Positions 1 to 64,000 of a stretch of DNA of 64,000 bases are shown in pieces. Origin of the DNA: Alteromonadales bacterium alter-6D02 (lineage in GTDB: Bacteria; Pseudomonadota; Gammaproteobacteria; Enterobacterales; Psychrobiaceae); contig PIZK01000008.1 in the NCBI GenBank assembly GCA_002835545.1, forward strand, positions 62,001-126,000. Direction: 5' to 3'. The notes below the pieces were generated by a model, which was given only the letters and a program-made list of their open reading frames with translations, ran no database searches and was not told the origin of the DNA. The position numbers were made by a program, and so were the translations under genes. How positions within the stretch are numbered: position 1 is the stretch's first letter; each line of letters starts with the position of its first letter.

Positions 1-3000
1 AGTTGCGTGATCGCACAGCGATTGAGCGCCAACTTTCATCTGACGGACTCGCGCAAGATAAAGTGTATTACCAAGTTGCAATGCCTGAATTACAAGGCGC
101 TAGTCAACCTTTAGTCATTAGCACGGCCGCGCAAGCGAGTGATGACCCATTGACCGGCATTCGAATACAAGGAGTGACTGCGGAGCATAGTGGCATCAGT
201 TCGTTATTAACTCGAATTGACCGTTGGTATCAACTTAAGAAAAAGAAAAATGCCGAAAAGCGGTTAGGGATTATTTATTATAATCATCCGCCGGGGCGGC
301 ATAATATCGGTGCAGATAACCTAGATGTCCCTGCATCATTATGGCAAATCTTAAATGAGCTTAAAGCGGCAGGCTATCACACAGGCGATTTACCTGAATC
401 TCAACAGGCGCTGCTTGATATGATGCAAGCTCGTGGGGTTAATTTACCTCGCGATGTTGGTGCTTTAACAGCGATGAGTAAAGATATCGCTTATTTATCG
501 ACTACGCAGTACAGTCAATGGTTTGAGACTTTACCGGCAACGGTTCAGCGAGAGATGGAGCAAGGTCCTTTTGGTTTACTGCATGAGCAATTAAGCGCAG
601 CGATTGATGCTGGAGAGTATCAATTAGCAGATGATGCTCTTCATCATACCATGGAAGAAATGCATCACTTATTAGAGGGCGTTGATCATAAGGGACGCAC
701 TCGCGCCTTAGCGCTACTTGATAAACTAGAGCAATGTTATCTTAGTGCGATTAAGGCGCATGCGAATACCCAATGTATGAGTCAAGCCCCTGCGATTATT
801 ACCGCATTACAGCAAACAGGTATTGAAGGCCTTGGCGGTTGGGGAAAAGCGCCAGGGCAAGTAATGACCTATCAAGGTAAGCTGCTGCTGCCTGGGTTAA
901 CGTTCGGTAATATCTTTATTGGTCCACAGCCACCTCGCGGCTGGGAAATCAATGAAGAGTTATTACATGCTAATTTGGCCTTTCCACCTCCCCATCAATA
1001 CTTAGCGTTTTATCATTTCTTACGAGATCAATTTAAAGTCGATGCCTTGGTTCACCTAGGACGGCATTCAACTTATGAGTTTTTACCGCGTCGTTCTGTC
1101 GGTCTTGCTAAAGATGACTACTCTCGCATTATTGCCGGAGACGTTCCGGGCGTTTATCCCTATATTGTTGATGGGGTCGGTGAAGGTATTCAAGCGAAAC
1201 GGCGTGGCCTTGCCGTGATGGTTGATCACTTGACGCCACCATTAGCGAGCACCCCGTTATATGATGAACTATTGCAGCTGCGACAGATGATTGAAAGTTT
1301 TGAGGTTAGCCATGGCAGTGGTAATGAGGCTGTTGCGACACGATTAGTTAAGCAGATTAGAGAAAAAGTGGACTCGTTGGAGCTCAAAGAAGAGTTAGCT
1401 CAAGCCATGTCGGCAGAGTTGGCTATTATGGGTATAAGCTTTGATGAAGTTGATGATGATATGTTGGTTCATGAGGTTGGACACTACCTGACAGACTTAC
1501 AAGAGCGTTTTATGCCACTGGGCTTGCATATTTTTGGTCAAGACTGGCAACAAAACGCGGTTGATATGATGATTAACTCAATGTTAACCCCCCAAGAGCA
1601 ACAAGATGAGACGTTAACACAAAATCTATTACAAAAATTAACCGCGTCACCACAGGCTGAAATGAATGCGCTGATCAATGGTTTAAATGGTGGCTATGTC
1701 TCTCCAGGGCAAGGTAATGATCCAATTCGTAGCCCGGCTAGCCTGCCGACAGGGAGAAATTTTTACGCACTTGATAGTTCGCTTATCCCAAGTCGCACAG
1801 CATGGCAAATTGGTCAAGAAATGGCGCAATCAGCCCGTAACAATAACAGCCAACAAGCAGAAAAACGTGAAGCGTTAATCTTATGGGCATCTGACGTTGT
1901 GCGAGATGAAGGAGTGATGATTGCATTTGGCCTCGATATGCTGGGATTAGAGCCAATTTGGAACAGCCGTGGTTTAGTTAAAGGCTTAAAACGTCAATCG
2001 ATGAATAATACACAAGGCGTAAAGGGCGATAAAATAACACGCGTACGTCGTGATGTCGTTTTTACTACGTCAGGACTCTTTAGGGATTTGTATGGTCAAC
2101 AAATGTTGTTGCTTGATCGAGCAACACTTATGGCTATTGATGCCAGTGCCGATACGATTCGCCACGATTACCCTGCGTTAACCTTGGCGCTGGCTCATAC
2201 ATTAGCGCCTTTGGGCAAAGAGGCCGTTGGCGGTCAAGAGTCCTTAGCTGTCAACCAAGTAGCTGCTCATTGGGTGAACGATGCCCGTGAATTACTGGCT
2301 AGTGGTCAGAAAGCTGAAGAAGCGGGTGTTAGTGCAAGTTTACGCGTTTTTGGTGATGCGCCTGGCAGCTATGGCGCTGGGATAAATCGTTTAGTCGAGC
2401 GCTCGGGAGCTTGGGAAAAACGTGAAGAGCTTGCGAATGTATTCATGCGTCGTTTAGGCCATAGTTATGGCTTAAATTCATTTGGCCTACCGCAGCAAAA
2501 TACCTTTAAGCGTATTCTTGGTGATGTGGAGAACACTTACCTAGGTCGTTCAAGCAACCTCTATGGCTTAATTGATAATAACGATGCCTTTGATTACCTT
2601 GGCGGGCTAAGTTTGACTGTAGAAACCCTGACAGGGCAAGCACCAAATAACTTTGTCATTGATCACGCTGATCCCAATCAAGTGAAAACTAGGCCATTGG
2701 GGTTAGCGTTACGCCAAGAATTACGAGGACGCTTTTTAAACCCTGAGTGGCTCAAAGGGCAAATGAAGCATGATTATGCGGGTGCCAGAACCATGGGTAG
2801 TGAGTTCTTAGAATATTTGTGGGGTTGGCAAGTGACGAACCCGACTCTGGTTGGCGACTGGGCATGGGAAGAGGTTAAGGCTGTTTATATCGACGATCGC
2901 TATGAATTGCAATTAGACGAGTTTTTAGCGCGGGGGCATAACGCTCATGTCAAAAGTAATATGTTAGCCATTATGCTGGTGGCTATCCATAAAGACTTTT

Positions 3001-3431
3001 GGCAAGCCGATGCAACAACAACAGCGCAACTCGCTAGCGAGTTCGCTGAGTTAGTGGCATTAAACGGTTTGCCGGGAAGTGGACATACTGACCCCGATAA
3101 TTCGATGTTACCTTGGCTTGAACAACACTTGGCTACCGAGCAATGGCAAGGTATCGCTGCTGCTGTGGCTAAGGCAAAAGGTGATAACTCCTCATCTTCA
3201 GAGATCGTTGAAACTCACCGTATTGTTGAGGTTTCTGCACAGCTTGACGAAGGGGTAGCTATAAATCCTTCGTCATCGCAAGATAATGTCGAGCCATCCA
3301 GTGTCGAAGCTGATAACACGTGGTACTGGTGGCTTAGTACACTGGTTATTTTATTAGTCTGCGGTGGTTTTTATCGTGGGACACAGCAATCGAGGGCCTT
3401 AGTCCGCCAACAACAGAAAACAGGTAATTAA
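1..3431 (+). CDS. cobN: CobN-like metallo-tetrapyrrole chelatase large subunit, membrane anchored (5' partial)
   Basis: The reading frame is open from the window edge and codons begin at base 3, so the start lies upstream; 1142 residues are visible, against roughly 1250-1400 for the family. It belongs to the CobN/BchH family, whose large subunits bind the tetrapyrrole during metal insertion. The family core around visible residues 350-415 is recognisable ([14 protein letters not shown], then [20 protein letters not shown]). Classical CobN/BchH proteins usually read HGTxEWLPGK there, so this is a divergent branch. The C-terminus is also unlike classical CobN: an acidic, Ser-rich linker (about residues 1055-1100) leads to one transmembrane helix (about 1103-1120) and a basic tail. 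An ExbB-like gene follows after 2 bases and then DUF2149, a combination also seen beside HmuS-type CobN homologues. Family membership is firm. Whether the substrate is cobalt/corrin or another tetrapyrrole is open. Confidence 0.85.
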
Positions 3432-3433
3432 TC

Positions 3434-3892
3434 ATGGATTATGGAATGCTATTGGGCTGGTTACATCAATTTGTCGCTTTGTTACTTTACCCAGTGATCA
3501 TCACCTTAGCTATCGCATTAATGGCGACACTGTGGGAGTTAGGTATGGCGAGCTGTGAGCGGCTCTCTACCCTTAGGCAATTTGAACGGGTACAACAGTT
3601 GGCATCAGCTAAACACCAGTTCCAACGCCACGCGACCAAGCGATTAGAACGTGTTGATTTACTCGCTCGCTCAGGGCCAATTTTAGGGCTGATGGGAACA
3701 TTGATCCCGTTAGGGCCAGGCCTCACCGCGTTAGGTACTGGTAATATCGATATATTAGCCACGGCATTAACTGTTGCTTTTGATACGACGGTGGTGGGAT
3801 TACTGATTGGCTTGGTGGCCTATACTATTGGGCGCTTACGTCGTCGCTGGTATGAGCAAACATGGCAAGCTTTGAGTGATGTGCCCGAGTGA
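3434..3892 (+). CDS. MotA/TolQ/ExbB proton-channel family protein, CobN-associated
   Basis: This 152-residue inner-membrane protein has a first hydrophobic segment at about residues 8-32 and two more at about 80-100 and 112-135. The signature [17 protein letters not shown], followed by a second helix [14 protein letters not shown]-like in character, matches the pore region of ExbB/TolQ/MotA, which convert the proton motive force into mechanical work on a partner. It starts 2 bases after the CobN-like gene and overlaps the 5' region of the DUF2149 gene, so the three are almost certainly co-translated. It is shorter than stand-alone ExbB (about 240 residues) and lacks the large cytoplasmic loop. 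Its role as energiser of the CobN-like protein is inferred from context. Confidence 0.85.
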
Positions 3893-3903
3893 GGAGTAGT
3901 AAT

Positions 3904-4233
3904 ATGAACGATAAGCCTTCGTGGCAATCTTCGCACTTTGACGAGCAAGATAATGACCCGTTAGCAGGGTTCGCTAATATTATGGATGTGATGCTAGTGT
4001 TTGCGCTTGGTTTAATGCTGGCTCTTGTCGCCCAGAGTCAGGAGCTCAGAGCTCACTTATCAATAGAGCCTGAACCAGGGCAAAAGACTGAAGTCACCAC
4101 TGGCAGTGAGTTAGTGAATGCACCTGAGTCACTTAATCAGGCTTTGAGTGGGCAAGCCAACGGTATGGAGTCATTAGGGCAAGTATATAAAGATCCAAAA
4201 ACAGGGAAGTTAATTTTAATAAGTACTGATTAG
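3904..4233 (+). CDS. DUF2149 family protein, ExbD/TolR-like partner
   Basis: This 109-residue protein has a single N-terminal transmembrane helix (about residues 22-42) after the motif DPLAGFANIMDVMLVF. That arrangement recalls the N-terminus of ExbD/TolR, where a conserved Asp lies at the start of the helix. The C-terminus ends with GQVYKDPKTGKLILI, the typical DUF2149 ending. I start it at the ATG at 3904, which has GAGGAG seven bases upstream; an in-frame GTG at 3889 would overlap the ExbB-like stop and has no such site. It is the third gene of the CobN-ExbB-DUF2149 unit and probably forms the stator/stalk with the ExbB-like protein. The molecular function of DUF2149 is not established. 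Confidence 0.8.
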   Translation: MNDKPSWQSSHFDEQDNDPLAGFANIMDVMLVFALGLMLALVAQSQELRAHLSIEPEPGQKTEVTTGSELVNAPESLNQALSGQANGMESLGQVYKDPKTGKLILISTD

Positions 4234-4297
4234 GGGGTAGCTACTAATTCAGTGCAGGTTTTTACTTTCAATGTAGCAATGAGTTGAGTCAATAATA

Positions 4298-4939
4298 ATG
4301 AACCGACTGTTTAATGCAGTAGAGCGTGACGTGTTTAAAGATATTTTACGTTTACGTCGTGATGTTAGGGGTAACAAGTTTACCCAACAACCTGTGCCCG
4401 ATGACGTCATCGAGCAATTGATAGATGCTGCTATGCTTGCTCCGTCTGTCGGCTATTCACAACCATGGCAGCTGGTTGTCATTAAAAGTCAGGCTGTTAA
4501 GCAAAAAGTATATCAAAGTTTTTGTCAAAAAAGTAAGCAAGAAAAAGAGCTATTCCCTCCTGATAAACAAGAGCAGTATCAGAAGTTTAAGTTAGAAGGG
4601 ATCATAGAATCACCGATTAATATTGCGGTGTTCTATCAGCGTCCCGATGCACCTATATTAGGACAAACAGCGATGAAAGAGACTGGTAAATATAGTGTGG
4701 TTTGTGCCATTCAGAATATGTGGCTGATGGCTAGAGCGTTAAATGTTGGTATGGGCTGGGTCAGTATCCTTGATCCTCAAGTGGTTAAAAATGCCGTGAA
4801 CGCCCCTGAAAATAGCGAACTCATTGGCTATTTATGCATTGGCTATGTTGATGAATTCCTTGAGCAGCCCGAGCTGAAAACGGCTGGTTGGCAACAACAA
4901 AAGAGTCGTCAACAAACGGTGTTTAACGACAGCTTTTAA
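4298..4939 (+). CDS. bluB: 5,6-dimethylbenzimidazole synthase BluB
   Basis: BluB is a flavin-destroying, nitroreductase-fold enzyme that converts reduced FMN and oxygen into 5,6-dimethylbenzimidazole, the lower ligand of B12. At 213 residues the length fits. The family N-terminus is clear: RRDVRGNKF, then PVPDDVIEQLIDAAMLAPSVG and SQPWQ, matching the FMN-binding RRDVR...APSVGxxQPW pattern of BluB rather than generic nitroreductases. It lies 64 bases after the DUF2149 gene on the same strand and overlaps the end of the convergent cobD by 17 bases (4923-4939). It implies aerobic lower-ligand synthesis in a cell that also carries the nucleotide-loop assembly genes nearby. Confidence 0.9.
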   Translation: MNRLFNAVERDVFKDILRLRRDVRGNKFTQQPVPDDVIEQLIDAAMLAPSVGYSQPWQLVVIKSQAVKQKVYQSFCQKSKQEKELFPPDKQEQYQKFKLEGIIESPINIAVFYQRPDAPILGQTAMKETGKYSVVCAIQNMWLMARALNVGMGWVSILDPQVVKNAVNAPENSELIGYLCIGYVDEFLEQPELKTAGWQQQKSRQQTVFNDSF

Positions 4940-5957
4940 GTATTTTTTTCAATGTTTGGCCCAGCCGCGGTAACTGCTCTGGGCATGGGATACCAAAGCG
5001 CAGCGCTTGTTGGTTATCGGTTAAGCGTACATAGATGCCCCGTTGACACAATGCTTGATATATCAATGGCGCTACAGTGTTAGATGAAAAGGTGACGGTT
5101 TGAAACAGCGTTGTCCCCTTGATGCTTATCGTACTATCGTGTGCAAAGCACTCGAAGAGTAACTTGCCAAGCTGTTGACTGTCATTAATTAAATTTGATT
5201 GTTGTTGCTGTTGCCAAGAAATATTTTGCAAGGCGTGCTGTGCAATATATTGTGCTGGGCCGTTAACCTGCCACGGACCTAGAGTTTCATTTAATAGCTT
5301 GAGCCAGTGTTGATTAGCGACAACAAAACCTATTCTAATGCCTGCAAGGCCAAAAAACTTACCGAAGGAACGCAAAATGAGAGTGCTTTGGGCGGTTAAG
5401 GTACTCGATAGGGATTGGGTTGGGGTGATGACGTCCATAAAGGCTTCATCGAGAACGAGTAAACCTCCAAGTTTATCGATTTTGAGTTGGTAGTCAGTTA
5501 ACTCATCACGGTTAAAGAGCTTCCCCGTCGGGTTATTTGGGTTAATGACGACTAAAACACAGTGCGGTGTTAATTGAGCCAGCTCAGGTAATTGTTCATG
5601 GTAATGCGCCACGGTATAACCAGCGTTAACCCATGCTTGTTGGTGTTCTTTATAGCCGTGTAAGGGTAAATAAACGATAGAGTTAACAGAACATTGCTGC
5701 CGCCACAAGCTAGGTAGCGCCTTGATCACTGCTTGGCTGCCATTGGTGACCAACAATTGTTGTGCTTGATAATAGTGCTGTGCAGCAATCGTTAGTTGCT
5801 CATTAGGCTGAGGTAGCTGTTGCCATAAGCTCGTTGGAATATCTGGAATGGGGTAGCTATAAGGGGCAATTCCAGTTGATAAGTCTAGCCAGTTTGATTC
5901 GGGGATATTAAATGCTGCTGCGACTTTTTGTAGTTGGCCGCCATGTATTAATGCCAT
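4923..5957 (-). CDS. cobD: L-threonine-O-3-phosphate decarboxylase (CobD/CobC-type, PLP)
   Basis: This 344-residue fold-type I PLP enzyme makes (R)-1-amino-2-propanol phosphate, the linker joining the corrin ring to the nucleotide loop. The N-terminal IHGGQL...WLDLSTGIAPYSYP is typical of CobD/CobC and separates it from histidinol-phosphate aminotransferases. NPNNPTG (about residues 139-145), LDEAF (169-173) and the Schiff-base lysine K200 in RSFGKFFGLAGIRIGF are all present. It is the last gene of the - strand operon cobC-cbiB-cobD, 9 bases after cbiB. Nomenclature differs between the Salmonella (cobD) and Pseudomonas (cobC) pathways. Confidence 0.9.
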   Translation of the reverse strand: MALIHGGQLQKVAAAFNIPESNWLDLSTGIAPYSYPIPDIPTSLWQQLPQPNEQLTIAAQHYYQAQQLLVTNGSQAVIKALPSLWRQQCSVNSIVYLPLHGYKEHQQAWVNAGYTVAHYHEQLPELAQLTPHCVLVVINPNNPTGKLFNRDELTDYQLKIDKLGGLLVLDEAFMDVITPTQSLSSTLTAQSTLILRSFGKFFGLAGIRIGFVVANQHWLKLLNETLGPWQVNGPAQYIAQHALQNISWQQQQQSNLINDSQQLGKLLFECFAHDSTISIKGTTLFQTVTFSSNTVAPLIYQALCQRGIYVRLTDNQQALRFGIPCPEQLPRLGQTLKKILKSCR

Positions 5958-5966
5958 CGACTTTCC

Positions 5967-6962
5967 TTATAAAATGAATAATACACACTGTGCTGCGAAC
6001 AAAACCAGTAGCAATGTACCGCTGGCGCGCCTGACCACATTGACGCTGCGCGGAATATCTTGCACCGTTACAGCTTGACCCTGACCTAAAGTGGGGGACG
6101 TTATTGTCGCTCCGTGATATTGTGCGCTACCCCCGAGCGTACGAGAGATTACTGTCGCACCAGCCGCCATTACCCAGCCGCCATTGTGACTTTTATATTG
6201 ATTACCTTGCTGGTAAGCATTTTTTAAACTCAACCAAAAAGGGCGCTGTAATGCGTAAAGCAGTGTGGTGCATTTACCAGAAATAAAGCCTAATACATCA
6301 TCCAAGCGAGCGGCTGCATAACCAAAAGATAAAAAGCGTGTCGTTTTATAACCCCACATTGCATCGAGTGTATTTGCCAGGCGATGGGTAATCACTAATG
6401 GTATACCACCCACAAGGTAATAAACCAGTGAGGCGATCACGGCGTCGTGACCATTCTCAAGCATCGATTCGACAGTTGCTCTAGACATTTGCTCTGGGGT
6501 TAATTGGCTAGTGTCACGGCTTACTAAATAACTGGTGTAATGGCGAGCCGTGGCTAAATCGTCTTGTTGCAATGGTACATAAACTTGCTGGGCATGTTGG
6601 GCTAGACTGTTCAGTCCAATGGCCAAGTATAAGATAAAACCATCGAGTAGAATTTGCAGGTACCAAGGCAATTCATTTAGCCAGAGTAAGTAAACAGCCG
6701 GCAATGGGAGCACTAGCAAGCACCAGCTTAACCCTCCTATGAATATCGCCTTAATTGACCTTTGGTCATCTTTAAGGTACTGACTATTAAAGCTTAATTT
6801 TTTTTCTAACTGATTGGCTAGATTGCCGAAACCGACTAAATAATGAAAGCGCCTGGCCTCGCCGAGCCAATGATCTAGACCTAGCGCTAGCAATACGGTT
6901 AAGCATAAAGAAAACGCTGCTAATGTGTCTAATAGCCAAGTTAATTCGATATTGTCTATCAT
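5967..6962 (-). CDS. cbiB: Adenosylcobinamide-phosphate synthase CbiB
   Basis: CbiB is an integral membrane enzyme that attaches aminopropanol phosphate to adenosylcobyric acid. The protein has 331 residues and several hydrophobic helices (about 10-28, 75-100, 150-170 and 310-330). The family core ATVESMLENGHDAVIASL, then HRLANTLDAMWGYK and AAARLDDVLGFI, is intact. It lies between cobC (26 bases upstream) and cobD (9 bases downstream), which supplies its aminopropanol-phosphate substrate. Assignment is secure from motif and context. Confidence 0.92.
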   Translation of the reverse strand: MIDNIELTWLLDTLAAFSLCLTVLLALGLDHWLGEARRFHYLVGFGNLANQLEKKLSFNSQYLKDDQRSIKAIFIGGLSWCLLVLPLPAVYLLWLNELPWYLQILLDGFILYLAIGLNSLAQHAQQVYVPLQQDDLATARHYTSYLVSRDTSQLTPEQMSRATVESMLENGHDAVIASLVYYLVGGIPLVITHRLANTLDAMWGYKTTRFLSFGYAAARLDDVLGFISGKCTTLLYALQRPFWLSLKNAYQQGNQYKSHNGGWVMAAGATVISRTLGGSAQYHGATITSPTLGQGQAVTVQDIPRSVNVVRRASGTLLLVLFAAQCVLFIL

Positions 6963-6988
6963 TGCGTGCTTCTAATCGTCATCGCAGC

Positions 6989-7639
6989 CTAACCTATTTG
7001 GCTTTTGCATAAGGTTAAATAGGGAGGCTTCGATTCAAAATTTAATTTTATCACCGCGCCATTCTTAAACAGCTCAAAGGCGTTATTGCTGCTTTGATGG
7101 CCCAGAACATGCAGCAAACAACGTAATGCTTCACCATGAACGATTATTAAAACGTTTTGTTGAGCAGCGCTATTCGTTATGTCTTGAGCAATGCTAATTA
7201 AAGCGTGATAAAGGCGTTCGCCACAGGCTAAAGCGCTCTCGCCGTTAATTATATTGAGTGTTGTGACTTGTTGTAGGGTTTCCCTATAGGTCGTGAGTGA
7301 CTGTAATAATGAAACATATTTACCTTGCCACTCACCGAGATCTCTCTCGATTAACTCATTGACTACAATGTGATTTACAGGGATATGTTGTTGGCAGATT
7401 GATGCGGTTTTAACGGCTCGCCCTAACGGTGAAGACACAATTAAAGTAATATCTATTGTGGCCAGTGTAGTCGCTAACTGATGAGATTGCTGTTGTCCTA
7501 ATGTTGTCAGGTCACTGTCTAAATGCCCTTGCAGTCGTTGGTCCAGATTCCACTGGGTTTCTCCGTGGCGAGCTAAATATAAAGTGGTTGGCATCGTTAC
7601 ATTCATTATTTGATTCGGCTGGCAGGATACATAAATCAT
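6989..7639 (-). CDS. cobC: Histidine phosphatase family protein, probable alpha-ribazole phosphatase CobC
   Basis: The protein has 216 residues as drawn. The phosphohistidine motif LYLARHGETQWN sits near the N-terminus, with the second histidine in IIVHGEALRCLL at about residues 165-176. In the cobalamin pathway this fold removes the 5'-phosphate of alpha-ribazole phosphate or adenosylcobalamin-5'-phosphate. The family alone (shared with phosphoglycerate mutases) would be ambiguous, but as first gene of an operon with cbiB and cobD the CobC role is likely. The start is uncertain: the ATG at 7639 gives a 15-residue extension, ATGs at 7606 and 7594 are alternatives, and none has a strong ribosome-binding site. 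Starting at 7594 would put the RHG motif in its usual position. Confidence 0.8.
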   Translation of the reverse strand: MIYVSCQPNQIMNVTMPTTLYLARHGETQWNLDQRLQGHLDSDLTTLGQQQSHQLATTLATIDITLIVSSPLGRAVKTASICQQHIPVNHIVVNELIERDLGEWQGKYVSLLQSLTTYRETLQQVTTLNIINGESALACGERLYHALISIAQDITNSAAQQNVLIIVHGEALRCLLHVLGHQSSNNAFELFKNGAVIKLNFESKPPYLTLCKSQIG

Positions 7640-7730
7640 TGGTCAGGTTCAATTGTGATTACTTATCGCTTATTCATTAGTATGATTGGCTTGAATAAAA
7701 AAAGACCTTCGCGTAGTATCTCGCTCCGAT

Positions 7731-7936
7731 CTAGGTGTCTTCATTTTAATCATGCCCATGCAACCTAATGTAAGGGGACTGATTAAGCGCTTGAAGGTGA
7801 AACGTGAAACTGGTGAGAAGCCAGTACTGCCCCCGCAACGGTAACTGTGAGCAGCAACAATAACCACTGTATTGTCAATAATATGGGAAGGTGTTGCATT
7901 AGCGATGAACAGAAGTCCGGAGACCGGCCTAATCAC
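7731..7936 (+). ncRNA. Cobalamin (AdoCbl-type) riboswitch
   Basis: The + strand shows the conserved blocks in the right order and spacing: CTGCCCCCGCAACGGTAA (near 7827), ACCACTG (7863), TGGGAAGGTG (7884) and AGCGATGAACAGAAGTCCG, followed by the B12 box GTCCGGAGACCGGCC (about 7915-7929). It lies about 150 bases upstream of the btuM-like gene and so should repress the btuM-cbiA-cobO-btuB operon when adenosylcobalamin is plentiful. The 5' limit is approximate. I could not assign a clear terminator, so control may act on translation or through the structure between 7940 and 8085. Confidence 0.9.
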
Positions 7937-8087
7937 ACTCGACAACTGCGGTGGGCGGTCATTCAGAGCGACGATAATATCATGCGCAACTAGCAGGTTA
8001 GTGGCGTAGTTAAGCTATTGCTTAAGCTTCAAGCAGCGTATATTCTCGCCCTTTGATTTATAGCCCCAGATTTTTTAATGGAGCGCT

Positions 8088-8696
8088 ATGAAATTATCGA
8101 CCTCTCAATCACCCAATGCCATGTTAATAGCCGTATTAGCGATATTAACAGTGTTGATGTTGGTGACTCGAACGCATCATTTCGCTTCATTTGATCAGCT
8201 ACCAAGTGCATCTACAGCAATATTCTTTTTAGCAGGAATGTACTTGCGCCGATTGAGTGCTTTTTGGTTTTTTTATCTATTGTCAATTACCTTAGATCTG
8301 TCATCGGCTTATGTCCGAGGAGATTTTAGCAGTTGCTTAAGCCCATCTTACCCATTGCTAGCGCTTAGTTATGCATTAATGTTTGGTGCTGGTTTTTATG
8401 CCAAACCAAATTGGCAGCACAGTGCTTTGTTGATAAACATTATTAAACTAACGCTAGTGTTGTATGCCGCAACTACTGTCGCATTTTTTATTTCAAATGG
8501 TAGTTATTACGCGTTTTCGGGGCGATTTGAGCCGCTGTCATGGCAAGCCTATAGCATGCGTTTCGATAAGTATTATCTGCGCTCAATTACCAACCCTGTG
8601 TTCTACGTTGTTGTCGCAACGGCTATCCACTTTGTGATTGCGCGGTTGTTAGTAAAGCCATCACCAACGCACGGAGCAATTAACCACCATGACTAG
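8088..8696 (+). CDS. btuM: BtuM-like cobalamin transporter (solitary ECF-type S component)
   Basis: This 202-residue membrane protein has about five or six helices (roughly 11-27, 42-56, 58-74, 88-105, 112-133 and 165-188). It has the features I associate with the BtuM family: a THHF segment after the first helix, LPSASTAIFFLAGMYLRR, and a cysteine (C83) in SSCLSPSYPLLALSYALMFG. That cysteine corresponds to the cobalt-ligating cysteine described for BtuM near residue 80. It is the first gene after the B12 riboswitch and overlaps cbiA by 8 bases, which supports a role in B12 or corrinoid uptake across the inner membrane. No BtuCD-type ABC genes are in the window. The family call rests on remembered motifs, hence the moderate confidence. 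Confidence 0.7.
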   Translation: MKLSTSQSPNAMLIAVLAILTVLMLVTRTHHFASFDQLPSASTAIFFLAGMYLRRLSAFWFFYLLSITLDLSSAYVRGDFSSCLSPSYPLLALSYALMFGAGFYAKPNWQHSALLINIIKLTLVLYAATTVAFFISNGSYYAFSGRFEPLSWQAYSMRFDKYYLRSITNPVFYVVVATAIHFVIARLLVKPSPTHGAINHHD

Positions 8697-10038
8697 CTCA
8701 ACCGAAACAGTTACATCGGCTCAGTGCCCCGCATTAATCGTATCAGCACCGTCTTCGGGCTCGGGAAAAACTACCGTCACCGCAGCGCTTGCGCGTTATC
8801 ATCGCCAACAAGGGCGCAAGGTGACAGTATTTAAGGTTGGGCCTGATTTTATTGACCCGATGATTTTACAGCAGGCCAGCGGTGAGCGAGTTTATCAATT
8901 GGATTTGTGGCTGGTAGGTGAAGATGGCTGCCGTGAATTATTGCATCAGGCTGCGCAGCGCTCAGATCTTATTTTAATTGAAGGGGTGATGGGGCTGTTT
9001 GATGGTACGCCAAGCAGTGCAGACTTAGCTGAGTTTTTTAATATTCCCGTTTTAGCCGTAATTGATGCTAGTGCCATGGCACAAACCTTTGCTGCTGTTA
9101 CTTATGGCTTAGCTCATTATCGACCTGGATTACCCTTTGCTGGTGCCATTGCTAATCGAGTTAACACGCCAAGACATCAAGAGATCCTACAAAGCTGTTT
9201 ACCACCAGAAATTCCATTTTTTGGGCGTTTGCCAAAAGATAGTGAAATCACCTTACCCGAGCGTCATTTGGGATTAGTTCAAGCGCAAGAGCTAGCGACG
9301 ATCGACAGACAGCTTGATGGCAGTGCAGCGCATATTGCTACGACAGGTTTAGCCGTTTTACCCGAATGCGTCACTTTTGCAGCGGTTAAACAAACTAAGG
9401 GTGTCATGGCAGAACAACCATTACTTGGCACTCGTATTATCATCATTAACGATCTGGCGTTTAACTTTATTTATGCTGCTAACATCGATTTTTTAACGGC
9501 GGCAGGTGCAGACTTAGTCTATTGCTCTGCTTTACATGACGGCCATCTACCTCAAGGTGATGTGCTGTATATCCCAGGTGGCTACCCTGAGCTTTATGCA
9601 CAGCAATTAAGTGAGAACCAATCATTTATTGCGGATATTAAAGAGTTTGTAGAGCAACAGAAAGCGGTAGTCGCCGAATGTGGTGGGATGTTATACCTCC
9701 TTGAGCAGTTAACTGACTTGGAGGGCAAACAACATGCCATGGTGGGTGTTCTGCCTGGGCAAGCCGTTATGCAGAAAAAACTAGCTGCTATTGGTTCTCA
9801 GTACATGGTATTGCCATTGTTGGGAGAAGGTGAGGACGGTGTTATTCGTGGTCATAGCTTCCATTATTCCACCGCAGAGATAGCATTGCCGCCAATAGGT
9901 CAGTCGAAGCACCACCCAACAGAGCGTGATGGTGAGTATGCCTATCAGCAGGGCAATATTGTTGCGTCGTATATGCATTGGTACTTACCGAGTAACCCTA
10001 AGCTCGCCGTTGCGTTATTTTCTCAACAAAAGAATTAA
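8689..10038 (+). CDS. cbiA: Cobyrinate a,c-diamide synthase (CbiA/CobB)
   Basis: This 449-residue glutamine-dependent amidotransferase amidates the a and c side chains of cobyrinate. The N-terminal synthetase domain carries the P-loop SAPSSGSGKTTV (residues 19-30) and KVGPDFIDP (49-57). The C-terminal class I glutaminase domain (about 247-445) has YIPGGYPELYAQQL, the nucleophile C331 in VVAECGGMLYL, and the terminal histidine region GHSFHYS. It overlaps the btuM-like gene by 8 bases and lies 52 bases before cobO. It could act on hydrogenobyrinate (CobB) or cobyrinate (CbiA), depending on which pathway the organism uses. The sequence does not decide this. Confidence 0.93.
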   Translation: MTSSTETVTSAQCPALIVSAPSSGSGKTTVTAALARYHRQQGRKVTVFKVGPDFIDPMILQQASGERVYQLDLWLVGEDGCRELLHQAAQRSDLILIEGVMGLFDGTPSSADLAEFFNIPVLAVIDASAMAQTFAAVTYGLAHYRPGLPFAGAIANRVNTPRHQEILQSCLPPEIPFFGRLPKDSEITLPERHLGLVQAQELATIDRQLDGSAAHIATTGLAVLPECVTFAAVKQTKGVMAEQPLLGTRIIIINDLAFNFIYAANIDFLTAAGADLVYCSALHDGHLPQGDVLYIPGGYPELYAQQLSENQSFIADIKEFVEQQKAVVAECGGMLYLLEQLTDLEGKQHAMVGVLPGQAVMQKKLAAIGSQYMVLPLLGEGEDGVIRGHSFHYSTAEIALPPIGQSKHHPTERDGEYAYQQGNIVASYMHWYLPSNPKLAVALFSQQKN

Positions 10039-10090
10039 TCATCGGCAATATTCGCCGGCTAACAGCTACTGATAATGAAGGCCTTTTATC

Positions 10091-10696
10091 GTGAGTAATG
10101 AAGAAATTAAAGCACAGCGTCATAGAGAACGTCAGCAAAAGATTAAAGCTGAAGTGGACAAGCGGATAGCCAAAGCAACAATCAAAAAAGGCGTATTGAC
10201 CGTGATCACTGGTAATGGCAAGGGAAAGTCAACTTCTGGATTTGGGACTTTGACCCGAGCTATGGGGCATGGCCTATCTGCTGGCGTGGTGCAGTTTATT
10301 AAAGGCACTAGAGAATGTGGTGAACTTAATTTATTAAAGCAGCATGGCCTTGAATATCATGTCATGGGCACTGGGTTTACATGGGAAACACAGAATAAAC
10401 AAACAGATATGTTAGCTGCTTCAGCAGCTTGGCAACAAGCAAGACTGCAGTTAGCAAACCCTAAATTAGATATCGTGTTGTTAGATGAACTAACTTACAT
10501 GGTTAAATATGGTTACGTGGAGTTAGACGATATCATTGGTGCAATTAATGATCGTCCGCCAATGCAGCATGTGATCATTACTGGGCGAGGTTGTCACCGT
10601 CGATTAATTGAATTGGCCGATACCGTATCCGAAGTACAGCCGACTAAGCACGCATTTAAAGCCGGCGTTCAAGCGCAAAAAGGCTTGGACTGGTAA
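10091..10696 (+). CDS. cobO: Cob(I)yrinic acid a,c-diamide adenosyltransferase CobO/BtuR
   Basis: This CobA/CobO-type adenosyltransferase transfers the adenosyl group of ATP to cob(I)alamin or its precursors. The protein has 201 residues, begins with the basic coil typical of the family (AQRHRERQQKIKAEVDKR), and carries the inverted P-loop VITGNGKGKSTSGFGT (about residues 37-52). VQFIKG, LDIVLLDELTYM and HVIITGRG follow in family order. Translation starts at GTG 10091 with GAAGG eight bases upstream. It is third in the riboswitch-led operon. Confidence 0.93.
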   Translation: MSNEEIKAQRHRERQQKIKAEVDKRIAKATIKKGVLTVITGNGKGKSTSGFGTLTRAMGHGLSAGVVQFIKGTRECGELNLLKQHGLEYHVMGTGFTWETQNKQTDMLAASAAWQQARLQLANPKLDIVLLDELTYMVKYGYVELDDIIGAINDRPPMQHVIITGRGCHRRLIELADTVSEVQPTKHAFKAGVQAQKGLDW

Positions 10697-10760
10697 GCAA
10701 ATTAAACAAAGTGCTCTAAATGAGCGTTTTGATAGTAGAAATTGTAAATTTGAGTATGAA

Positions 10761-10780
10761 AAAGGTGTAATCACACCTTT
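10761..10780 (+). promoter_or_regulatory. Perfect hairpin just upstream of the btuB ribosome-binding site
   Basis: AAAGGTGT, a four-base AATC loop and ACACCTTT form a perfect 8-bp stem ending 4 bases before the btuB Shine-Dalgarno GAGGAAG (10784-10790). There is no T run, so it is not an obvious terminator. It could be an operator dyad, an mRNA-stabilising stem or a processing site between cobO and btuB. Confidence 0.5.
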
Positions 10781-10792
10781 AATGAGGAAGTA

Positions 10793-12646
10793 ATGAAACA
10801 CAATATTTTAACCACCACTTTTATCGCATTAGGCCTGATCCCAACAGGCGTGATGGCAGCAGCTGAAATCAATGAGACGATGTTAGTCACTGCCGATCGC
10901 ACCCAACAGGAGCAATTTCTTGCACTATCTGCGACTAAGGTGATCGACAAAGCTGATATTGAAGCGATTCAACCACATAATGTAACGGATTTACTAGATC
11001 AAGTTGCCGGTATCAGTGTGGTCAACCAAGGTGGTGGTGGTCAGCAAAGTTCACTCTTTATGCGTGGTACTAACAATGGTCACACACTGGTATTAGTTGA
11101 TGGTGTACGTGTGGGTTCAGCGACATTAGGTTCAACGAGTTTTGGGGCTATGTCTGCTGACCAAATCGAGCGTATTGAAATTGTTAAAGGCCCGCGTGCA
11201 GCTCTTTGGGGTTCTGATGCGATCGGTGGTGTGATTCAAATCTTCACTAAGAAATTGCAGCAAGGTGAAGGTTCTGTGAGCGTTGGCTTAGGTAGCAACG
11301 GTTTATGGAAAGCCGCTGGTTCAGTTGGTTTTGGTAATGAAGAACATAATTTAACGGTTAATTTATCGACTGAAGAAAGTGACGGTTTTAGCGCTAAAAC
11401 TGACAGCGAAAACCCATATGAGACAGACGATGACGGTTATGATCGCCTATCGTTAGGTATGGTTGGTCAAAGCGTGTTAACTGAAGAAGTATCACTGCAT
11501 TTAGCATCACGCTGGGAGCAAGGCGGATCAGAATACGACGCTTCAAGCACTCTATATGCTAATGAACAAGAGTATGAAAACTACTTGTTACGCCTTGCGG
11601 GTCAATATCAAAACGGTGACATCTTCTCTGAACTATCAGTTGCGGCGAGTCAAGATCAGGGTGAAACGTTTGGTAATGATATCCCTAAATCAGACAGTGA
11701 TGAAATTAAAACTAAGCGTAATCAACTTTCTTGGATTGGCCAGTACAGCTTCACAGATCAAATATCAGCGGCTGCTGGTTTTGATTGGTATGATGAAGAA
11801 ATATCAACCACTAAAGACAAAGTCAGCTGGCTACCAGGTTTCCAAACATGGGCAGAAGATGAGCGTACGGTAAAAGCATTCTACTTACAAACACGTCAGC
11901 AATATGCTTCAGTGCTATTAGAGTTAGCTGTTCGTCACGATGATGTTGAGCGCCTAGACTCTGAAACAACCTATAACGCGTCGGTTGGTTATCAATTAAA
12001 TGAAGATTTATTAGTGAGCCTTAACCATTCAACTGGCTTTAAAGCGCCATCATTTAATGATTTATATTGGCCTGGTTCTGGTAACGCTGATTTAAAACCA
12101 GAAACGATCAAAAGTTACGAGCTATTAATTCGTAACCAATTTGATAGTGGTAATGTGCAATTAAGCTTCTTCGACTCAAAAGTCGATAACCTAATTGCAT
12201 GGGCACCTAATAAAACTGGGGCATGGCAACCAAGCAATATTAATGAAGCGGATATCCGTGGTGTTGAATTAACCCTAGAGCGTAGCATCGGGGAAACAAC
12301 ACACGAGTTAGCACTTGCTTACGTTGACGCTACGGACAGCAAGAAGCAATTACCTCTTGCCCGACGCCCACAAGTGACAGCAAACTATACGGTTGGTTAC
12401 CAATGGCAGGACTTCACCTTCAATGGTGTGGTTAGCTACCGTGATGAAAGCGCAGAACGCGTATCTAAAACGGCTGATATCTTAGAAGCATATTGGTTAG
12501 TTAACGCATCTGTTAATTACCAAGCAACAAGTAACCTAGCCATTGCAGCTAAAGTAAATAACTTGTTTGATGAAGAGTATGAAACGGCTAAAAATTACGT
12601 TGCCGATGGCACTAACTTCGTTGTTTCAGCGACTTATAGCTTTTAA
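10793..12646 (+). CDS. btuB: TonB-dependent vitamin B12 receptor BtuB
   Basis: This outer-membrane 22-strand barrel imports cobalamin using TonB energy. The protein has 617 residues (E. coli BtuB 614), with a signal peptide of about 23 residues ending near VMAAAE. A TonB box ETMLVTA lies at residues 28-34. The plug domain contains MRGTNNGHTLVLVDGVRVGS and IERIEIVKGPRAALWGSDAIGGV, both characteristic of BtuB. The last residue is the aromatic F expected for barrel assembly. It is the last gene of the riboswitch-led operon, with its own hairpin in the 96-base leader and a strong terminator after it. Confidence 0.92.
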   Translation: MKHNILTTTFIALGLIPTGVMAAAEINETMLVTADRTQQEQFLALSATKVIDKADIEAIQPHNVTDLLDQVAGISVVNQGGGGQQSSLFMRGTNNGHTLVLVDGVRVGSATLGSTSFGAMSADQIERIEIVKGPRAALWGSDAIGGVIQIFTKKLQQGEGSVSVGLGSNGLWKAAGSVGFGNEEHNLTVNLSTEESDGFSAKTDSENPYETDDDGYDRLSLGMVGQSVLTEEVSLHLASRWEQGGSEYDASSTLYANEQEYENYLLRLAGQYQNGDIFSELSVAASQDQGETFGNDIPKSDSDEIKTKRNQLSWIGQYSFTDQISAAAGFDWYDEEISTTKDKVSWLPGFQTWAEDERTVKAFYLQTRQQYASVLLELAVRHDDVERLDSETTYNASVGYQLNEDLLVSLNHSTGFKAPSFNDLYWPGSGNADLKPETIKSYELLIRNQFDSGNVQLSFFDSKVDNLIAWAPNKTGAWQPSNINEADIRGVELTLERSIGETTHELALAYVDATDSKKQLPLARRPQVTANYTVGYQWQDFTFNGVVSYRDESAERVSKTADILEAYWLVNASVNYQATSNLAIAAKVNNLFDEEYETAKNYVADGTNFVVSATYSF

Positions 12647-12666
12647 TCAATAGCGAATAAACCGTG

Positions 12667-12695
12667 AAAAAAAGCGAGCCTAGCTCGCTTTTTTT
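12667..12695. terminator. Bidirectional rho-independent terminator between btuB and the TfoX-C gene
   Basis: A 10-bp stem, AAAAGCGAGC / GCTCGCTTTT, with a CTA loop is flanked by A and T runs, so it can end transcripts from both convergent genes. Confidence 0.9.
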
Positions 12696-12707
12696 ATTTT
12701 CACGTTC

Positions 12708-13010
12708 TTATAAAGTTAATGACTTTCCTTGATCATTAAATAGCTGCTCTAATGTTTGATAGTCTTCTAATTGCATGATTAATTGTGCTTTTTGTGATTG
12801 GGCTATCGACAACCAATGTTCATCCTCCAGCGGACCAACTAGCGCGTATAATAAGTTGAGGCTAGGTGGTTTACCTTGGTATTTACTTACTTTGATATAA
12901 ACAGCAATAGCCCCCAAATGCTGCAACTGACTAACAGAATTTACACCTGCTTCAATCAACATCGCTTCTGATTTTGGACCTAAGCCTTGTAAGTCACGTA
13001 ATCGAATCAT
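12708..13010 (-). CDS. TfoX/Sxy C-terminal domain protein
   Basis: This 100-residue protein consists only of the TfoX C-terminal, helix-hairpin-helix-like domain: LQGLGPKSEAMLIEAGV, then LGAIAVYIKV and LNLLYALVGPLEDEHW. Full-length TfoX/Sxy competence regulators add an N-terminal domain that is missing here. Stand-alone C-terminal-domain proteins are common in this group and have no firm function. It lies 33 bases downstream of the LysE-type gene on the same strand and converges on btuB. A regulatory role in competence would be speculation. Confidence 0.8.
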   Translation of the reverse strand: MIRLRDLQGLGPKSEAMLIEAGVNSVSQLQHLGAIAVYIKVSKYQGKPPSLNLLYALVGPLEDEHWLSIAQSQKAQLIMQLEDYQTLEQLFNDQGKSLTL

Positions 13011-13043
13011 TTCACACCACCTCTGCTGCGATCGAGGTTATCG

Positions 13044-13676
13044 TTAATGACCTTGCTGTTTCATTGCGGCAACAGCTAATCCTGAGGTAACAAAGGTCAA
13101 ACCTGCGCCAATGTTTAAGCCATTAACCATGTGAGGACGGCTTTTTAGCCATGCCGTTAGCTGTGACGAGAACACGCCCATTAAAGCAAAACCCACGGCG
13201 GTGAGAAATGCGAACCATGTGCCATAAACCACCATCTGTGTCGTTACCGAGCCTAGTTCAGGGCTTACAAACTGGGGAATAAACGCTAGTACAAACATAC
13301 CCGGTTTTGGGTTTAAGGCTGCCGATAGAAAGCCAGTAGCAAAAATGCTTTTGAATGACTGCTGAGCAGTCGGTTCAAGGTTAATTAAGCTGCGAGACCT
13401 TAGCACTTTGATTCCTAGCCAAATGAGATAAGCTGCACCAACCAATTTTACCGTGATGAAAGCCAGTTCCGAAGTTTGAATTAGTAAGGTTAAACCAAAC
13501 GTGGCAGTGAGAACATGAAAGAGTATGCCAGTACCAGAAGCCACACCCGAGACACAAGCTGCTATCTTGCCTTGGCTCATGCCACGACCAATGGCCAAAA
13601 TATTATCTGGCCCCGGTGAGATGACCAGTAAGAGGCAAGCTAGGGTAAATGTAAGCCAAACTTCGAGCGGGAACAT
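13044..13676 (-). CDS. LysE/RhtB family amino-acid exporter
   Basis: This 210-residue inner-membrane protein has about six hydrophobic segments. It opens with the family signature: a first helix, then SPGPDNILAIGRGMSQGK, and later NPKPGMFVLAFIPQFVSP. These mark the LysE/RhtB translocators that export amino acids or homoserine lactone-like compounds. The substrate cannot be read from sequence. It is transcribed with the TfoX-C gene and divergently from the XRE regulator about 315 bases away, which could control it, though nothing shows this directly. Confidence 0.88.
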   Translation of the reverse strand: MFPLEVWLTFTLACLLLVISPGPDNILAIGRGMSQGKIAACVSGVASGTGILFHVLTATFGLTLLIQTSELAFITVKLVGAAYLIWLGIKVLRSRSLINLEPTAQQSFKSIFATGFLSAALNPKPGMFVLAFIPQFVSPELGSVTTQMVVYGTWFAFLTAVGFALMGVFSSQLTAWLKSRPHMVNGLNIGAGLTFVTSGLAVAAMKQQGH

Positions 13677-13991
13677 GATTTTCCTTAAGTAATACTGAGT
13701 AACAATATTGGTGCATCGCTAATGTGTGCTGATTCGAGTATCCATGACATATTCTGTTGATGCAATAGTTCTATCGGCTAAAAAGAGTATGTAAGTGACC
13801 GTTGTTCATTAAGGCTGTAAAGCACGCCTCGTTGTTTAAAAACTCATTTGATTGTTACCAAAAAAGTCGATAAATTGGCTGATTTAGTACATTGCAACCG
13901 CTGGTTGACAAATTAACAACCTGACTTGCTAGTCTGCAACTGCTTGATTTTCTAAGCTTGTGGCTCAATTACGGAGAAGGAATCAATTATT
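13677..13991. other. Divergent intergenic region between the LysE gene and the XRE regulator
   Basis: These 315 bases contain no credible gene. They must hold the promoters of both flanking genes. The clearest structure is a 13-bp dyad CAACCGCTGGTTG at 13895-13907 followed by a third half-site CAACC at 13917-13921, about 80 bases before the XRE start. Confidence 0.5.
13895..13921. promoter_or_regulatory. Possible operator: CAACC dyad plus third half-site
   Basis: CAACC-GCT-GGTTG is a perfect 5-bp dyad, and another CAACC follows nine bases later. Its position upstream of a helix-turn-helix regulator suggests autoregulation. This is an inference from symmetry and location only. Confidence 0.35.
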
Positions 13992-14975
13992 ATGATATTA
14001 GCAGAAAAGATTATCAGGTTAAGAAAACAATCAGGCTGGTCACAAGAAGAATTGGCTGAAAAGATGAATATTTCGAGACAGTCTGTTTCAAAATGGGAAA
14101 GCGCTAATAGCATCCCCGACCTTAATAGAATAATCATGCTTGCGGAAATTTTTGACGTTTCAACTGACTTCTTATTGAAGGATGACATTGAAGTACCTAA
14201 CCCTAACGTTGATGGTGACAGTAAAGAAACTGGCATTGCACAAGTTAGCTTGGAACAAGCGAATTTGTATGTTGAGCAAAAGATGGAAGCTTCAGCGTTA
14301 ACCACTAAAGGGGTTATGTTGTGTGTGTGTTCTGCAGTACCATTGTTTTTCTTTATGGCGATGGCTGAAACAAATCGCTTAAACATCACTGATGACATTG
14401 CTGCTGCGTTAGGAATTGTCGGTATTATCGTGTTGGTTTCTATTGCAGTGAACTTTTTTATTAAGACAAATCAATATGAGAGTGATACTGGATTAATTGA
14501 TAATGAACCTTTTGAATTGGCTTATGGCGTTCATAGTGTGTTTAGCGAAAAGTTACAAAAGTTTAGAGCGACCTATAATAAAAGATTATCCCTAAGTATC
14601 TTTTTATTTATTTTTAGTTTTGTGCCATTGATGATGGCCGGTATATTTTCTGGTGGCTCTGATACTACATTAATGATGCTGATCGTATTAATTGCTATAG
14701 CCACGGCCGGACTAGGTATTATTATTCCCGTTTCTGCGCAATTTGATGCGTATAATAATGTACTCAAAGACACATCTTTAGATACTGAAAAAAGTAAGCG
14801 TACAAAGCGCGCTGAGAAATTAGCTGCCTTTTACTGGCCATTACTAACGGCAATTTACCTTGGCTGGAGTTTATGGACATTGGACTGGGGAGTTACTTGG
14901 ATTGTGTGGCCTGTGGGATCGATCCTTTTTGTTGCCTCGCTTGGCTTAATGGAGTTGTTGGATAAAGGCGAATAA
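13992..14975 (+). CDS. XRE-family transcriptional regulator with C-terminal membrane segments
   Basis: The 327-residue protein has an N-terminal Cro/CI-type helix-turn-helix (residues 5-60: LRKQSGWSQEELAEKMNIS, then RQSVSKWESANSIPDL). A linker and hydrophobic segments follow at about 103-120, 133-153, 200-222, 226-248, 275-293 and 297-318. The DNA-binding domain closely resembles those common in Firmicutes, where HTH-plus-membrane proteins of this shape are frequent; it is less usual in marine gammaproteobacteria. GGAGAAGGA lies upstream of the ATG. The signal sensed and targets are unknown. A membrane-tethered one-component regulator is the simplest reading. Confidence 0.8.
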   Translation: MILAEKIIRLRKQSGWSQEELAEKMNISRQSVSKWESANSIPDLNRIIMLAEIFDVSTDFLLKDDIEVPNPNVDGDSKETGIAQVSLEQANLYVEQKMEASALTTKGVMLCVCSAVPLFFFMAMAETNRLNITDDIAAALGIVGIIVLVSIAVNFFIKTNQYESDTGLIDNEPFELAYGVHSVFSEKLQKFRATYNKRLSLSIFLFIFSFVPLMMAGIFSGGSDTTLMMLIVLIAIATAGLGIIIPVSAQFDAYNNVLKDTSLDTEKSKRTKRAEKLAAFYWPLLTAIYLGWSLWTLDWGVTWIVWPVGSILFVASLGLMELLDKGE

Positions 14976-15024
14976 GGCAACATTTTTACGACAGGTCATG
15001 CCCCTTGGCTCGTGCTATTTTATC

Positions 15025-15088
15025 TGATTACGCCTAAGCTTTTCATCAATGGTTTAGGTGTAATCAATAGGGCGGTGTCTATTGATTA
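15025..15088. repeat. Two overlapping, mutually exclusive inverted repeats
   Basis: The first arm pair is TGATTACGCCTAA (15025-15037) with TTAGGTGTAATCA (15054-15066), having one G-T-type mismatch. The second is TAATCAATAG (15061-15070) with CTATTGATTA (15079-15088), perfect over 10 bp. They share bases 15061-15066, so only one can form at a time. They lie between the convergent XRE and histidine-kinase genes and have no T tract. Confidence 0.6.
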
Positions 15089-15125
15089 ACTGGTGAGCCA
15101 TGTTTAGTCTGGGTTTTAAAAATGC

Positions 15126-16895
15126 TTAAACGCTCGGGGTCGGAGATTGTGTACACTTAAATGACATATTAATCGCGAGTCCAGGCGTCATCCGCTGCAC
15201 TTTTATCGAGCCATGTTGTGCCAATACTAGCTCATTGACTAAAGCAAGGCCAATCCCTGTGCCTTGAGTTGAGCGCGTTAATTCACTGCCGCCGCGATAG
15301 AATAAATCGAACAGTTTATTCTCTTGTTCAGGGCTAATACCACTACCATAGTCTCTTATTTTCAGTTGTATTTGCCCTGCTTGTTGTGGGTCGATTTGAA
15401 AAATAAAATCGATCTTCTGTCTGTCTTGGTCTTGGATTTTTTCACGGTCAAAAAACTTCACAGCATTATCAGTAATATTTATAACCACCTGAGAAAAGGC
15501 ATCAATATCAACCAATAACATGACGTTATCTGGGTGAGTAAAACCGTGTTCTATACAAAGGTTAAAGTCATTTTTCACTAAAATAGACGACACCTTTGAG
15601 CGAATAATATCAATTAAAACACTGAGTTTGGTGTGTTGTGGATGAACACTATGCTGTGGCTGACTGAGTTTTGATAGCTGTAAAATATTGTCAATTAAAC
15701 GCGATAGGCGTTCACTTTCACTGAAAATAAACTCGTAATAATCACTTTGGTGCTGGCTCGACAAAACCTGACCTGTTTTTAACATCTCGGCATACATGCG
15801 AATTGAGGTCAGCGGGGTTTTTAGCTCATGACTAACAGAGGATACAAAATTTAATCGTTGCTCTGCTAATGTTAACTGTTTTACCCCAATCCGATAAAAA
15901 CCAATGCAACCGATGACCATCGCACTGAGCAAAATAAGCATTAAGCCGATGGTATAAATTGCAGTCGATGTTAATTGCAGCGACGTTGTGGAAAAAGCCA
16001 GTGTATAGCCCATGTAGGGCCAGTTTACTGCTTGATTACTAATCGTAATCTGACTCAATTTGTCATCGATATGTTGAGACTGAGTGACTTCAATTTTCCC
16101 TTGCTGATTGATATGAGTAAAAAAGTTGAGAGCCTGAGCATTCGGCTGTGCTGAGTGTAATCGTAACGTAATCGGGCTCTCAAATGGCGTTGTCTCTAAC
16201 ACTTGCTTAATGAGACTGTTAATGTAGCTCTCTCGGTGTAGCACATAGCCTTGTAATTTAGTTTGGTCGACGGATTTTACTGCGCGATAAAAAATGTAGT
16301 AATCAGGCGTGTCGTTAATCAAGTGAAATTTTTTGTGTTCGCCGGGCGTTGTTTGACCGATTAACTCCTGCATTTTTTCTGAGCTTGAGGTGACTTGATG
16401 CAGTCGCTGTACGATTTGCTGTCTTTTGATTAATTCTGGACTTAGCTGTTGTTGCCCAATCGTAACGTCGGCATCAGGTGTGATAGGTTCGGGCCATACA
16501 GGGCTATTAAATTGTCCTTGTTGATCAATTTGATAAAAGCCGATATGTCCAGGAAAGCGTTCAAAAGTTTCAAGTTTGGTTAATGGTGATAAGGCTTGAG
16601 TGACTTGCTGATTAACGGGGTTATACAAGGTTTGATAATAATCAAACTCATCGCTAGGTAGTGCATTGGCCAGCGCGACACGCTTAAATATGCGTTTGTT
16701 GAGCTTATCTGTAAATAGCTCTGCTTGGCGTTGGTATTGTGTGAGAAGATCATTTTCAAATTGCTTAAAACTGATATAGAAAACCGTCGTCACGGGCACA
16801 AAGAGTAAGATGAAAAAAAGCCCCGTAAAACAGCGTAACCGATTAACCCGCTGTGAATAGCTCAAGAGGCGCTTGTTTGAGAATAACCAATGCAT
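15126..16895 (-). CDS. Membrane sensor histidine kinase
   Basis: The 589-residue kinase has a first transmembrane helix at about 23-43, a large periplasmic domain (about 45-308) that I do not recognise, and a second helix at about 311-335. The dimerisation/phosphoacceptor domain has H356 in SSVSHELKTPLTSIRMYAEM. The ATPase domain has the N-box, the G1 box IRDYGSGIS, and GTGIGLALVNELV near 560. It lies 2 bases downstream of its response regulator, so the two form one operon, divergent from a TonB-dependent receptor that is the obvious candidate target. The stimulus is unknown; the periplasmic domain suggests an external or envelope signal. Confidence 0.9.
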   Translation of the reverse strand: MHWLFSNKRLLSYSQRVNRLRCFTGLFFILLFVPVTTVFYISFKQFENDLLTQYQRQAELFTDKLNKRIFKRVALANALPSDEFDYYQTLYNPVNQQVTQALSPLTKLETFERFPGHIGFYQIDQQGQFNSPVWPEPITPDADVTIGQQQLSPELIKRQQIVQRLHQVTSSSEKMQELIGQTTPGEHKKFHLINDTPDYYIFYRAVKSVDQTKLQGYVLHRESYINSLIKQVLETTPFESPITLRLHSAQPNAQALNFFTHINQQGKIEVTQSQHIDDKLSQITISNQAVNWPYMGYTLAFSTTSLQLTSTAIYTIGLMLILLSAMVIGCIGFYRIGVKQLTLAEQRLNFVSSVSHELKTPLTSIRMYAEMLKTGQVLSSQHQSDYYEFIFSESERLSRLIDNILQLSKLSQPQHSVHPQHTKLSVLIDIIRSKVSSILVKNDFNLCIEHGFTHPDNVMLLVDIDAFSQVVINITDNAVKFFDREKIQDQDRQKIDFIFQIDPQQAGQIQLKIRDYGSGISPEQENKLFDLFYRGGSELTRSTQGTGIGLALVNELVLAQHGSIKVQRMTPGLAINMSFKCTQSPTPSV

Positions 16896-16897
16896 TG

Positions 16898-17599
16898 CTA
16901 TACCTGACTACCAAAAAGTTGATAGCCTTCTCCGCGCAGGGTCACTAAAAATTGGGGAGACTTAGGATCTTGTTCTATCTTTTTACGGATTTTAGCAATG
17001 TGAATATCTACGGTCCGGGTATCAATATGTTCGGTTGATTTATAGCCCCATACTTCTTTGAGCAATTCATCACGAGATACCGCTTTTTTCTTTTGATTTA
17101 AGTAACTTAATATCGAAACTTCACGGCGTGTGTATTGCATTTTTTGTTGATAAGAGACACCGACTAATTGGTGAGTACATAGGGTGACATCATCACCTAT
17201 TTGCAGCTGATGTTGGGCGTTGGAGATCCCAGAGCGGCGAACCAGTGCGTTGACTCTTAATACCAGCTCCGATGTTGAAAATGGCTTAGCGACATAATCA
17301 TCTGCGCCTAAGGTTAAGCCATTGATAATATCCTCTTCTGCATTCTTAGCCGTTAACATCAAAATAGCTTGATTGGGTGAGTGCTGACGTAGACGGTGAC
17401 AAATTTCAAAACCATTAAGTGAAGGCAGCATCACATCTAAGATAATGCAATTGTATTGACCATTGAGGCCGCGCTCTAACCCTTGTTGACCATCACTTTC
17501 ACTATCAACGTCATAGCCATGAAAGACAAAGAGGTCAGTTAAGCCACGCAAAATGCTCGGCTCATCTTCCACGATAAGTAAGGTCGGTTTAATGTTCAT
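16898..17599 (-). CDS. OmpR/PhoB-family response regulator
   Basis: The 233-residue protein has a receiver domain (1-120) with acidic residues E11 and D12, phosphoacceptor D55 in CIILDVMLPSLNG and K105 in DDYVAKPF. A winged-helix output domain follows (about 135-230), ending RTVDIHIAKIRKKIEQDP and VTLRGEGYQLF. It is first in the operon with the histidine kinase. A dyad at 17660-17676 in the shared upstream region is a possible binding site for it. Confidence 0.93.
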   Translation of the reverse strand: MNIKPTLLIVEDEPSILRGLTDLFVFHGYDVDSESDGQQGLERGLNGQYNCIILDVMLPSLNGFEICHRLRQHSPNQAILMLTAKNAEEDIINGLTLGADDYVAKPFSTSELVLRVNALVRRSGISNAQHQLQIGDDVTLCTHQLVGVSYQQKMQYTRREVSILSYLNQKKKAVSRDELLKEVWGYKSTEHIDTRTVDIHIAKIRKKIEQDPKSPQFLVTLRGEGYQLFGSQV

Positions 17600-17659
17600 A
17601 CTGCGTCACTCAAAAGAAATACTCCGTGACTATATCATTGTTAATCCCTTAGCCAATGC

Positions 17660-17676
17660 AAAGTTTTGTAAACTTT
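17660..17676. promoter_or_regulatory. Candidate operator between the response regulator and TonB receptor genes
   Basis: AAAGTTT-TGT-AAACTTT is a perfect 7-bp dyad, followed a few bases later by a related TTAAGTTTTT. It lies in the 164-base divergent spacer, 88 bases before the receptor start. OmpR-type regulators usually bind repeated half-sites, so this is a plausible target. It has not been tested. Confidence 0.4.
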
Positions 17677-17763
17677 TTATGGTTAAGTTTTTACTTTTGA
17701 TGTCTGTTTGTATGGGGACTAACTCACTAATGTAGCAAGGGTTCTAATCAAAGGAGTCTAGAT

Positions 17764-19908
17764 ATGTTAGACCGTGCTATTCAAACTACTTTATCGCAAC
17801 AAGCGTATTCTGGTGCAAGTAAGGCAATGACCCCAGCCCGTTATTTTGGCGTGGCAACGTTATTATTAGGGCTGTCAGGACCCGTTTTCGCCGACTCAAA
17901 TTCGCTAACCCAAGGCGATGTTGATATATATAATGCCGAGTTTTTTATGGCATTTGAGCCTCACACACTGCGCGACATTTTAGACAATATTCCAGGGGCC
18001 AATAACCTATTAATTGCGATGAATAATGCCTCACAGAGTCGTGGTTTTGGCTCGGCGGGTGATCAAATATTAATAAACAGTAAGCGTGTGTCTGGAAAAG
18101 GTAATAATCTTGATAAAGAGTTAAGTAATATTAAGGCGCAAGATGTTGACTATATTGAACTTATTCGTGGTTCTCGTTCAGATTTAGATGTACAAAGTAA
18201 CGGTTTAATTATTAATGTGGCGTTAAAAAAAGAGGTTGAGTCTTCTACCTTATGGTCGCTTGGCGCTCAAACATCCTCTGGCCTAGAATCAAAACAATAC
18301 GGCTCCGTTGTTTACAGTGCTAGCAGCGGTGATGTTATTTATCGTTTAGGGTTAACCAGAGATATTGACCCGACGGTTATTACCAGTGTTGAACAGTTTA
18401 GGTCGCCACAAGGGGGACTAACTGATACCGAAGAGCGCCATCGCCGCAGTTGGTATCAAAAAAATCAACTCTCTGGCAAGCTGGAATATAACTACTCAGC
18501 ACAGACCGCGCTACAACTGAATGCGCTATACGCACAGGTGTCTTTTGATAGTGAAGTGGCGAGTGATATCGATGATTGGTTAACTGGCGATCAATCCACC
18601 AAATTACTTAGCTATGATTGGGGCAAGGATGATTGGGAAATTAGTGGTGATATTACCCATGAACTCAATCAAGACAATCAGTTAAAGTTGTTGTTTATTA
18701 CTAATCACACCGATGCGGATGATAAAATTTGGCAAACCGCGTCACGACCAAGTAATGAGTTTCAACTACCTCGACTCTATACTGCCTCGGAAGATGTATT
18801 ACGTGGTAACTGGAAGTATCAATGGGACTCGCGTCACTCGTTTGATTCAGGGGTTGAGGTGGCGATTAATCAGCGTGATGAGGTGCTAAAGTATATCAAG
18901 CAATCTGCAACGCCGTATCAGTCGACAGAGCTCAATAATATTAAAGAGACGCGTTATGAAGCTTTTACTCATTATAATTTTGCTATTTCGCCACAGCTAA
19001 ACTTTCAGTCATCGCTGGTTTATGAGCGCTCGACCATGGAGGTTGCGACCGATGTGACGTTAACAACAGCAACAACCAGCCATGTTGAAAGCCAGTCATC
19101 ACGACGTTTTTCTTATTTAAAACCCCGTATCAACTTACGTTACGATGTTAATGATATCTATCAATTGCGCGTTAACTATGAACGGACCGTCAGTCAGTTA
19201 GCTTTGAATGACTTTGTGCCGTGGTTTAACCGCTTTGAGTCGCGATTAGAAGAAACCAACCCCGACCTTAAACCGGAGGTGCGCGATGAGCTATCCGTGA
19301 GTGTTGAAAAGCAGTGGCTGGCGACGAGTGGCAGCATGACTTTAACCCCGTATTACCATAAGATTAGTGACCTACGTACTGAAGTGCCATTGGCTGTGCG
19401 CTCAGGTGATGGCAACATCGATAGCGGTAAAGAGTACGGTCTTAAGTTAGATACCAGCTTTGGCTTGGATGTTATTGGATTGGAAAATACCGTGATCAGT
19501 GCGAGCTATACATGGCGAGACAGCGAAATGCACAATCCATTTTTGCAACATAACACCACACTCGAACGTGTTAACAAGAATAAGTGGAACGCCAAGATTA
19601 ATCAAAATGAATTATTACCGGGACTGTCGTTTAGTTTAGCGCTAACCAATAAAACTCCCCATCAATTCTATTACTATGATTACGCTGGTCGAGTAAATAG
19701 TGAAATGACCGCTAATGCTTATTTTGACTACCGCATTAATCAGCACTTTAAGTTACGTTTAGCCGGTGATAGCTTGCTTAACAACAAATACACCGTGTAT
19801 AAGAGACGCCACAGCGGACACTTTGCGCAAACTGATGTGCTAAGACACGAGAAGCGCACCAATGAATTCGCCCCAAATTACTCGCTAACATTAACGGGGC
19901 AATTTTAG
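17764..19908 (+). CDS. TonB-dependent outer-membrane receptor
   Basis: This 714-residue protein starts at an ATG preceded by AAGGAG. It has an unusually long N-terminal leader: a hydrophobic core at about residues 29-40 and a likely cleavage after GPVFA at about 44. The plug domain is recognisable (TLRDILDNIPGANN, then SRGFGSAGDQILINSKRVSG and VDYIELIRGSRSDLDV). A long barrel follows, ending in the aromatic residue F. I see no canonical TonB box or substrate-specific signature. It is transcribed divergently from a two-component system that probably regulates it. It resembles the outer-membrane receptor/FepA-like group with a short plug, and the ligand is not predictable. Confidence 0.85.
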   Translation: MLDRAIQTTLSQQAYSGASKAMTPARYFGVATLLLGLSGPVFADSNSLTQGDVDIYNAEFFMAFEPHTLRDILDNIPGANNLLIAMNNASQSRGFGSAGDQILINSKRVSGKGNNLDKELSNIKAQDVDYIELIRGSRSDLDVQSNGLIINVALKKEVESSTLWSLGAQTSSGLESKQYGSVVYSASSGDVIYRLGLTRDIDPTVITSVEQFRSPQGGLTDTEERHRRSWYQKNQLSGKLEYNYSAQTALQLNALYAQVSFDSEVASDIDDWLTGDQSTKLLSYDWGKDDWEISGDITHELNQDNQLKLLFITNHTDADDKIWQTASRPSNEFQLPRLYTASEDVLRGNWKYQWDSRHSFDSGVEVAINQRDEVLKYIKQSATPYQSTELNNIKETRYEAFTHYNFAISPQLNFQSSLVYERSTMEVATDVTLTTATTSHVESQSSRRFSYLKPRINLRYDVNDIYQLRVNYERTVSQLALNDFVPWFNRFESRLEETNPDLKPEVRDELSVSVEKQWLATSGSMTLTPYYHKISDLRTEVPLAVRSGDGNIDSGKEYGLKLDTSFGLDVIGLENTVISASYTWRDSEMHNPFLQHNTTLERVNKNKWNAKINQNELLPGLSFSLALTNKTPHQFYYYDYAGRVNSEMTANAYFDYRINQHFKLRLAGDSLLNNKYTVYKRRHSGHFAQTDVLRHEKRTNEFAPNYSLTLTGQF

Positions 19909-19924
19909 TGTCACGCTGATGAAT

Positions 19925-19984
19925 CAAGGTAACCCGCTACGTTAGTCCGCAGAGCAATGCTCGGCTTAACGCTGGGTTACCTTG
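19925..19984. repeat. 60-base extended imperfect hairpin after the TonB receptor gene
   Basis: Outer arms CAAGGTAACCC (19925-19935) and GGGTTACCTTG (19974-19984) are perfectly complementary over 11 bp. Inside, CGTTA/TAACG, CCG/CGG and AGC-AAT-GCT continue the fold. No T run follows. It may be a transcript end or stabilising structure, or a small repeat element, between two convergent genes. Confidence 0.6.
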
Positions 19985-20016
19985 GTATTCACTAGACTAT
20001 CTAGCAATCCTCTATT

Positions 20017-20472
20017 TTATCTAACCACTACCGCTTGCTGACCATAAGCAAGCACTTTGCCCCCGTTCTCTTTGGCATATTCACGGGCTTGCTGTTGAGT
20101 TGAAAACCACAAATTAAGTTGTGATATGTCATCGCTGGTGTAGCTGGCAAGATCGGTATCTTGAGTGGGCGTAGTTAGCAGGGCGGGTTTATATTGTTCC
20201 CAGCTAGGGTAGCCGGCCTCAATCGCTAACATTCTTAAGAAATGTTTACGTTGCAAGGTGTGGCGTATTTTAAAGAGGCTAGCGATAGACTGGTCATAGC
20301 AAACATTGGTTGCATGAAGGCGTCTTAACACGGGTAATGCTTGGGATATTGAGCCTGTTTTTGCTGCGCGATGTAACTTTTTTGCTTCGCGTAATAGGGC
20401 GTCAATGTGCGGATTAGTTTTGCCTTGGCTCGTGGTATTGAACCTTGAGGCTGTTTTTGATTGTACATACAA
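20017..20472 (-). CDS. Conserved-looking hypothetical protein
   Basis: I do not recognise this 151-residue protein. It is basic in its first 80 residues, with a segment resembling a helical repeat (RMLAIEAGYPSWEQYKP, about residues 81-97). It ends with an alpha/beta-looking stretch, LNLWFSTQQQAREYAKEN then GGKVLAYGQQAVVVR. There is no signal peptide or membrane segment, so it is probably cytoplasmic. It stands alone, convergent with the TonB receptor gene and 181 bases from the next gene. Codon use looks like that of its neighbours. Confidence 0.6.
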   Translation of the reverse strand: MYVQSKTASRFNTTSQGKTNPHIDALLREAKKLHRAAKTGSISQALPVLRRLHATNVCYDQSIASLFKIRHTLQRKHFLRMLAIEAGYPSWEQYKPALLTTPTQDTDLASYTSDDISQLNLWFSTQQQAREYAKENGGKVLAYGQQAVVVR

Positions 20473-20653
20473 ACTCCATCGTACTATTGGCCTGTCTCGT
20501 TAAGGGCCGGATCGAAGAGTCAGTAAGTGTTGTCTTACATCACAGGTGTGTTCACTTTCACGAGAGAGGGCGTCCTGCAAACCCAAACCAAGCATAGCAA
20601 TCTAATGGATGGCTTGTAAATGGGTTTTATGGTTTTGGTTTGGTAACAAAATA

Positions 20654-21838
20654 TTAAACAAACTGCCCAGCACACCAACCCGAGCTCCATGCCCATTGGA
20701 AATTATAGCCACCGAGCCAGCCGCTGACATCGACCACTTCACCGATGAAATATAAACCATCGACGTTTTTTGCCATCATGGTTTTTGATGAAATCTCGTC
20801 GGTATCGATGCCGCCTAAAGTAACCTCGGCAGTGCGGTAGCCTTCGGTGCCATTAGGTTTGATTTGCCATTGGTGGAAGTACAGCGCAATCGTGCTCACT
20901 TCTTTGTCATTTAACTGGTTAAGCGGTTTGTCGCTCACTTTGTTGAGCTCAATTAAACGTTCGATCAGGCGTTTCGGAAAGTGTTGGCTTAAACAGGTTT
21001 TTAGTGCCTGTTTCGGATTGCTTTCACGGCTGCTGATAATGATTTGTTCTAAATCGTTACTTGGTAACAGGTCGATGGTAATCGCTTGTCCTGCTTGCCA
21101 GTACGACGAGATTTGTAAGATCGCTGGACCCGAGAGGCCACGGTGGGTAAACAGCATGTCTTCACTGAAGTTTGTGCCATTTTCACTGGTCACAGAGACG
21201 GGTAAGCTGATCCCCGATAGCGACTCGTAATCTTCTTTATCGGTGTTTTGCCATGTGAATGGCACCAGCCCGGCGCAAGTCTCCGTCATTTTTAGGCCAA
21301 ATTGCTGCGCGACCTTATAACCAAATGGGGTCGCACCCAGCTTTGGCATCGACAGACCGCCCGTCGCAATGACTAATGATTCACAGCTGTATTTACCTTC
21401 GCTGGTGGTGACACTAAAACTCTGCTCGGTTTTGGTAATTGCCATGATTTCATGGCGCAGACCGATAGTGACATTGGCATCGCGACACTCGGCTTCTAGC
21501 ATGCTAACAATGTCTTTCGCGCTATCATCACAAAATAACTGACCAAGGGTCTTTTCGTGATAGGCGATGTTATATTTATCAATTAGGCTGAGAAAATCCC
21601 ATTGTGTATAACGGCTTAGCGCCGATTTACAAAAATGTTTATTGTTTGAGATGTAAGCGCTAGGTTCGATATTGTAGTTGGTAAAATTACAACGGCCGCC
21701 GCCACTAATTAAAATCTTGCGCCCGACTTTTTTGGTGTTATCAAGGAGTAATACTTGGCGACCGCGATAACCTGCGGTTGCGGCGCAATGTAAACCTGCA
21801 GCACCTGCACCAATAATAATAACGTCAACGTGGCTCAT
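20654..21838 (-). CDS. HI0933-family (YhiN-like) FAD-dependent oxidoreductase
   Basis: This 394-residue flavoprotein has an N-terminal dinucleotide-binding motif, DVIIIGAGAAGLHCAATAGY (residues 5-24). The family block KVGRKILISGGGRCNFTN follows at about 37-54, and SLVIATGGLSMPKLGATPFGY at about 154. C-terminal GLYFIGEVVDVSGWLGGYNF is the second FAD-contact region. The HI0933/YhiN family is widespread and its substrate is not established. It stands as a single gene after the ferritin terminator. Confidence 0.88.
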   Translation of the reverse strand: MSHVDVIIIGAGAAGLHCAATAGYRGRQVLLLDNTKKVGRKILISGGGRCNFTNYNIEPSAYISNNKHFCKSALSRYTQWDFLSLIDKYNIAYHEKTLGQLFCDDSAKDIVSMLEAECRDANVTIGLRHEIMAITKTEQSFSVTTSEGKYSCESLVIATGGLSMPKLGATPFGYKVAQQFGLKMTETCAGLVPFTWQNTDKEDYESLSGISLPVSVTSENGTNFSEDMLFTHRGLSGPAILQISSYWQAGQAITIDLLPSNDLEQIIISSRESNPKQALKTCLSQHFPKRLIERLIELNKVSDKPLNQLNDKEVSTIALYFHQWQIKPNGTEGYRTAEVTLGGIDTDEISSKTMMAKNVDGLYFIGEVVDVSGWLGGYNFQWAWSSGWCAGQFV

Positions 21839-21876
21839 ACAATATTCTCTTTTGATTTTTTACATACTCAATACAT

Positions 21877-21911
21877 AAAAAAAGGATGCTTAATTGAAGC
21901 ATCCTTTTTAT
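21877..21911 (-). terminator. Rho-independent terminator of the ferritin gene
   Basis: AAAGGATGCTT and AAGCATCCTTT form an 11-bp stem with a 5-base loop. On the - strand the stem is followed by a run of T, directly downstream of ftnA. Confidence 0.9.
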
Positions 21912-21947
21912 TTCTCGCGCAATTATAACGAGGACTGAAGGTGAGCG

Positions 21948-22481
21948 CTACACTACTGTTGCGCCAGGTTCCATGATGCTGCCACCACCTTCTACAGCCA
22001 ATGCGGCAAAGTCTTTATCAAACATATACATAGCAGGACCGTCTTCACCGATAAGCTCTAGCTTATCTAATACACCTTTAAATAATTTTTCTTCTTCGTG
22101 CTGTTCTGCCACATACCACTGTAAGAAGTTAAAGGTTGAGTAATCATGCGTTGTGAATGCAACGTGCGCTAGCTCATTGATTTGTTTGGTGATTAGGCAT
22201 TCGTGCTCTAAAATTTGTTCAAATACATCACGTAATGACTCGAAGTTGTGCGGTGGCGCATCAATCGCACCAAGAATTGGTAGGCCACCAGTTTCAGACA
22301 CGTAAGTGAATAGGCGCTTCATGTGCTCCATTTCTTCATTCGCGTGCTTACGTAAAAATAGTGCGGCACCATCAAAGCTACGATCTTCACACCAAGCGCT
22401 CATCTGTAGATAAAGGTTTGATGAGTAAAATTCAAGATTGATTTGTTCGTTGAGCTTTTCGATCATTGCTGTTGATAACAT
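21948..22481 (-). CDS. ftnA: Non-haem ferritin
   Basis: This 177-residue iron-storage protein forms a 24-subunit cytoplasmic shell. The ferroxidase glutamates are visible: E17 in [17 protein letters not shown], the EEMEHM cluster at about residues 49-54 and E94 in [12 protein letters not shown], with the [11 protein letters not shown] stretch near 127-137. The length and N-terminus match E. coli FtnA. It is a single gene with its own terminator; no clear Fur box is visible in the 100-base upstream spacer. Confidence 0.93.
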
Positions 22482-22581
22482 GAGGACCCTTTGTTTATTC
22501 GTCAGTTGTTTCTAAAAATATCTGGTTATGATCGCGCATATTGTGCGAGCGGTCAAATACATCTTGATTTGTCTGGTGTTT

Positions 22582-23064
22582 TTAATTTTTAGCACTTGAG
22601 GTGTGATCTTGGGTGATTAACCATTGGCCGTTCTTTTTTTCAAACAACAAAGTGTATAGGCCCTTGGGTTGATCGTTTTCGCGGGTTAAATGCCAACGAC
22701 CAAACACAATCGCCACATCGTCACTGACTTGGTTGATGTCGATAATATCAAATTTCAACTGACCCATGGTGGCTTTATCTGGGTAACCCTTAATGTAATT
22801 GTCTAGGGTTGATTGCCAGCCAAAACGATAGCTATTGCCTGATGCAAAACGCAATTTGTCACTTTGCCAATAGCCTTGCATAAACGCTGTCAGGTTGCCG
22901 CTGTTCCATGCTTGTTGTTGGCTGGCCATCACTTGGCGAATGCTCTGTGCGGTGCTTTCTTTCGTCTCAGTGCTTGGGTTGGTTGGCGCAGTATTGGCGC
23001 AGCCGAGTAGGGCGAAGGCGCTAACAAGGCTAATCAATGAAATTTTTATACTAGAGAGTGTCAT
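22582..23064 (-). CDS. SnoaL/DUF4440-like lipoprotein
   Basis: The 160-residue protein has a lipobox ALLGC (C22), so it is probably a lipid-anchored envelope protein. The mature part is an NTF2-like alpha+beta domain: SIRQVMASQQQAWNSGNL, FMQGYWQSDKLRFASG, then VAIVFGRWHLT and GLYTLLFEKKNGQWLITQDH. Such domains occur in ketosteroid-isomerase-like proteins and many uncharacterised relatives. No catalytic role can be assigned. It is 20 bases downstream of the MscS-like gene and probably co-transcribed with it. Confidence 0.75.
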   Translation of the reverse strand: MTLSSIKISLISLVSAFALLGCANTAPTNPSTETKESTAQSIRQVMASQQQAWNSGNLTAFMQGYWQSDKLRFASGNSYRFGWQSTLDNYIKGYPDKATMGQLKFDIIDINQVSDDVAIVFGRWHLTRENDQPKGLYTLLFEKKNGQWLITQDHTSSAKN

Positions 23065-23084
23065 CTTAATTCCTAATGAGGGGG

Positions 23085-24350
23085 TTATGTTAATGTTTGG
23101 CTGATACGATCAACCGAGCGGCTACTCGGGTGTTGATGAATCGATAAATCAAACACATGAATCGACGCCAGTAAGTGATCAAATATATCGGCTTGCAGCT
23201 CTTCAAATGCGACCCAAGCGGTGCCTTCTGCGTGGGTAAAGCAATATAGCTCTAACGGAATGCCTCGCTCGGTGGGCTGTAACTGACGCACTAGTACCGT
23301 GGCTTGACTGTTAATTGCGGGGTGGCTTAATAGGTAGTTTTTAATGTAGGTACGAAAGCAGCCTAAATTAGTCATCTTGCGCAGATTAATCTCGGCCACA
23401 TCGTTATGATTATCAACGCCTTGGTTTGCTTCGGCTAGCTCTTGTTTTTTCTGAATGACACAGGGGGCTAGGCGAGTAATTTGACTCATTTTTTCAATTT
23501 CTTGCTCGCTAAAAAAGCGCACACTATCGGTATCGATATTGAGGCTACGTTTGATCCGGCGACCGCTACCATACATCTGTTGAAAGTTTTTAAACGGTTT
23601 ATTGATTAAGTCATAGGCTGGTACGAAGCTCAGTGAATTGTCCCAGTTTTTCACGGTGCAAGTGGTGATGGAAATACTGACTACCTCACCGTCAGCTTGT
23701 GAGCCGAGAATTATCCAGTCACCGACTTTAACCAGCTTTTGGCTAGCCACTTGAATACCAGCGGCAAAGCCTAAAATCGAGTCTCTAAAGATTAATAAGA
23801 TCACCGCTGAGGCAGCCGTTAGGCCGCTAAGCAAATAAGTTGGCGATTTATCTAATAAGGTTGATATTGCGATAATTGAGGCAACGGCGATAACAGCAAG
23901 TTTCAATAATTGCATCACCTGTTTAATCGGCATATCACGAGTGATTTTTCGGTGCTCAAGCAAGTCGTGCAATGCGTTTAAGAGACTAAAGAGTAGCTTA
24001 GCACTATAGATCACCAACACAATATTGGCGAGTTTTAACCATACTGTTTCTAAGGTGGGGTGTGCAATAAACTCAGTGCTCTTAAGGGCTAATACCACGG
24101 GAATAAAGCGTAATAAATTTATGAATAGCTGATGCTTGAGTAAGTAAGTCGCCATCGCATGATGCATTCTAACGATGGCTTTACGAATGAGCGGAATCAC
24201 ACAAGAGACGGTGACTATGTGCAATAAGCTTATCGCGAGGACGAGTAAGGAGAGTCTAAGTAATGGAAAGCCAATAGAGTCAGAAGCTAACCCAAGCTGG
24301 TGTTGACCAACTTCGAGAAGCCATTGGTTAAACGATGCAATGTCGATCAT
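23085..24350 (-). CDS. MscS-family mechanosensitive channel, YbdG-like
   Basis: The 421-residue inner-membrane protein is close in size to E. coli YbdG (415). It has several N-terminal hydrophobic helices (about 27-52, 72-90, 98-118, 145-163 and 170-200). The MscS core then follows: ILLIFRDSILGFAAGIQVAS at about 181-200, WIILGSQADGEVVSISITTCTVKNWD-type beta-domain residues, and VPAYDLINKPFKNFQQ. The cytoplasmic C-terminal domain extends beyond classical MscS. Such channels release solutes on hypo-osmotic shock. It is followed closely by the SnoaL-like lipoprotein. Confidence 0.88.
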   Translation of the reverse strand: MIDIASFNQWLLEVGQHQLGLASDSIGFPLLRLSLLVLAISLLHIVTVSCVIPLIRKAIVRMHHAMATYLLKHQLFINLLRFIPVVLALKSTEFIAHPTLETVWLKLANIVLVIYSAKLLFSLLNALHDLLEHRKITRDMPIKQVMQLLKLAVIAVASIIAISTLLDKSPTYLLSGLTAASAVILLIFRDSILGFAAGIQVASQKLVKVGDWIILGSQADGEVVSISITTCTVKNWDNSLSFVPAYDLINKPFKNFQQMYGSGRRIKRSLNIDTDSVRFFSEQEIEKMSQITRLAPCVIQKKQELAEANQGVDNHNDVAEINLRKMTNLGCFRTYIKNYLLSHPAINSQATVLVRQLQPTERGIPLELYCFTHAEGTAWVAFEELQADIFDHLLASIHVFDLSIHQHPSSRSVDRISQTLT

Positions 24351-24418
24351 GGATAACAGTCCTTACCTTGTCTTTGAGTTATATCTACAAAACGAGGTAA
24401 ATTATTGCTGGTAAATGA

Positions 24419-24451
24419 AATATTAGCAAATATCAGATATTTGCTAATATT
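24419..24451. repeat. 33-bp near-perfect palindrome downstream of zapA
   Basis: AATATTAGCAAATATC and GATATTTGCTAATATT are exact complements around a single central A. It lies between zapA and the MscS-like gene, both read leftwards. There is no T tract beyond what the palindrome itself supplies. It could be a terminator, a cruciform-forming site or a dimeric-protein binding site. Confidence 0.65.
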
Positions 24452-24518
24452 GTTTGGTAACGCTAAAGAAGAATTAAACCATCTTTTGACTGAGCAAAAC
24501 TGGTTTAGCAAAGAAGGC

Positions 24519-24818
24519 TTAGCGTATTTCGGTGCTATTCTCTGACGAGTCTAACGCTTGCTCAACCAACTGCGTTAACAAGGTGATCTTGTCACTATCA
24601 AGCTGGTGTTGCTGTTGATGCGTTAACAGTTCATGACAAATATTTAATGCTGCAATCAGCGCAATATTTAATAAACTGGTGGTTGGCTTTTTTTGTTGAA
24701 TCGTTCGCATTTGCTCATTAAGCAACGCAGCTGACTCAAGCAAAGCCGATGCCTGACCATCAGGACAGGCAATAGTTAAAGGCTTATCGAGCAGAGTAAT
24801 TTTTAACTCTTGGCTCAT
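24519..24818 (-). CDS. zapA: Cell division protein ZapA
   Basis: ZapA is a small cytoplasmic FtsZ-bundling protein. The 99-residue sequence has the family layout: an N-terminal beta region (ITLLDKPLTIACPDGQ), the LLESAALLNEQMRTI helix, the ALNICHELL helix, and a C-terminal coiled coil. Its ATG overlaps the stop of the upstream coiled-coil gene by 1 base. In many gammaproteobacteria the 6S RNA gene follows zapA; none is evident here. Confidence 0.88.
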   Translation of the reverse strand: MSQELKITLLDKPLTIACPDGQASALLESAALLNEQMRTIQQKKPTTSLLNIALIAALNICHELLTHQQQHQLDSDKITLLTQLVEQALDSSENSTEIR

Positions 24819-25063
24819 TATGCCTCTTCTTGCTCAAGGCGACCAACGATGGCATTGATTTTCTCAAGGGTTGCTGCGTGCTTTTCTTCTTGCTCTAACG
24901 CTTCAAGTTGTAATGTTTCATTGTCGTCTTCAAGTTGCTTAACTTGTTGTGCTAATTCTTCGTTTTGGCTTGCTGCTTGTGCAAGATCTTGGCTCAATGA
25001 GCTGTTTTTAACGATAAGTTGTTCGATAAGTTGTTCTAATTTTGGCAGTGCAGAATTTAGCAT
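24818..25063 (-). CDS. TIGR02449-type small coiled-coil protein (ZapB-like)
   Basis: This 81-residue protein is nearly all coiled coil, rich in Leu, Gln and Glu heptads (EQLIEQLIVKNSSLSQ, then QVKQLEDDNETLQLEALEQE). It sits directly upstream of zapA with overlapping stop and start codons. The same arrangement is known for TIGR02449 proteins in related bacteria, and a structural resemblance to ZapB suggests a role at the division ring. That role is inferred from context. Confidence 0.78.
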   Translation of the reverse strand: MLNSALPKLEQLIEQLIVKNSSLSQDLAQAASQNEELAQQVKQLEDDNETLQLEALEQEEKHAATLEKINAIVGRLEQEEA

Positions 25064-25214
25064 GATGTTTTCCGTGACGCTTTAAAAGTGGCGAATGATA
25101 TATACACGACCTAATTTAATAAAAATGCGTCCTAAAAGCCAGTAAACAAGGGGATTATTAGCGAATAAGGGTTAATTTAATACCAAATAATGATCCTCTG
25201 AAGTTTTATTCGGG

Positions 25215-26684
25215 CTAATTCGCCTGAAATAGCAGTGCTAAACCCGCTTTAAGCTTCTCTTCATCCATTCCTGCATAGCCTAAGCGAATGAAGCGATCTT
25301 GGTTTTGATGAGGGGGTAAGCAAAATAGGCCTTCGTGCTGGAGGTAAATACCTTGATTCTTTGCTTTAACGGCGAGTTGTGCGGCACTTTGATTGATTTC
25401 AACCCACATTGCCATGCCGCCATCGGGTTCGTTAAATGCCACGACTTGGCCAGACGCTTTATAATCGTTTAGCAATTGTGTCATGAAGTCTCGACGCTGG
25501 TGGTATGTTTTGGTGACTTTACGCAGGTGACGCTCAAACGCACCTGATTTCATCCAACGTGCGATTGCATCCTGCATTGGGGTGCTTACTTTATGATTCA
25601 TAATTGTTTTATAGCCTATCACTGCGTCAGATAGCTGCTTGTCTAACGCCATAAAACCAATTCTTGCACCGGGAAACATCACTTTGGAAAAAGTTGATAA
25701 ATAGATGACTAAGCCGCTAGGATCATCGCTGGCCATGGGTGCTAAAGGTTGGCAACGGTAATGAAACTCATGATCGTAATCGTCTTCGATGATCGCGATA
25801 TTATGGCGCTGTGCGATACGATAAATTTGATGGCGACGCGCCATCGTTAAGGTCACTGTGGTTGGGTATTGATGCAGCGGAGTCAAATACAGCAGTTTAA
25901 TTGGTTTGAGGTGCTGTTGCTCAATGATCGCTTGCTCAAATGCCGCTGGAATGAGGCCTTGTTCATCTTGCGCTATGGCGACTAGGTTAGCGCCAGCACT
26001 GCGAAAACTTTGCCATGCAGGCGCATAGCCCATTGCTTCGGTGGCGACACTGCTGTGCTCATTTAATAATAATTGCGACAAAATGTAGAGTGCTTCTTGT
26101 GAACCATTGGTGATCAAAATTTGACGGCCAGTCAAGGATCGAGTACGGCGCAGATAAAGACTAACTTGTTCTATTAAATCAGGAAAACCAGCATTATTGC
26201 CATAATGTAAGTTAGCTATATTGGGGCGTGTTAATGACTCACTGACATAGTTTTTAAAGTCATTGAACGGAAACAGCGCAACATCAGGTGTGCCTCCTGC
26301 AAAATTATATGGGTAACTATCAGAAGACTCCAGATTGGGCGTTGCGATCGCTCGTGTGAATTGCCAATCAAAACCACTAGATTGTTTTTTATCTGCTAAT
26401 TGTTGCGTGGTGTCTGAACTATCAATGGGCAGTAATTTACTGACGAAGTAGCCTTTTCGTGGCTGGCTATATAGCCAGCCCTGTGCAATCAATTCTTGAT
26501 ATGCCGCCATGACCGTGTGGCGATTTAATGATAGTTGCAATGCCAGTTCGCGTGCCGATGGCAGTCTTTCTTGTGCGGTGAGTAACCCACGTTTAATCGA
26601 CTCGCGAATGGCGCTGGTCAGTTGCAAGTATTTAGCTTGGCCTGATGCTTTGGTCATTAACGCCTGTAAGTTAAGTTGTCTCAC
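25215..26684 (-). CDS. MocR/PdxR-family regulator (GntR HTH fused to aminotransferase-like domain)
   Basis: This protein joins an N-terminal GntR winged helix (YLQLTSAIRESIKRG, RLPSARELALQLSLNRHTVM) to a fold-type I aminotransferase domain (about residues 120-485). The aminotransferase part has the PLP elements ILITNGSQEALY, IIEDDYDHEF and the lysine in STFSKVMFPGARIGF. MocR proteins sense PLP or amino-acid derivatives and often control a divergent gene; here that is the GNAT-PaiB fusion. I chose the GTG at 26684 (489 residues) because RQLNLQALM fits the family N-terminus. ATG 26657 is an alternative, and a longer frame from 26816 would run into the divergent gene. Confidence 0.85.
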   Translation of the reverse strand: MRQLNLQALMTKASGQAKYLQLTSAIRESIKRGLLTAQERLPSARELALQLSLNRHTVMAAYQELIAQGWLYSQPRKGYFVSKLLPIDSSDTTQQLADKKQSSGFDWQFTRAIATPNLESSDSYPYNFAGGTPDVALFPFNDFKNYVSESLTRPNIANLHYGNNAGFPDLIEQVSLYLRRTRSLTGRQILITNGSQEALYILSQLLLNEHSSVATEAMGYAPAWQSFRSAGANLVAIAQDEQGLIPAAFEQAIIEQQHLKPIKLLYLTPLHQYPTTVTLTMARRHQIYRIAQRHNIAIIEDDYDHEFHYRCQPLAPMASDDPSGLVIYLSTFSKVMFPGARIGFMALDKQLSDAVIGYKTIMNHKVSTPMQDAIARWMKSGAFERHLRKVTKTYHQRRDFMTQLLNDYKASGQVVAFNEPDGGMAMWVEINQSAAQLAVKAKNQGIYLQHEGLFCLPPHQNQDRFIRLGYAGMDEEKLKAGLALLFQAN

Positions 26685-26772
26685 TGGTCTAGCTTTCTTG
26701 TTTAATCTGGTTGTTTTTAATATACCAAAGTTGCTGGAAGATAATGCAATATATTTCAACGGGAGAAGCCAG

Positions 26773-27963
26773 ATGTTACAACCGCAATCTATTGAGTTAG
26801 CGACAGATAAAGTCATTTTAAAACCACTTACTCAAGCACACTTAGATCAATTTTATCGTGCAGGTCGTTGCCCCTCATTGTGGCAGTGGGTGAAACCTAA
26901 CCCCTGCCAGAGCATCAATGACGCCGCGGCATGGCTTGATATCGCTTTGACTAAGGTTGCCTCAGGTGAACAGGTTGCCTTTGTGATTATTGACCGCTTC
27001 AGTGGACAATTGGTGGGAAGTACTCGTTTATGTAGCATTGATTTGGAAAATAAGGGCATTGAAATAGGGTTTACTTTCATTGTTCCTGATTTTCAGCGCA
27101 GCCACATTAACACCCATGCGAAGTATTTATTACTCAATTATGCTTTTGAAACCCTTGGCGCAATTAGGGTGCAGTTTAAAACCCATCAACACAATCAAAA
27201 ATCACGTAATGCTATTAGCCGACTGGGCGCTCAGTTTGAAGGAGTGTTACGTCAACAGCGGTTATTTGAGAACGGTGAAACAAGGGACACAGCGCTTTAT
27301 AGCATTATTGATAAGGAGTGGGCTGAGGTAAAGAAAGGTTTAGAGAGTTGCATGTTAGCAAAGGCTACCGGACAAGCTCGTAGCACAAAAGTCGGCCTTG
27401 AACTAACCCCTAAACAAGCTTCACTAATTGAGAATTACCCGTTAGCGCACTTAATGGTTGCATCCAGTGATAATTTACTCGCTCAAGTGATCCACATACC
27501 GTTGATTTATGATCGGAATAGCCATCGCTTGATTGGGCATTTAGCACGTGATAATAAGCTCGTTTGGTTATTGGAAAACTGTCCTACAGTCACCTTTATT
27601 TTTCACGGCGCTGACACCTATATTTCACCAACGAAACATCCAGAACAGCGAGTGCCGACATGGGATTATCGCATGCTACAAGGAGAGGGGTTGTTTAGAT
27701 TTTTAAGCGCTGGTAAGGAATCGTTACAGTCATTGATCCAGCAAGTCGATTTTTTGGAGCAGCAAAGCTGGCATATTGAGCAGTTGCCAAAGCAGGCGAT
27801 TGACCAAAAGTTGGATTTTATTCGGTGCTTTGAGATCTCTCTGGCTAAGGTTGAGCTGGTGGAAAAACTTAGCATTAACACAACGCTTGAGCATCGACAT
27901 TCGATAGCCAAGCGGCTGATAGCCGAGGGTAAGAAAGAGCTTGCTTCGTGGTATCAAACCTAA
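26773..27963 (+). CDS. GNAT acetyltransferase fused to PaiB-like FMN-binding domain
   Basis: The 396-residue fusion has two parts. Residues about 1-195 form a RimJ/RimL-type GNAT domain (IELATDKVILKPLTQAHLDQ, then IVPDFQRSHINTHAKYLL and RNAISRLGAQFEGVLRQQ). Residues about 205-395 form an FMN_bind_2/PaiB domain (PLAHLMVASSDNLLAQVIHI, LIGHLARDNKLVWLL, YISPTKHPEQRVPTWDYRML). In Bacillus, PaiA (a polyamine N-acetyltransferase) and PaiB are separate products of one operon, so the fusion links the same two activities. The ATG at 26773 has GGGAGAAG upstream; the frame is open further upstream, but that part opposes the MocR gene. It is probably regulated by the divergent MocR protein. The substrate is unproven. 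Confidence 0.82.
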   Translation: MLQPQSIELATDKVILKPLTQAHLDQFYRAGRCPSLWQWVKPNPCQSINDAAAWLDIALTKVASGEQVAFVIIDRFSGQLVGSTRLCSIDLENKGIEIGFTFIVPDFQRSHINTHAKYLLLNYAFETLGAIRVQFKTHQHNQKSRNAISRLGAQFEGVLRQQRLFENGETRDTALYSIIDKEWAEVKKGLESCMLAKATGQARSTKVGLELTPKQASLIENYPLAHLMVASSDNLLAQVIHIPLIYDRNSHRLIGHLARDNKLVWLLENCPTVTFIFHGADTYISPTKHPEQRVPTWDYRMLQGEGLFRFLSAGKESLQSLIQQVDFLEQQSWHIEQLPKQAIDQKLDFIRCFEISLAKVELVEKLSINTTLEHRHSIAKRLIAEGKKELASWYQT

Positions 27964-28039
27964 AAATTAATCGTACTTTATTGGGTGTATATTTTATACT
28001 TATCGCTATCTTACTTTAATGCGTTAAAAGAATACCGTC

Positions 28040-29323
28040 ATGACCGATACCTATATTATTAACGGGCTATATTGCAAAGATCACTACTTTGAAGTGCCAT
28101 TAGATCATGCTTGCTCCGAAGGGCAGCAGCTTACCGTCTATGTGCGCGAGATAGCGAGTAAACAAGCCCAGCAGCAACAGTTACCTTACCTCGTCTACTT
28201 TCAAGGTGGACCGGGTTTTGGTGCCGGGCGTCCAATGGGACTTGATGGTTGGATTAAAGCGGCTTCTGCCCATTATCGGGTGTTGTTATTAGATCAACGT
28301 GGAACTGCTAATAGTTCACCAGTGACGGCGCAAACATTGGCGCATTTGACTAGTGAGGCTCAAGCAGCGTATTTAAGTCACTTTCGTGCGGATAATATCG
28401 TGCGTGATGCCGAACTGATACGTCGACAGCTCATTGGTGATGAAAAGTGGTCTATTATTGGGCAGAGCTTTGGTGGTTTTTGTGTGCTGCGCTATTTATC
28501 AAGCGCACCCGAAGGGCTAGCTCAGGCGTTTATTACTGGTGGTATTCCATCGTTAGCTCGCTGTGCTGATGATGTTTATCAAGCGACGTTTGCTCGGGTT
28601 GAAGAGAAAAATAATCAATTTTTTAGCCGTTTCCCTAAAGCGCAAAGTATGGCTAAGGCGGTGGCAGACCATCTATTCGTTCACGATGAGTTGTTACCTG
28701 ATGGTAGCTCGTTGACCGTAGAGAAATTTCAATTATTAGGTATTCATCTTGGAATGACCGGAGGTCATGAGGGGTTGTATTATCTATTAGAACAAGCATT
28801 TGCTGATGTTAATGGCAAGCGCGAGTTGAGTTATATCTTTAAACATCAATTCATGTCATTGCTTGACTATGACACCAATCCAATTTTTGCATTCTTACAT
28901 GAGTCAATCTATTGCCAACAATTTGCTTCTAACTGGTCAGCACACCGTGTGCGAAAACAAGCCTATCCCCAGTTCGATTATTTAAACCCTGAGCAGCGTT
29001 TTTTATTTACTGGCGAAATGATCTTTCCATGGATGTTTGAGCAGTTTGCTAACCTAAAGCCACTTCAGCAAGCGGCGCAATACTTAGCAGAGAAAGATGA
29101 TTGGCCGATGCTTTACGATCTCGATGTACTTAAAACTAATCAGGTGCCCGTGGCTGCGGCCATTTACTTTAATGATATGTATGTCGATATTAATTACAGT
29201 TTAGAAACGGTGGCGCAAGTACAAGGGCTAGAAACGTGGGTATCGAGCGATTATGAGCATAATGGTATTCGGGTTGATGGCGAGCTGATTTTTAATAAAC
29301 TGCATGGTTTGCTTAATCCATAA
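28040..29323 (+). CDS. Prolyl aminopeptidase, Aeromonas-type (peptidase family S33)
   Basis: The 427-residue alpha/beta hydrolase has the PAP motif LPYLVYFQGGPGFGAGRP, LLLDQRGTANSSP and the nucleophile Ser in IIGQSFGGFCVLRYLSS. These features and the overall length match the larger prolyl aminopeptidases described from Aeromonas (about 425 residues) rather than the 310-residue bacterial Pip. It removes N-terminal proline from peptides, probably in the cytoplasm, as no signal peptide is present. It follows the GNAT-PaiB gene after 76 bases and could share its promoter. A second, shorter Pip is encoded at 47641. Confidence 0.82.
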   Translation: MTDTYIINGLYCKDHYFEVPLDHACSEGQQLTVYVREIASKQAQQQQLPYLVYFQGGPGFGAGRPMGLDGWIKAASAHYRVLLLDQRGTANSSPVTAQTLAHLTSEAQAAYLSHFRADNIVRDAELIRRQLIGDEKWSIIGQSFGGFCVLRYLSSAPEGLAQAFITGGIPSLARCADDVYQATFARVEEKNNQFFSRFPKAQSMAKAVADHLFVHDELLPDGSSLTVEKFQLLGIHLGMTGGHEGLYYLLEQAFADVNGKRELSYIFKHQFMSLLDYDTNPIFAFLHESIYCQQFASNWSAHRVRKQAYPQFDYLNPEQRFLFTGEMIFPWMFEQFANLKPLQQAAQYLAEKDDWPMLYDLDVLKTNQVPVAAAIYFNDMYVDINYSLETVAQVQGLETWVSSDYEHNGIRVDGELIFNKLHGLLNP

Positions 29324-29643
29324 TATTCACTTGGTGAAATTTTTAATTACGCAGTCAGTCGTCTTGAAAGTGTTTTATTCAGAGTCTCGCTTGAATTGTT
29401 GAACACGAGACTCCGGCTAAAACAGGCCGGAACCACGATCTTTAGGTGTCCATTAGTCATCGCTCAGGTAGTGTTGAAATGTAAAGGGCTACGGTAGAAT
29501 ACTCAAGGGTTCTACCTATATTTCACGTTCTTTCGCCACCAGAAAACCCTAGCCTATAGTTTGACTCAAAAGCGATATTTTTCAGTTGGTAGCTGTGTTA
29601 CATTAAGCGTAATTTCTTATTCTAGCTAGTGTTAAATCGACTC
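29324..29643. other. Intergenic region upstream of trkH holding a solitary repeat element
   Basis: These 320 bases contain no credible gene. The first half holds a single inverted copy of the hairpin repeat found as an array at 49.9-50.7 kb. The second half presumably contains the trkH promoter. Confidence 0.6.
29358..29436 (-). repeat. Solitary inverted copy of the 101-bp-array repeat family
   Basis: Read on the - strand this segment gives TTCCGGCCTGTTTTAGCCGG, a spacer, then CTGAATAAAACACTTTCA and AGACGAC. The array's first units have the same two hairpin modules in the same order, with CTGAATAAAACACTTTCA identical. It is therefore a dispersed repeat, not a feature unique to the array. Confidence 0.75.
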
Positions 29644-31101
29644 ATGCAAACACGTTCGTTGATCCGAATTTTAGGCCTCTTAATCACTATCTTTAGTACC
29701 ACATTGTTGGTGCCAGCACTAATTGCTGCGATTTATAATGATGGTGGTGGTGTTGCCTTTGTTAAGTCGTTTATTGTCTGTGTGCTTATTGGTCTGGTGT
29801 GCTGGTACCCTAATCGTGATTTTAGACGAGAGCTGAAAGTACGCGATGGCTTTGTCGTTGTGGTGATGTTTTGGTTGGCCCTAGGAAGTGTAGGTGCAGT
29901 GCCGTTTCTCTTATCAGAACGGCCTGATATGAGTATTACAGATAGTGTGTTTGAATCATTTTCTGCATTAACAACCACAGGGGCCACCGTGATCACCGGC
30001 CTTGACGATTTGCCAAAAGCGATACTGTTTTATCGCCACTTGCTGCAATGGCTCGGCGGTATGGGTATCATCGTATTAGCCGTTGCGGTTCTACCGATGT
30101 TAGGTGTCGGTGGCATGCAGCTGTATCGTGCTGAAACACCGGGCCCGGTTAAAGATTCTAAGATGACCCCAAGGATTGCCGAAACAGCGAAAGCATTATG
30201 GTATATCTATCTGGTATTAACTACGTTATGTGCCCTTGCATACTGGGGGGCTGGAATGAGTGGCTTTGATGCGATATGTCACAGTTTCTCGACCATTGCT
30301 ATTGGTGGTTTCTCAACACATGATGCCAGTATGGGCTATTTTAACTCACCATTAATCAATGCCATTTGTGTCGTGTTCTTATTAATTTCTGCAGTTAACT
30401 TCAGTTTGCATTATGCGGCGATTATTAGGCCAAATAGGATGTTAAAATCTTACTTTGGTGATCCTGAAATGCGTTTGTTTTTGATGTTTCAATTCGTATT
30501 GGTTCTGATTGTCTTTGCAGTCTTATATAAAGAGAACATTTACCTGTCCGTTGATGAAGCTTTTAATCACGCATTATTCCAAGCCGTTTCTGTTTCAACG
30601 ACTGCGGGCTTTGGTACAGAAAGTTTTAGTAGTTGGCCATTATTTTTACCTTTGTTACTGATTTTTGCTTCTTTCATGGGTGGTTGTGCTGGCTCGACGG
30701 GCGGCGGGATGAAGGTGATTCGTATCGTATTGCTATTCTTGCAAGGGGCACGTGAACTTAAACGTTTGGTGCACCCGCGAGCTATTTTTGCAATTAGATT
30801 AGGCAATAAAGCTTTGCCCGACCGTGTTGTTGATGCGGTGTGGGGGTTCTTTGCTGCTTATGCGCTTGTTTTTGTTATTTGTATGCTGGCACTATTATTC
30901 ACTGGCCTTGATGATATTACCGCATTCAGTGCCACAGCTGCGTCATTAAATAATTTAGGACCAGGGCTAGGGGAAGTGGCCGCTCATTATGGCAATATTA
31001 ATGACCCTGCTAAATGGATTTTAGTCGTCGCGATGCTCTTTGGTCGTTTAGAGATCTTTACCTTGTTAGTGTTATTTACGCCTGCATTTTGGAAAAATTA
31101 A
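29644..31101 (+). CDS. trkH: Trk system potassium uptake protein TrkH
   Basis: TrkH is the potassium-translocating membrane subunit of the Trk system and works with the NAD-binding TrkA encoded at 33537. The 485-residue sequence (E. coli TrkH 483) has four repeated pore-loop motifs, including SALTTTGATVITG, STIAIGGFSTHD, VSTTAGFGTESF and ATAASLNNLGPGLGEV. I start at ATG 29644 because MQTRSLIRILGLL aligns with the usual TrkH N-terminus; an in-frame GTG at 29629 would add five residues. hemG follows after 5 bases. Confidence 0.92.
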   Translation: MQTRSLIRILGLLITIFSTTLLVPALIAAIYNDGGGVAFVKSFIVCVLIGLVCWYPNRDFRRELKVRDGFVVVVMFWLALGSVGAVPFLLSERPDMSITDSVFESFSALTTTGATVITGLDDLPKAILFYRHLLQWLGGMGIIVLAVAVLPMLGVGGMQLYRAETPGPVKDSKMTPRIAETAKALWYIYLVLTTLCALAYWGAGMSGFDAICHSFSTIAIGGFSTHDASMGYFNSPLINAICVVFLLISAVNFSLHYAAIIRPNRMLKSYFGDPEMRLFLMFQFVLVLIVFAVLYKENIYLSVDEAFNHALFQAVSVSTTAGFGTESFSSWPLFLPLLLIFASFMGGCAGSTGGGMKVIRIVLLFLQGARELKRLVHPRAIFAIRLGNKALPDRVVDAVWGFFAAYALVFVICMLALLFTGLDDITAFSATAASLNNLGPGLGEVAAHYGNINDPAKWILVVAMLFGRLEIFTLLVLFTPAFWKN

Positions 31102-31106
31102 TCAAT

Positions 31107-31637
31107 ATGTCTTTTACCTTATTAATATATTCGACCAGCGATGGTCAAACCCTTAAGATTTGTCAGGCGATTGCCGATAAAATGCAACAGGAGCAACAAG
31201 CGGTTAAGCTATTGTCACTAGATGACGCGGACAATGTTGATTGGCAAGAGGTCGATAAACTGATTATTGGCGCGTCCATTCGTTATGGTCATTTTAATAA
31301 GCAGGTTATGGCATTTGTAAAACAGCATCAGGAGCAAATTGAGCAACGTCCAAATGGCTTTTTCTGTGTCAACTTAACGGCGCGTAAGCCCAATAAGAAT
31401 ACTCCTGAAACTAATGCTTACATGAAAAAATTTATTAAACTTTCGCCATGGCAGCCACAGCTGCAAGCGGTTTTTGCGGGAGCGCTGCTCTATAGTAAAT
31501 ATCGTTGGAGTGATAAGTTGATTATTCGTTTAATCATGAAGATTACGGGGGGCGTGACCGACACTTCACAAGATATTGAGTATACTGATTGGAATAAAGT
31601 TGAACAGTATGCCCAAGAGATCATTGCCCTTAGCTAG
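31107..31637 (+). CDS. hemG: Menaquinone-dependent protoporphyrinogen IX dehydrogenase HemG
   Basis: HemG is a flavodoxin-like, membrane-associated enzyme that oxidises protoporphyrinogen IX using quinone. The 176-residue protein (E. coli 181) has the FMN phosphate loop LIYSTSDGQTLKICQ at the N-terminus, VDKLIIGASIRYGHF near 50 and VNLTARKPNKNTPETN at about 90. The start is ATG 31107, just after the trkH stop; the frame continues upstream inside trkH but that part is not coding. trkH-hemG is a conserved pair in gammaproteobacteria. Confidence 0.92.
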   Translation: MSFTLLIYSTSDGQTLKICQAIADKMQQEQQAVKLLSLDDADNVDWQEVDKLIIGASIRYGHFNKQVMAFVKQHQEQIEQRPNGFFCVNLTARKPNKNTPETNAYMKKFIKLSPWQPQLQAVFAGALLYSKYRWSDKLIIRLIMKITGGVTDTSQDIEYTDWNKVEQYAQEIIALS

Positions 31638-31655
31638 CGTGAGTAGTTAACCTTC

Positions 31656-32330
31656 ATGAAGCCAGTAGCTCCTGACAATAAGCACCATTTAACTCAATAT
31701 ATTGCATCTCCTGCAAGTCATTATAAATGGTGGTTTATTGCTGGTGGTTTAGCGGTGTTTTGCATCAGTTTCTTAATGGGACAGGTGCTATGGACTGAGC
31801 TGAAAACACAGCTGATGTTGATTAGCTTAATTGGTTTAGTGTTATTGACGGTAGGGGTTGCTAAACACTGGGAGCCTCGTCATAGTTTAGCCGTTAGCCA
31901 AAAAAAACTGCGCTATTTTCACCGCTATGGGCAATGGTCTATTGAGTGGCACAATATTCAGCGTATTTTTATTCCAACTTTTCGCCATGATTTAGAGCAG
32001 CAAGAGCTTCCCTATATAGCAATAAAGCTTAAAGATATGGAACGTATCGCCAGCAGTATTTCGCCACGCCTTGCCAGCCGTTTAGTTCACGAACAACGCA
32101 GTCTTATGGTATTCGCTGTGCAACAGCAAGAGATCACACCTGAACAAGCCGTCCTTAATCTTACTCCTTATAAAATGACTCAAGGGTATGAGATAACTGG
32201 CCCTATCGCCGCTTGGCTCCATCAAATGAAAGCATTGGATCAAGCTTATGGAGCTCACCTTTTCCTTCCTCAAAGCGCGTTTAGCCAGCAATGTGAGGAT
32301 GTCATGCTTGCCCTAAAAAGCCACTTATAA
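31656..32330 (+). CDS. DUF2982 family membrane protein
   Basis: The 224-residue protein has two N-terminal transmembrane helices (about 25-44 and 50-68) followed by a soluble domain with QWSIEWHNIQRIFIPTFR and LKDMERIASSISPRLASRL. These match DUF2982, a family largely confined to Alteromonadales and Vibrionales and without a known role. It lies 18 bases after hemG and closes the trkH-hemG-DUF2982 operon. Confidence 0.75.
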   Translation: MKPVAPDNKHHLTQYIASPASHYKWWFIAGGLAVFCISFLMGQVLWTELKTQLMLISLIGLVLLTVGVAKHWEPRHSLAVSQKKLRYFHRYGQWSIEWHNIQRIFIPTFRHDLEQQELPYIAIKLKDMERIASSISPRLASRLVHEQRSLMVFAVQQQEITPEQAVLNLTPYKMTQGYEITGPIAAWLHQMKALDQAYGAHLFLPQSAFSQQCEDVMLALKSHL

Positions 32331-32600
32331 AATAATTTATTAAGCCAATATATAGTGGGGCATGTAAAAGTAGTTTCAATTAATGTCTAAATTTTTTACA
32401 AGCAATTCGTTTTTTTATCCAATTATTTTTTTGTCTATATTAATTGTTTGATTATTAATGCTATTTATCTCTTGGAACAACTTATGCTGTGACGCTGTTG
32501 TTTCGGTTGAAGCTCGAAATTTGGTGACTGCTGAAACTAATTGTATAAAAATAAATTTTATTTATTTTTAATTGTTAAATAGATAAGAAGGATATTTATT
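32331..32600 (+). promoter_or_regulatory. AT-rich leader of the PEP-CTERM gene with a possible sigma-54 promoter
   Basis: The 270-base spacer is AT-rich and contains TTGGAACAACTTATGCT at 32472-32488. This has GG at 32474-32475 and GC at 32486-32487 with exactly ten bases between, the invariant spacing of sigma-54 (-24/-12) promoters. It lacks the full TGGCAC/TTGCA consensus. Transcription would start near 32499, leaving a leader of about 100 bases before the ATG; AAGAAGGA precedes that ATG. Confidence 0.45.
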
Positions 32601-33449
32601 ATGAATATAAAGCAGAAGGCGTTAGTAATAACCTTTGCTAGCCTTTTACCACTGAGCGCTGTTGCTGGTGATATTCTAATGACAGGGCATGATGTATTAT
32701 TGCACAACAACCAAACGGGGGCAGGTTCGAGTTTTTCCAATGTTGCAATTGATTACTTAAGGGGGGTCGGCACAACGACGCCAACCGCTTCAGGAAGTTA
32801 TGACATTGGCCTTGTTCGAGATCCTGGTGGCTTAGCTAATACGACAGTATTGGATGATTATGGTGCTTTTAGTACGTTTGATATTTCAACGGTAACACCT
32901 GGTGCTGCTGGCGAGGCGACTTTTAGTACATTCCTTGCAGGTATTGATTTATTGGTAATCGCGAGTCAGGCTAATTGTGGTGGCTGTGCTTTGAGCTTGA
33001 CAGGATCAAATACGCTTAATTCATTTGATACTGAAATAGCTTCATTCTTTAATGCAGGAGGAGATATTTGGGCTAATTCAGGTGCAAATGTATCAACATA
33101 CTATGATTTCTTACCACCAGCGGTAGCGGCCTCGGGCCCTTCAATTTCGGGTAGCACAGGTTTTACTGCAACTGCGGCGGGCTTAGCAATAGGGTTTGAT
33201 AATTCAATGCTAAATGGGCACCAAACCCACAATAAGTTTACAACCTTTGATAGTAGCTTTACTATTTTTGAAACTCGAAGCTCTGAAGTAATCACCATTG
33301 GCTTACGTGGTGGCACAATTGATGGTGGCGGTATTATTATCGAGCCACCGGAAGGTTCTACGGTTGGTATTCCTGAGCCCGGTTCATTGGCTCTTGTTGG
33401 ATTAAGTTTATTAGGATTTGGAGCAGCGCGCTATTCAAAGCCGAAATAA
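32601..33449 (+). CDS. PEP-CTERM sorting-domain exported protein
   Basis: The 282-residue secreted protein has a signal peptide (about 1-23, ending SAVAG) and a C-terminal sorting signal. The signal comprises the motif IPEPGSLALVGLSL (PEP at residues 258-260), a short hydrophobic helix and a basic tail. PEP-CTERM proteins are cut by exosortase and displayed or released with exopolysaccharide. The middle is Gly/Ser/Thr-rich, with DIWANSGANVSTYYDFLPP and one close cysteine pair, CGGC (residues about 123-126); I do not recognise a catalytic domain. No exosortase or polysaccharide genes are in the window, so the machinery must lie elsewhere. It sits alone between trkH-hemG-DUF2982 and the convergent trkA. 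Confidence 0.85.
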   Translation: MNIKQKALVITFASLLPLSAVAGDILMTGHDVLLHNNQTGAGSSFSNVAIDYLRGVGTTTPTASGSYDIGLVRDPGGLANTTVLDDYGAFSTFDISTVTPGAAGEATFSTFLAGIDLLVIASQANCGGCALSLTGSNTLNSFDTEIASFFNAGGDIWANSGANVSTYYDFLPPAVAASGPSISGSTGFTATAAGLAIGFDNSMLNGHQTHNKFTTFDSSFTIFETRSSEVITIGLRGGTIDGGGIIIEPPEGSTVGIPEPGSLALVGLSLLGFGAARYSKPK

Positions 33450-33482
33450 CCGATTAGCTAAAGATTTATTGCATGAATAAGG

Positions 33483-33505
33483 AGGGGGCATATAGCCCCC
33501 TTTTT
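33483..33505 (+). terminator. Rho-independent terminator after the PEP-CTERM gene
   Basis: AGGGGGC / GCCCCCT form a 7-bp GC-rich stem with an ATATA loop, followed by five T. Confidence 0.88.
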
Positions 33506-33536
33506 AATGGTATCGGCTGTAGACATTGAAGAGCTG

Positions 33537-34958
33537 CTACAAGAAGAAAGCGCTTGGTGAGAATAGACGCTCGATATCACCAATATGCTTCTTATTGATT
33601 AAGAACAAGATGACGTGATCTGCCGACTGTATTTGTGTTTTATCATGGGCAATTAAAACATCATTACCACGAACGATTGCACCAATGGTTGCACCTGGCG
33701 GTAGTTTTATGTCCATCACGCGTCGACCAACCACTTTTGAGGTCATAGAGTCACCATTGGCTATCGCCTCAATCGCTTCTGCTGCACCACGGCGTAACGA
33801 ATAAACATTACTGATATCACCACGACGCACGTGGGATAACAACGCTGAAATGGTGATTTGCTGTGGTGAAATGGTGATATCAATATTGGTATCTTCCATT
33901 AAGTCAGCGTAAACCCCGCGCTGAATGAGCACCATAACCTTTTTGGCCCCCATACGCTTAGCCAGCATTGATGACATGATATTCGCTTCATCATCATTGG
34001 TCACAGCGATAAATAAATCGGTTTGCTCGATGTGCTCTTCACTTAAGAGCTCATGATCGGCACCATCACCGACAAATACAGTGGCATCGGTGAGTTCTTG
34101 AGAAAGTCGCTCTGCACATTTCGGGTTGCGCTCAATCAGTTTAACTCTATGATTACCTTCAAGTTGTTTGGCAAGGCCTGCACCAATGTTACCACCGCCA
34201 ACAATCATGATTTTTTTATAATGATTCTCAAGTTTCTGCAATTCACTCATCACCGCACGAATATGGCCTGTTGCTGCAATAAAGAACACTTCATCATCAG
34301 CTTCGATGATGGTGGTACCTTGGGGGCGAACTGGACGACCTTGACGGAAAATAGCGGCGACTCGAGCATCAACGTTAGGCATGTGTTCACGCAGGGCTGA
34401 CAGGGCGTGGCCAACTAGTGGCCCACCGTAATAGGCTCGAACTGCGACTAAACTTACTTTTTTATCAGCAAACTGTAATACCTGTAAAGCACCTGGGTAG
34501 TCGACTAAGCGGCGAATATAACCCGTTACAAGGTTTTCAGGGGCGATCAATTCATCGATAACAAAGCCGCCTTTCATGGGCTTGTTAGAGTGATTGTCTT
34601 TACATTGCTGCTTGCTGGAATAAAAAAGCGATCGCGCGTAATCAATGTAATCTTCATTTCGTATTCGCGCGATTTTTGTGGGCAAATTAAATAAGGTATA
34701 AGCAACCTGACATGCGGTCATGTTGATTTCGTCTGAGTTAGTCACGGCAATTAATAAGTCCGCATCGTCAGCACCCGCTTCAAGTAATACTTGAGGGTGC
34801 GCAGCGTGGCCATATACCGCTCTTAAGTCTAATTTATCTTTGAGTTCGGCTAACGCATCACGATTACTATCCACGAGGGTAATATCGCTATCTTCACCGA
34901 CAAGGTTTTCCGCAAGGCTACCACCTACCTGACCTGCACCTAAGATAATTATTTTCAC
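33537..34958 (-). CDS. trkA: Trk system potassium uptake regulatory protein TrkA
   Basis: TrkA is the cytoplasmic NAD(H)/ATP-binding gating subunit of the Trk potassium channel. The 473-residue protein has two tandem RCK units. Nucleotide-binding loops are [16 protein letters not shown] at residues 3-18 and [17 protein letters not shown] near 247, each followed by a TrkA-C subdomain. It is slightly longer than E. coli TrkA (458). It is the last gene of the operon def-fmt-rsmB-trkA, 31 bases after rsmB, and faces its partner operon trkH-hemG. Confidence 0.94.
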
Positions 34959-34989
34959 AGACTTTTCCTTAATCTTTCCAACTATGCTT

Positions 34990-36282
34990 TTATGCTTTGG
35001 TTAACTTCGCGTAATAGAAACCATCGACATCATCTTGTCCGGGTAACAACTGCAAGCCCGGTTGTTGTGGTGTGTCATCTTGGTGTAATGGCTGTAAGCT
35101 TGCATCGGTGTGTTGCTGCAAAAATTGTTTAATTTGTTCACTATTTTCATCGGGCAGCACTGAGCAAGTTGCATAGACGAGTGTACCGCCAGATTTTAAT
35201 AATGACCAACAAGCTTCAAGAATTTGCTTTTGTAGCTCAACAAGTTGCGCGATATCACTATCACGACGTAACCACTTGATGTCAGGATTTCGACGGATAA
35301 CCCCTGTAGCAGAACAAGGTGCATCTAATAAAATGCGATCAAATTGTGCCCCTTGCCACCATTCTTGAGGTTGGGTGCCATCGCCACAAATAAGTTGTGC
35401 GTTTAACCCGATACGATCTAAGTTTTGTTGAACCCGCTCTAAGCGTTGTTGATCGCAATCAAGCGCAACAACCTCAACTCCTTGAGCGCTTTCTAGGATA
35501 TGACAGGTTTTTCCACCAGGTGCAGCACAGGCATCTAATACTAACTCGCCCGGCTGAGCGCCTAGGATTTCAGCTGCACGTTGGGCTGCACCATCTTGTA
35601 CTGAACAAGCCCCTTGATCAAACTGTGGTAATTTCCCGACTGGGCTTGGTTTTACCAGCTTAATACTATTATCACCTAACACGCCAGCGTGTGCTTCAAT
35701 TTCTAATTCAGCTAATTGAGCTAGATAGTCGTCGCGTGTTTGCATACTCGCATTATTACGCAACCACATCGGAGAGCGTTGGTTGTTAGCTTCAAGAATT
35801 TGTTGCCATTGTTTCGGGTAAGCTTGGCTTACTCGTTTGATGAACCAGCTTGGATGGCAATATGCTATCGGGGCCTTCGTAGGCATTTCTTGACTTAGTG
35901 ATTCGTGTTGACGCTGAAGATTGCGTAAAACGCCATTGATTAGACCTTTCAATTTAGGGCGCTTTAAATCTTTGGTTGCTTCAACGGTTTCACCGAGGGC
36001 TGCATGGGCTGGAATGCGTGTGTGCAGCAGTTGATAAGCTCCAACTAGCAATAAATAATGGATAACACGCTGCTTACCTGTCATTGGTTTATCCATCAAA
36101 CGATTGATGTAGAACTCAAGTTGAGGCAGTTCACGCATGATGCCATAACAAAGCTCTTGTAAGAGCGCTTTATCTTTAGGGTTGGTCAATCGGCCTTGGG
36201 CAGCAGGAAGCGCTGTTGCTAACGATTCCCCTTTATCTAAAACTGCGCCGATTATTTGTGCGGTGACTGCACGTAAATTCAT
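34990..36282 (-). CDS. rsmB: 16S rRNA (cytosine-967-C5)-methyltransferase RsmB
   Basis: The 430-residue enzyme methylates C967 of 16S rRNA. The N-terminal NusB-like domain (1-140) is followed by the SAM-dependent domain. The latter has [17 protein letters not shown] (about 249-265), the catalytic cysteine in [18 protein letters not shown], and [16 protein letters not shown]. It lies 16 bases after fmt and 31 before trkA in a widely conserved operon. Confidence 0.94.
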
Positions 36283-36298
36283 TGATTAAACCTTTAAA

Positions 36299-37240
36299 TT
36301 ACAAAACTGTGTCAGGAGCAAATAATGCTTTACGACTGTTTAAGACATCACTAATTGCCATTGCTTTTTTGCCTGGGAATTGTAATTTCTCTAAATTGAT
36401 TACGCCATCACTTGTAGCGACTCCAATACCGTGTTTATCGGCTTTAACGATGGTGCCTGGTGCTTGAGATGTCGTTGTATCACTTAAACTCGCTTGCCAT
36501 ACTTTTACCGCCTGATCGCCAAGTTGAAAGTAAGATACTGGCCACGGGTTAAAGGCACGAACACAACGTTCAATATGAGTAGCGCTGTCATGCCAGTCGA
36601 TTCTTGCTTCATCTTTTGATAGCTTTTCGGCATAGTTTGCAGCGGCATCGTCTTGTGGCTCTGCAATTAGCTTGTCTTGCGCTAATAAATCAATTGCTTC
36701 AACTAATGCATGCGGGCCTAATTCGGCGAGACGTTCGTATAAACTGCTACTGGTTTCGTCACTGGCAATATCAAGGGCGGCTTTGTGGAGCATCGGGCCT
36801 GTATCGAGACCGACATCCATTTGCATAATCGTTACACCGCTTTGTTTATCTCCAGCCCAAATTGCGCGCTGAATTGGTGCTGCACCGCGCCAGCGTGGCA
36901 GTAATGAACCGTGTACATTGATGCAGCCCAATCGAGGAGCTTCTAAAACTTCAATGGGTAGGATTAAGCCATAAGCGACTACAACCATCAAATCTGCATT
37001 AAAAGCTGAAAGCTCTGTTTGAGCATCGGCATTGCGCAATGTTTTTGGTTGCACCACCGGTAAATCATGTTGCTGAGCTAAGACTTTAACAGCGCTAGGT
37101 TGTAACTTTTTACCGCGACCTGAAGGTGTGTCTTCTTTGGTGTAAACTGCAACAACTTGGTGCTGTGAGTTTAAGAGCGACTCTAGGTGCTTAGCAGCAA
37201 AATCGGGTGTTCCAGCAAATATAATACGTAGAGGTTGCAA
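36299..37240 (-). CDS. fmt: Methionyl-tRNA formyltransferase Fmt
   Basis: Fmt formylates initiator Met-tRNA with 10-formyltetrahydrofolate. The 313-residue protein has the catalytic region [19 protein letters not shown] (about 108-126) and the N-terminal [18 protein letters not shown]. The C-terminal OB-like domain begins near 208. It is 4 bases downstream of def; the two enzymes act at opposite ends of the formyl-methionine cycle. Confidence 0.95.
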
Positions 37241-37244
37241 TGAA

Positions 37245-37757
37245 TTACCCTTCTTTAGCTAATAGCTTGGCTTCTTTTTCTAGCTTCTTTTGGATGCGCT
37301 GGCGTTTTAATGGCGAAAGGTAATCAACAAATAGCTTGCCGTCTAAATGGTCAATTTCATGCTGAACACAAATCGCCAGTAAACCACTTGCCTCAAGTTC
37401 GAAAGACTCACCGTCACGATCTAGTGCTTTTACCGTGATGAACTCTGCGCGTTCAACACTGGCATAAGTGCCAGGTACAGATAAACAACCTTCTTCATTT
37501 TGCATTGAACCTTCACGACGAATAATCTCGGGGTTGATCAAGATAATAGGCGTATCCGCATCTTCGGAACAATCCATTACAACAATGCGTTGATGAATAT
37601 TTACTTGTGTTGCCGCTAAGCCAACGCCTTTTTCGTCGTACATGGTCTCTTGCATGTCATCGATGATCTTTTGCACTTGAGGGGTTACTTCACTAACTTC
37701 TTTTGCGACAGTGCGTAATCTTGGGTCAGGAAAGCGTAAAACGTTAAGGATAGCCAT
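37245..37757 (-). CDS. def: Peptide deformylase
   Basis: This 170-residue metalloenzyme removes the formyl group from nascent proteins. All three motifs are present: [10 protein letters not shown] (about 45-54), EEGCLSVPG (about 88-96) with the metal cysteine, and QHEIDHLDG (about 131-139) with the metal histidines and catalytic glutamate. It is first in the def-fmt-rsmB-trkA operon and divergent from the LysM gene. Confidence 0.95.
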
Positions 37758-37965
37758 AAATTTTCTCGTATCTTTTACCTAAGCTGCTTAGGCATATTTT
37801 TAATCTGTGATATGCTTTTATTTTAAACATATAGCAACCGCTTTTACAGGTTTATCTGGTTTAAGTGGGAGTTATCGCAACTTCATTGTTGAATTATCCA
37901 GCTTGGGTTGCTTAAATATATTTATAAAACGCTGTTATCCCAATTAATTACACAAGGATGTTGCT

Positions 37966-39042
37966 ATGTTGCGACTGGTTTTTATTTCATTGGCTTTCTT
38001 GTTCATTGCAAATAGTCATGCTGATGTATTACAGGTCAAGAAAAACTCACCAACTGAATATATCGTGGTGAAAGGCGATACCTTATGGGATATTTCGGCA
38101 AAATTTCTTAATACGCCCTGGCGCTGGCCTGAACTTTGGGGCTATAACTCGCAAATTGCCGATCCTCATTGGATTTATCCTGGCGATAAAATTAGTCTAA
38201 TTTATGTCGATGGCAAGCCTCGTTTAATTGTTAACCAAGCCAAGCCTGCCTTGACGATGACACGTCATGGTCGAAAGAGTAATAAACGTCGTCCTATTCC
38301 AACGGTGGCATTAAAAGATATTGAACATTACTTAACCCATCAGCGCGTAGTTGCAGCGAGTAAGGTTGATGAGCTGCCGATTTTAGTTGGTAGTGAGCGA
38401 GATGCTATTTATTATCAAAAGAGTGATATTATTTTTGCTAATCAAACTTTAAAACAAGGCGTTAAGTATGGAGTTTACCGTAAGGGGCGTCACTTTATAT
38501 CACCGCAAACACAGCAACATTTAGGACAAGAGTTAGAACTTGTTGCTACTGCTCGCGTTACAATGTCCGCTGCTATTAGCCGTTTAAGTTTGTTGTCGGT
38601 GGAAAGTGAAGTCAGTAACGGTCATGTAATGATGCCGCTAGTAGAAGATGATTTACCACTGTACTTCATGCCAAAAGCAGCATCTAAGCATATCCGTTCA
38701 TCGATTGTTGGTTCAGCGGAGCACTTTCGAGAAGCAGGACAAAACGATGTGGTCATTATCGATGGTGGTACTCAGCAAGGTATTAACGCAGGCAGTGTTT
38801 TTTCAGTATTCCAGCCAGGAAAGATTCAATTTGTTGGTGAAGATGGAGAAGTAAGGGACCCTGCAAACTATCGTCGTTACGATAAAGTGAAAGCATACTT
38901 TGTGGACGATGAAGTACAACGTTTACCGAATGTTTACCGTGGGCAGGTGATGGTTTTCAGAAGCTTTGAAAATATCAGCTATGCTTTAGTGACCAAAATT
39001 GACCGACCTATTCGTACAGGTGATGATTTAATTAACCCGTAA
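37966..39042 (+). CDS. LysM peptidoglycan-binding domain protein
   Basis: The 358-residue exported protein has a signal peptide (1-19, ending NSHA) and one LysM domain near the N-terminus (YIVVKGDTLWDISAKFLN, WPELWGYN, HWIYPGDKISL; about residues 32-77). The remaining 280 residues form a conserved but uncharacterised region. The gene regularly occurs between def and dprA in gammaproteobacteria, and the protein probably binds cell wall in the periplasm. dprA follows after 72 bases. Confidence 0.88.
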   Translation: MLRLVFISLAFLFIANSHADVLQVKKNSPTEYIVVKGDTLWDISAKFLNTPWRWPELWGYNSQIADPHWIYPGDKISLIYVDGKPRLIVNQAKPALTMTRHGRKSNKRRPIPTVALKDIEHYLTHQRVVAASKVDELPILVGSERDAIYYQKSDIIFANQTLKQGVKYGVYRKGRHFISPQTQQHLGQELELVATARVTMSAAISRLSLLSVESEVSNGHVMMPLVEDDLPLYFMPKAASKHIRSSIVGSAEHFREAGQNDVVIIDGGTQQGINAGSVFSVFQPGKIQFVGEDGEVRDPANYRRYDKVKAYFVDDEVQRLPNVYRGQVMVFRSFENISYALVTKIDRPIRTGDDLINP

Positions 39043-39114
39043 CTAAAATATAATTTAGATACACGGTGTTCTCCTTTGCGACTAGTTTCGGCGCATGGAG
39101 CTAAGGAGACACTC

Positions 39115-40215
39115 ATGGATAGAACTACTCAATTATTAATCTTAGATAGCCTGCCGCAACTTGGCGTTTATCGACTTGAGCAAAAGCTACGCGGATGCTC
39201 ACCGTTTGACTTATTTACATTGTCGAAAGCTGAGTTAGCTAAACTTGGTTTTAACAATAAACAAATCGATCACCTTACAAAACCTCCTCTCAATAAATTG
39301 TCCGCTGTATACCAATGGTTAGCTCAGGATAATTTGAATAAGATTATTAGTTATTACGATGATGATTACCCTGTACTGTTGAAAGAGATTGGATCACCAC
39401 CATTACTATTATTCTGCCGTGGTGATTGTCGTTTACTATCGGATAAGCAAATATCAATCGTAGGTAGCCGTGCAGCGACAATTTCTGGTCGAGAAAGTGC
39501 GAAGCGTTTTGCTTATGAATTAGTTGGGGCTGGGTTTACCGTGACTAGTGGTTTGGCTGCCGGTATCGATAGCTATGCGCATCAGGGAGCTTTGGCGGCT
39601 AATGGAAAAACCATTGCTGTGCTCGGGAGCGGTCTTAATAATATTTACCCTAAGACAAATCAGGGACTAGCGAAGCAGATTGAACAGCAAGGGTTATTAG
39701 TTTCAGAGTTTTGGCCTGATGTGCCTCCGCTTGCTCCACAGTTTCCCCGACGCAATAGAATAGTGAGTGGTTTATCGTTGGGGGTTGTTGTCGTTGAGGC
39801 CGCAAACCGAAGTGGTTCGTTAATAACTGCGCGTCTCGCGGTAGAGCAAAATAGAGAGGTTTTCGCTGTTCCTGGCTCAATAAATAATCCAAAAGTGTCA
39901 GGTTGTCATAAATTAATTAACCAAGGTGCTAAACTTATAGCTACAACGGCCGATATTTTAGATGAGTTACCTGTAAATAGTTTGTCGCAGGTAGCGCAGC
40001 AACATAAGAATGTTGACCGTTTAGCCTCTCAAGCTCAATTTCCTTTTGATATTGTATTAGACAATATTGGGTTTGAGGTTACATCAGTCGATCAAATTGT
40101 TTTACGTACCGAAATCACTATAGATAAAGTATTAGAGCGATTATTACATTTAGAGCTGTCTGGTTTTATTACTTCTGTATCTGGTGGTTATATCCGAATA
40201 AAAGGAGATACGTGA
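39115..40215 (+). CDS. dprA: DNA-processing protein DprA
   Basis: DprA binds single-stranded DNA taken up by transformation and loads RecA. The 366-residue protein has a helical N-terminal domain and a Rossmann-like core: ISIVGSRAATISGRESAKRF, VTSGLAAGIDSYAHQGALA, AVLGSGLNNIYP and FPRRNRIVSGLS. A C-terminal winged-helix domain (about 300-366) completes it. I chose ATG 39115, which has AAGGAG seven bases upstream, over the earlier in-frame TTG/GTG-type start at 39076. Its stop overlaps the smg start (TGATG). Confidence 0.93.
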   Translation: MDRTTQLLILDSLPQLGVYRLEQKLRGCSPFDLFTLSKAELAKLGFNNKQIDHLTKPPLNKLSAVYQWLAQDNLNKIISYYDDDYPVLLKEIGSPPLLLFCRGDCRLLSDKQISIVGSRAATISGRESAKRFAYELVGAGFTVTSGLAAGIDSYAHQGALAANGKTIAVLGSGLNNIYPKTNQGLAKQIEQQGLLVSEFWPDVPPLAPQFPRRNRIVSGLSLGVVVVEAANRSGSLITARLAVEQNREVFAVPGSINNPKVSGCHKLINQGAKLIATTADILDELPVNSLSQVAQQHKNVDRLASQAQFPFDIVLDNIGFEVTSVDQIVLRTEITIDKVLERLLHLELSGFITSVSGGYIRIKGDT

Positions 40216-40688
40216 TGTTCAAATGTCTTATGTATTTATTTGAGAACTATATTCATAGCGAGATGAATGTGATGATGGATAATAAAGTGCTCACTGAAGA
40301 ATTAACCGAAGCGGGCTTTCAAAAAGAAACCGTCTATAAAGCCTTGGCTTGGATTGAGCGCTTAGCATCAATGCAAGATAATCAAGATTATGTGCCGCTC
40401 GGAGAGCATGGCCTTAGCTCAATCCGTATTTTCACCGAGCAAGAAATGATGCGCCTTGATCTTGAGTGCCGTGGCTTTTTACACTTTTTGGAATGTATCA
40501 ATGTGTTAGGCCCTGATACCCGTGAAATGGTCATTGATAGAGCGATGGAAATTGAGAACAAAGAGTTCTCGGTTGATGATTTAAAGTGGGTAATCTTAAT
40601 GGTGTTGTTTAATTTACCCGGGCAAGAGCGAGCTTTTACACAATTAGAAGGGATCATGTTTGACGAGGGCGGTGGCGTCGTTCATTAA
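40215..40688 (+). CDS. smg: Smg family protein (DUF494)
   Basis: The 157-residue protein matches E. coli Smg along its length: MFKCLMYLFENYIHSE at the start, LECRGFLHFLECI in the middle, and DLKWVILMVLFNLPGQE near the end. Its biochemical role is not established. I start at ATG 40215, which shares its first base with the dprA stop; the GTG at 40212 would add one residue. Confidence 0.92.
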   Translation: MFKCLMYLFENYIHSEMNVMMDNKVLTEELTEAGFQKETVYKALAWIERLASMQDNQDYVPLGEHGLSSIRIFTEQEMMRLDLECRGFLHFLECINVLGPDTREMVIDRAMEIENKEFSVDDLKWVILMVLFNLPGQERAFTQLEGIMFDEGGGVVH

Positions 40689-40715
40689 GCTTTATAAAAA
40701 GCACTTATATAAGAG

Positions 40716-40752
40716 TCACTAACATTAAACTGTAATGTTAGTGATTTTTTTT
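40716..40752 (+). terminator. Rho-independent terminator after smg
   Basis: TCACTAACATT and AATGTTAGTGA form a perfect 11-bp stem with a 7-base loop followed by eight T. Confidence 0.92.
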
Positions 40753-40851
40753 GCCTAATTTTAATATAACTAATTTCTCTTTAATTGTTGTTACATATTC
40801 TGTTTGGGTATAAGCTTGCAGGAAATAGCAGCAATATGACCGAGAAAAGTA

Positions 40852-41670
40852 ATGAATGATGTAATGCAAAAAATAGCTGAGAAGAGCACCTTAAAAGCAG
40901 GCGAAGTTGCTTTGGTTGGGGCTGGGCCAGGTGATCCTGAGTTATTAACGATTCGTGCATTACGTATTATCACACAAGCGGAAGTGGCTGTTTATGACCG
41001 CTTAGTTAGTGAAGAAATCATGAATCTATTGCCAGCTTATTGTGAAAAAATTTATGTGGGGAAAAAGCAAGCGAAGCATCACTTGCCTCAAGAGGGGATC
41101 AATGAGGTTCTAGCGCAGCAAGCATTGGCAGGAAAAAAAGTGCTCAGGTTGAAAGGAGGTGATCCTTTTGTCTTTGGTCGTGGTGGTGAGGAAGCTGAAT
41201 ACTTATTAGAGCGAGGCGTTAGCTGTCATGTTGTTCCTGGAATGACTGCGGCTTCAGCTTGCACGACCTATGCAGGCATTCCATTAACTCATCGTGGTGT
41301 TGCTCAAGGCTGTAGTTTTATCACTGGCCATTTACAGAGTGAAGGTGAGCTTGATTTGCCTTGGACATCATTAAGTAATGATAGTCAAACCGTCGTTTTC
41401 TATATGGGAATTAACTCGTTACCTATCATCAGCCAGAAGCTAATTGAGCACGGGCGTTTAGCATCGACTCCCGCAGCTGTTATAGAAAAAGGTACCTGCC
41501 CACAGCAACGTACTATTCGAGGTAATTTGGAGTCATTACCGGACCTAGTTAAAGCGCATAATATTAAACCGCCAGCGCTTATTGTTATTGGTCAGGTTGT
41601 TGATCAATTTGACCCTGCACATGTTAATGAAAATGGATATTTGCAGCCTATTGTGAATCGTGATGCTTAA
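40852..41670 (+). CDS. cobA: Uroporphyrinogen-III C-methyltransferase (SUMT)
   Basis: SUMT methylates uroporphyrinogen III at C2 and C7 to give precorrin-2, the branch point to sirohaem and cobalamin. The 272-residue protein has the SAM-binding loop VALVGAGPGDPELLTIRAL (about 18-36), VYDRLVSEEI, LRLKGGDPFVFGRGGEEAE and VVPGMTAASACTTYAGIPLT, all intact. It is 9 bases upstream of a CysG-like oxidase/chelatase gene. With the B12 genes at the left of the window it may also feed corrin synthesis. Confidence 0.94.
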   Translation: MNDVMQKIAEKSTLKAGEVALVGAGPGDPELLTIRALRIITQAEVAVYDRLVSEEIMNLLPAYCEKIYVGKKQAKHHLPQEGINEVLAQQALAGKKVLRLKGGDPFVFGRGGEEAEYLLERGVSCHVVPGMTAASACTTYAGIPLTHRGVAQGCSFITGHLQSEGELDLPWTSLSNDSQTVVFYMGINSLPIISQKLIEHGRLASTPAAVIEKGTCPQQRTIRGNLESLPDLVKAHNIKPPALIVIGQVVDQFDPAHVNENGYLQPIVNRDA

Positions 41671-41679
41671 AAAGGGTTA

Positions 41680-42642
41680 ATGATGAATTATTTTCCAATT
41701 TTTGTTGATGCAAAGACACTTGATGTTTTAATTGTGGGTGGGGGCGAAGTGGCCACCCGTAAAATGGAATTATTATTAAAGACCCCTGCAAGTATTACGG
41801 TTGTGTCTCCTGATCTGTCTAATGGTATTGCAGCGCAAGTCGAGTTAGGCAGGGTAACTCATTTAGCACAATATTATGATGAGGCCTTATTACCAGGTAG
41901 GCAGTTAGTGTTCGTTGCAACCTCAGATTCGAAAGTTAATCAACAGATTAGCAAACAAGCAAAGCAACTTGGTATCTTTGCTAATGTTGTCGATTCTCCA
42001 GAGCTTTGCCATTTCATTACACCGTCAATTATTGATCGCAGCCCGATGGTGTTTGCAATTAGTAGTGAAGGGGACGCACCCGTGCTGGTGCGTTATTGGC
42101 GTGAACGTTTAGAGACGTTGATCCCGAATACATTAGGGAGTTTAGCTCGATTTTCTGGGCGTAAGCGCAAGATTATAAAGGGCTTACTTGATAGTGTGTC
42201 AAAGCGTCGAGCTTTTTGGGAGCGTTTTTTCTTATCGAGTAAAATTACTGATGAACAAGAGCAAGAAGCAACTTTCAACCAATTAATTCAACAGGTTGAT
42301 AATGACGCTGTCACACTAGGTGAGCTGTATGTGGTAGAGGCACCGACGAATTCAGATCGCCTTTCGTTAGCCGCATTACGTTATATGCAGCAAGCAGACT
42401 TTGCTTTTTTTAATCAAGATGTTGGTGCCGATGTTATTGAGTTAATCCGTCGTGATGCCGAGACTGAACTTGTTGATGATGTATTTTCTTATGAACGATT
42501 AAGCGCATTACTTGAGCAAGGTGAGCGAGTGTGTATTCTGAGTGCTGAACCTGTTCAACCAGAAGATCAAAGATGGAAAAGGCTACAAGCGGATTATGTG
42601 GTAAACTTTTTTGCCAGTGCTCCTAGTTTAGAAAAAGGCTAA
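41680..42642 (+). CDS. Precorrin-2 dehydrogenase/sirohydrochlorin ferrochelatase with a decayed methyltransferase domain
   Basis: Residues 1-205 match the N-terminal half of CysG. The NAD-binding loop is [18 protein letters not shown] (about 16-33), D105 lies in NVVDSPELC, and [20 protein letters not shown] and [11 protein letters not shown] follow. This half oxidises precorrin-2 and inserts iron to make sirohaem. The protein continues to 320 residues. Residues 214-248 ([20 protein letters not shown]) still align with the start of a SUMT domain, as in the neighbouring cobA product (GEVALVGAGPGDPELLTIRAL), but the GAGPGDP loop is gone and no KGGDPFVFGRGG block follows. The gene thus looks like a full CysG that lost methyltransferase activity, now supplied by the separate upstream cobA. 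Confidence 0.88.
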
Positions 42643-42644
42643 AA

Positions 42645-43094
42645 ATGAAAATATGGGTTGATGCCGATGCCTGCCCGGTTGTGGTTAAAGAGATACTTTA
42701 TCGTGCGGCTCATCGCACTCAGACAGAAATGACATTAGTTGCTAATCAGGGACTATCTGTACCGCCATCACCGTATATTAATACTTTGCGAGTAAGCTCT
42801 GGCTTTGATGTTGCAGATGATGAAATTGTCTTAAGATTAGCCGCAGGGGATTTAGTCATCACGGGTGATATCCCTCTGGCCGCTGAAGTGATTGAAAAAG
42901 GTGGCCAAGCATTGAGTCCACGAGGTGAGCTCCACACGACAGAAAACATAAAGGCACGGTTGAATATTCGAGACTTCATGGATACGATGCGCTCAAGTGG
43001 CGTACAAACTGGTGGCCCTGCGCCATTAAGCCAAACCGATCGTCAAAATTTTGCAAATCGTCTTGATACCATCCTAACCAAGGCGAAAAGATAA
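42645..43094 (+). CDS. YaiI/YqxD (DUF188) family protein
   Basis: The 149-residue protein has the family pattern [20 protein letters not shown] at the N-terminus, then [31 protein letters not shown] and the C-terminal [19 protein letters not shown]. The conserved Asp pairs suggest a PIN-like nuclease fold, but activity is not established. It begins 2 bases after the sirohaem gene and is probably co-transcribed. Confidence 0.92.
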
Positions 43095-43178
43095 TGCGAA
43101 CGCTTTAACGGCGTCCCTGATTCTACTTTTTCTCTATCTTCGTCTAAGCTTATGTAACAAAGGAACATAGGCTAACGC

Positions 43179-45185
43179 ATGGATAATCAACAATATCGTT
43201 CTGACATTGACGGCATGAGAGCTATTGCCGTTATTGCTGTTGTTATTTTTCATATCAACCCTCAGTTATTGCCAGGAGGCTTTTTAGGGGTTGATATGTT
43301 CTTTGTCTTATCGGGTTATCTTATAACCCAGCTACTGCTCAAAGATATCAGTCGTACTGGGCGTGTTGATTACGTTAGGTTTTACCGACGACGGGCGCAA
43401 CGATTGTTACCAGCCCTGTTATTAATGCTTACTGTGACCTCTGTAGTGAGTTTTATTATTCTAGCGCCAAATGACTTTTTTAATTATGCACAGTCGTTAT
43501 TCGCCGCCTTGTTTTCAGCATCTAACATTTATGCCTACCTGTTTGTCGATACTAGCTATTTTGCCAGTGATAGTGCTGAACTGCCATTACTGCATCTATG
43601 GTCATTAGGTGTCGAAGAGCAGTTCTATTTTATTTGGCCACTGGCATTAAGTGGCTTAGTGTGTCATCGCTATGTTAGCCAATATCGGTTAGCGATAGTA
43701 GTGGCCGTTGCTTTACTCTCACTGTTGTTAGCGCAATGGTTGTTATCGTCGTTTCTAGCGTTGACCTATTACATGTTACCGACGCGAGCTTGGCAGCTGA
43801 TGGCGGGAGGAGCTTTGGCATTGGCCATTGACCAAGGCTATTGTACTCGCTTAGGTAAATCCACCCTGTTGAGCATGGCGATGATTGGGTTGCTGCTGAT
43901 CTTTTCAAGCTTATTTTTGATTGATGAAGGGGATGCTATTCCCGGTTTTGGTGCACTTCCAGCGGTGCTTGGAGTTGTCTTGTTACTTGCTTCTGGAACC
44001 ACATCTCAAACGGTGGTCCATCGCTATTTAGCGTCAACCATCATGGCGGGGATTGGCCTGATTTCATACTCTGCTTATTTGTGGCATTGGCCACTGTTGG
44101 CATTAATGAAATATGCTTTTATTGAAATAACGATAACGATAGGCATTGCGGCTTTCTTGTTAACCTTTGCGTTAGCACAACTTAGCTATTACTTGGTAGA
44201 GCAGCCACTGCGGGTACTAACGTTACCAACTCGTCAGGTCTTTGTACGTTATTTTTTCGTACCCACAGTAGCCTTATCGATTGTAGCTGTGGGCTTTACC
44301 TTTATTATTCGCTATCAACTTAATTATTTTTATTCATGGGATGCCTACAAGGCTGCAATAGATATTAAGCCGGCGTGGCGTTATCAGTATAATTGTCAAT
44401 ATACGACGTTTAACGCAAGTTCATTAACGGAAAGTCGTTGTGTTTACCCAGAAAAAGAGCAACCTAAAGTGCTATTGCTAGGCGACTCTAATGCCGCTCA
44501 TTATTTAGGAATGCTCCGCGTTTTTGCACAAGAGTATAACTTCTCGATCCGTAATATTACGGTGAGCTCGTGCCCGATTTTATTTTTAGATCAGCCTATC
44601 GATTGGCCTAAATTCAAAGTGCGGGAAAACTGTCAGCATTATCGTGATCAAGTAAAACCTTTTATTCAAGAGTTTGATACGGTCATTATTGGCGGGGCGT
44701 GGACAAGCTATGAAAAACATGGGGGGCAGGGATTTAGAGATGATTTGGCAAAGAGTATCGAGCATTTATCATCACAGGTTAACAGGGTGATAGTACTTGC
44801 ACGAATCCCTTACTTTGCTGCGTTTAATAGTGAGTGTGAGATTAGGCGGGTTCGATTACCTCATCTGGAGTGTAGCCCGCTGCGCTTTAGTATTCCAACT
44901 CAAAACTATGCAATAAATCGTTTTATTGAGCAGCAAACGGTGAATCATGAAAATGCCTATTATTTTGACCCTCGTAATGAACTATGTGATGAAAAGCACT
45001 GTACGCCGTACTTGGGAGGCTTCCCTGTCTATTATGATGAAGGTCATTATAGTTTATTGGGTTCAAAGCTAATTGGAGAGGCGATGATTAGAAATAATAA
45101 CCCAATGTTAAGTGTATTTAAGGGCTTAGGTGGACTGGAGCCCAGTCTAGTCAAGCCAGTGCGAACACTGGCTCAAATAAAGTGA
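43179..45185 (+). CDS. OafA-type membrane acyltransferase with C-terminal SGNH domain
   Basis: The 668-residue protein has an N-terminal acyltransferase-3 domain (about 1-370) with some ten hydrophobic helices and the markers IDGMRAIAVIAVVIFHI, GGFLGVDMFFVLSGYLI and RRAQRLLPALL. The C-terminal SGNH/GDSL-like domain (about 410-650) contains VLLLGDSNAAHYLGM and the later DEGHYSLLGSKL, supplying Ser and Asp/His of the triad. Such proteins O-acetylate lipopolysaccharide, exopolysaccharide or peptidoglycan. No polysaccharide genes are adjacent, so the substrate is unknown. Confidence 0.9.
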   Translation: MDNQQYRSDIDGMRAIAVIAVVIFHINPQLLPGGFLGVDMFFVLSGYLITQLLLKDISRTGRVDYVRFYRRRAQRLLPALLLMLTVTSVVSFIILAPNDFFNYAQSLFAALFSASNIYAYLFVDTSYFASDSAELPLLHLWSLGVEEQFYFIWPLALSGLVCHRYVSQYRLAIVVAVALLSLLLAQWLLSSFLALTYYMLPTRAWQLMAGGALALAIDQGYCTRLGKSTLLSMAMIGLLLIFSSLFLIDEGDAIPGFGALPAVLGVVLLLASGTTSQTVVHRYLASTIMAGIGLISYSAYLWHWPLLALMKYAFIEITITIGIAAFLLTFALAQLSYYLVEQPLRVLTLPTRQVFVRYFFVPTVALSIVAVGFTFIIRYQLNYFYSWDAYKAAIDIKPAWRYQYNCQYTTFNASSLTESRCVYPEKEQPKVLLLGDSNAAHYLGMLRVFAQEYNFSIRNITVSSCPILFLDQPIDWPKFKVRENCQHYRDQVKPFIQEFDTVIIGGAWTSYEKHGGQGFRDDLAKSIEHLSSQVNRVIVLARIPYFAAFNSECEIRRVRLPHLECSPLRFSIPTQNYAINRFIEQQTVNHENAYYFDPRNELCDEKHCTPYLGGFPVYYDEGHYSLLGSKLIGEAMIRNNNPMLSVFKGLGGLEPSLVKPVRTLAQIK

Positions 45186-45193
45186 TGTTCTGC

Positions 45194-45766
45194 TTACATC
45201 TTTTTCACGTATTGAGTGATGATCACGATACGTGTTCCATTAACACGACCTTCGATGTGCTCTGGGTTTGGGGATAAAGAGATACCGCGTACTGCGGTTC
45301 CACGTTTTGCGGTAAAGTTTGCGCCTTTGACCACTAGGTCTTTTATAAGAACGACATTATCACCAGCTGATAATACGGCCCCATTACTATCAAGATGTGG
45401 CTCTTCATTATTTAACTCGGCACTGCCTTTATTAGCCCATGCAAGCGTCTCATCATCTAGATAAAGCATATCAAGTAAATCTTGTGCCCAAGTCTCACCA
45501 GCGTTAATTAGGCGTGTTAGCATACGATAAGCCATCACCTGAACAACGGGAACCTGACTCCACATGCTGTCATTTAAACAGCGCCAGTGGTTTACATCTA
45601 AGCGCTCAGCTTGAGTGATTTCATCATGGCACTTATCACACAACAATACGCATTTATCTGAATGGGCTTCTGTAGGTGGAACTTCGTAAACGGTTAAGTT
45701 GCTATTACTACTACACAGCTCGCATTGTGAATTGCTACGTAGCTGTAGTGTCGCTTCGATACTCAT
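45194..45766 (-). CDS. PhnA-family zinc-ribbon protein
   Basis: The 190-residue protein has an N-terminal zinc ribbon (CELCSSNSNLTVYEVPP with CVLLCDKCHDEI, two CxxC pairs) and the C-terminal PhnA/YjdM domain (DSNGAVLSAGDNVVLIKDLV, KGANFTAKRGTAVRGI, HIEGRVNGTRIVIITQYVKK). Despite the name, PhnA proteins have no proven part in alkylphosphonate use. It converges on the acyltransferase gene, 8 bases away. Confidence 0.9.
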   Translation of the reverse strand: MSIEATLQLRSNSQCELCSSNSNLTVYEVPPTEAHSDKCVLLCDKCHDEITQAERLDVNHWRCLNDSMWSQVPVVQVMAYRMLTRLINAGETWAQDLLDMLYLDDETLAWANKGSAELNNEEPHLDSNGAVLSAGDNVVLIKDLVVKGANFTAKRGTAVRGISLSPNPEHIEGRVNGTRIVIITQYVKKM

Positions 45767-45822
45767 GATGGTTAGCCTAATTAATGGAAATACGCCATTG
45801 GGCGTTGATAAAGAGTCCTAGT

Positions 45823-45849
45823 ATACTCCTACATCGCTTGTAGGAGTAT
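45823..45849. repeat. Perfect 11-bp stem-loop between DUF2959 and phnA genes
   Basis: ATACTCCTACA, TCGCT loop, TGTAGGAGTAT. It lies downstream of the DUF2959 gene and upstream of phnA, both read leftwards. There is no T tract, so it may be a non-canonical terminator or a regulatory stem. Confidence 0.6.
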
Positions 45850-45873
45850 TAGTTGCTTGTTTAAGGAATCAAT

Positions 45874-46515
45874 TTATTTCGTATTGAGTTGCTCGATAAA
45901 CTTATTCGATTCAGCAATAGAGCTGTTGACTTCATTGACTAAGACTTTAATTTCTTTCTGGAGAGTTTTAAACTCTAAGCCAATGGCGTTGATCGCACTG
46001 GCATTTAGATTATGTTTTAAATACAGCACATTATCTTTTAGTGAGTTTAGTACTGGTGCCATTTTTGACTCTGAGCGGCGCATTGATTTCACTAGCTTAG
46101 CGTAGGAACGCTTGGTGCTGCGTAACTGTTGTTGGCTGCTGCGCTTGAAACTATCGCTAGTGTATTGAGTTATTTCTTCTTCCCACTCGTCAAAAAGTGC
46201 GGCGGCAACATGTTCTATTTTACCAATGCGTTTTGACACATTATCTGCGGCATCTTGGCTAGCAATATATTGATCATTTAACGTGTTGTAGACGTCTTCG
46301 ATATCACCGCCATCAAAATTTATCAGTGTGCTTAGCTCATCTAATGCGGAGGTGAATTGTTGCTGCGCATCATCTTGTGCGTCACGGGCGTCTTCAACTC
46401 GATCAACTAAAATATCACGTTTATGAAAACCAACTTTTTCCATTGCGCTGTACATCGCAGTCTGACAACCGACTAAGCTAAATAGTGCAACTGATATGAT
46501 CAGGGACTTTAACAT
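45874..46515 (-). CDS. DUF2959 lipoprotein
   Basis: The 213-residue protein has a lipobox LVGC (C17) and begins its mature part with MYSAMEKVGFHKRDILVDRV, characteristic of DUF2959. The rest is helical and rich in Gln, Asp and Lys (DARDAQDDAQQQFTSALDEL, then KSMRRSESKMAPVLNSLKDN) and probably forms a coiled-coil bundle in the periplasm. Function is unknown. It is divergent from the YihY gene. Confidence 0.85.
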   Translation of the reverse strand: MLKSLIISVALFSLVGCQTAMYSAMEKVGFHKRDILVDRVEDARDAQDDAQQQFTSALDELSTLINFDGGDIEDVYNTLNDQYIASQDAADNVSKRIGKIEHVAAALFDEWEEEITQYTSDSFKRSSQQQLRSTKRSYAKLVKSMRRSESKMAPVLNSLKDNVLYLKHNLNASAINAIGLEFKTLQKEIKVLVNEVNSSIAESNKFIEQLNTK

Positions 46516-46631
46516 TCACTTTATCCTTATTATTGATAGTGGTAGCTGCTATGCTTATAGCTACTTCATTGAAATTATTTTCTTCATTCTATATAGCGGT
46601 TTAGCATAAAACGATATGTGGCTAAATACTA

Positions 46632-46652
46632 TTACAATACAAAATATTGTAA
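46632..46652. promoter_or_regulatory. Candidate operator dyad upstream of yihY
   Basis: TTACAATA-CAAAA-TATTGTAA is a perfect 8-bp dyad in the 197-base divergent spacer between DUF2959 and yihY, 60 bases before the yihY start. I cannot match it to a named regulator. Confidence 0.4.
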
Positions 46653-46712
46653 CAAATTTATGTGGATTGGTATGATAAGAAAATATTAGGACTTTTATAA
46701 AAGGTTAACCAA

Positions 46713-47675
46713 TTGGATAATTCTTTCTCATTAAACAAGGTTGTTTCACGTTTCTCTAGCATCCCGCATTTGTTGGTGCATATCTTTCAGCGCGCTAAAC
46801 AAAATAAGTTGAGGATTGTCGCAGGCTACCTCGCTTACATTTCATTATTGTCAATCGTCCCTTTACTATCGGTAGTGTTCTCTGTTCTGTCCGCTTTCCC
46901 AGTGTTTAGCTCAATGCGAACACAAATTGAAGGTTATGTGTATGAGAATTTTATTCCTGCGGCGGGGGATGTGGTCCAGCAAAATATTGCTGAGTTCGTT
47001 GATAACGCTTCAAAGATGAGTGCGATCAGTATTGTTGCTTTGGTTGTAGTTGCGCTGCTATTGATTTCAAATATCGATAAGATGTTGAATCAAATATGGC
47101 GCAGCCCACGGAAAAGGCCGCTAGTGATATCATTTTCGATCTATTGGATGGTGTTAACACTCGGCCCATTATTCTTAGGTGCTAGTATTGCTATTTCTTC
47201 TTATGTATTAAGCCTTGGAGGGCTTGAAGAAGGCGTGTTTAGTGGTGTGATGTCATTCTTCTTACGGTGGCTGCCTTTATTCTTCTCGGTGTTGGCATTT
47301 TTGATGGTTTATCTGATGGTACCTAATGTCAGGGTTAGGTTCTTAGATGCCTTGGTTGGTGCGATTGTGGCTGCACTTTTATTTGAGTTAACCAAGAAAG
47401 GCTTCGCGTTATATGTCAGTAATTTTCCATCGTATCAAGCAATTTATGGTGCGTTAGCTGCCATTCCAATTTTGTTTGTTTGGGTTTACTTATCTTGGAT
47501 TGTGGTGTTAATTGGCGCTGAGCTAACGGCTGGCTTACCTGAGTTTTATGCTGGAGAAGAAGCTGAAGAGCCAGATTTGGTTCCTGTTCTTGATGAGCAC
47601 GACTCCGCTCAACCTTCACACTTAACTGAGGTGGAAGTAGATGCACAACCTATATCCAGCGATAAAGCCTTATAG
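46713..47675 (+). CDS. yihY: YihY/BrkB-family membrane protein
   Basis: The 320-residue inner-membrane protein has about six helices. The family opening [20 protein letters not shown] and [12 protein letters not shown] is present, as are the later [20 protein letters not shown] and [18 protein letters not shown]. The family was once called RNase BN in error; its role is not established. The start is a TTG at 46713 with AAAAGG upstream, as no ATG is available before the conserved region. The next gene (pip) starts 35 bases before its stop. yihY-dtd-yiiD is also the order in E. coli. Confidence 0.88.
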
Positions 47676-48597
47676 CGAAACCTTTGTTAATGTTTCGTTA
47701 TTACATACGCTGTCGGTCTCCCAAAGCGGTAATCCAGAAGGGATCCCTGTTATTGTGTTACATGGGGGGCCGGGAGGAGGTCGTTCGCAACGATTATCTC
47801 AATTTTTTGATCCAGCACGCTATCGTATTATTTTATTTGATCAGCGCGGTTGTGGTAAATCGTTGCCATACGGTGAATTAGCAGAGAATAATACGGAGCA
47901 ATTGGTTGAAGATATTGAAAAAGTAAGGAAGCGCTTTGGTATTGACAAATGGTTAGTTTTTGGTGGCTCTTGGGGGGCACAATTGGCCCTTCGTTATGGC
48001 TTTTCTTACCCTCAACACATTCATGCGTTTGTACTTAGAAGCCCTTTTCTCGGACGGCGACAAGATTTGGAGTGGCGTTTCTTTCCACAAGGGGGCGCTG
48101 CACAAGTTTATCCTGATCACTATCGAGATTTTAGCCATCCGCTGGCTGTTGAGGATAGGAGCGATCCTATTGAAGGCTATCGGAGGCTGTTCTCTGAAGC
48201 TAACGAATTTGAACAGTTAAGTGCGGCAAGGCAGTGGTCAATTTGGAAAGGGGGGCTTTCTCACCTGTTGCCCCTACATGATGCCAAGCACCGTTTTGGG
48301 CAAACCCAACAAGCATTGGCTTTAGCCAAGATAGAAAGCCACTTCTATAGTCATCATTGCTTTATGCCTGAAAACTTTATCGTGGATAATATTGATAAAT
48401 TAGCGGCGATTGCGGCTGTTTTAGTTCATGGACGTTATGACATGGTATGTAAACTCGAAGGGTCACAATTACTTGCCGAAAAGTGGGATAACTGTCAGCT
48501 ACAAATTGTACCGGGTGCTGGGCACTCTAGTGGAGAGCCGGGCGTGATCGACGCACTAATTCAAGCAACAGATAAAATGGCCGACTGGCTATACTAA
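47641..48597 (+). CDS. pip: Prolyl aminopeptidase (Pip, family S33)
   Basis: The 318-residue alpha/beta hydrolase cleaves N-terminal proline. It has the oxyanion region [26 protein letters not shown], the nucleophile serine in [20 protein letters not shown] and the late Asp/His ([18 protein letters not shown]). LYPAIKPY at the start matches the usual Pip N-terminus, supporting ATG 47641, which has GGAAG upstream and overlaps yihY by 35 bases. It is distinct from the longer Aeromonas-type enzyme at 28040. Confidence 0.92.
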
Positions 48598-48613
48598 TAA
48601 TAAAGAGGTAGGA

Positions 48614-49051
48614 ATGATTGCGCTAATTCAGCGGGTTAAGCAGGCCAAGGTTGAAGTTAATAACCAGGTCGTTGGTGAGATAGGTCAGGGCTTATTGGTT
48701 CTGTTAGGAGTAGAACGAGAAGACACGCCAGCATTAGCGGATAAACTTGTTAAAAAGGTCACTAGCTATCGTGTATTCAATGATGACGAAGATAAGATGA
48801 ACCTAAGCTTGAACGATATTTCAGGGCAGTTATTGGTAGTATCCCAATTTACTTTGGCTGCAGACACTAAAAAAGGTTTAAGGCCGGGCTTTTCATCGGC
48901 TGCAACTCCTGCACTTGCTGAGTCGTTATATGAGCACTTTGTTGAGCGTTGTAAGGTGATAGATATTGATGTTCATACGGGGCAGTTTGGTGCAGATATG
49001 CAGGTGTCATTAACTAATGATGGCCCTGTAACGTTTTCTTTGAAAGTATAG
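48614..49051 (+). CDS. dtd: D-aminoacyl-tRNA deacylase
   Basis: Dtd hydrolyses D-amino acids mischarged on tRNA. The 145-residue protein has the catalytic motif [16 protein letters not shown] (about 77-92) and the C-terminal [11 protein letters not shown] containing the family GPVTF motif. It follows pip by 16 bases and precedes the yiiD-like gene by 9. Confidence 0.95.
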
Positions 49052-49060
49052 AGGCTGACA

Positions 49061-49852
49061 ATGCAGTTAACATGGCAAACCGTACCTAGCGATAATATGT
49101 TGTTATGCCAGTTTATGGTGAACTACGAGCTTCGCCAAGGGCAGTATATCGTTGCTTTTAATGAGCAAGAACAGATTGTTGCAGCAGGTATTTTATTTCA
49201 ACAACATGACCATGAAGCACAGGTTGATGTGGTTGTGACAGAAGCATCCCGTGGCCAAGGTGTTGGTCGTGCGCTGGTAAAACGCTTAATGAAGCAAGCT
49301 AGTGATGATGAGTTTGAACGTTTAACCGCACATAGCGCGAATGGGTTTTGGCAGGCGCTTGGCTTTAGTCAGGTTGGTGTGGATGCATTTGCCTGTATTC
49401 TCCCTCAGGCAGTGAAAAGGCTGGTATCAACTTGGCATGAGGGTATTCCGCTCACTGAATTCATGGGGTTGGATATTTCGCAAGCGACCAAAAAGCATGT
49501 GACCACTTCTGCAAACATGAAAAATTGTATTAATGTTCACCAAAGCATGTTTGCTGGTGCGATTTATTCTCAAGCCGTTTTAACTGGCTGGGGGTTAATC
49601 CACTTGCGTTTACAGTGCTCAGGGCTTAGTGGCAGTATCGTTTTAGCGACAGGGGAGATTAAGTATCGTCAACCTATCGTTTCTGACCCGAAAGGGGAAG
49701 TTGACCATTTGATCGAAATGAGCAGTTTGTTGCCACTGAGTAAAGGAGAAAAAGTGAGCATTGAGTTGAGTGTTAATATGCACAGTGGCGATAGCGATCA
49801 AGCAGGCGCAGTTTTTAATGGTCGTTATGTTATTTTGCCAAAAACCAAATAG
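49061..49852 (+). CDS. GNAT acetyltransferase/YiiD hot-dog thioesterase-domain fusion
   Basis: The 263-residue protein is a fusion like E. coli YiiD (FabY). The N-terminal GNAT domain (1-125) has VTEASRGQGVGRALVKRLMK. The C-terminal YiiD_C hot-dog domain (about 130-260) has HQSMFAGAIYSQAVLTGWG and ATGEIKYRQPI. E. coli YiiD is linked to fatty-acid initiation; the same role here is by homology only. It ends the yihY-pip-dtd-yiiD run and is followed immediately by the repeat array. Confidence 0.88.
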   Translation: MQLTWQTVPSDNMLLCQFMVNYELRQGQYIVAFNEQEQIVAAGILFQQHDHEAQVDVVVTEASRGQGVGRALVKRLMKQASDDEFERLTAHSANGFWQALGFSQVGVDAFACILPQAVKRLVSTWHEGIPLTEFMGLDISQATKKHVTTSANMKNCINVHQSMFAGAIYSQAVLTGWGLIHLRLQCSGLSGSIVLATGEIKYRQPIVSDPKGEVDHLIEMSSLLPLSKGEKVSIELSVNMHSGDSDQAGAVFNGRYVILPKTK

Positions 49853-49866
49853 CTAACTCTGAAGTT

Positions 49867-50690
49867 CAGGCATGCCTTTAGCCGAAATCGCCCTAGTTAA
49901 TACAAGGTGAGATCCTGAATAAAACCCTTTCAGGACGACGAGGTGGGGCACTCCACATCATCGTCGTTCCGGCATGCTTGTAGCCGGAATCTCTCTTGTT
50001 ATCACAAGGCGGGATCCTGAATAAAACACTTTCAGGACGACGAGGTGGGGACTCCACATCATCGTCGTTCCGGCATGCTTGTAGCCGGAACCGCGCACTC
50101 AACAGCCACACAAAGTTCCTGAATTAAACCCTTTCAGGATGACAGGTTGTGGCACCTTAACCTAGTCGTTCCGGCATGCTTTTAGCCGGAATCTCGCACT
50201 TAACAGCCACACAAAGTTCCTGAATTAAACCCTTTCAGGATGACAGGTTGTGGCACCTTAACATCGTCGTTCCGGCATGCTTTTAGCCGGAATCTCGCAC
50301 TTAACAGCCACACAAAGTTCCTGAATTAAACCCTTTCAGGATGACAGGTAGTGACACCTTAACCTTGTCGCTCTGGCATGCTTGTAGCCGGAACCTCGCA
50401 CTCAACAGCCACACAAAGTTCCTGAATTAAACCCTTTCAGGATGACAGGTAGTGACACCTTAACCTTGTCGCTCTGGCATGTTTTTAGCCGGAATCTCGC
50501 ACTTAACAGCCACACAAAGCTCCTGAATTAAACCCTTTCAGGATGTTAGGTTGTGGCACCTTAACCTCGTCGTTCCGGCATGCTTGTAGCCGGAATCTCG
50601 CACTTAACAGCCACACAAAGTTCCTGAATTAAACCCTTTCAGGATGTTAGGTTGTGGCACCTTAACCTAGTCGTTCCGGCATGCATTGAG
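49867..50690. repeat. Array of 101-bp tandem repeats, each with two hairpins
   Basis: The CCGGCATGC-type core recurs at 49867, 49969, 50070, 50171, 50272, 50373, 50474, 50575 and 50676: spacing 102 once, then 101 exactly seven times. Each unit holds a hairpin TTCCGGC...GCCGGAA and a second, TCCTGAA...TTCAGGA. The first two intervals carry an A-type spacer, with an extra GTGGGG-ACTCCAC stem. From 50070 a B-type spacer (CACTTAACAGCCACACAAAG) recurs six times almost unchanged. The array fills the 841 bases between the convergent yiiD-like and DUF3014 genes. No gene is credible inside it. An inverted single relative lies at 29358-29436. Confidence 0.93.
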
Positions 50691-50693
50691 CCG

Positions 50694-51560
50694 CTATAGC
50701 TCCGATAATGCTCGTTGTATTTGCTGTAGCTTAGGGCGGAGTTTGGTCGTGTTTTCCGGCCCCATACGCAGCATGAGTTTTTGTGCTGCTGGTAATGACT
50801 CTAGTTCGCTATCCGCAAATTTGTACATTGCTGATGGTGCGATAAGCTTTATCGGTTCACGAATTGTGGGCGCATCTAGCATGACCTCTATGGCACTAAT
50901 TAGTGTGTCATTGAAGCTGTCGTCAGGGTAGCCTAGCTCACTGTAAGCTTGGTTAATTAAAGGCATCAGATACTGATAATGTTTAACTGCGAGATCGATA
51001 TTTAATGAATTAATAATATCAACATAATGGCTATAGCGCTGATAACTAGCTTCATCTAGGTAAATCTCATTATCTACTTCATACACTGAAAACTTATTAT
51101 TTGGCTTATTAATCGGTGAAAACTTTGTGGCCAAATCACCACGTGAAAAATTGTCGGTAAATGTGACAAAGTTAAGTAGGATATCTTTATGCAGCAATGT
51201 TGAAGAGAGCTGAGGTAGCCATGACAGTTGTAGCGTTTTTTCGAGTACGACAGGGTCAGATGCTTCCAAGGATGGTAATGGCGGTGGAGTGACAATTTCT
51301 GGTTGAGGTTGCTCAACCATCTCAGGCGTCTCGACGGGATCAATAGCCTCTTGAGTCATTGGCTCTGGTTCTAGCTCGGGCTCAGGCGTATAGACGGACT
51401 CTGTCATTACGGGCTCTGGGTCGGGGATCTCGCTTATTTCGGGCGCCTTGTTAGTGCTATTGTAAAGAATAACGCCGACCGTGGTGCCAATTAATATGAC
51501 TGCTGCAATGATATATACCATCATTGAATTCTTTTGTTCTGATTGTTCACTTTGTTGCAT
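50694..51560 (-). CDS. DUF3014 family membrane protein
   Basis: The 288-residue protein has one N-terminal transmembrane helix (about 13-30). A Pro/Glu-rich linker with repeated PEPE-type motifs follows (about 40-95), then a C-terminal DUF3014 domain of about 180 residues (LQLSWLPQLSSTLLHKDILL, NFVTFTDNFSRGDLATKF, HYVDIINSLNIDLAVKHYQ). It is probably a periplasmic domain held by the helix. Function is unknown. The last codons abut the repeat array. recG follows upstream by 17 bases, so it is likely the tail of the gmk-rpoZ-spoT-ridA-recG region. Confidence 0.85.
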   Translation of the reverse strand: MQQSEQSEQKNSMMVYIIAAVILIGTTVGVILYNSTNKAPEISEIPDPEPVMTESVYTPEPELEPEPMTQEAIDPVETPEMVEQPQPEIVTPPPLPSLEASDPVVLEKTLQLSWLPQLSSTLLHKDILLNFVTFTDNFSRGDLATKFSPINKPNNKFSVYEVDNEIYLDEASYQRYSHYVDIINSLNIDLAVKHYQYLMPLINQAYSELGYPDDSFNDTLISAIEVMLDAPTIREPIKLIAPSAMYKFADSELESLPAAQKLMLRMGPENTTKLRPKLQQIQRALSEL

Positions 51561-51577
51561 AACCTTCCCTCAACATT

Positions 51578-53659
51578 TTAAGCTTGATTATAATGGCTAC
51601 GATTGCCTAACCAACGCTTTACAATTGGGTTAACCCATTCTGGATAATGGGCAACTAACTTGGGTGCTAAATGGCCGACTAATGGGATCAATTGCTGATC
51701 TCTTACTAAGTCCGCTATTTTTAAGTCCGCTAATCCAGTTTGCTTGGTGCCTAATACTTCTCCCGGGCCGCGGATTTCTAAATCTTTTTGTGCGATGATA
51801 AAACCATCGTTAGTATCGCGTAATACGCCTAAACGTTTACTCGCGGTCATCGACAGTGGACTGTGATATAGCAATACACAGTGACTTTCGATACTGCCAC
51901 GGCCAACACGTCCCCTTAACTGATGCAACTGAGCCAACCCTAAGCGTTCAGGGTTTTCAATAATCATTAAACTTGCATTGGGCACATCAACGCCCACTTC
52001 AATGACAGTTGTAGCAACCAGCAGATGAATCTCACCTTGCTTAAACTGTTCCATCACTAATTGTTTTTCTTTCGCTTTCATACGACCGTGTACTAAACCT
52101 ATGTTTAAGTCACTCAAAATCGTATTAAGTTCCTGAGCCGTTTGTTCAGCTGCTTGACACTGTAACACCTCAGACTCATCAATCAGTGTACAGACCCAAT
52201 AACTCTGTCGTCCAGCTAAACAGGCCTGGCGTACACGCTCAATGACTTCATTGCGTCGTTGATCGCTCACTGCAACAGTCGTTACAGGCGTTCGACCAGG
52301 GGGCAGTTCATCAATAATTGAAGTATCAAGGTCGGCATAGGCCGTCATCGCCAAAGTGCGAGGGATTGGCGTGGCTGTCATGATTAATTGATGTGGATAG
52401 AATTGCCCCTGCATGCCTTTTTCTCGTAACGCAAGGCGTTGATGTACACCAAAGCGATGCTGTTCATCAATGATTACCAACACCAAATTATTGTATTCGA
52501 CTTCTTGTTGAAACACCGCATGAGTACCAACGAGCATTTGAATTTCACCACTGGCAATCTGCTCAAGTGTCTTTGTACGTGCTTTGCCTTTGAGTTTACC
52601 GGCAAGCCAACCTACTTTGATACCTAGAGGCTCCAACCATTGAGCAAATGTTAGGGCGTGTTGTTCGGCTAATAATTCCGTTGGAGCCATTAATACGACT
52701 TGTTGCTGCTGAAATAGAGCACCTAATGCAGCCATTGCTGCCACGAGCGTTTTACCTGAACCGACGTCCCCTTGCACTAAACGCATCATCGGCTTAGGTT
52801 GATTTAGATCTTGTTTTATCTCAGCTATTACTCGTTGTTGTGCGCCTGTTGGTGCGAAAGGTAGCTGTGCTAGAAATTGTGACTCAAGCGGGTTCGTCGG
52901 CTCAACCTTATTGGCAATGAGCTGTTGTGATTGCTCACGTGCTTGCAGCATTGATAAATTGTGGGCGATCAGTTCTTCGATAACTAACCGCTGTTGCATT
53001 GGGTGCTGACCCAGCGTCAATAGCTCAATATCTGCATCGGGTGGTGGCTGGTGGATAAACAACAAGGCCTCGGTTAATGACGTTTGCTCGGGATAAAGCC
53101 CTGCGGGTAACAGATCATTAATTTGATAGCGCTTTAAATAATCAATTGCTTGGTTCGCTAAGCCTCTTAAGGTTAATTGCTTGACACCGTCCGTTGCCGG
53201 ATAAACCGGGGTTAGTGTTTCTTCTAATGCTGTATTGGAGTATTCGCTGATTAGCTTATATTCAGGATGTACCACCTCTAAGCCACGTGCGCCAATCTTT
53301 ATCTCGCCAAAACAGCGAATCGTTTTACCTGTGGCCAGTGCGTTTTTCTGACTGGCATTAAAATGAAAAAAGACCAATGAGGCACGGCCAAAGTCATCAC
53401 TGACATGGCAAATCAATCGTTTACGACGGCCATCTAAAATTTCACTGTATTCGATAGTTGCGATAAAGCTAACATGATCACCAGGGCGAATTTGATTTAA
53501 CGTATAGAGTGTAGTGCGATCTTCATAACGATTAGGTAGGTGAAACAGTAGATCTTCAATGGTATAAAGTTCAAGCTTGGCCAGTTTCTCAGCCATTTTA
53601 GCCCCAACCCCTTTAAGGTCGGTTAACGGTGATGCCAACATACTAGTTCGCTGTAACAT
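51578..53659 (-). CDS. recG: ATP-dependent DNA helicase RecG
   Basis: RecG remodels stalled forks and branched DNA. The 693-residue protein has the N-terminal wedge/OB domain (about 1-160) and then the superfamily 2 helicase core: Walker A VQGDVGSGKTLVAAMAAL (about 295-312), LVGTHAVF, the DEQH box VIIDEQHRFG, MTATPIPRTLAMT, and LHQLRGRVGRG. The length equals E. coli RecG (693). It lies downstream of spoT and ridA in the classical order. Confidence 0.95.
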   Translation of the reverse strand: MLQRTSMLASPLTDLKGVGAKMAEKLAKLELYTIEDLLFHLPNRYEDRTTLYTLNQIRPGDHVSFIATIEYSEILDGRRKRLICHVSDDFGRASLVFFHFNASQKNALATGKTIRCFGEIKIGARGLEVVHPEYKLISEYSNTALEETLTPVYPATDGVKQLTLRGLANQAIDYLKRYQINDLLPAGLYPEQTSLTEALLFIHQPPPDADIELLTLGQHPMQQRLVIEELIAHNLSMLQAREQSQQLIANKVEPTNPLESQFLAQLPFAPTGAQQRVIAEIKQDLNQPKPMMRLVQGDVGSGKTLVAAMAALGALFQQQQVVLMAPTELLAEQHALTFAQWLEPLGIKVGWLAGKLKGKARTKTLEQIASGEIQMLVGTHAVFQQEVEYNNLVLVIIDEQHRFGVHQRLALREKGMQGQFYPHQLIMTATPIPRTLAMTAYADLDTSIIDELPPGRTPVTTVAVSDQRRNEVIERVRQACLAGRQSYWVCTLIDESEVLQCQAAEQTAQELNTILSDLNIGLVHGRMKAKEKQLVMEQFKQGEIHLLVATTVIEVGVDVPNASLMIIENPERLGLAQLHQLRGRVGRGSIESHCVLLYHSPLSMTASKRLGVLRDTNDGFIIAQKDLEIRGPGEVLGTKQTGLADLKIADLVRDQQLIPLVGHLAPKLVAHYPEWVNPIVKRWLGNRSHYNQA

Positions 53660-53743
53660 AGTGGTTACTTGGGGTAATGGATAGGCTTATTAATTTCAAC
53701 AATAACCTCACTAATGTCAATAGTACAAAAAACTAGGTGATAC

Positions 53744-53788
53744 AAAAAAGCCGCTGTAAGTCACCAAAATGACAGTACAGCGGCCTTT
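53744..53788 (-). terminator. Rho-independent terminator after ridA
   Basis: GCCGCTGTA / TACAGCGGC form a 9-bp stem around a loop that itself has a short inner pairing; on the - strand it is followed by six T. Confidence 0.88.
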
Positions 53789-53803
53789 TATAGGGTCTTG
53801 GAT

Positions 53804-54187
53804 TTACAGAACCATTACCCCATCCATTTCAACCTGGCTGCCTTTTGGTAAAGCACGCACACCTAGCGCTGCACGAGCAGGGTAAGGTTGGCTGAAGTAT
53901 TTAGCCATGATTTCATTAACCGTAGCAAAGTTATTAAGATCTGTCATAAAGATATTAAGCTTAACGATATCGTTTATTGAACCGCCTGATGCTTCACACA
54001 CAGATTTTAAGTTTTCAAATACTTGAACAACTTGTTCTGCAAAGTCTTCGCTTACCATTTCCATGGTTGCTGGAACCAGTGGGATTTGCCCAGAAAGGTA
54101 CACTGTATTATCAACTTTAACCGCTTGGCTATATGTGCCAATCGCTTGTGGTGCATTGTCAGTCGAAATAATTTCTTTATTTGCCAT
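53804..54187 (-). CDS. ridA: RidA family enamine/imine deaminase
   Basis: The 127-residue cytoplasmic enzyme hydrolyses reactive 2-aminoacrylate-type imines. It has the motifs [20 protein letters not shown], then [30 protein letters not shown] and [20 protein letters not shown], which includes the substrate-binding Arg. It lies 16 bases after spoT. A terminator follows it. Confidence 0.92.
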
Positions 54188-54203
54188 GATAACTCTCTTC
54201 CAA

Positions 54204-56300
54204 TTAATGTTTAGTTCTTAATACTTTAATCACATCAGGTAATACACGAACTTTACGTAATACGTTAGCCATGTGGATACGGTCTTTGACACTTAAGTTA
54301 GCATCGATTGTATAAATCTTGCCTTCTTTTTCTTCTGTGGTCATCGAATGGATATTCGCTCCCGCTTGAGCAATTGCCGTGGTTACCGCAGCTAAGATAC
54401 CCTGATGGTTAACCATATCGACACGGATAGCGGTAACGTATTCTTCTTCCCCGTCATTATCCCACTGCACGTGAAGGTATTTATCTTTTTCTTTCTCAAA
54501 CCCTGCGATATTGGCGCAAGATTCGATATGAATAACCAAACCTTTCCCCGGACTTAAATGAGCAATGATAGGATCACCAGGTATAGGACGACAGCATTTA
54601 GCGTAAGTCACTAACATGCCTTCAGCGCCTTTGATCGCGACTTTATGGTCACTATTACCATTGCTTAAATTACCATCAGAAAGCTGATGGGCAATGGCTA
54701 AGCTCATCGCGTTACCTAAACCAATGTTAGACAATAAACTGTCGAAACTTTCATTGTTGGTGTCTTTAACCACTTGTTCGACTTTGGCTGGGTCGAGCGT
54801 ATCTAAATCGATATCGCCCATCGCATGTTTGAGCAGACGACGGCCAAGCTTAATAGACTCTTCCGTGTGACGGCTCTTTAATACTTGACGAATTTTAGAG
54901 CGTGCTCGAGCGGTAACAACAAAGTTTAACCAAGCTGCGTTAGGCTGTGAACCCGGTGCAGTGATGACTTCTACTGTCTGACCATTCGCCAGTGGTTGGC
55001 TTAACGGGTATGCCTGACGGTCAATACGTGCGCCAACACAAGAGTTACCGACATCGGTATGTACCGCATAAGCGAAATCGACTGCTGTTGAACCTGCTGG
55101 TAATTCTAGTAGACGGCTGTCAGGGGTGAAGACGTAAATTTCTTCCGGGAATAAATCGGTTTTAACGTTTTCAATAAACTCAAACGAGTTACCCGCACTT
55201 TGCTGTAGTTCATGAAGACTTTGGATCCAACGACGGGCACGAATTTGTGCCGTAGTGCCTTGATCGTCATCATTTTTATAAACCCAATGGGCAGCAACCC
55301 CTTTATCGGCCATTTGGTCCATGTGATCGGTACGAATTTGTACTTCCACTGGGATACCATGAGGGCCTAATAACGAAGTGTGCAACGATTGATAGCCATT
55401 GGCCTTAGGTAGCGCAATATAATCTTTAAAACGACCTGGACGCGGTTTATATAGCGTGTGCATAGCGCCTAAACAGCGGTAACAGGTATCAATGTCGTCA
55501 ACGATAATGCGGAAGGCATAAATGTCCATCACATCTTCAAATTGGATCTCTTTACTGCGCATCTTGTTATAGATTGAGTAAAGGTTCTTTTGACGACCGA
55601 CGATTTCTGCTTTGATGCCCGCTTCTTCAATACGTCCGCTAATTTCTTGCTCAACGTTTTGTAGTACTTCTTTGCGGTTGCCTTTAGCATAACGCACGAC
55701 TTCGCTTAAAACGCGGAAACGATTTGGGTACAAACCTTTAAAGCCAAGCTCTTCAAGTTCGTACTTTATATTATGGATACCGAGGCGATTGGCGATCGGT
55801 GCATAAATATCGAGTGTTTCACGGGAAATACGACGTCGTTTATCGGGGCGTAATGATCCTAAGGTGCGCATGTTATGCGTGCGATCGGCGAGTTTGATTA
55901 ATATCACTCGTAAATCTTGCACCATCGCCATCATCATTTTTCGGAAGTTTTCTGCTTGGGCTTCTTGTTGATTACGGAATTTTAGCTTATCTAACTTAGA
56001 TACGCCTTCAACAAGCTCACCTACCGTTTCACCAAACTCGGCAGCTAATTCTTCTTGGGTTACTGGCGTGTCCTCGATGACATCATGCAGTAAGGCTGCA
56101 ATTAATGTTTCGTGATCAAGACGCATATCAGCCAAGATTTGGCACACAGCAACAGGATGGGTAACGTAAGGTTCACCAGAGGAACGGAATTGACCTTCGT
56201 GAGCCGCTTTGGCAACGCGATAGGCTTGTTCTATCTCTTTAACATGAGATGGTTCGAGGTAGCTAGACACTACCTCGACAAGGTTTTCTATAAGATACAA
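54204..56300 (-). CDS. spoT: Bifunctional (p)ppGpp synthetase/hydrolase SpoT
   Basis: The 698-residue stringent-response enzyme has an HD hydrolase domain with H72 and D73 in [10 protein letters not shown]. The synthetase domain has [35 protein letters not shown] and VEVQIRT. TGS (about 385-445), helical and ACT (about 625-698) domains follow. The intact HD box and the position after rpoZ identify SpoT rather than RelA. The upstream gene rpoZ is 40 bases away. Confidence 0.96.
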
Positions 56301-56340
56301 TGATCACCCCGATAATATTAGGATGAGGGGGCAGCGTGGA

Positions 56341-56619
56341 TTAACCGATGCGACCTTCAGCAATAGCAGCAACTGCCGCTAGCTCTGCAGCTTCTTGTTC
56401 ACGTTGAACTAAGCGCTCACACTCATCCATTGTTTCATTGGTCACTAGACCTTTTTCGATTTCACGTAGCGCTACTACTGTAGGCTTATCGTTTTCTTCT
56501 TCAACTAGAGCCTCTTGGCCGCCGTTTGCTAACTGACGAGCACGACGCGCTGCCACTAGGATTAAGTCAAAACGGTTGCCAACTTGATCTAAAGCATCTT
56601 CAACTGTTACGCGAGCCAT
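56341..56619 (-). CDS. rpoZ: DNA-directed RNA polymerase omega subunit
   Basis: The 92-residue omega subunit has the typical N-terminus [30 protein letters not shown], and [15 protein letters not shown]. It assists RNA polymerase assembly and forms one ppGpp-binding site. It lies between gmk (58 bases upstream) and spoT. Confidence 0.96.
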
Positions 56620-56677
56620 GGATAACTCCTATTAATTAATGGGTAAAAAAATGACGCAAAAGTGTACTCGATTTAAG

Positions 56678-57304
56678 CTACTCTGCCAATAGATCTTTTA
56701 GCATATCGCAATGTTTTATTGCTTGCTGCTGCTGGATTAGGCGATTTCCTTTAATTATTGCATCAAAATCTTGTAATGCTTGTTCAAAGCTATCATTAAT
56801 TAGTAAATAATCATACTCATTATAATGTGACATTTCACTTATCGCTTTTTGCATGCGTGAAGCGATCACTTCATCACTGTCAGTTCCACGGCCAACGAGG
56901 CGTCGTTCAAGCTCAGTACGAGACGGTGGTAAAATGAAAATACCTTTGGCTTGTGGCATGAGTTCTTTCACTTGGCGCGCACCTTGCCAGTCGATATCAA
57001 GAAATACATCAATACCATTCGCTAACTGCTGCTCGATGACCGTACGTGATGTACCGTAATAGTTGCCAAATACTTCAGCCCATTCAAAGAATACACCGTC
57101 ATTGATTAATGATTTAAAACCATCAACGTCTACGAAATGATAATGTTGACCGTTAACCTCTCCTGGACGAGGTTGGCGTGTGGTATGAGAGACTGATACT
57201 TGTAAGTCATTATTAGTGTTTTTCTCAATCAATGCTGAAATTAAACTCGACTTACCGGCACCGCTAGGTGCAGAAACAATGTATAACGTGCCTAATGCTG
57301 GCAT
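56678..57304 (-). CDS. gmk: Guanylate kinase
   Basis: The 208-residue enzyme phosphorylates GMP to GDP. It has the P-loop [19 protein letters not shown] (about 8-26), [19 protein letters not shown] and [18 protein letters not shown]. It is the first gene of the leftward gmk-rpoZ-spoT-ridA-recG run, with its promoter in the 214-base spacer to the right. Confidence 0.96.
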
Positions 57305-57518
57305 AACAGTCTCCGAAGAATGCTGATACCAATCCTTCTCATAAGATGATGACTTAATTGATGGTGTTGGTATTGATTAATTAATTGGTGTGAATATACC
57401 GCATTTTAAGTTGATTGAGTATTGTATCCGGTGATCTTTGTGAGGGTCGGGTTAATTTAATTGTGATGAGCTTGCTATTCATGACATTTTGGGCGATAAC
57501 AGCTCTGGAGTAAATTTA

Positions 57519-59411
57519 TTGGATCGTTTCGTGTTATCAGAGATATTAGCTGGACCAATTCTACGTCGTGTTACAGCACAGCAGTTTACCTTATGGTGGG
57601 TTAGCCCTTTCGAGTGTCAAGGCACATTTAGTTGTTATCAAGATGAACAAGTCATTGAAGAAGTGAAATTAACTTCTGACGTATTAACGACTTTTCGTGT
57701 CGGTAAGTATGCCGTTATTCACTTGCTGGATGTAAAACTGTCGTTACCCCAAGATACTTATTTAGAGTACGACCTGCACCTGCAGTGTGGTTCGCAAGTT
57801 AAGTCGCTGGCAGAGATCGCTAGTCATTTGGTGTATGCGGGGAAAAAGCGACCGTCACTAATGGTTCAACTTGAGGTTGATAACCTGCTACATGGCTCTT
57901 GTCGTAACCCTCATCACGACAGTGACGACAGTTTACTGGCAGGTGATCGTCTGGTTGGCTCTGTGTTAGATGATAATAAGCAGCGCCCCGCATTACTGAT
58001 GATGAGTGGAGATCAAATCTACGCGGATCATGTCGCTGGCCCGACACTTTATGCTATTCATCAAGTGATTGCGTTACTTGGTTTGCATGATGAAACCTTT
58101 ATTGACGCTAATATTGGCGATAGTGAAGAGTTGCACCAGTTGGCAGGGCAATATTATCAACGTGAAAATATTTTACCGCAAACAAGCACACAACCAACGT
58201 GGTATCGGGCTCAGCAAAAACAGGCGATTTTTACTTCAACCTATGCCCATAATCATTTGATTAGCTTCGCTGAAACTATTGCGATGTATTTGCTGGTGTG
58301 GTCGCCAACATTGTGGCAAGAAATAACCTTTGAAGGGGTTGATATCACACCTGAGCATCAAGCGCTATGGGACGAAGAGTTGGTTGTGATAAGAGCTTTT
58401 GTGTCGGGTCTTGATAAAGTACAACGCTTATTGGCTCACGTACCAACCTATATGATTTTTGATGACCATGATGTCACCGATGATTGGAACTTAACTGCTG
58501 GTTGGGAGCAAGCGGCTTATAATAATCCATTTGCCAAACGCATTATTGGTAACACGCTATTTGGCTACTGGTTATGCCAAGGCTGGGGTAACGATCCAGC
58601 GCGCTTTAAGGGCGATTTTTGGCAGATAGCCGACCAATATCAACAACACCCTAATCAGCATAATCAAGAGCGCTTCATTGACCACTTACTGCAATTTTCG
58701 GGATGGCAATATACAGTTGAAACGCAGCCAAAATTAGTGGTGCTTGATAGCCGAACTCGGCGTTGGCGCTCAGAAACGGACATCAATCATCCATCTGGCT
58801 TGATGGATTGGGAGGCGATGTGTGAATTACAACAAGAGCTGATTGGACATGACTCAATTATTCTTGTTTCACCTGCGCCTATTTTTGGCGTAAAAGTGAT
58901 TGAAACTATTCAGCGTATGGTCACAGCCTGTGGTCATCCGCTGGCAGTGGATGCTGAAAACTGGATGGCCCACCCGGGGTCGGCCAGCACGATGCTTAAT
59001 ATTTTTAAGCATCCGCGAACGCCGCAGCATTTCATCATCTTATCGGGTGATGTTCACTATTCGTTTGTATACGATATTGAATTGCGTTTTAGCGACCAGT
59101 CCCCAAAAATTTGGCAAATAACGTCGAGTGGGATCAAAAATCAATTTCCGCAGCCCTTGATTGGTATTTTAGATAAACTTAACCGTTGGTTGTATGGCTC
59201 GTTGTCTCCGTTAAATTTCTTTACTAAGCGCCGTGCGATGAGAGTCAAAGGACGCAACTTGGCAAATAATAATAAAGTTCGGCTGAGCGAGCAAAGTGGC
59301 TTGGGATATTTAGAGCTAAATAGTGATGGGTCGCCTAAACTTATATGTGATTTGCACGTAAATGGGGGAGTCAGTGAATTTATTGAGGGAAATGAAGAGC
59401 TAATTCATTAG
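57519..59411 (+). CDS. PhoD-like metallophosphatase
   Basis: The 630-residue protein belongs to the PhoD/alkaline phosphatase D-like group. After an N-terminal beta domain (LSEILAGPILRRVT) come the metal-site motifs MMSGDQIYADHVAG, YMIFDDHDVTDDWNLTAG and IILSGDVHYSFVYDIELR. The catalytic core is present, but there is no signal peptide or Tat motif, unlike secreted PhoD, so it is probably cytoplasmic. The start is uncertain: TTG 57519 has TGGAG upstream, GTG 57531 is possible, and the frame is open back to a TTG at 57489. The substrate is unknown. Confidence 0.82.
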   Translation: MDRFVLSEILAGPILRRVTAQQFTLWWVSPFECQGTFSCYQDEQVIEEVKLTSDVLTTFRVGKYAVIHLLDVKLSLPQDTYLEYDLHLQCGSQVKSLAEIASHLVYAGKKRPSLMVQLEVDNLLHGSCRNPHHDSDDSLLAGDRLVGSVLDDNKQRPALLMMSGDQIYADHVAGPTLYAIHQVIALLGLHDETFIDANIGDSEELHQLAGQYYQRENILPQTSTQPTWYRAQQKQAIFTSTYAHNHLISFAETIAMYLLVWSPTLWQEITFEGVDITPEHQALWDEELVVIRAFVSGLDKVQRLLAHVPTYMIFDDHDVTDDWNLTAGWEQAAYNNPFAKRIIGNTLFGYWLCQGWGNDPARFKGDFWQIADQYQQHPNQHNQERFIDHLLQFSGWQYTVETQPKLVVLDSRTRRWRSETDINHPSGLMDWEAMCELQQELIGHDSIILVSPAPIFGVKVIETIQRMVTACGHPLAVDAENWMAHPGSASTMLNIFKHPRTPQHFIILSGDVHYSFVYDIELRFSDQSPKIWQITSSGIKNQFPQPLIGILDKLNRWLYGSLSPLNFFTKRRAMRVKGRNLANNNKVRLSEQSGLGYLELNSDGSPKLICDLHVNGGVSEFIEGNEELIH

Positions 59412-59425
59412 CTTCTCCGTCACTC

Positions 59426-59450
59426 GTTACATGATTTGTTATCATGTAAC
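59426..59450 (+). terminator. Stem-loop after the PhoD-like gene, possible terminator
   Basis: GTTACATGA and TCATGTAAC form a perfect 9-bp stem with a 7-base loop. A T6 run occurs only at about 59464, so termination is plausible but not typical. Confidence 0.5.
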
Positions 59451-59566
59451 AATTTGTTAAGGTTTTTTGTAAAATAATCCCCAAACGAGAGACATAAAAT
59501 GTCATAATTCGTTGGTTTTTACAATAACAATAAATCTGCACCTTAAACTATTTCTCTGAGGAAATT

Positions 59567-61084
59567 ATGTCTATTAAAAAGTCTCTTTTGACTCTATCGC
59601 TTTCTGTTGCTCTTACCGCTACAGCACAAGCTGAAACATTTAACTTTAGCGACCAAGCTAAAAAAGCCGACGCTATTGTTGTATTCCAAGCTGGCGACAC
59701 ACCATCAGCAGGCCTTGCTCAATTAAATAAACAGTCTAACGACCAGTTAATGAAATCATTGTCTGTTGCTAAGTTTAAAGGTGACAGCAAGCAAGTTGTT
59801 GAAGTATTAGCCCCAGCAGGTATCGATGCTGACCGCGTTATTGTTGTTGGCTTAGGTGATTCTACAGAGCTAAATGCAGGTGCTGTCAATAAGATTGGTG
59901 CAAGCTTAAGCGCTAAATTATCAAAAACTGATGCCCAAGATATTCAAATCTTCACTAAGGGTATTAGTGATAATCAAAGCAACGCTAGCTTTGCTGCTGA
60001 ATTAGCGCATGGCATTAGCTTACGTGCTTATAAATTTGATAAATACCTATCAAAGAAAAAACCTGCCGAGAAGAATTACAGTTTACGTGTTAATCAACCT
60101 CAACAAGCAAAAACAACTTACAAACAACTTGAAGCTGTTGAAGCAGGTGTATTCTTAGCGCGTGATTTAACCTCAGAAGTTCCAACTGAAATGAACCCAG
60201 TTCACTTTGCTGCTGCAGCAAAAGAATTAAAGAAACTGGGCGTTAAAGTTAAGGTATTAAAGCCACGTCAAATCAAAAAACTAGGTATGGGTGCTCTACA
60301 TGCTGTTGGTCGTGGTTCAGCTGAAGGTTCACGCCTAGTTGTTGCACACTGGGAAGGAAACAACGATACCCCTATTGCCCTTGTTGGTAAAGGAATCACC
60401 TTTGATTCAGGTGGTTATAATGTTAAAACGGGTAAATCAATTGCTCGCATGAAGTCTGATATGGCCGGCGCTGCCGCTGTATTAGGTACAGTGAAAGCAT
60501 TAGCATTACAAGAAGCAGATGTGAATGTTGTTGCTGTAATGGCAATGGCGGCAAACATGGTTTCTGAAACGTCTGTTGCTCCTGGTGATGTCGTTGAAAC
60601 TGCAGAAGGTTTAAGTGTTGAGATTTTAAACACCGATGCTGAAGGCCGTTTGGTTGTTGCTGATGGTATGTGGTACGCGCGTGATAAATATAAGCCAGAA
60701 ATCATGGTTGATGTTGCAACGCTTACTGGTTCGAAAGTGCGTGCTTTAGGTGATCGTTACACTGCTATCTTCAGTGAAGATGATAACTTAGTATCTCAAC
60801 TAACCGTTTCAGGCAAAGCGGTTGATGAAAAAGTATGGCGCTTGCCATTAGGCTATAAAGACAAGCTGAAAAGCCCAATTGCTGATTTAACAAATATCGG
60901 TAGTGGTGGCCCAGGCGCGACAACTGCGGCAACCTTCTTGCAACAATTTGCTGGTGATACTAAATGGGTTCACCTAGATATTGCTGGTAACGCATTAATT
61001 TCTGCTGACAAAGGTGTAAACCCTGCTGGTGGTACTGGCCATGGTGTACGCTTACTAAGCCATTGGATCATGAATAATAAATAG
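59567..61084 (+). CDS. Exported M17 leucyl aminopeptidase family protein
   Basis: The 505-residue protein begins with a clear signal peptide (KKSLLTLSLSVALTATAQA, cut about residue 22), unlike the usual cytoplasmic PepA. The catalytic M17 domain is complete: VGKGITFDSGGYNVKTG with metal Lys and Asp (about 275-291), ARMKSDMAGAAAVLGTV, NTDAEGRLVVADGMWYA (about 352-368) and DVATLTGSKVRALG. It should be a periplasmic or secreted dimetal aminopeptidase. It is a single gene with a terminator after it. Confidence 0.9.
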   Translation: MSIKKSLLTLSLSVALTATAQAETFNFSDQAKKADAIVVFQAGDTPSAGLAQLNKQSNDQLMKSLSVAKFKGDSKQVVEVLAPAGIDADRVIVVGLGDSTELNAGAVNKIGASLSAKLSKTDAQDIQIFTKGISDNQSNASFAAELAHGISLRAYKFDKYLSKKKPAEKNYSLRVNQPQQAKTTYKQLEAVEAGVFLARDLTSEVPTEMNPVHFAAAAKELKKLGVKVKVLKPRQIKKLGMGALHAVGRGSAEGSRLVVAHWEGNNDTPIALVGKGITFDSGGYNVKTGKSIARMKSDMAGAAAVLGTVKALALQEADVNVVAVMAMAANMVSETSVAPGDVVETAEGLSVEILNTDAEGRLVVADGMWYARDKYKPEIMVDVATLTGSKVRALGDRYTAIFSEDDNLVSQLTVSGKAVDEKVWRLPLGYKDKLKSPIADLTNIGSGGPGATTAATFLQQFAGDTKWVHLDIAGNALISADKGVNPAGGTGHGVRLLSHWIMNNK

Positions 61085-61107
61085 CCTTTAATGAGGGTTA
61101 TTGTGTA

Positions 61108-61140
61108 ATAAGGCCGCATTGCGGCCTTATTTATTTTTAT
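61108..61140 (+). terminator. Rho-independent terminator after the M17 gene
   Basis: ATAAGGCCGC-ATT-GCGGCCTTAT, a perfect 10-bp stem, followed by a T-rich stretch. Confidence 0.92.
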
Positions 61141-61234
61141 TCTAAGCCGATAACTTGTACTCCAATAACAAACAGGTTAAGTTGTTTATTCAATACATAA
61201 AACAACCGAATGAACCAAGGACTGGATTAGATAA

Positions 61235-62419
61235 ATGTTAGTTTCCTGTATGTCACGTGTTTACCTAGCTGTATTCGTTACAGCTGTTTTAGGATACTCC
61301 AATATCGCACTTGCTAGTTCAAAACCTGAGATATCAGGCTTTGCGCGAGCCATTGTTGGGGTTGCAGATCATGATGATGTTGATGCAATTGACTATGATA
61401 AAACCCCTTCTTTAAAACCTCATAGCCTAATCGGCGTGCAAGCAGATTGGCAAATAACACAGCACTGGTCAGCAACAGCACAAATGTTGGGACGTGCTGA
61501 TCGTGATTTAAAATCGGGCATTGAATGGCTTTATGCACAATACGCTGCCGATCATGGTGTTAATTATAAGGTCGGCCGGTTACGTTCGCCGTTCTTTATG
61601 TATAGCAATGTACTTAATGTTGGTTATAGCTACCATTGGATCCAAGCCCCTAGCGAAGTGTATTCCCCTGTTTTGTTCGATCATTTTGATGGCGGTGAGG
61701 CTTCATATACCTATTTTGGTGAAGATTTTTCCGCGACAGTCAGTGGCTTTCTTGGGCAGTTTGATGGTGATGTTGAATACCTCGGCGAGCAATATACAAC
61801 CGATGTAAATACCTTTTCAGGACTAGTATTCGAAGTTTCATTTGATAAATTAAAACTACAATCTTCGATCAATCGCGGCAATATTTTTGTTAAAAACCCA
61901 ATGCTCTCACAACTCAGTGATGTCGCTGAGCAGGCTGGTTTATCAGAAGTCGCTCAAGCATTATCTATTGATGGTGAAGTGACTTATTTTCAGGTTGGCT
62001 TTAGTTATGAAACATTTGATTATTTTATTAAAGGTGAGTGGGTCGACTTCCACCATGATTTTTCGTTGTTAGCAGAAACACGGGCCAATTACATCAGTGT
62101 TGGCTATCAATTAGATAACTTATTATTTCACCTGACTGCAGCTAAGCGTGATGACGCGTTGAAACCAATGAATGACTTTATTCCGCCGATAGATGCTTTA
62201 AGCCCATTAGCAGGGCTTTATCATCAATTAAGTAATGTGCGAGCGCATAGTGATCAAGATAGCTATATTTTCGGTGTGCGTTGGGATGTGGGCGACAATA
62301 TTGCTCTTAAAGCGGAAGTGAACCATACAATTTTTGATCAAGACGATCTCGACCCTGCGTTAAGTACTCAGCCGGAAGACACGACACTTGTACTTTTGGG
62401 GGCTGAATGGGTCTTTTAA
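61235..62419 (+). CDS. Porin-like outer-membrane beta-barrel protein
   Basis: The 394-residue protein has a signal peptide (hydrophobic core about 9-26, cut after IALAS) and then alternating beta-strand sequence typical of outer-membrane barrels (WSATAQMLGRADRD, VNYKVGRLRSPFFMYSNVLN, GGEASYTYFGEDFSATVSGF). It ends in the aromatic residue F. It resembles the porin-like proteins that accompany small phosphate-binding-like proteins in marine gammaproteobacteria. The substrate is unknown. It overlaps the next gene by 13 bases, so the two are translationally coupled. ATG 61250 is an alternative start. Confidence 0.75.
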   Translation: MLVSCMSRVYLAVFVTAVLGYSNIALASSKPEISGFARAIVGVADHDDVDAIDYDKTPSLKPHSLIGVQADWQITQHWSATAQMLGRADRDLKSGIEWLYAQYAADHGVNYKVGRLRSPFFMYSNVLNVGYSYHWIQAPSEVYSPVLFDHFDGGEASYTYFGEDFSATVSGFLGQFDGDVEYLGEQYTTDVNTFSGLVFEVSFDKLKLQSSINRGNIFVKNPMLSQLSDVAEQAGLSEVAQALSIDGEVTYFQVGFSYETFDYFIKGEWVDFHHDFSLLAETRANYISVGYQLDNLLFHLTAAKRDDALKPMNDFIPPIDALSPLAGLYHQLSNVRAHSDQDSYIFGVRWDVGDNIALKAEVNHTIFDQDDLDPALSTQPEDTTLVLLGAEWVF

Positions 62420-62856
62420 AAGTTGGGGTATACCTTTCAATTATTTGTCTATTATGTTTCTCCAAACAATCGTTTGCTTTGCAAGGTGAGCGTTCGATTT
62501 GGGTTATTGCCAGTGCTCAAAGTCAAGATCAGCAACTGTCATTGCAACAAGTTAAGAAAACATATTTAGGGATGAAGGTTACACTCAGTAACGGCTTATC
62601 CCGACAAGCACTGACCTATCCACTTAACTCTTCAATACGTTCTTTGTTTAATGTGACCGTTATAGGTTTAACGGAGTCACGTATTAAAACATTTTGGGCT
62701 CAGATGCGCTTTACTGGACGGGGTAGTGCTGCGAAAGTCATTGCTGATGAACAAGCTTTGTTTCAGTACCTGATTAAAAATCCAAACACTATCGGTTATG
62801 TTTTAGAAGGTACTCAATTACCACAAGAAATTAAGGTGTTGTACACCAGTTTGTAG
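62407..62856 (+). CDS. Small exported PstS-like (phosphate ABC substrate-binding-like) protein
   Basis: The 149-residue protein has a signal peptide (about 1-24, hydrophobic VGVYLSIICLLCFSKQSFA) and a short alpha/beta domain: IWVIASAQSQDQQLSLQQVK, YLGMKVTLSNG, then TFWAQMRFTGRGSAAKVIAD and NPNTIGYVLEG. The pattern 'LSLQQVKxTYLGxxxxLSNG ... FWxxxxFTGRGSxAK' fits the half-length PstS-like proteins of gammaproteobacteria. It is about half the size of true PstS and no Pst transporter genes are adjacent. It overlaps the porin-like gene by 13 bases and converges on a GGDEF-EAL gene, so a sensing role is possible. Confidence 0.7.
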   Translation: MGLLKVGVYLSIICLLCFSKQSFALQGERSIWVIASAQSQDQQLSLQQVKKTYLGMKVTLSNGLSRQALTYPLNSSIRSLFNVTVIGLTESRIKTFWAQMRFTGRGSAAKVIADEQALFQYLIKNPNTIGYVLEGTQLPQEIKVLYTSL

Positions 62857-62927
62857 TGTGGGCTAAAGCGTTAAAGACCCGTGTAAGTGTATTACAGGGC
62901 TTTATCGATGGGTTTTTTATGACATGA

Positions 62928-64000
62928 TTAAGGTGACTTTAAAGCGTCCGGCGCATTGATCTGTTCTATTTTTGTATTGATCTCATTAACAATGGCTGGC
63001 AGTTCGCAAAGAGGCACAGGCTTAGCAAAGTAATATCCCTGAATTTGCTGACAACCCTTACTCGCCAAGTACTCAAATGCTTCTTTTGTTTCTACTCCTT
63101 CAGCACAAACCTGCAACCCTAAATTTTGTGCCAGACTAATAATACTATCCACAATCAACCTTTCTTGTTCTGACTGGAACATATTACGAATAAACTGCTG
63201 ATCTATTTTTAAGGTACTTGCTGGTACTTGCGTAAGGTAACTTAATGAGGAGTAACCTGTGCCAAAGTCATCTAATGAGATGTCACAGCCTAAGGCTATT
63301 AGTTTGTTGAAAAAAGTAGAGGCTTTGTCAAAGTTTTCGATATAGGCTGACTCGGTGACCTCAAAATTAATTGATGAAGGGTCTAGCTTAGATTGTTTAA
63401 GTGCTTCTTCGATGTATTGAATACAATCTTTATTAGAAATGTCGAACGCTGATACATTAAAAGACGTCACCATATCTTTGTGCAATTTCTTATTAATAGT
63501 GTTTAACTCTTTAAACCCTTGGTTGATTACCCAGCGCGTAATATCGTTAATCTTGCCGCAATGCTCTGCAATAGGGATGAACTCAGCTGGAGATACCATG
63601 CCCTCGAAGCTACTGCGCCAGCGTAGAAGAGCCTCAAAGCCGATTACCCCGTGGATTGGTGAAACTTTGGGTTGGTAGTGCAGTTCAAATTCGTCATTAG
63701 CCAGAGCATAACTTAATTGATTAACAATAATTAACCGTCGGTGTTGATTGTTTTGCATCGAGCTTTCAAAGACCGCATAGTTACCTCGGCCAGTATTTTT
63801 CGCTCGATACATAGCTAGATCGGCATTCGCTAAAAGCTCTGATATTGAGACCTTGTTTCTATCACTAAAAGCAATACCAATACTTAAGCCAGAATTAAAT
63901 TCCCAATGCTGAAGCTTAAATGATTGTTTGAAGCTTTGTAATATTCGATCCGCAATGACAATCGCTTCAATTTGTTGTTCAAGGTTGCTGACGACAATCA
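62928..64000 (-). CDS. GGDEF-EAL cyclic-di-GMP protein (5' partial, runs off the window)
   Basis: The frame is open to the right edge. The visible part starts inside a GGDEF domain (WEFNSGLSIGIAFSDRN, SELLANADLAMYRAKNTGRG) and continues into a complete EAL phosphodiesterase domain. The latter has GFEALLRWRS, VTSFNVSAFDISNKDC, ISLDDFGTGYSSLSYL, LKIDQQFIRN and VCAEGVETKEAFEYL. The EAL residues needed for c-di-GMP hydrolysis appear intact; the GGDEF active-site loop lies beyond the window. The ATG at 63812 is internal and not the true start. It probably tunes biofilm or motility, and it lies 71 bases from the convergent PstS-like gene. Confidence 0.9.
   Translation of the reverse strand, partial: IVVSNLEQQIEAIVIADRILQSFKQSFKLQHWEFNSGLSIGIAFSDRNKVSISELLANADLAMYRAKNTGRGNYAVFESSMQNNQHRRLIIVNQLSYALANDEFELHYQPKVSPIHGVIGFEALLRWRSSFEGMVSPAEFIPIAEHCGKINDITRWVINQGFKELNTINKKLHKDMVTSFNVSAFDISNKDCIQYIEEALKQSKLDPSSINFEVTESAYIENFDKASTFFNKLIALGCDISLDDFGTGYSSLSYLTQVPASTLKIDQQFIRNMFQSEQERLIVDSIISLAQNLGLQVCAEGVETKEAFEYLASKGCQQIQGYYFAKPVPLCELPAIVNEINTKIEQINAPDALKSP

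Follow-up and report, generated by a model that had tools for sequence, protein, structure and literature searches.

The btuS locus

The window analysed here, a stretch of 64,000 nucleotides from contig PIZK01000008.1 of the Alteromonadales bacterium alter-6D02, opens inside a gene for a CobN-like, periplasmic, membrane-anchored protein, BtuS (btuS, positions 3 to 3431, plus strand). The C-terminal 1142 of its 1464 amino acids are encoded within the window; the start codon lies 964 nt upstream of the window, at G000:C44:61037. In a profile search, the window frame 3-3431, whose 5′ end is open, matched PF02514 with 779.7 bits. The full-length protein starts with a signal-peptide-like sequence, MRIILFVALLLSSLNLVAQS, and has a single hydrophobic C-terminal helix preceded by a linker. 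As an earlier note on this DNA had stated, there is one transmembrane helix behind the linker: the modelled helix covers residues 1107-1139 of the window protein (3321 to 3419, plus strand), includes the membrane span and has a K/R-rich end. Since the protein combines a signal-peptide-like start with one C-terminal membrane helix, its body should be periplasmic, beyond the reach of ATP partners, and I regard this location as almost certain. The earlier note had only 1142 residues in view; the signal-peptide-like start and a weak upstream riboswitch lie outside the window, so that export of the body was not visible there.

Ahead of the membrane helix, the otherwise variable linker contains the short motif RIVEV (3219 to 3233, plus strand). 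The core motif RHSTYEFLP (1062 to 1088, plus strand; residues 676-684 of full-length BtuS, P0001) differs from that of classical CobN and BchH, just as had been noted. Its H677 corresponds to HmuS H538, while D1183 of P0001 (2583 to 2585, plus strand) stands at the place of HmuS H1209, where the CobN rows also have Asp.

The exbB start codon lies 2 nt past the end of btuS. The 152-residue product is an ExbB/TolQ-like proton channel protein (3434 to 3892, plus strand; PF01618, 34.7 bits, cut-off 22.9), which did not qualify as an exbB2 equivalog in an equivalog profile search. Next comes a DUF2149 protein having an ExbD-like membrane helix with a conserved Asp (3904 to 4233, plus strand; PF09919, 47.3 bits). 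Homologues point to ATG 3904 as its start, the alternative being GTG 3889. Both partners had been proposed from the window sequence, and the profile matches bear this out. The helix was likened to ExbD by eye, in a comparison with one ExbD. A full ExbD domain is not seen in the predicted structure, a low-confidence model (pTM 0.29) with a helix and a small hairpin.

The bluB gene for dimethylbenzimidazole synthase (4298 to 4939, plus strand; TIGR02476, 232 bits) begins 64 nt past the DUF2149 gene. On the minus strand lie cobD for threonine-phosphate decarboxylase, identified by a family profile search (4923 to 5957), cbiB (5967 to 6962; PF03186, 249.7 bits, with TIGR00380 slightly below cut-off), and a cobC-like gene for an alpha-ribazole phosphatase family protein with a score under the curated cut-off (6989 to 7639). 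A strong B12 riboswitch (RF00174, 7768 to 7946, plus strand, 93.3 bits) is followed on the same strand by a gene for a 202-residue membrane protein outside Pfam and NCBIfam families at E 0.001 (8088 to 8696), cobB for cobyrinate a,c-diamide synthase (8689 to 10038), btuR/cobO for corrinoid adenosyltransferase (10091 to 10696), and a TonB-dependent receptor, called BtuB-like from its position and a reading of its sequence only (10793 to 12646). Homologues of the 202-residue protein recur next to B12 genes. The vicinity of bluB, cbiB and a B12 riboswitch had been recognised in the earlier note. Upstream of btuS there is a weak B12 riboswitch (RF00174; 33.5 bits, gathering score 31.5), its 3′ end 135 nt from the start codon. 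The corrin-ring marker CbiC was not found in this genome, and the bacterium appears unable to make the B12 ring. A search of the genome with the TIGR01650 and PF06213 profiles, a check that the earlier note had proposed, gave no match to cobS or cobT, and BtuS is the sole CobN homologue there.

BtuS in the CobN/Mg-chelatase superfamily

By profile and fold, BtuS is a member of the CobN/Mg-chelatase superfamily (PF02514). Foldseek matched it to 9p4s, 9d26, 7c6o and full-length ChlH with E values of 1e-39 to 5e-31, and the nearest solved structure by both sequence and fold is HmuS (9d26/9p4s). In the tree, BtuS forms one clade of its own (100) apart from CobN, BchH and HmuS, and the Bacteroidota HmuS rows are placed away from it. 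All CobN equivalog models were far under cut-off for BtuS, scanned as a protein without the first 322 residues. The clade BtuS+CobN was rejected (p-AU 0.0029), which together with the lack of a cobS or cobT match in the genome rules out a classical CobN with CobST elsewhere, in agreement with the earlier note. BtuS shares with CobNST the superfamily fold, the equivalents of H677 and Asp1183 and, in some loci, a place among cobB, btuR and cobQ; unlike CobNST, it is exported, has no CobS or CobT that was found, reads RHST where CobN reads KHGN, and falls outside the CobN clade.

Only the first His of the bis-His active site of HmuS (H538, H1209) is present in BtuS. This residue, H677, and the KRR residues were kept in 91/91 BtuS sequences. 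The position of HmuS H1209 is occupied by Asp in 91/91 BtuS and 13/13 CobN rows, as against His in 3/3 HmuS and 2/2 BchH rows. In the head region, which aligns loosely, the HmuS M79 column has Met in 2 of the 91 BtuS sequences and the H254 column has His in none of the 91.

A tree branch (99) splits 48 rows of motor-linked clades from 15 AAA-linked rows, and a single change of partner type suffices across this split. The neighbour gene follows it, with ExbB and DUF2149 on one side and VWA/AAA on the other, while five loci have neither. Among the proteins sampled, the C-terminal helix was found in 116 of 118 linked to ExbB/DUF2149 versus 0 of 15 linked to AAA proteins. A btuS gene on a Marinobacter plasmid lacks the motor genes and the C-terminal helix. 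The order btuS-exbB-DUF2149 was found in 78 of 80 related loci, so that the arrangement is not due to chance; ExbB and DUF2149 lie behind BtuS in 79 of the 80. The DUF2149 helix has its Asp in 90/90 BtuS loci; counted by row, D33 is present in 68/68 and, in a wider alignment, 73/74, the Runella row having Glu. In T. lovleyi, a CobN-ExbB-DUF2149 cassette adjoins a separate ExbB-ExbD-TonB set. Thus, the receptor there has another energiser at hand. Archaea such as M. acetivorans and other Methanosarcinales have no outer membrane. M. acetivorans was the sole one of 14 control genomes to match DUF2149, and it also matched PF02514, with matches counted anywhere in the genome. In the available part of PMC9425974, a table links a DUF2149 cluster of Methanosarcinales to TolQ.

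A RIVEV-type linker motif was found in 67/91 BtuS sequences (shuffled mean 5.9); this count is post hoc, as a first pattern gave 38/67 and was widened after row inspection. A VxGQxL-like linker motif was found in 22/22 type-1-side rows (shuffled mean 0.9), with a pattern composed after ten of these 22 rows had been viewed. The three HmuS rows lack both, the RIVEV-type pattern as judged by eye and the VxGQxL-like pattern in a pattern scan.

B12 setting of BtuS genes

CbiC was missing from 52 of 59 BtuS genomes, which rules out a general de novo cobaltochelatase as the common role of BtuS. Seven BtuS genomes have CbiC, and in four of these CobG is present and BtuS is the sole CobN homologue, CobG being counted solely where TIGR02435 exceeded its cut-off. 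'CobG' neighbours from tblastn in several Pseudomonas, Azotobacter and Methylophaga loci were unconfirmed and left out of the counts. A same-strand B12 riboswitch lies upstream in 20 of 24 loci, in 13 of them at no more than 700 nt; four of the 24 have none. In 7/91 loci, cobB is upstream and btuR downstream, an arrangement that mirrors the sequence of late steps in the pathway. Of the 60 long loci, 40 are without any late B12 gene in reach. BtuB-like matches were found in 23/60 long loci and none in 37/60. ORFs that are TonB-like by eye lie near BtuB and BtuS in loci L037 and L044. The Runella cassette sits in a hydrogenase-maturation (hyp) cluster, next to a gene whose annotation reads urease accessory protein.

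The name BtuS is already in print. Rocha et al., citing Rodionov et al. 2003, used it for a CobN-like protein, put forward as a third type alongside CobN and ChlH and predicted to be exported and membrane-attached (excerpts of PMC6460266). The protein described here likewise matches pfam02514, is neither CobN nor ChlH, and is exported and membrane-attached; BtuS in this study denotes a proteobacterial clade, linked to Bacteroides BtuS1 by description alone. The published BtuS1 and BtuS2 were assayed on haem, with metalloporphyrin salvage as the predicted role (same excerpts), and BtuS2 is named the HmuS of B. fragilis in PMC13227078. According to the accessible text of PMC10100974, B. fragilis has Hmu-like operons that carry a cobalamin riboswitch and lack HmuY. 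The PA1922-PA1925 cassette, part of the Zur regulon of P. aeruginosa (PMC9431628, PMC8456098), resembles the present one in gene content (TonB receptor, CobN-like protein, proton-channel protein and DUF2149) but is under zinc control; PA1923 is not among the tree rows.

Proposed function

The BtuS system looks like a B12-salvage machine. BtuS would be an inner-membrane-anchored, class I chelatase-like protein acting on corrinoids. ExbB and DUF2149 would assemble into a proton channel of the ExbBD/TolQR type that holds BtuS by the C-terminal membrane helix, perhaps also by the linker motif, and drives the chelatase body through repeated cycles of opening or resetting in place of the ATP-driven CobST or ChlID. 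Cobalt would most likely be put into incomplete or cobalt-free corrins entering via BtuB, which would then be imported and completed by CobB, BtuR, CbiB and CobD. To this whole reading, a periplasmic corrinoid chelatase coupled to the proton motive force and inserting rather than removing cobalt, I give a probability of about 0.47.

Its parts differ in strength. Judging by regulation and neighbouring genes, BtuS very probably acts on a corrinoid and not on haem, an assignment that the earlier note had also favoured: B12 riboswitches and B12 neighbours are found, and Asp replaces the second His of HmuS. It is fairly probable that the motor acts on BtuS. The superfamily split, the separate TonB-ExbB-ExbD set of T. 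lovleyi and the conserved acidic residue of the DUF2149 helix argue for this, and give indirect support to the proton-motive-force drive suggested in the earlier note. However, recombinant HmuS without its membrane helices removed metal in vitro with NADH, for one to two turnovers before it halted, and HmuU/HmuV are not mentioned for this reaction in the available part of PMC12583661. This reaction without partners lowers confidence in the motor coupling and in the whole reading. A missing motor could explain the halt, while the HmuS authors name other causes. Given a chelatase reaction, I lean slightly towards insertion of cobalt, for which the four CobG genomes without another CobN homologue are one argument. 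This is weakened by HmuS, the best-studied relative, which removes metal as a soluble protein in vitro. The Zur-regulated PA1922-25 and the hyp-cluster cassette fit metal scavenging, complete corrinoids already hold cobalt, and CobB and BtuR are expected to be cytoplasmic while BtuS is not; all these points count against the reading.

It is rather unlikely that ExbB/DUF2149 and TonB energise a BtuB-type receptor while BtuS is a periplasmic corrinoid-binding or hand-over protein, or a motor-independent chelatase. This is the published view for HmuU/HmuV (excerpts of PMC12583661) and PA1924 (excerpts of PMC8456098), and the activity of soluble HmuS, the BtuB-like matches in some long loci and the by-eye TonB-like ORFs of L037 and L044 agree with it. 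Yet ExbB and DUF2149 follow BtuS almost invariably while most long loci have no BtuB-like match, T. lovleyi has its own TonB set beside the cassette, and both DUF2149 and PF02514 have matches in the genome of an archaeon without an outer membrane. The TolQ-linked archaeal cluster, the C-terminal helix whose presence tracks the motor, and the active-site His and KRR residues kept throughout also speak against a receptor motor.

Removal of cobalt or another metal from imported periplasmic corrinoids, giving cobalt or clearing wrong-metal corrinoids, is unlikely as well. HmuS, of the same architecture and with the same partners, is an experimentally proven de-chelatase (as described in excerpts of PMC12583661), H677 is retained, and the Zur control of PA1922-25 and the Runella hyp setting are in keeping with removal. 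On the other hand, cobalt reportedly resists extraction unless the corrin is destroyed (PMC6771967, in part), genomes mostly without CbiC have little use of free cobalt for B12, and the riboswitches make B12, not cobalt, the regulator. BtuS, like CobN, has Asp where HmuS has its second His, the HmuS haem ligands M79 and H254 are not kept, and protoporphyrin release persisted in a B. fragilis mutant in both btuS1 and btuS2 (excerpts of PMC6460266). A haem iron de-chelatase of the HmuS type is very improbable. HmuS is the best structural match and is alike in its signal/membrane helices at both ends, its ExbB and DUF2149 partners and the H538 equivalent; but the separate clade, the missing M79, H254 and second active-site His, and the B12 rather than iron setting of this and many other loci, with the order btuS-exbB-DUF2149 and no HmuT, rule out that BtuS is HmuS.

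If the motor drives the chelatase, BtuS would be a metal chelatase that draws its energy from the proton motive force. No such enzyme was found in the literature searched, some of it available as excerpts, nor was the coupling to a motor or the pattern of salvage. The published view that HmuU/HmuV and PA1924 serve TonB receptors would then need revision. The proposal would help to explain the 'cobalt chelatase' annotations that occur in bacteria making no B12 (PMC6461909, in part), and would offer testable genes for how B12 salvagers may exploit the incomplete corrinoids of other microbes. In a wider and doubtful extension, one whole side of the superfamily may consist of periplasmic chelatases driven by the proton motive force, ExbB/DUF2149 replacing the AAA+ ring and permitting turnover by a pull via linker and C-terminal helix, with BtuS as the cobalt-inserting branch. 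It would serve to salvage cobalt-free or early corrins of others and, in the four CobG genomes without CobN, late periplasmic cobalt insertion, perhaps after ABC export. ABC transporter genes are present in three of the four CobG clusters, with an ATPase in all three and a permease confirmed in the one checked.

The btuS locus of alter-6D02

The CobN-like gene btuS lies at window positions 3-3431, and its start is upstream of the window at G000:C44:61037 in the genome of alter-6D02 (G000; 45 contigs, 3.99 Mb), where it encodes 1464 residues. A signal-peptide-like stretch opens the protein, and its C-terminal end consists of a linker, a single hydrophobic helix and a tail rich in K/R. Because of these two ends, the body of BtuS would be expected in the periplasm under the usual topology rules. 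A B12 riboswitch, scoring just over the gathering score, ends 135 nt upstream of the start codon. The exbB gene follows btuS after 2 nt, and then come the DUF2149 gene and bluB. Beyond bluB, the opposite strand carries cobD, cbiB and a cobC-like gene, past which lie a strong B12 riboswitch, a membrane protein without a family, cobB, btuR and a TonB-receptor-like gene. BtuS is the only CobN homologue in the genome, and CobS, CobT and CbiC have no match there. Since CbiC, the marker for corrin-ring synthesis, is unmatched, alter-6D02 is predicted to be without this pathway. The membrane protein (202 aa, window 8088-8696) directly follows the strong riboswitch and has no Pfam or NCBIfam match, and its tblastn relatives adjoin B12 genes in L042, L050, L066, L099, L102, L109, L112, L118, L125 and L126 (loci of btuS relatives). 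It is possibly part of an unrecognised corrinoid or cobalt transporter.

Distribution of the cassette

Of 369 genomes from the same class, 21 have DUF2149, and its surroundings were examined in the 20 other than alter-6D02. One locus (L046 in G294), whose DUF2149 match is under the cut-off and has no CobN-like neighbour, was excluded from later counts. Two kinds of CobN-like protein adjoin DUF2149: "type 1", about 30% identical and accompanied by TonB receptors, and the BtuS clade, with 45-51% identity (ten aligned full-length rows) and often with B12 genes nearby. The type-1 loci (L027-L034, L145-L156) represent another group of CobN-like proteins linked to a motor. Scanning genome contigs with a pattern yielded 280 relatives, from which the best 80 loci were used (L047-L126). 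According to their record titles, the hosts are mostly Gammaproteobacteria, with Nitrospirota, Nitrospinota, Arcobacter and its relatives, and one Myxococcota MAG. The order btuS-exbB-DUF2149 with a short gap was found in 78 of these best 80; in L078 the order is unchanged and the distance to the aligned end is greater, and L086 stops at a contig end. In L042 and L126, which by their coordinates are from the same species, a match resembling cobA (uroporphyrinogen methyltransferase) lies between exbB and DUF2149.

Among the 60 loci that span 20 kb or more, 20 gave a tblastn match to a late B12 gene (cobB in 12, btuR in 15). An Rfam riboswitch search covered 24 of the 80 loci: 13 have a B12 riboswitch on the same strand no more than 700 nt upstream, and 7 have one about 1.9-4.3 kb upstream, where the intervening genes were partly checked; it is absent in L049, L050, L051 and L066, and L050 has one on the opposite strand. 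The Trichlorobacter lovleyi plasmid locus has a B12 riboswitch, while Rfam gave none in 12 type-1 loci (stretches of 7.5-9.5 kb) and none was found in the Runella locus.

BtuS is separate from CobN

The BtuS name and its separation from CobN and ChlH are published, with salvage of metalloporphyrins as the predicted role (PMC6460266), as are hmu-like operons with a B12 riboswitch (PMC10100974), HmuS (PMC12583661) and its P. gingivalis homologue (PMC13227078). In a tree of 63 of 133 CobN-like proteins (687 columns, quick search; root not known, long branches present), BtuS is one clade with a support of 100, and HmuS, classical CobN and BchH are also one clade each. A starred branch (99) separates 48 motor-linked rows from 15 AAA-linked rows, and the tree shows a single change of partner type. 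Grouping of BtuS with CobN was rejected (p-AU 0.0029). The C-terminal hydrophobic helix occurs in 116 of 118 proteins on the motor-linked side, a set that includes a few near-copies or fragments, versus 0 of 15 on the AAA side. The helix is missing from L080, in which the frame stops early, and from L157 of a Marinobacter sp. M3C plasmid (10576-18991; cobB-btuS-cobO-cobQ-bluB), which lacks exbB and DUF2149 as well, as if by one deletion. The stretches around L153 and L157 on the motor side, and around L163, L164 and L170 on the AAA side, showed partners of neither kind.

The best match of a predicted model of the window part of BtuS (pTM 0.69) is HmuS, followed by CobN and ChlH. H677 aligns with HmuS H538 and is present in all 131 rows longer than 1100 residues. 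D1183 aligns with HmuS H1209; this position is Asp in 91/91 BtuS and 13/13 CobN rows, His in 3/3 HmuS and 2/2 BchH rows, and mixed in type 1 (14 Asp, 5 His), with Asp in T. lovleyi and Runella and His in Azospirillum. R676 and S678 are exclusive to BtuS among the aligned rows (91/91), and HmuS M79 and H254 are not conserved in BtuS in the alignment.

What the motor may drive

The cassette ExbB retains residues common to a conventional ExbB, and the Asp of the DUF2149 helix is found in 90/90 BtuS loci and 73/74 rows of a wider set. The motor proteins of hmu and of the related P. aeruginosa cassette PA1922-25 have been assigned to TonB receptors (PMC12583661, PMC8456098). This assignment agrees with the conversion of haem with NADH by an HmuS made without membrane helices (PMC12583661). 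However, the motor accompanies an anchored chelatase, while a BtuB-like match is absent in 37 of 60 long BtuS loci, and T. lovleyi carries a full ExbB-ExbD-TonB set in addition to the cassette. Moreover, DUF2149 was found in just one of 14 control genomes, that of Methanosarcina acetivorans, which also has a PF02514 protein, and a single table row of PMC9425974 lists a Methanosarcinales DUF2149 cluster with a link to TolQ. The helix-less HmuS made only 1-2 turnovers, and sections 9 and 11 of PMC12583661 do not mention HmuU/HmuV; since it turns over at all, one round of the chelatase reaction needs no motor. It is supposed that the motor resets the enzyme between rounds. Among the matches listed from open-licence PubMed Central papers, as far as their text was available, no chelatase-driving motor was found.

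A short motif ahead of the helix, in an otherwise variable linker, occurs in 67 of 91 BtuS (shuffled mean 5.9), and a VxGQxL-like motif in 22 of 22 rows of type 1, T. lovleyi, Runella and Azospirillum (shuffled mean 0.9). Neither was found in three HmuS rows, the first by eye and the second by pattern. Such a motif may be a docking site for DUF2149. The T. lovleyi pGLOV01 locus (L158, 5143-17033) has two tandem B12 riboswitches ahead of a TonB receptor, DUF2162, ExbB, DUF2149 and CobN; an ExbB-ExbD-TonB set of its own and another receptor follow. On a Runella slithyformis plasmid (L165, 110-8144), a TonB receptor, a gene annotated as urease accessory protein, ExbB, DUF2149, in which Glu replaces the helix Asp, and a CobN-like gene lie within a hyp hydrogenase-maturation cluster; this is perhaps a nickel version.

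Salvage and the direction of the reaction

Of the 12 BtuS genomes in the class sample, 3 gave a CbiC match (one of the three, G333, has a completeness of 82%). So did 4 of 49 genomes from which scan loci came, taken from 50 of the 80 loci with completeness not given; merged, with two genomes common to both sets by their coordinates, this makes 7 of 59. In Pseudomonadaceae, 84 of 148 genomes have CbiC and 12 of 148 show the PF02514 pattern in three pieces that is characteristic of BtuS. CbiC occurs in 1 of these 12 versus 83 of the 136 others (Fisher p 0.00045, uncorrected for kinship and assuming that both draws of 148 genomes are identical). Because CbiC is rare in BtuS genomes, BtuS mostly marks genomes without ring synthesis.

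If BtuS is a chelatase, I slightly favor insertion of cobalt over its removal, with a probability of about 0.55. BtuS has Asp at the second active-site position, as in CobN, and the order cobB-btuS-btuR was found in 7 of 91 loci. Cobalt is reported to resist removal, and certain purple sulfur bacteria make cobalt-free corrinoids when grown without cobalt (both from PMC6771967). Four CbiC-bearing genomes with CobG over the cut-off (G089, G121, G236, G399), in which BtuS is the sole CobN homologue, also point to insertion. On the other hand, removal has the precedent of HmuS, and the periplasmic location of BtuS, the Zur-controlled relatives (PMC9431628) and the hydrogenase-linked relatives argue for it.

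In G089, G121 and G236 the cassette is inside the cob cluster or next to it, and in G399 it is on a different contig. CobT, searched in the former three, was found in G089 (52.9 bits, over the cut-off) and not in G121 or G236. Among the other CbiC-bearing genomes, G386, the one Pseudomonadaceae genome with both CbiC and the BtuS pattern, also has a classical CobN adjoining VWA/AAA-like genes. In both G408 and G411 the cob cluster includes a sirohydrochlorin-chelatase-like gene that scores under its cut-off, and G411 has an additional CobN homologue in two pieces. ABC transporter genes lie within cobG clusters also holding btuS, at 3792-5758 in L040, at 4462-5382 in L037 and between the CobG and CbiD matches in L043. 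The ATPase is DrrA-like, under the cut-off, in L040 and L037, and was seen by tblastn match only in L043; the permease was scanned in L040 only. A corrin exporter is a possible role for this transporter.
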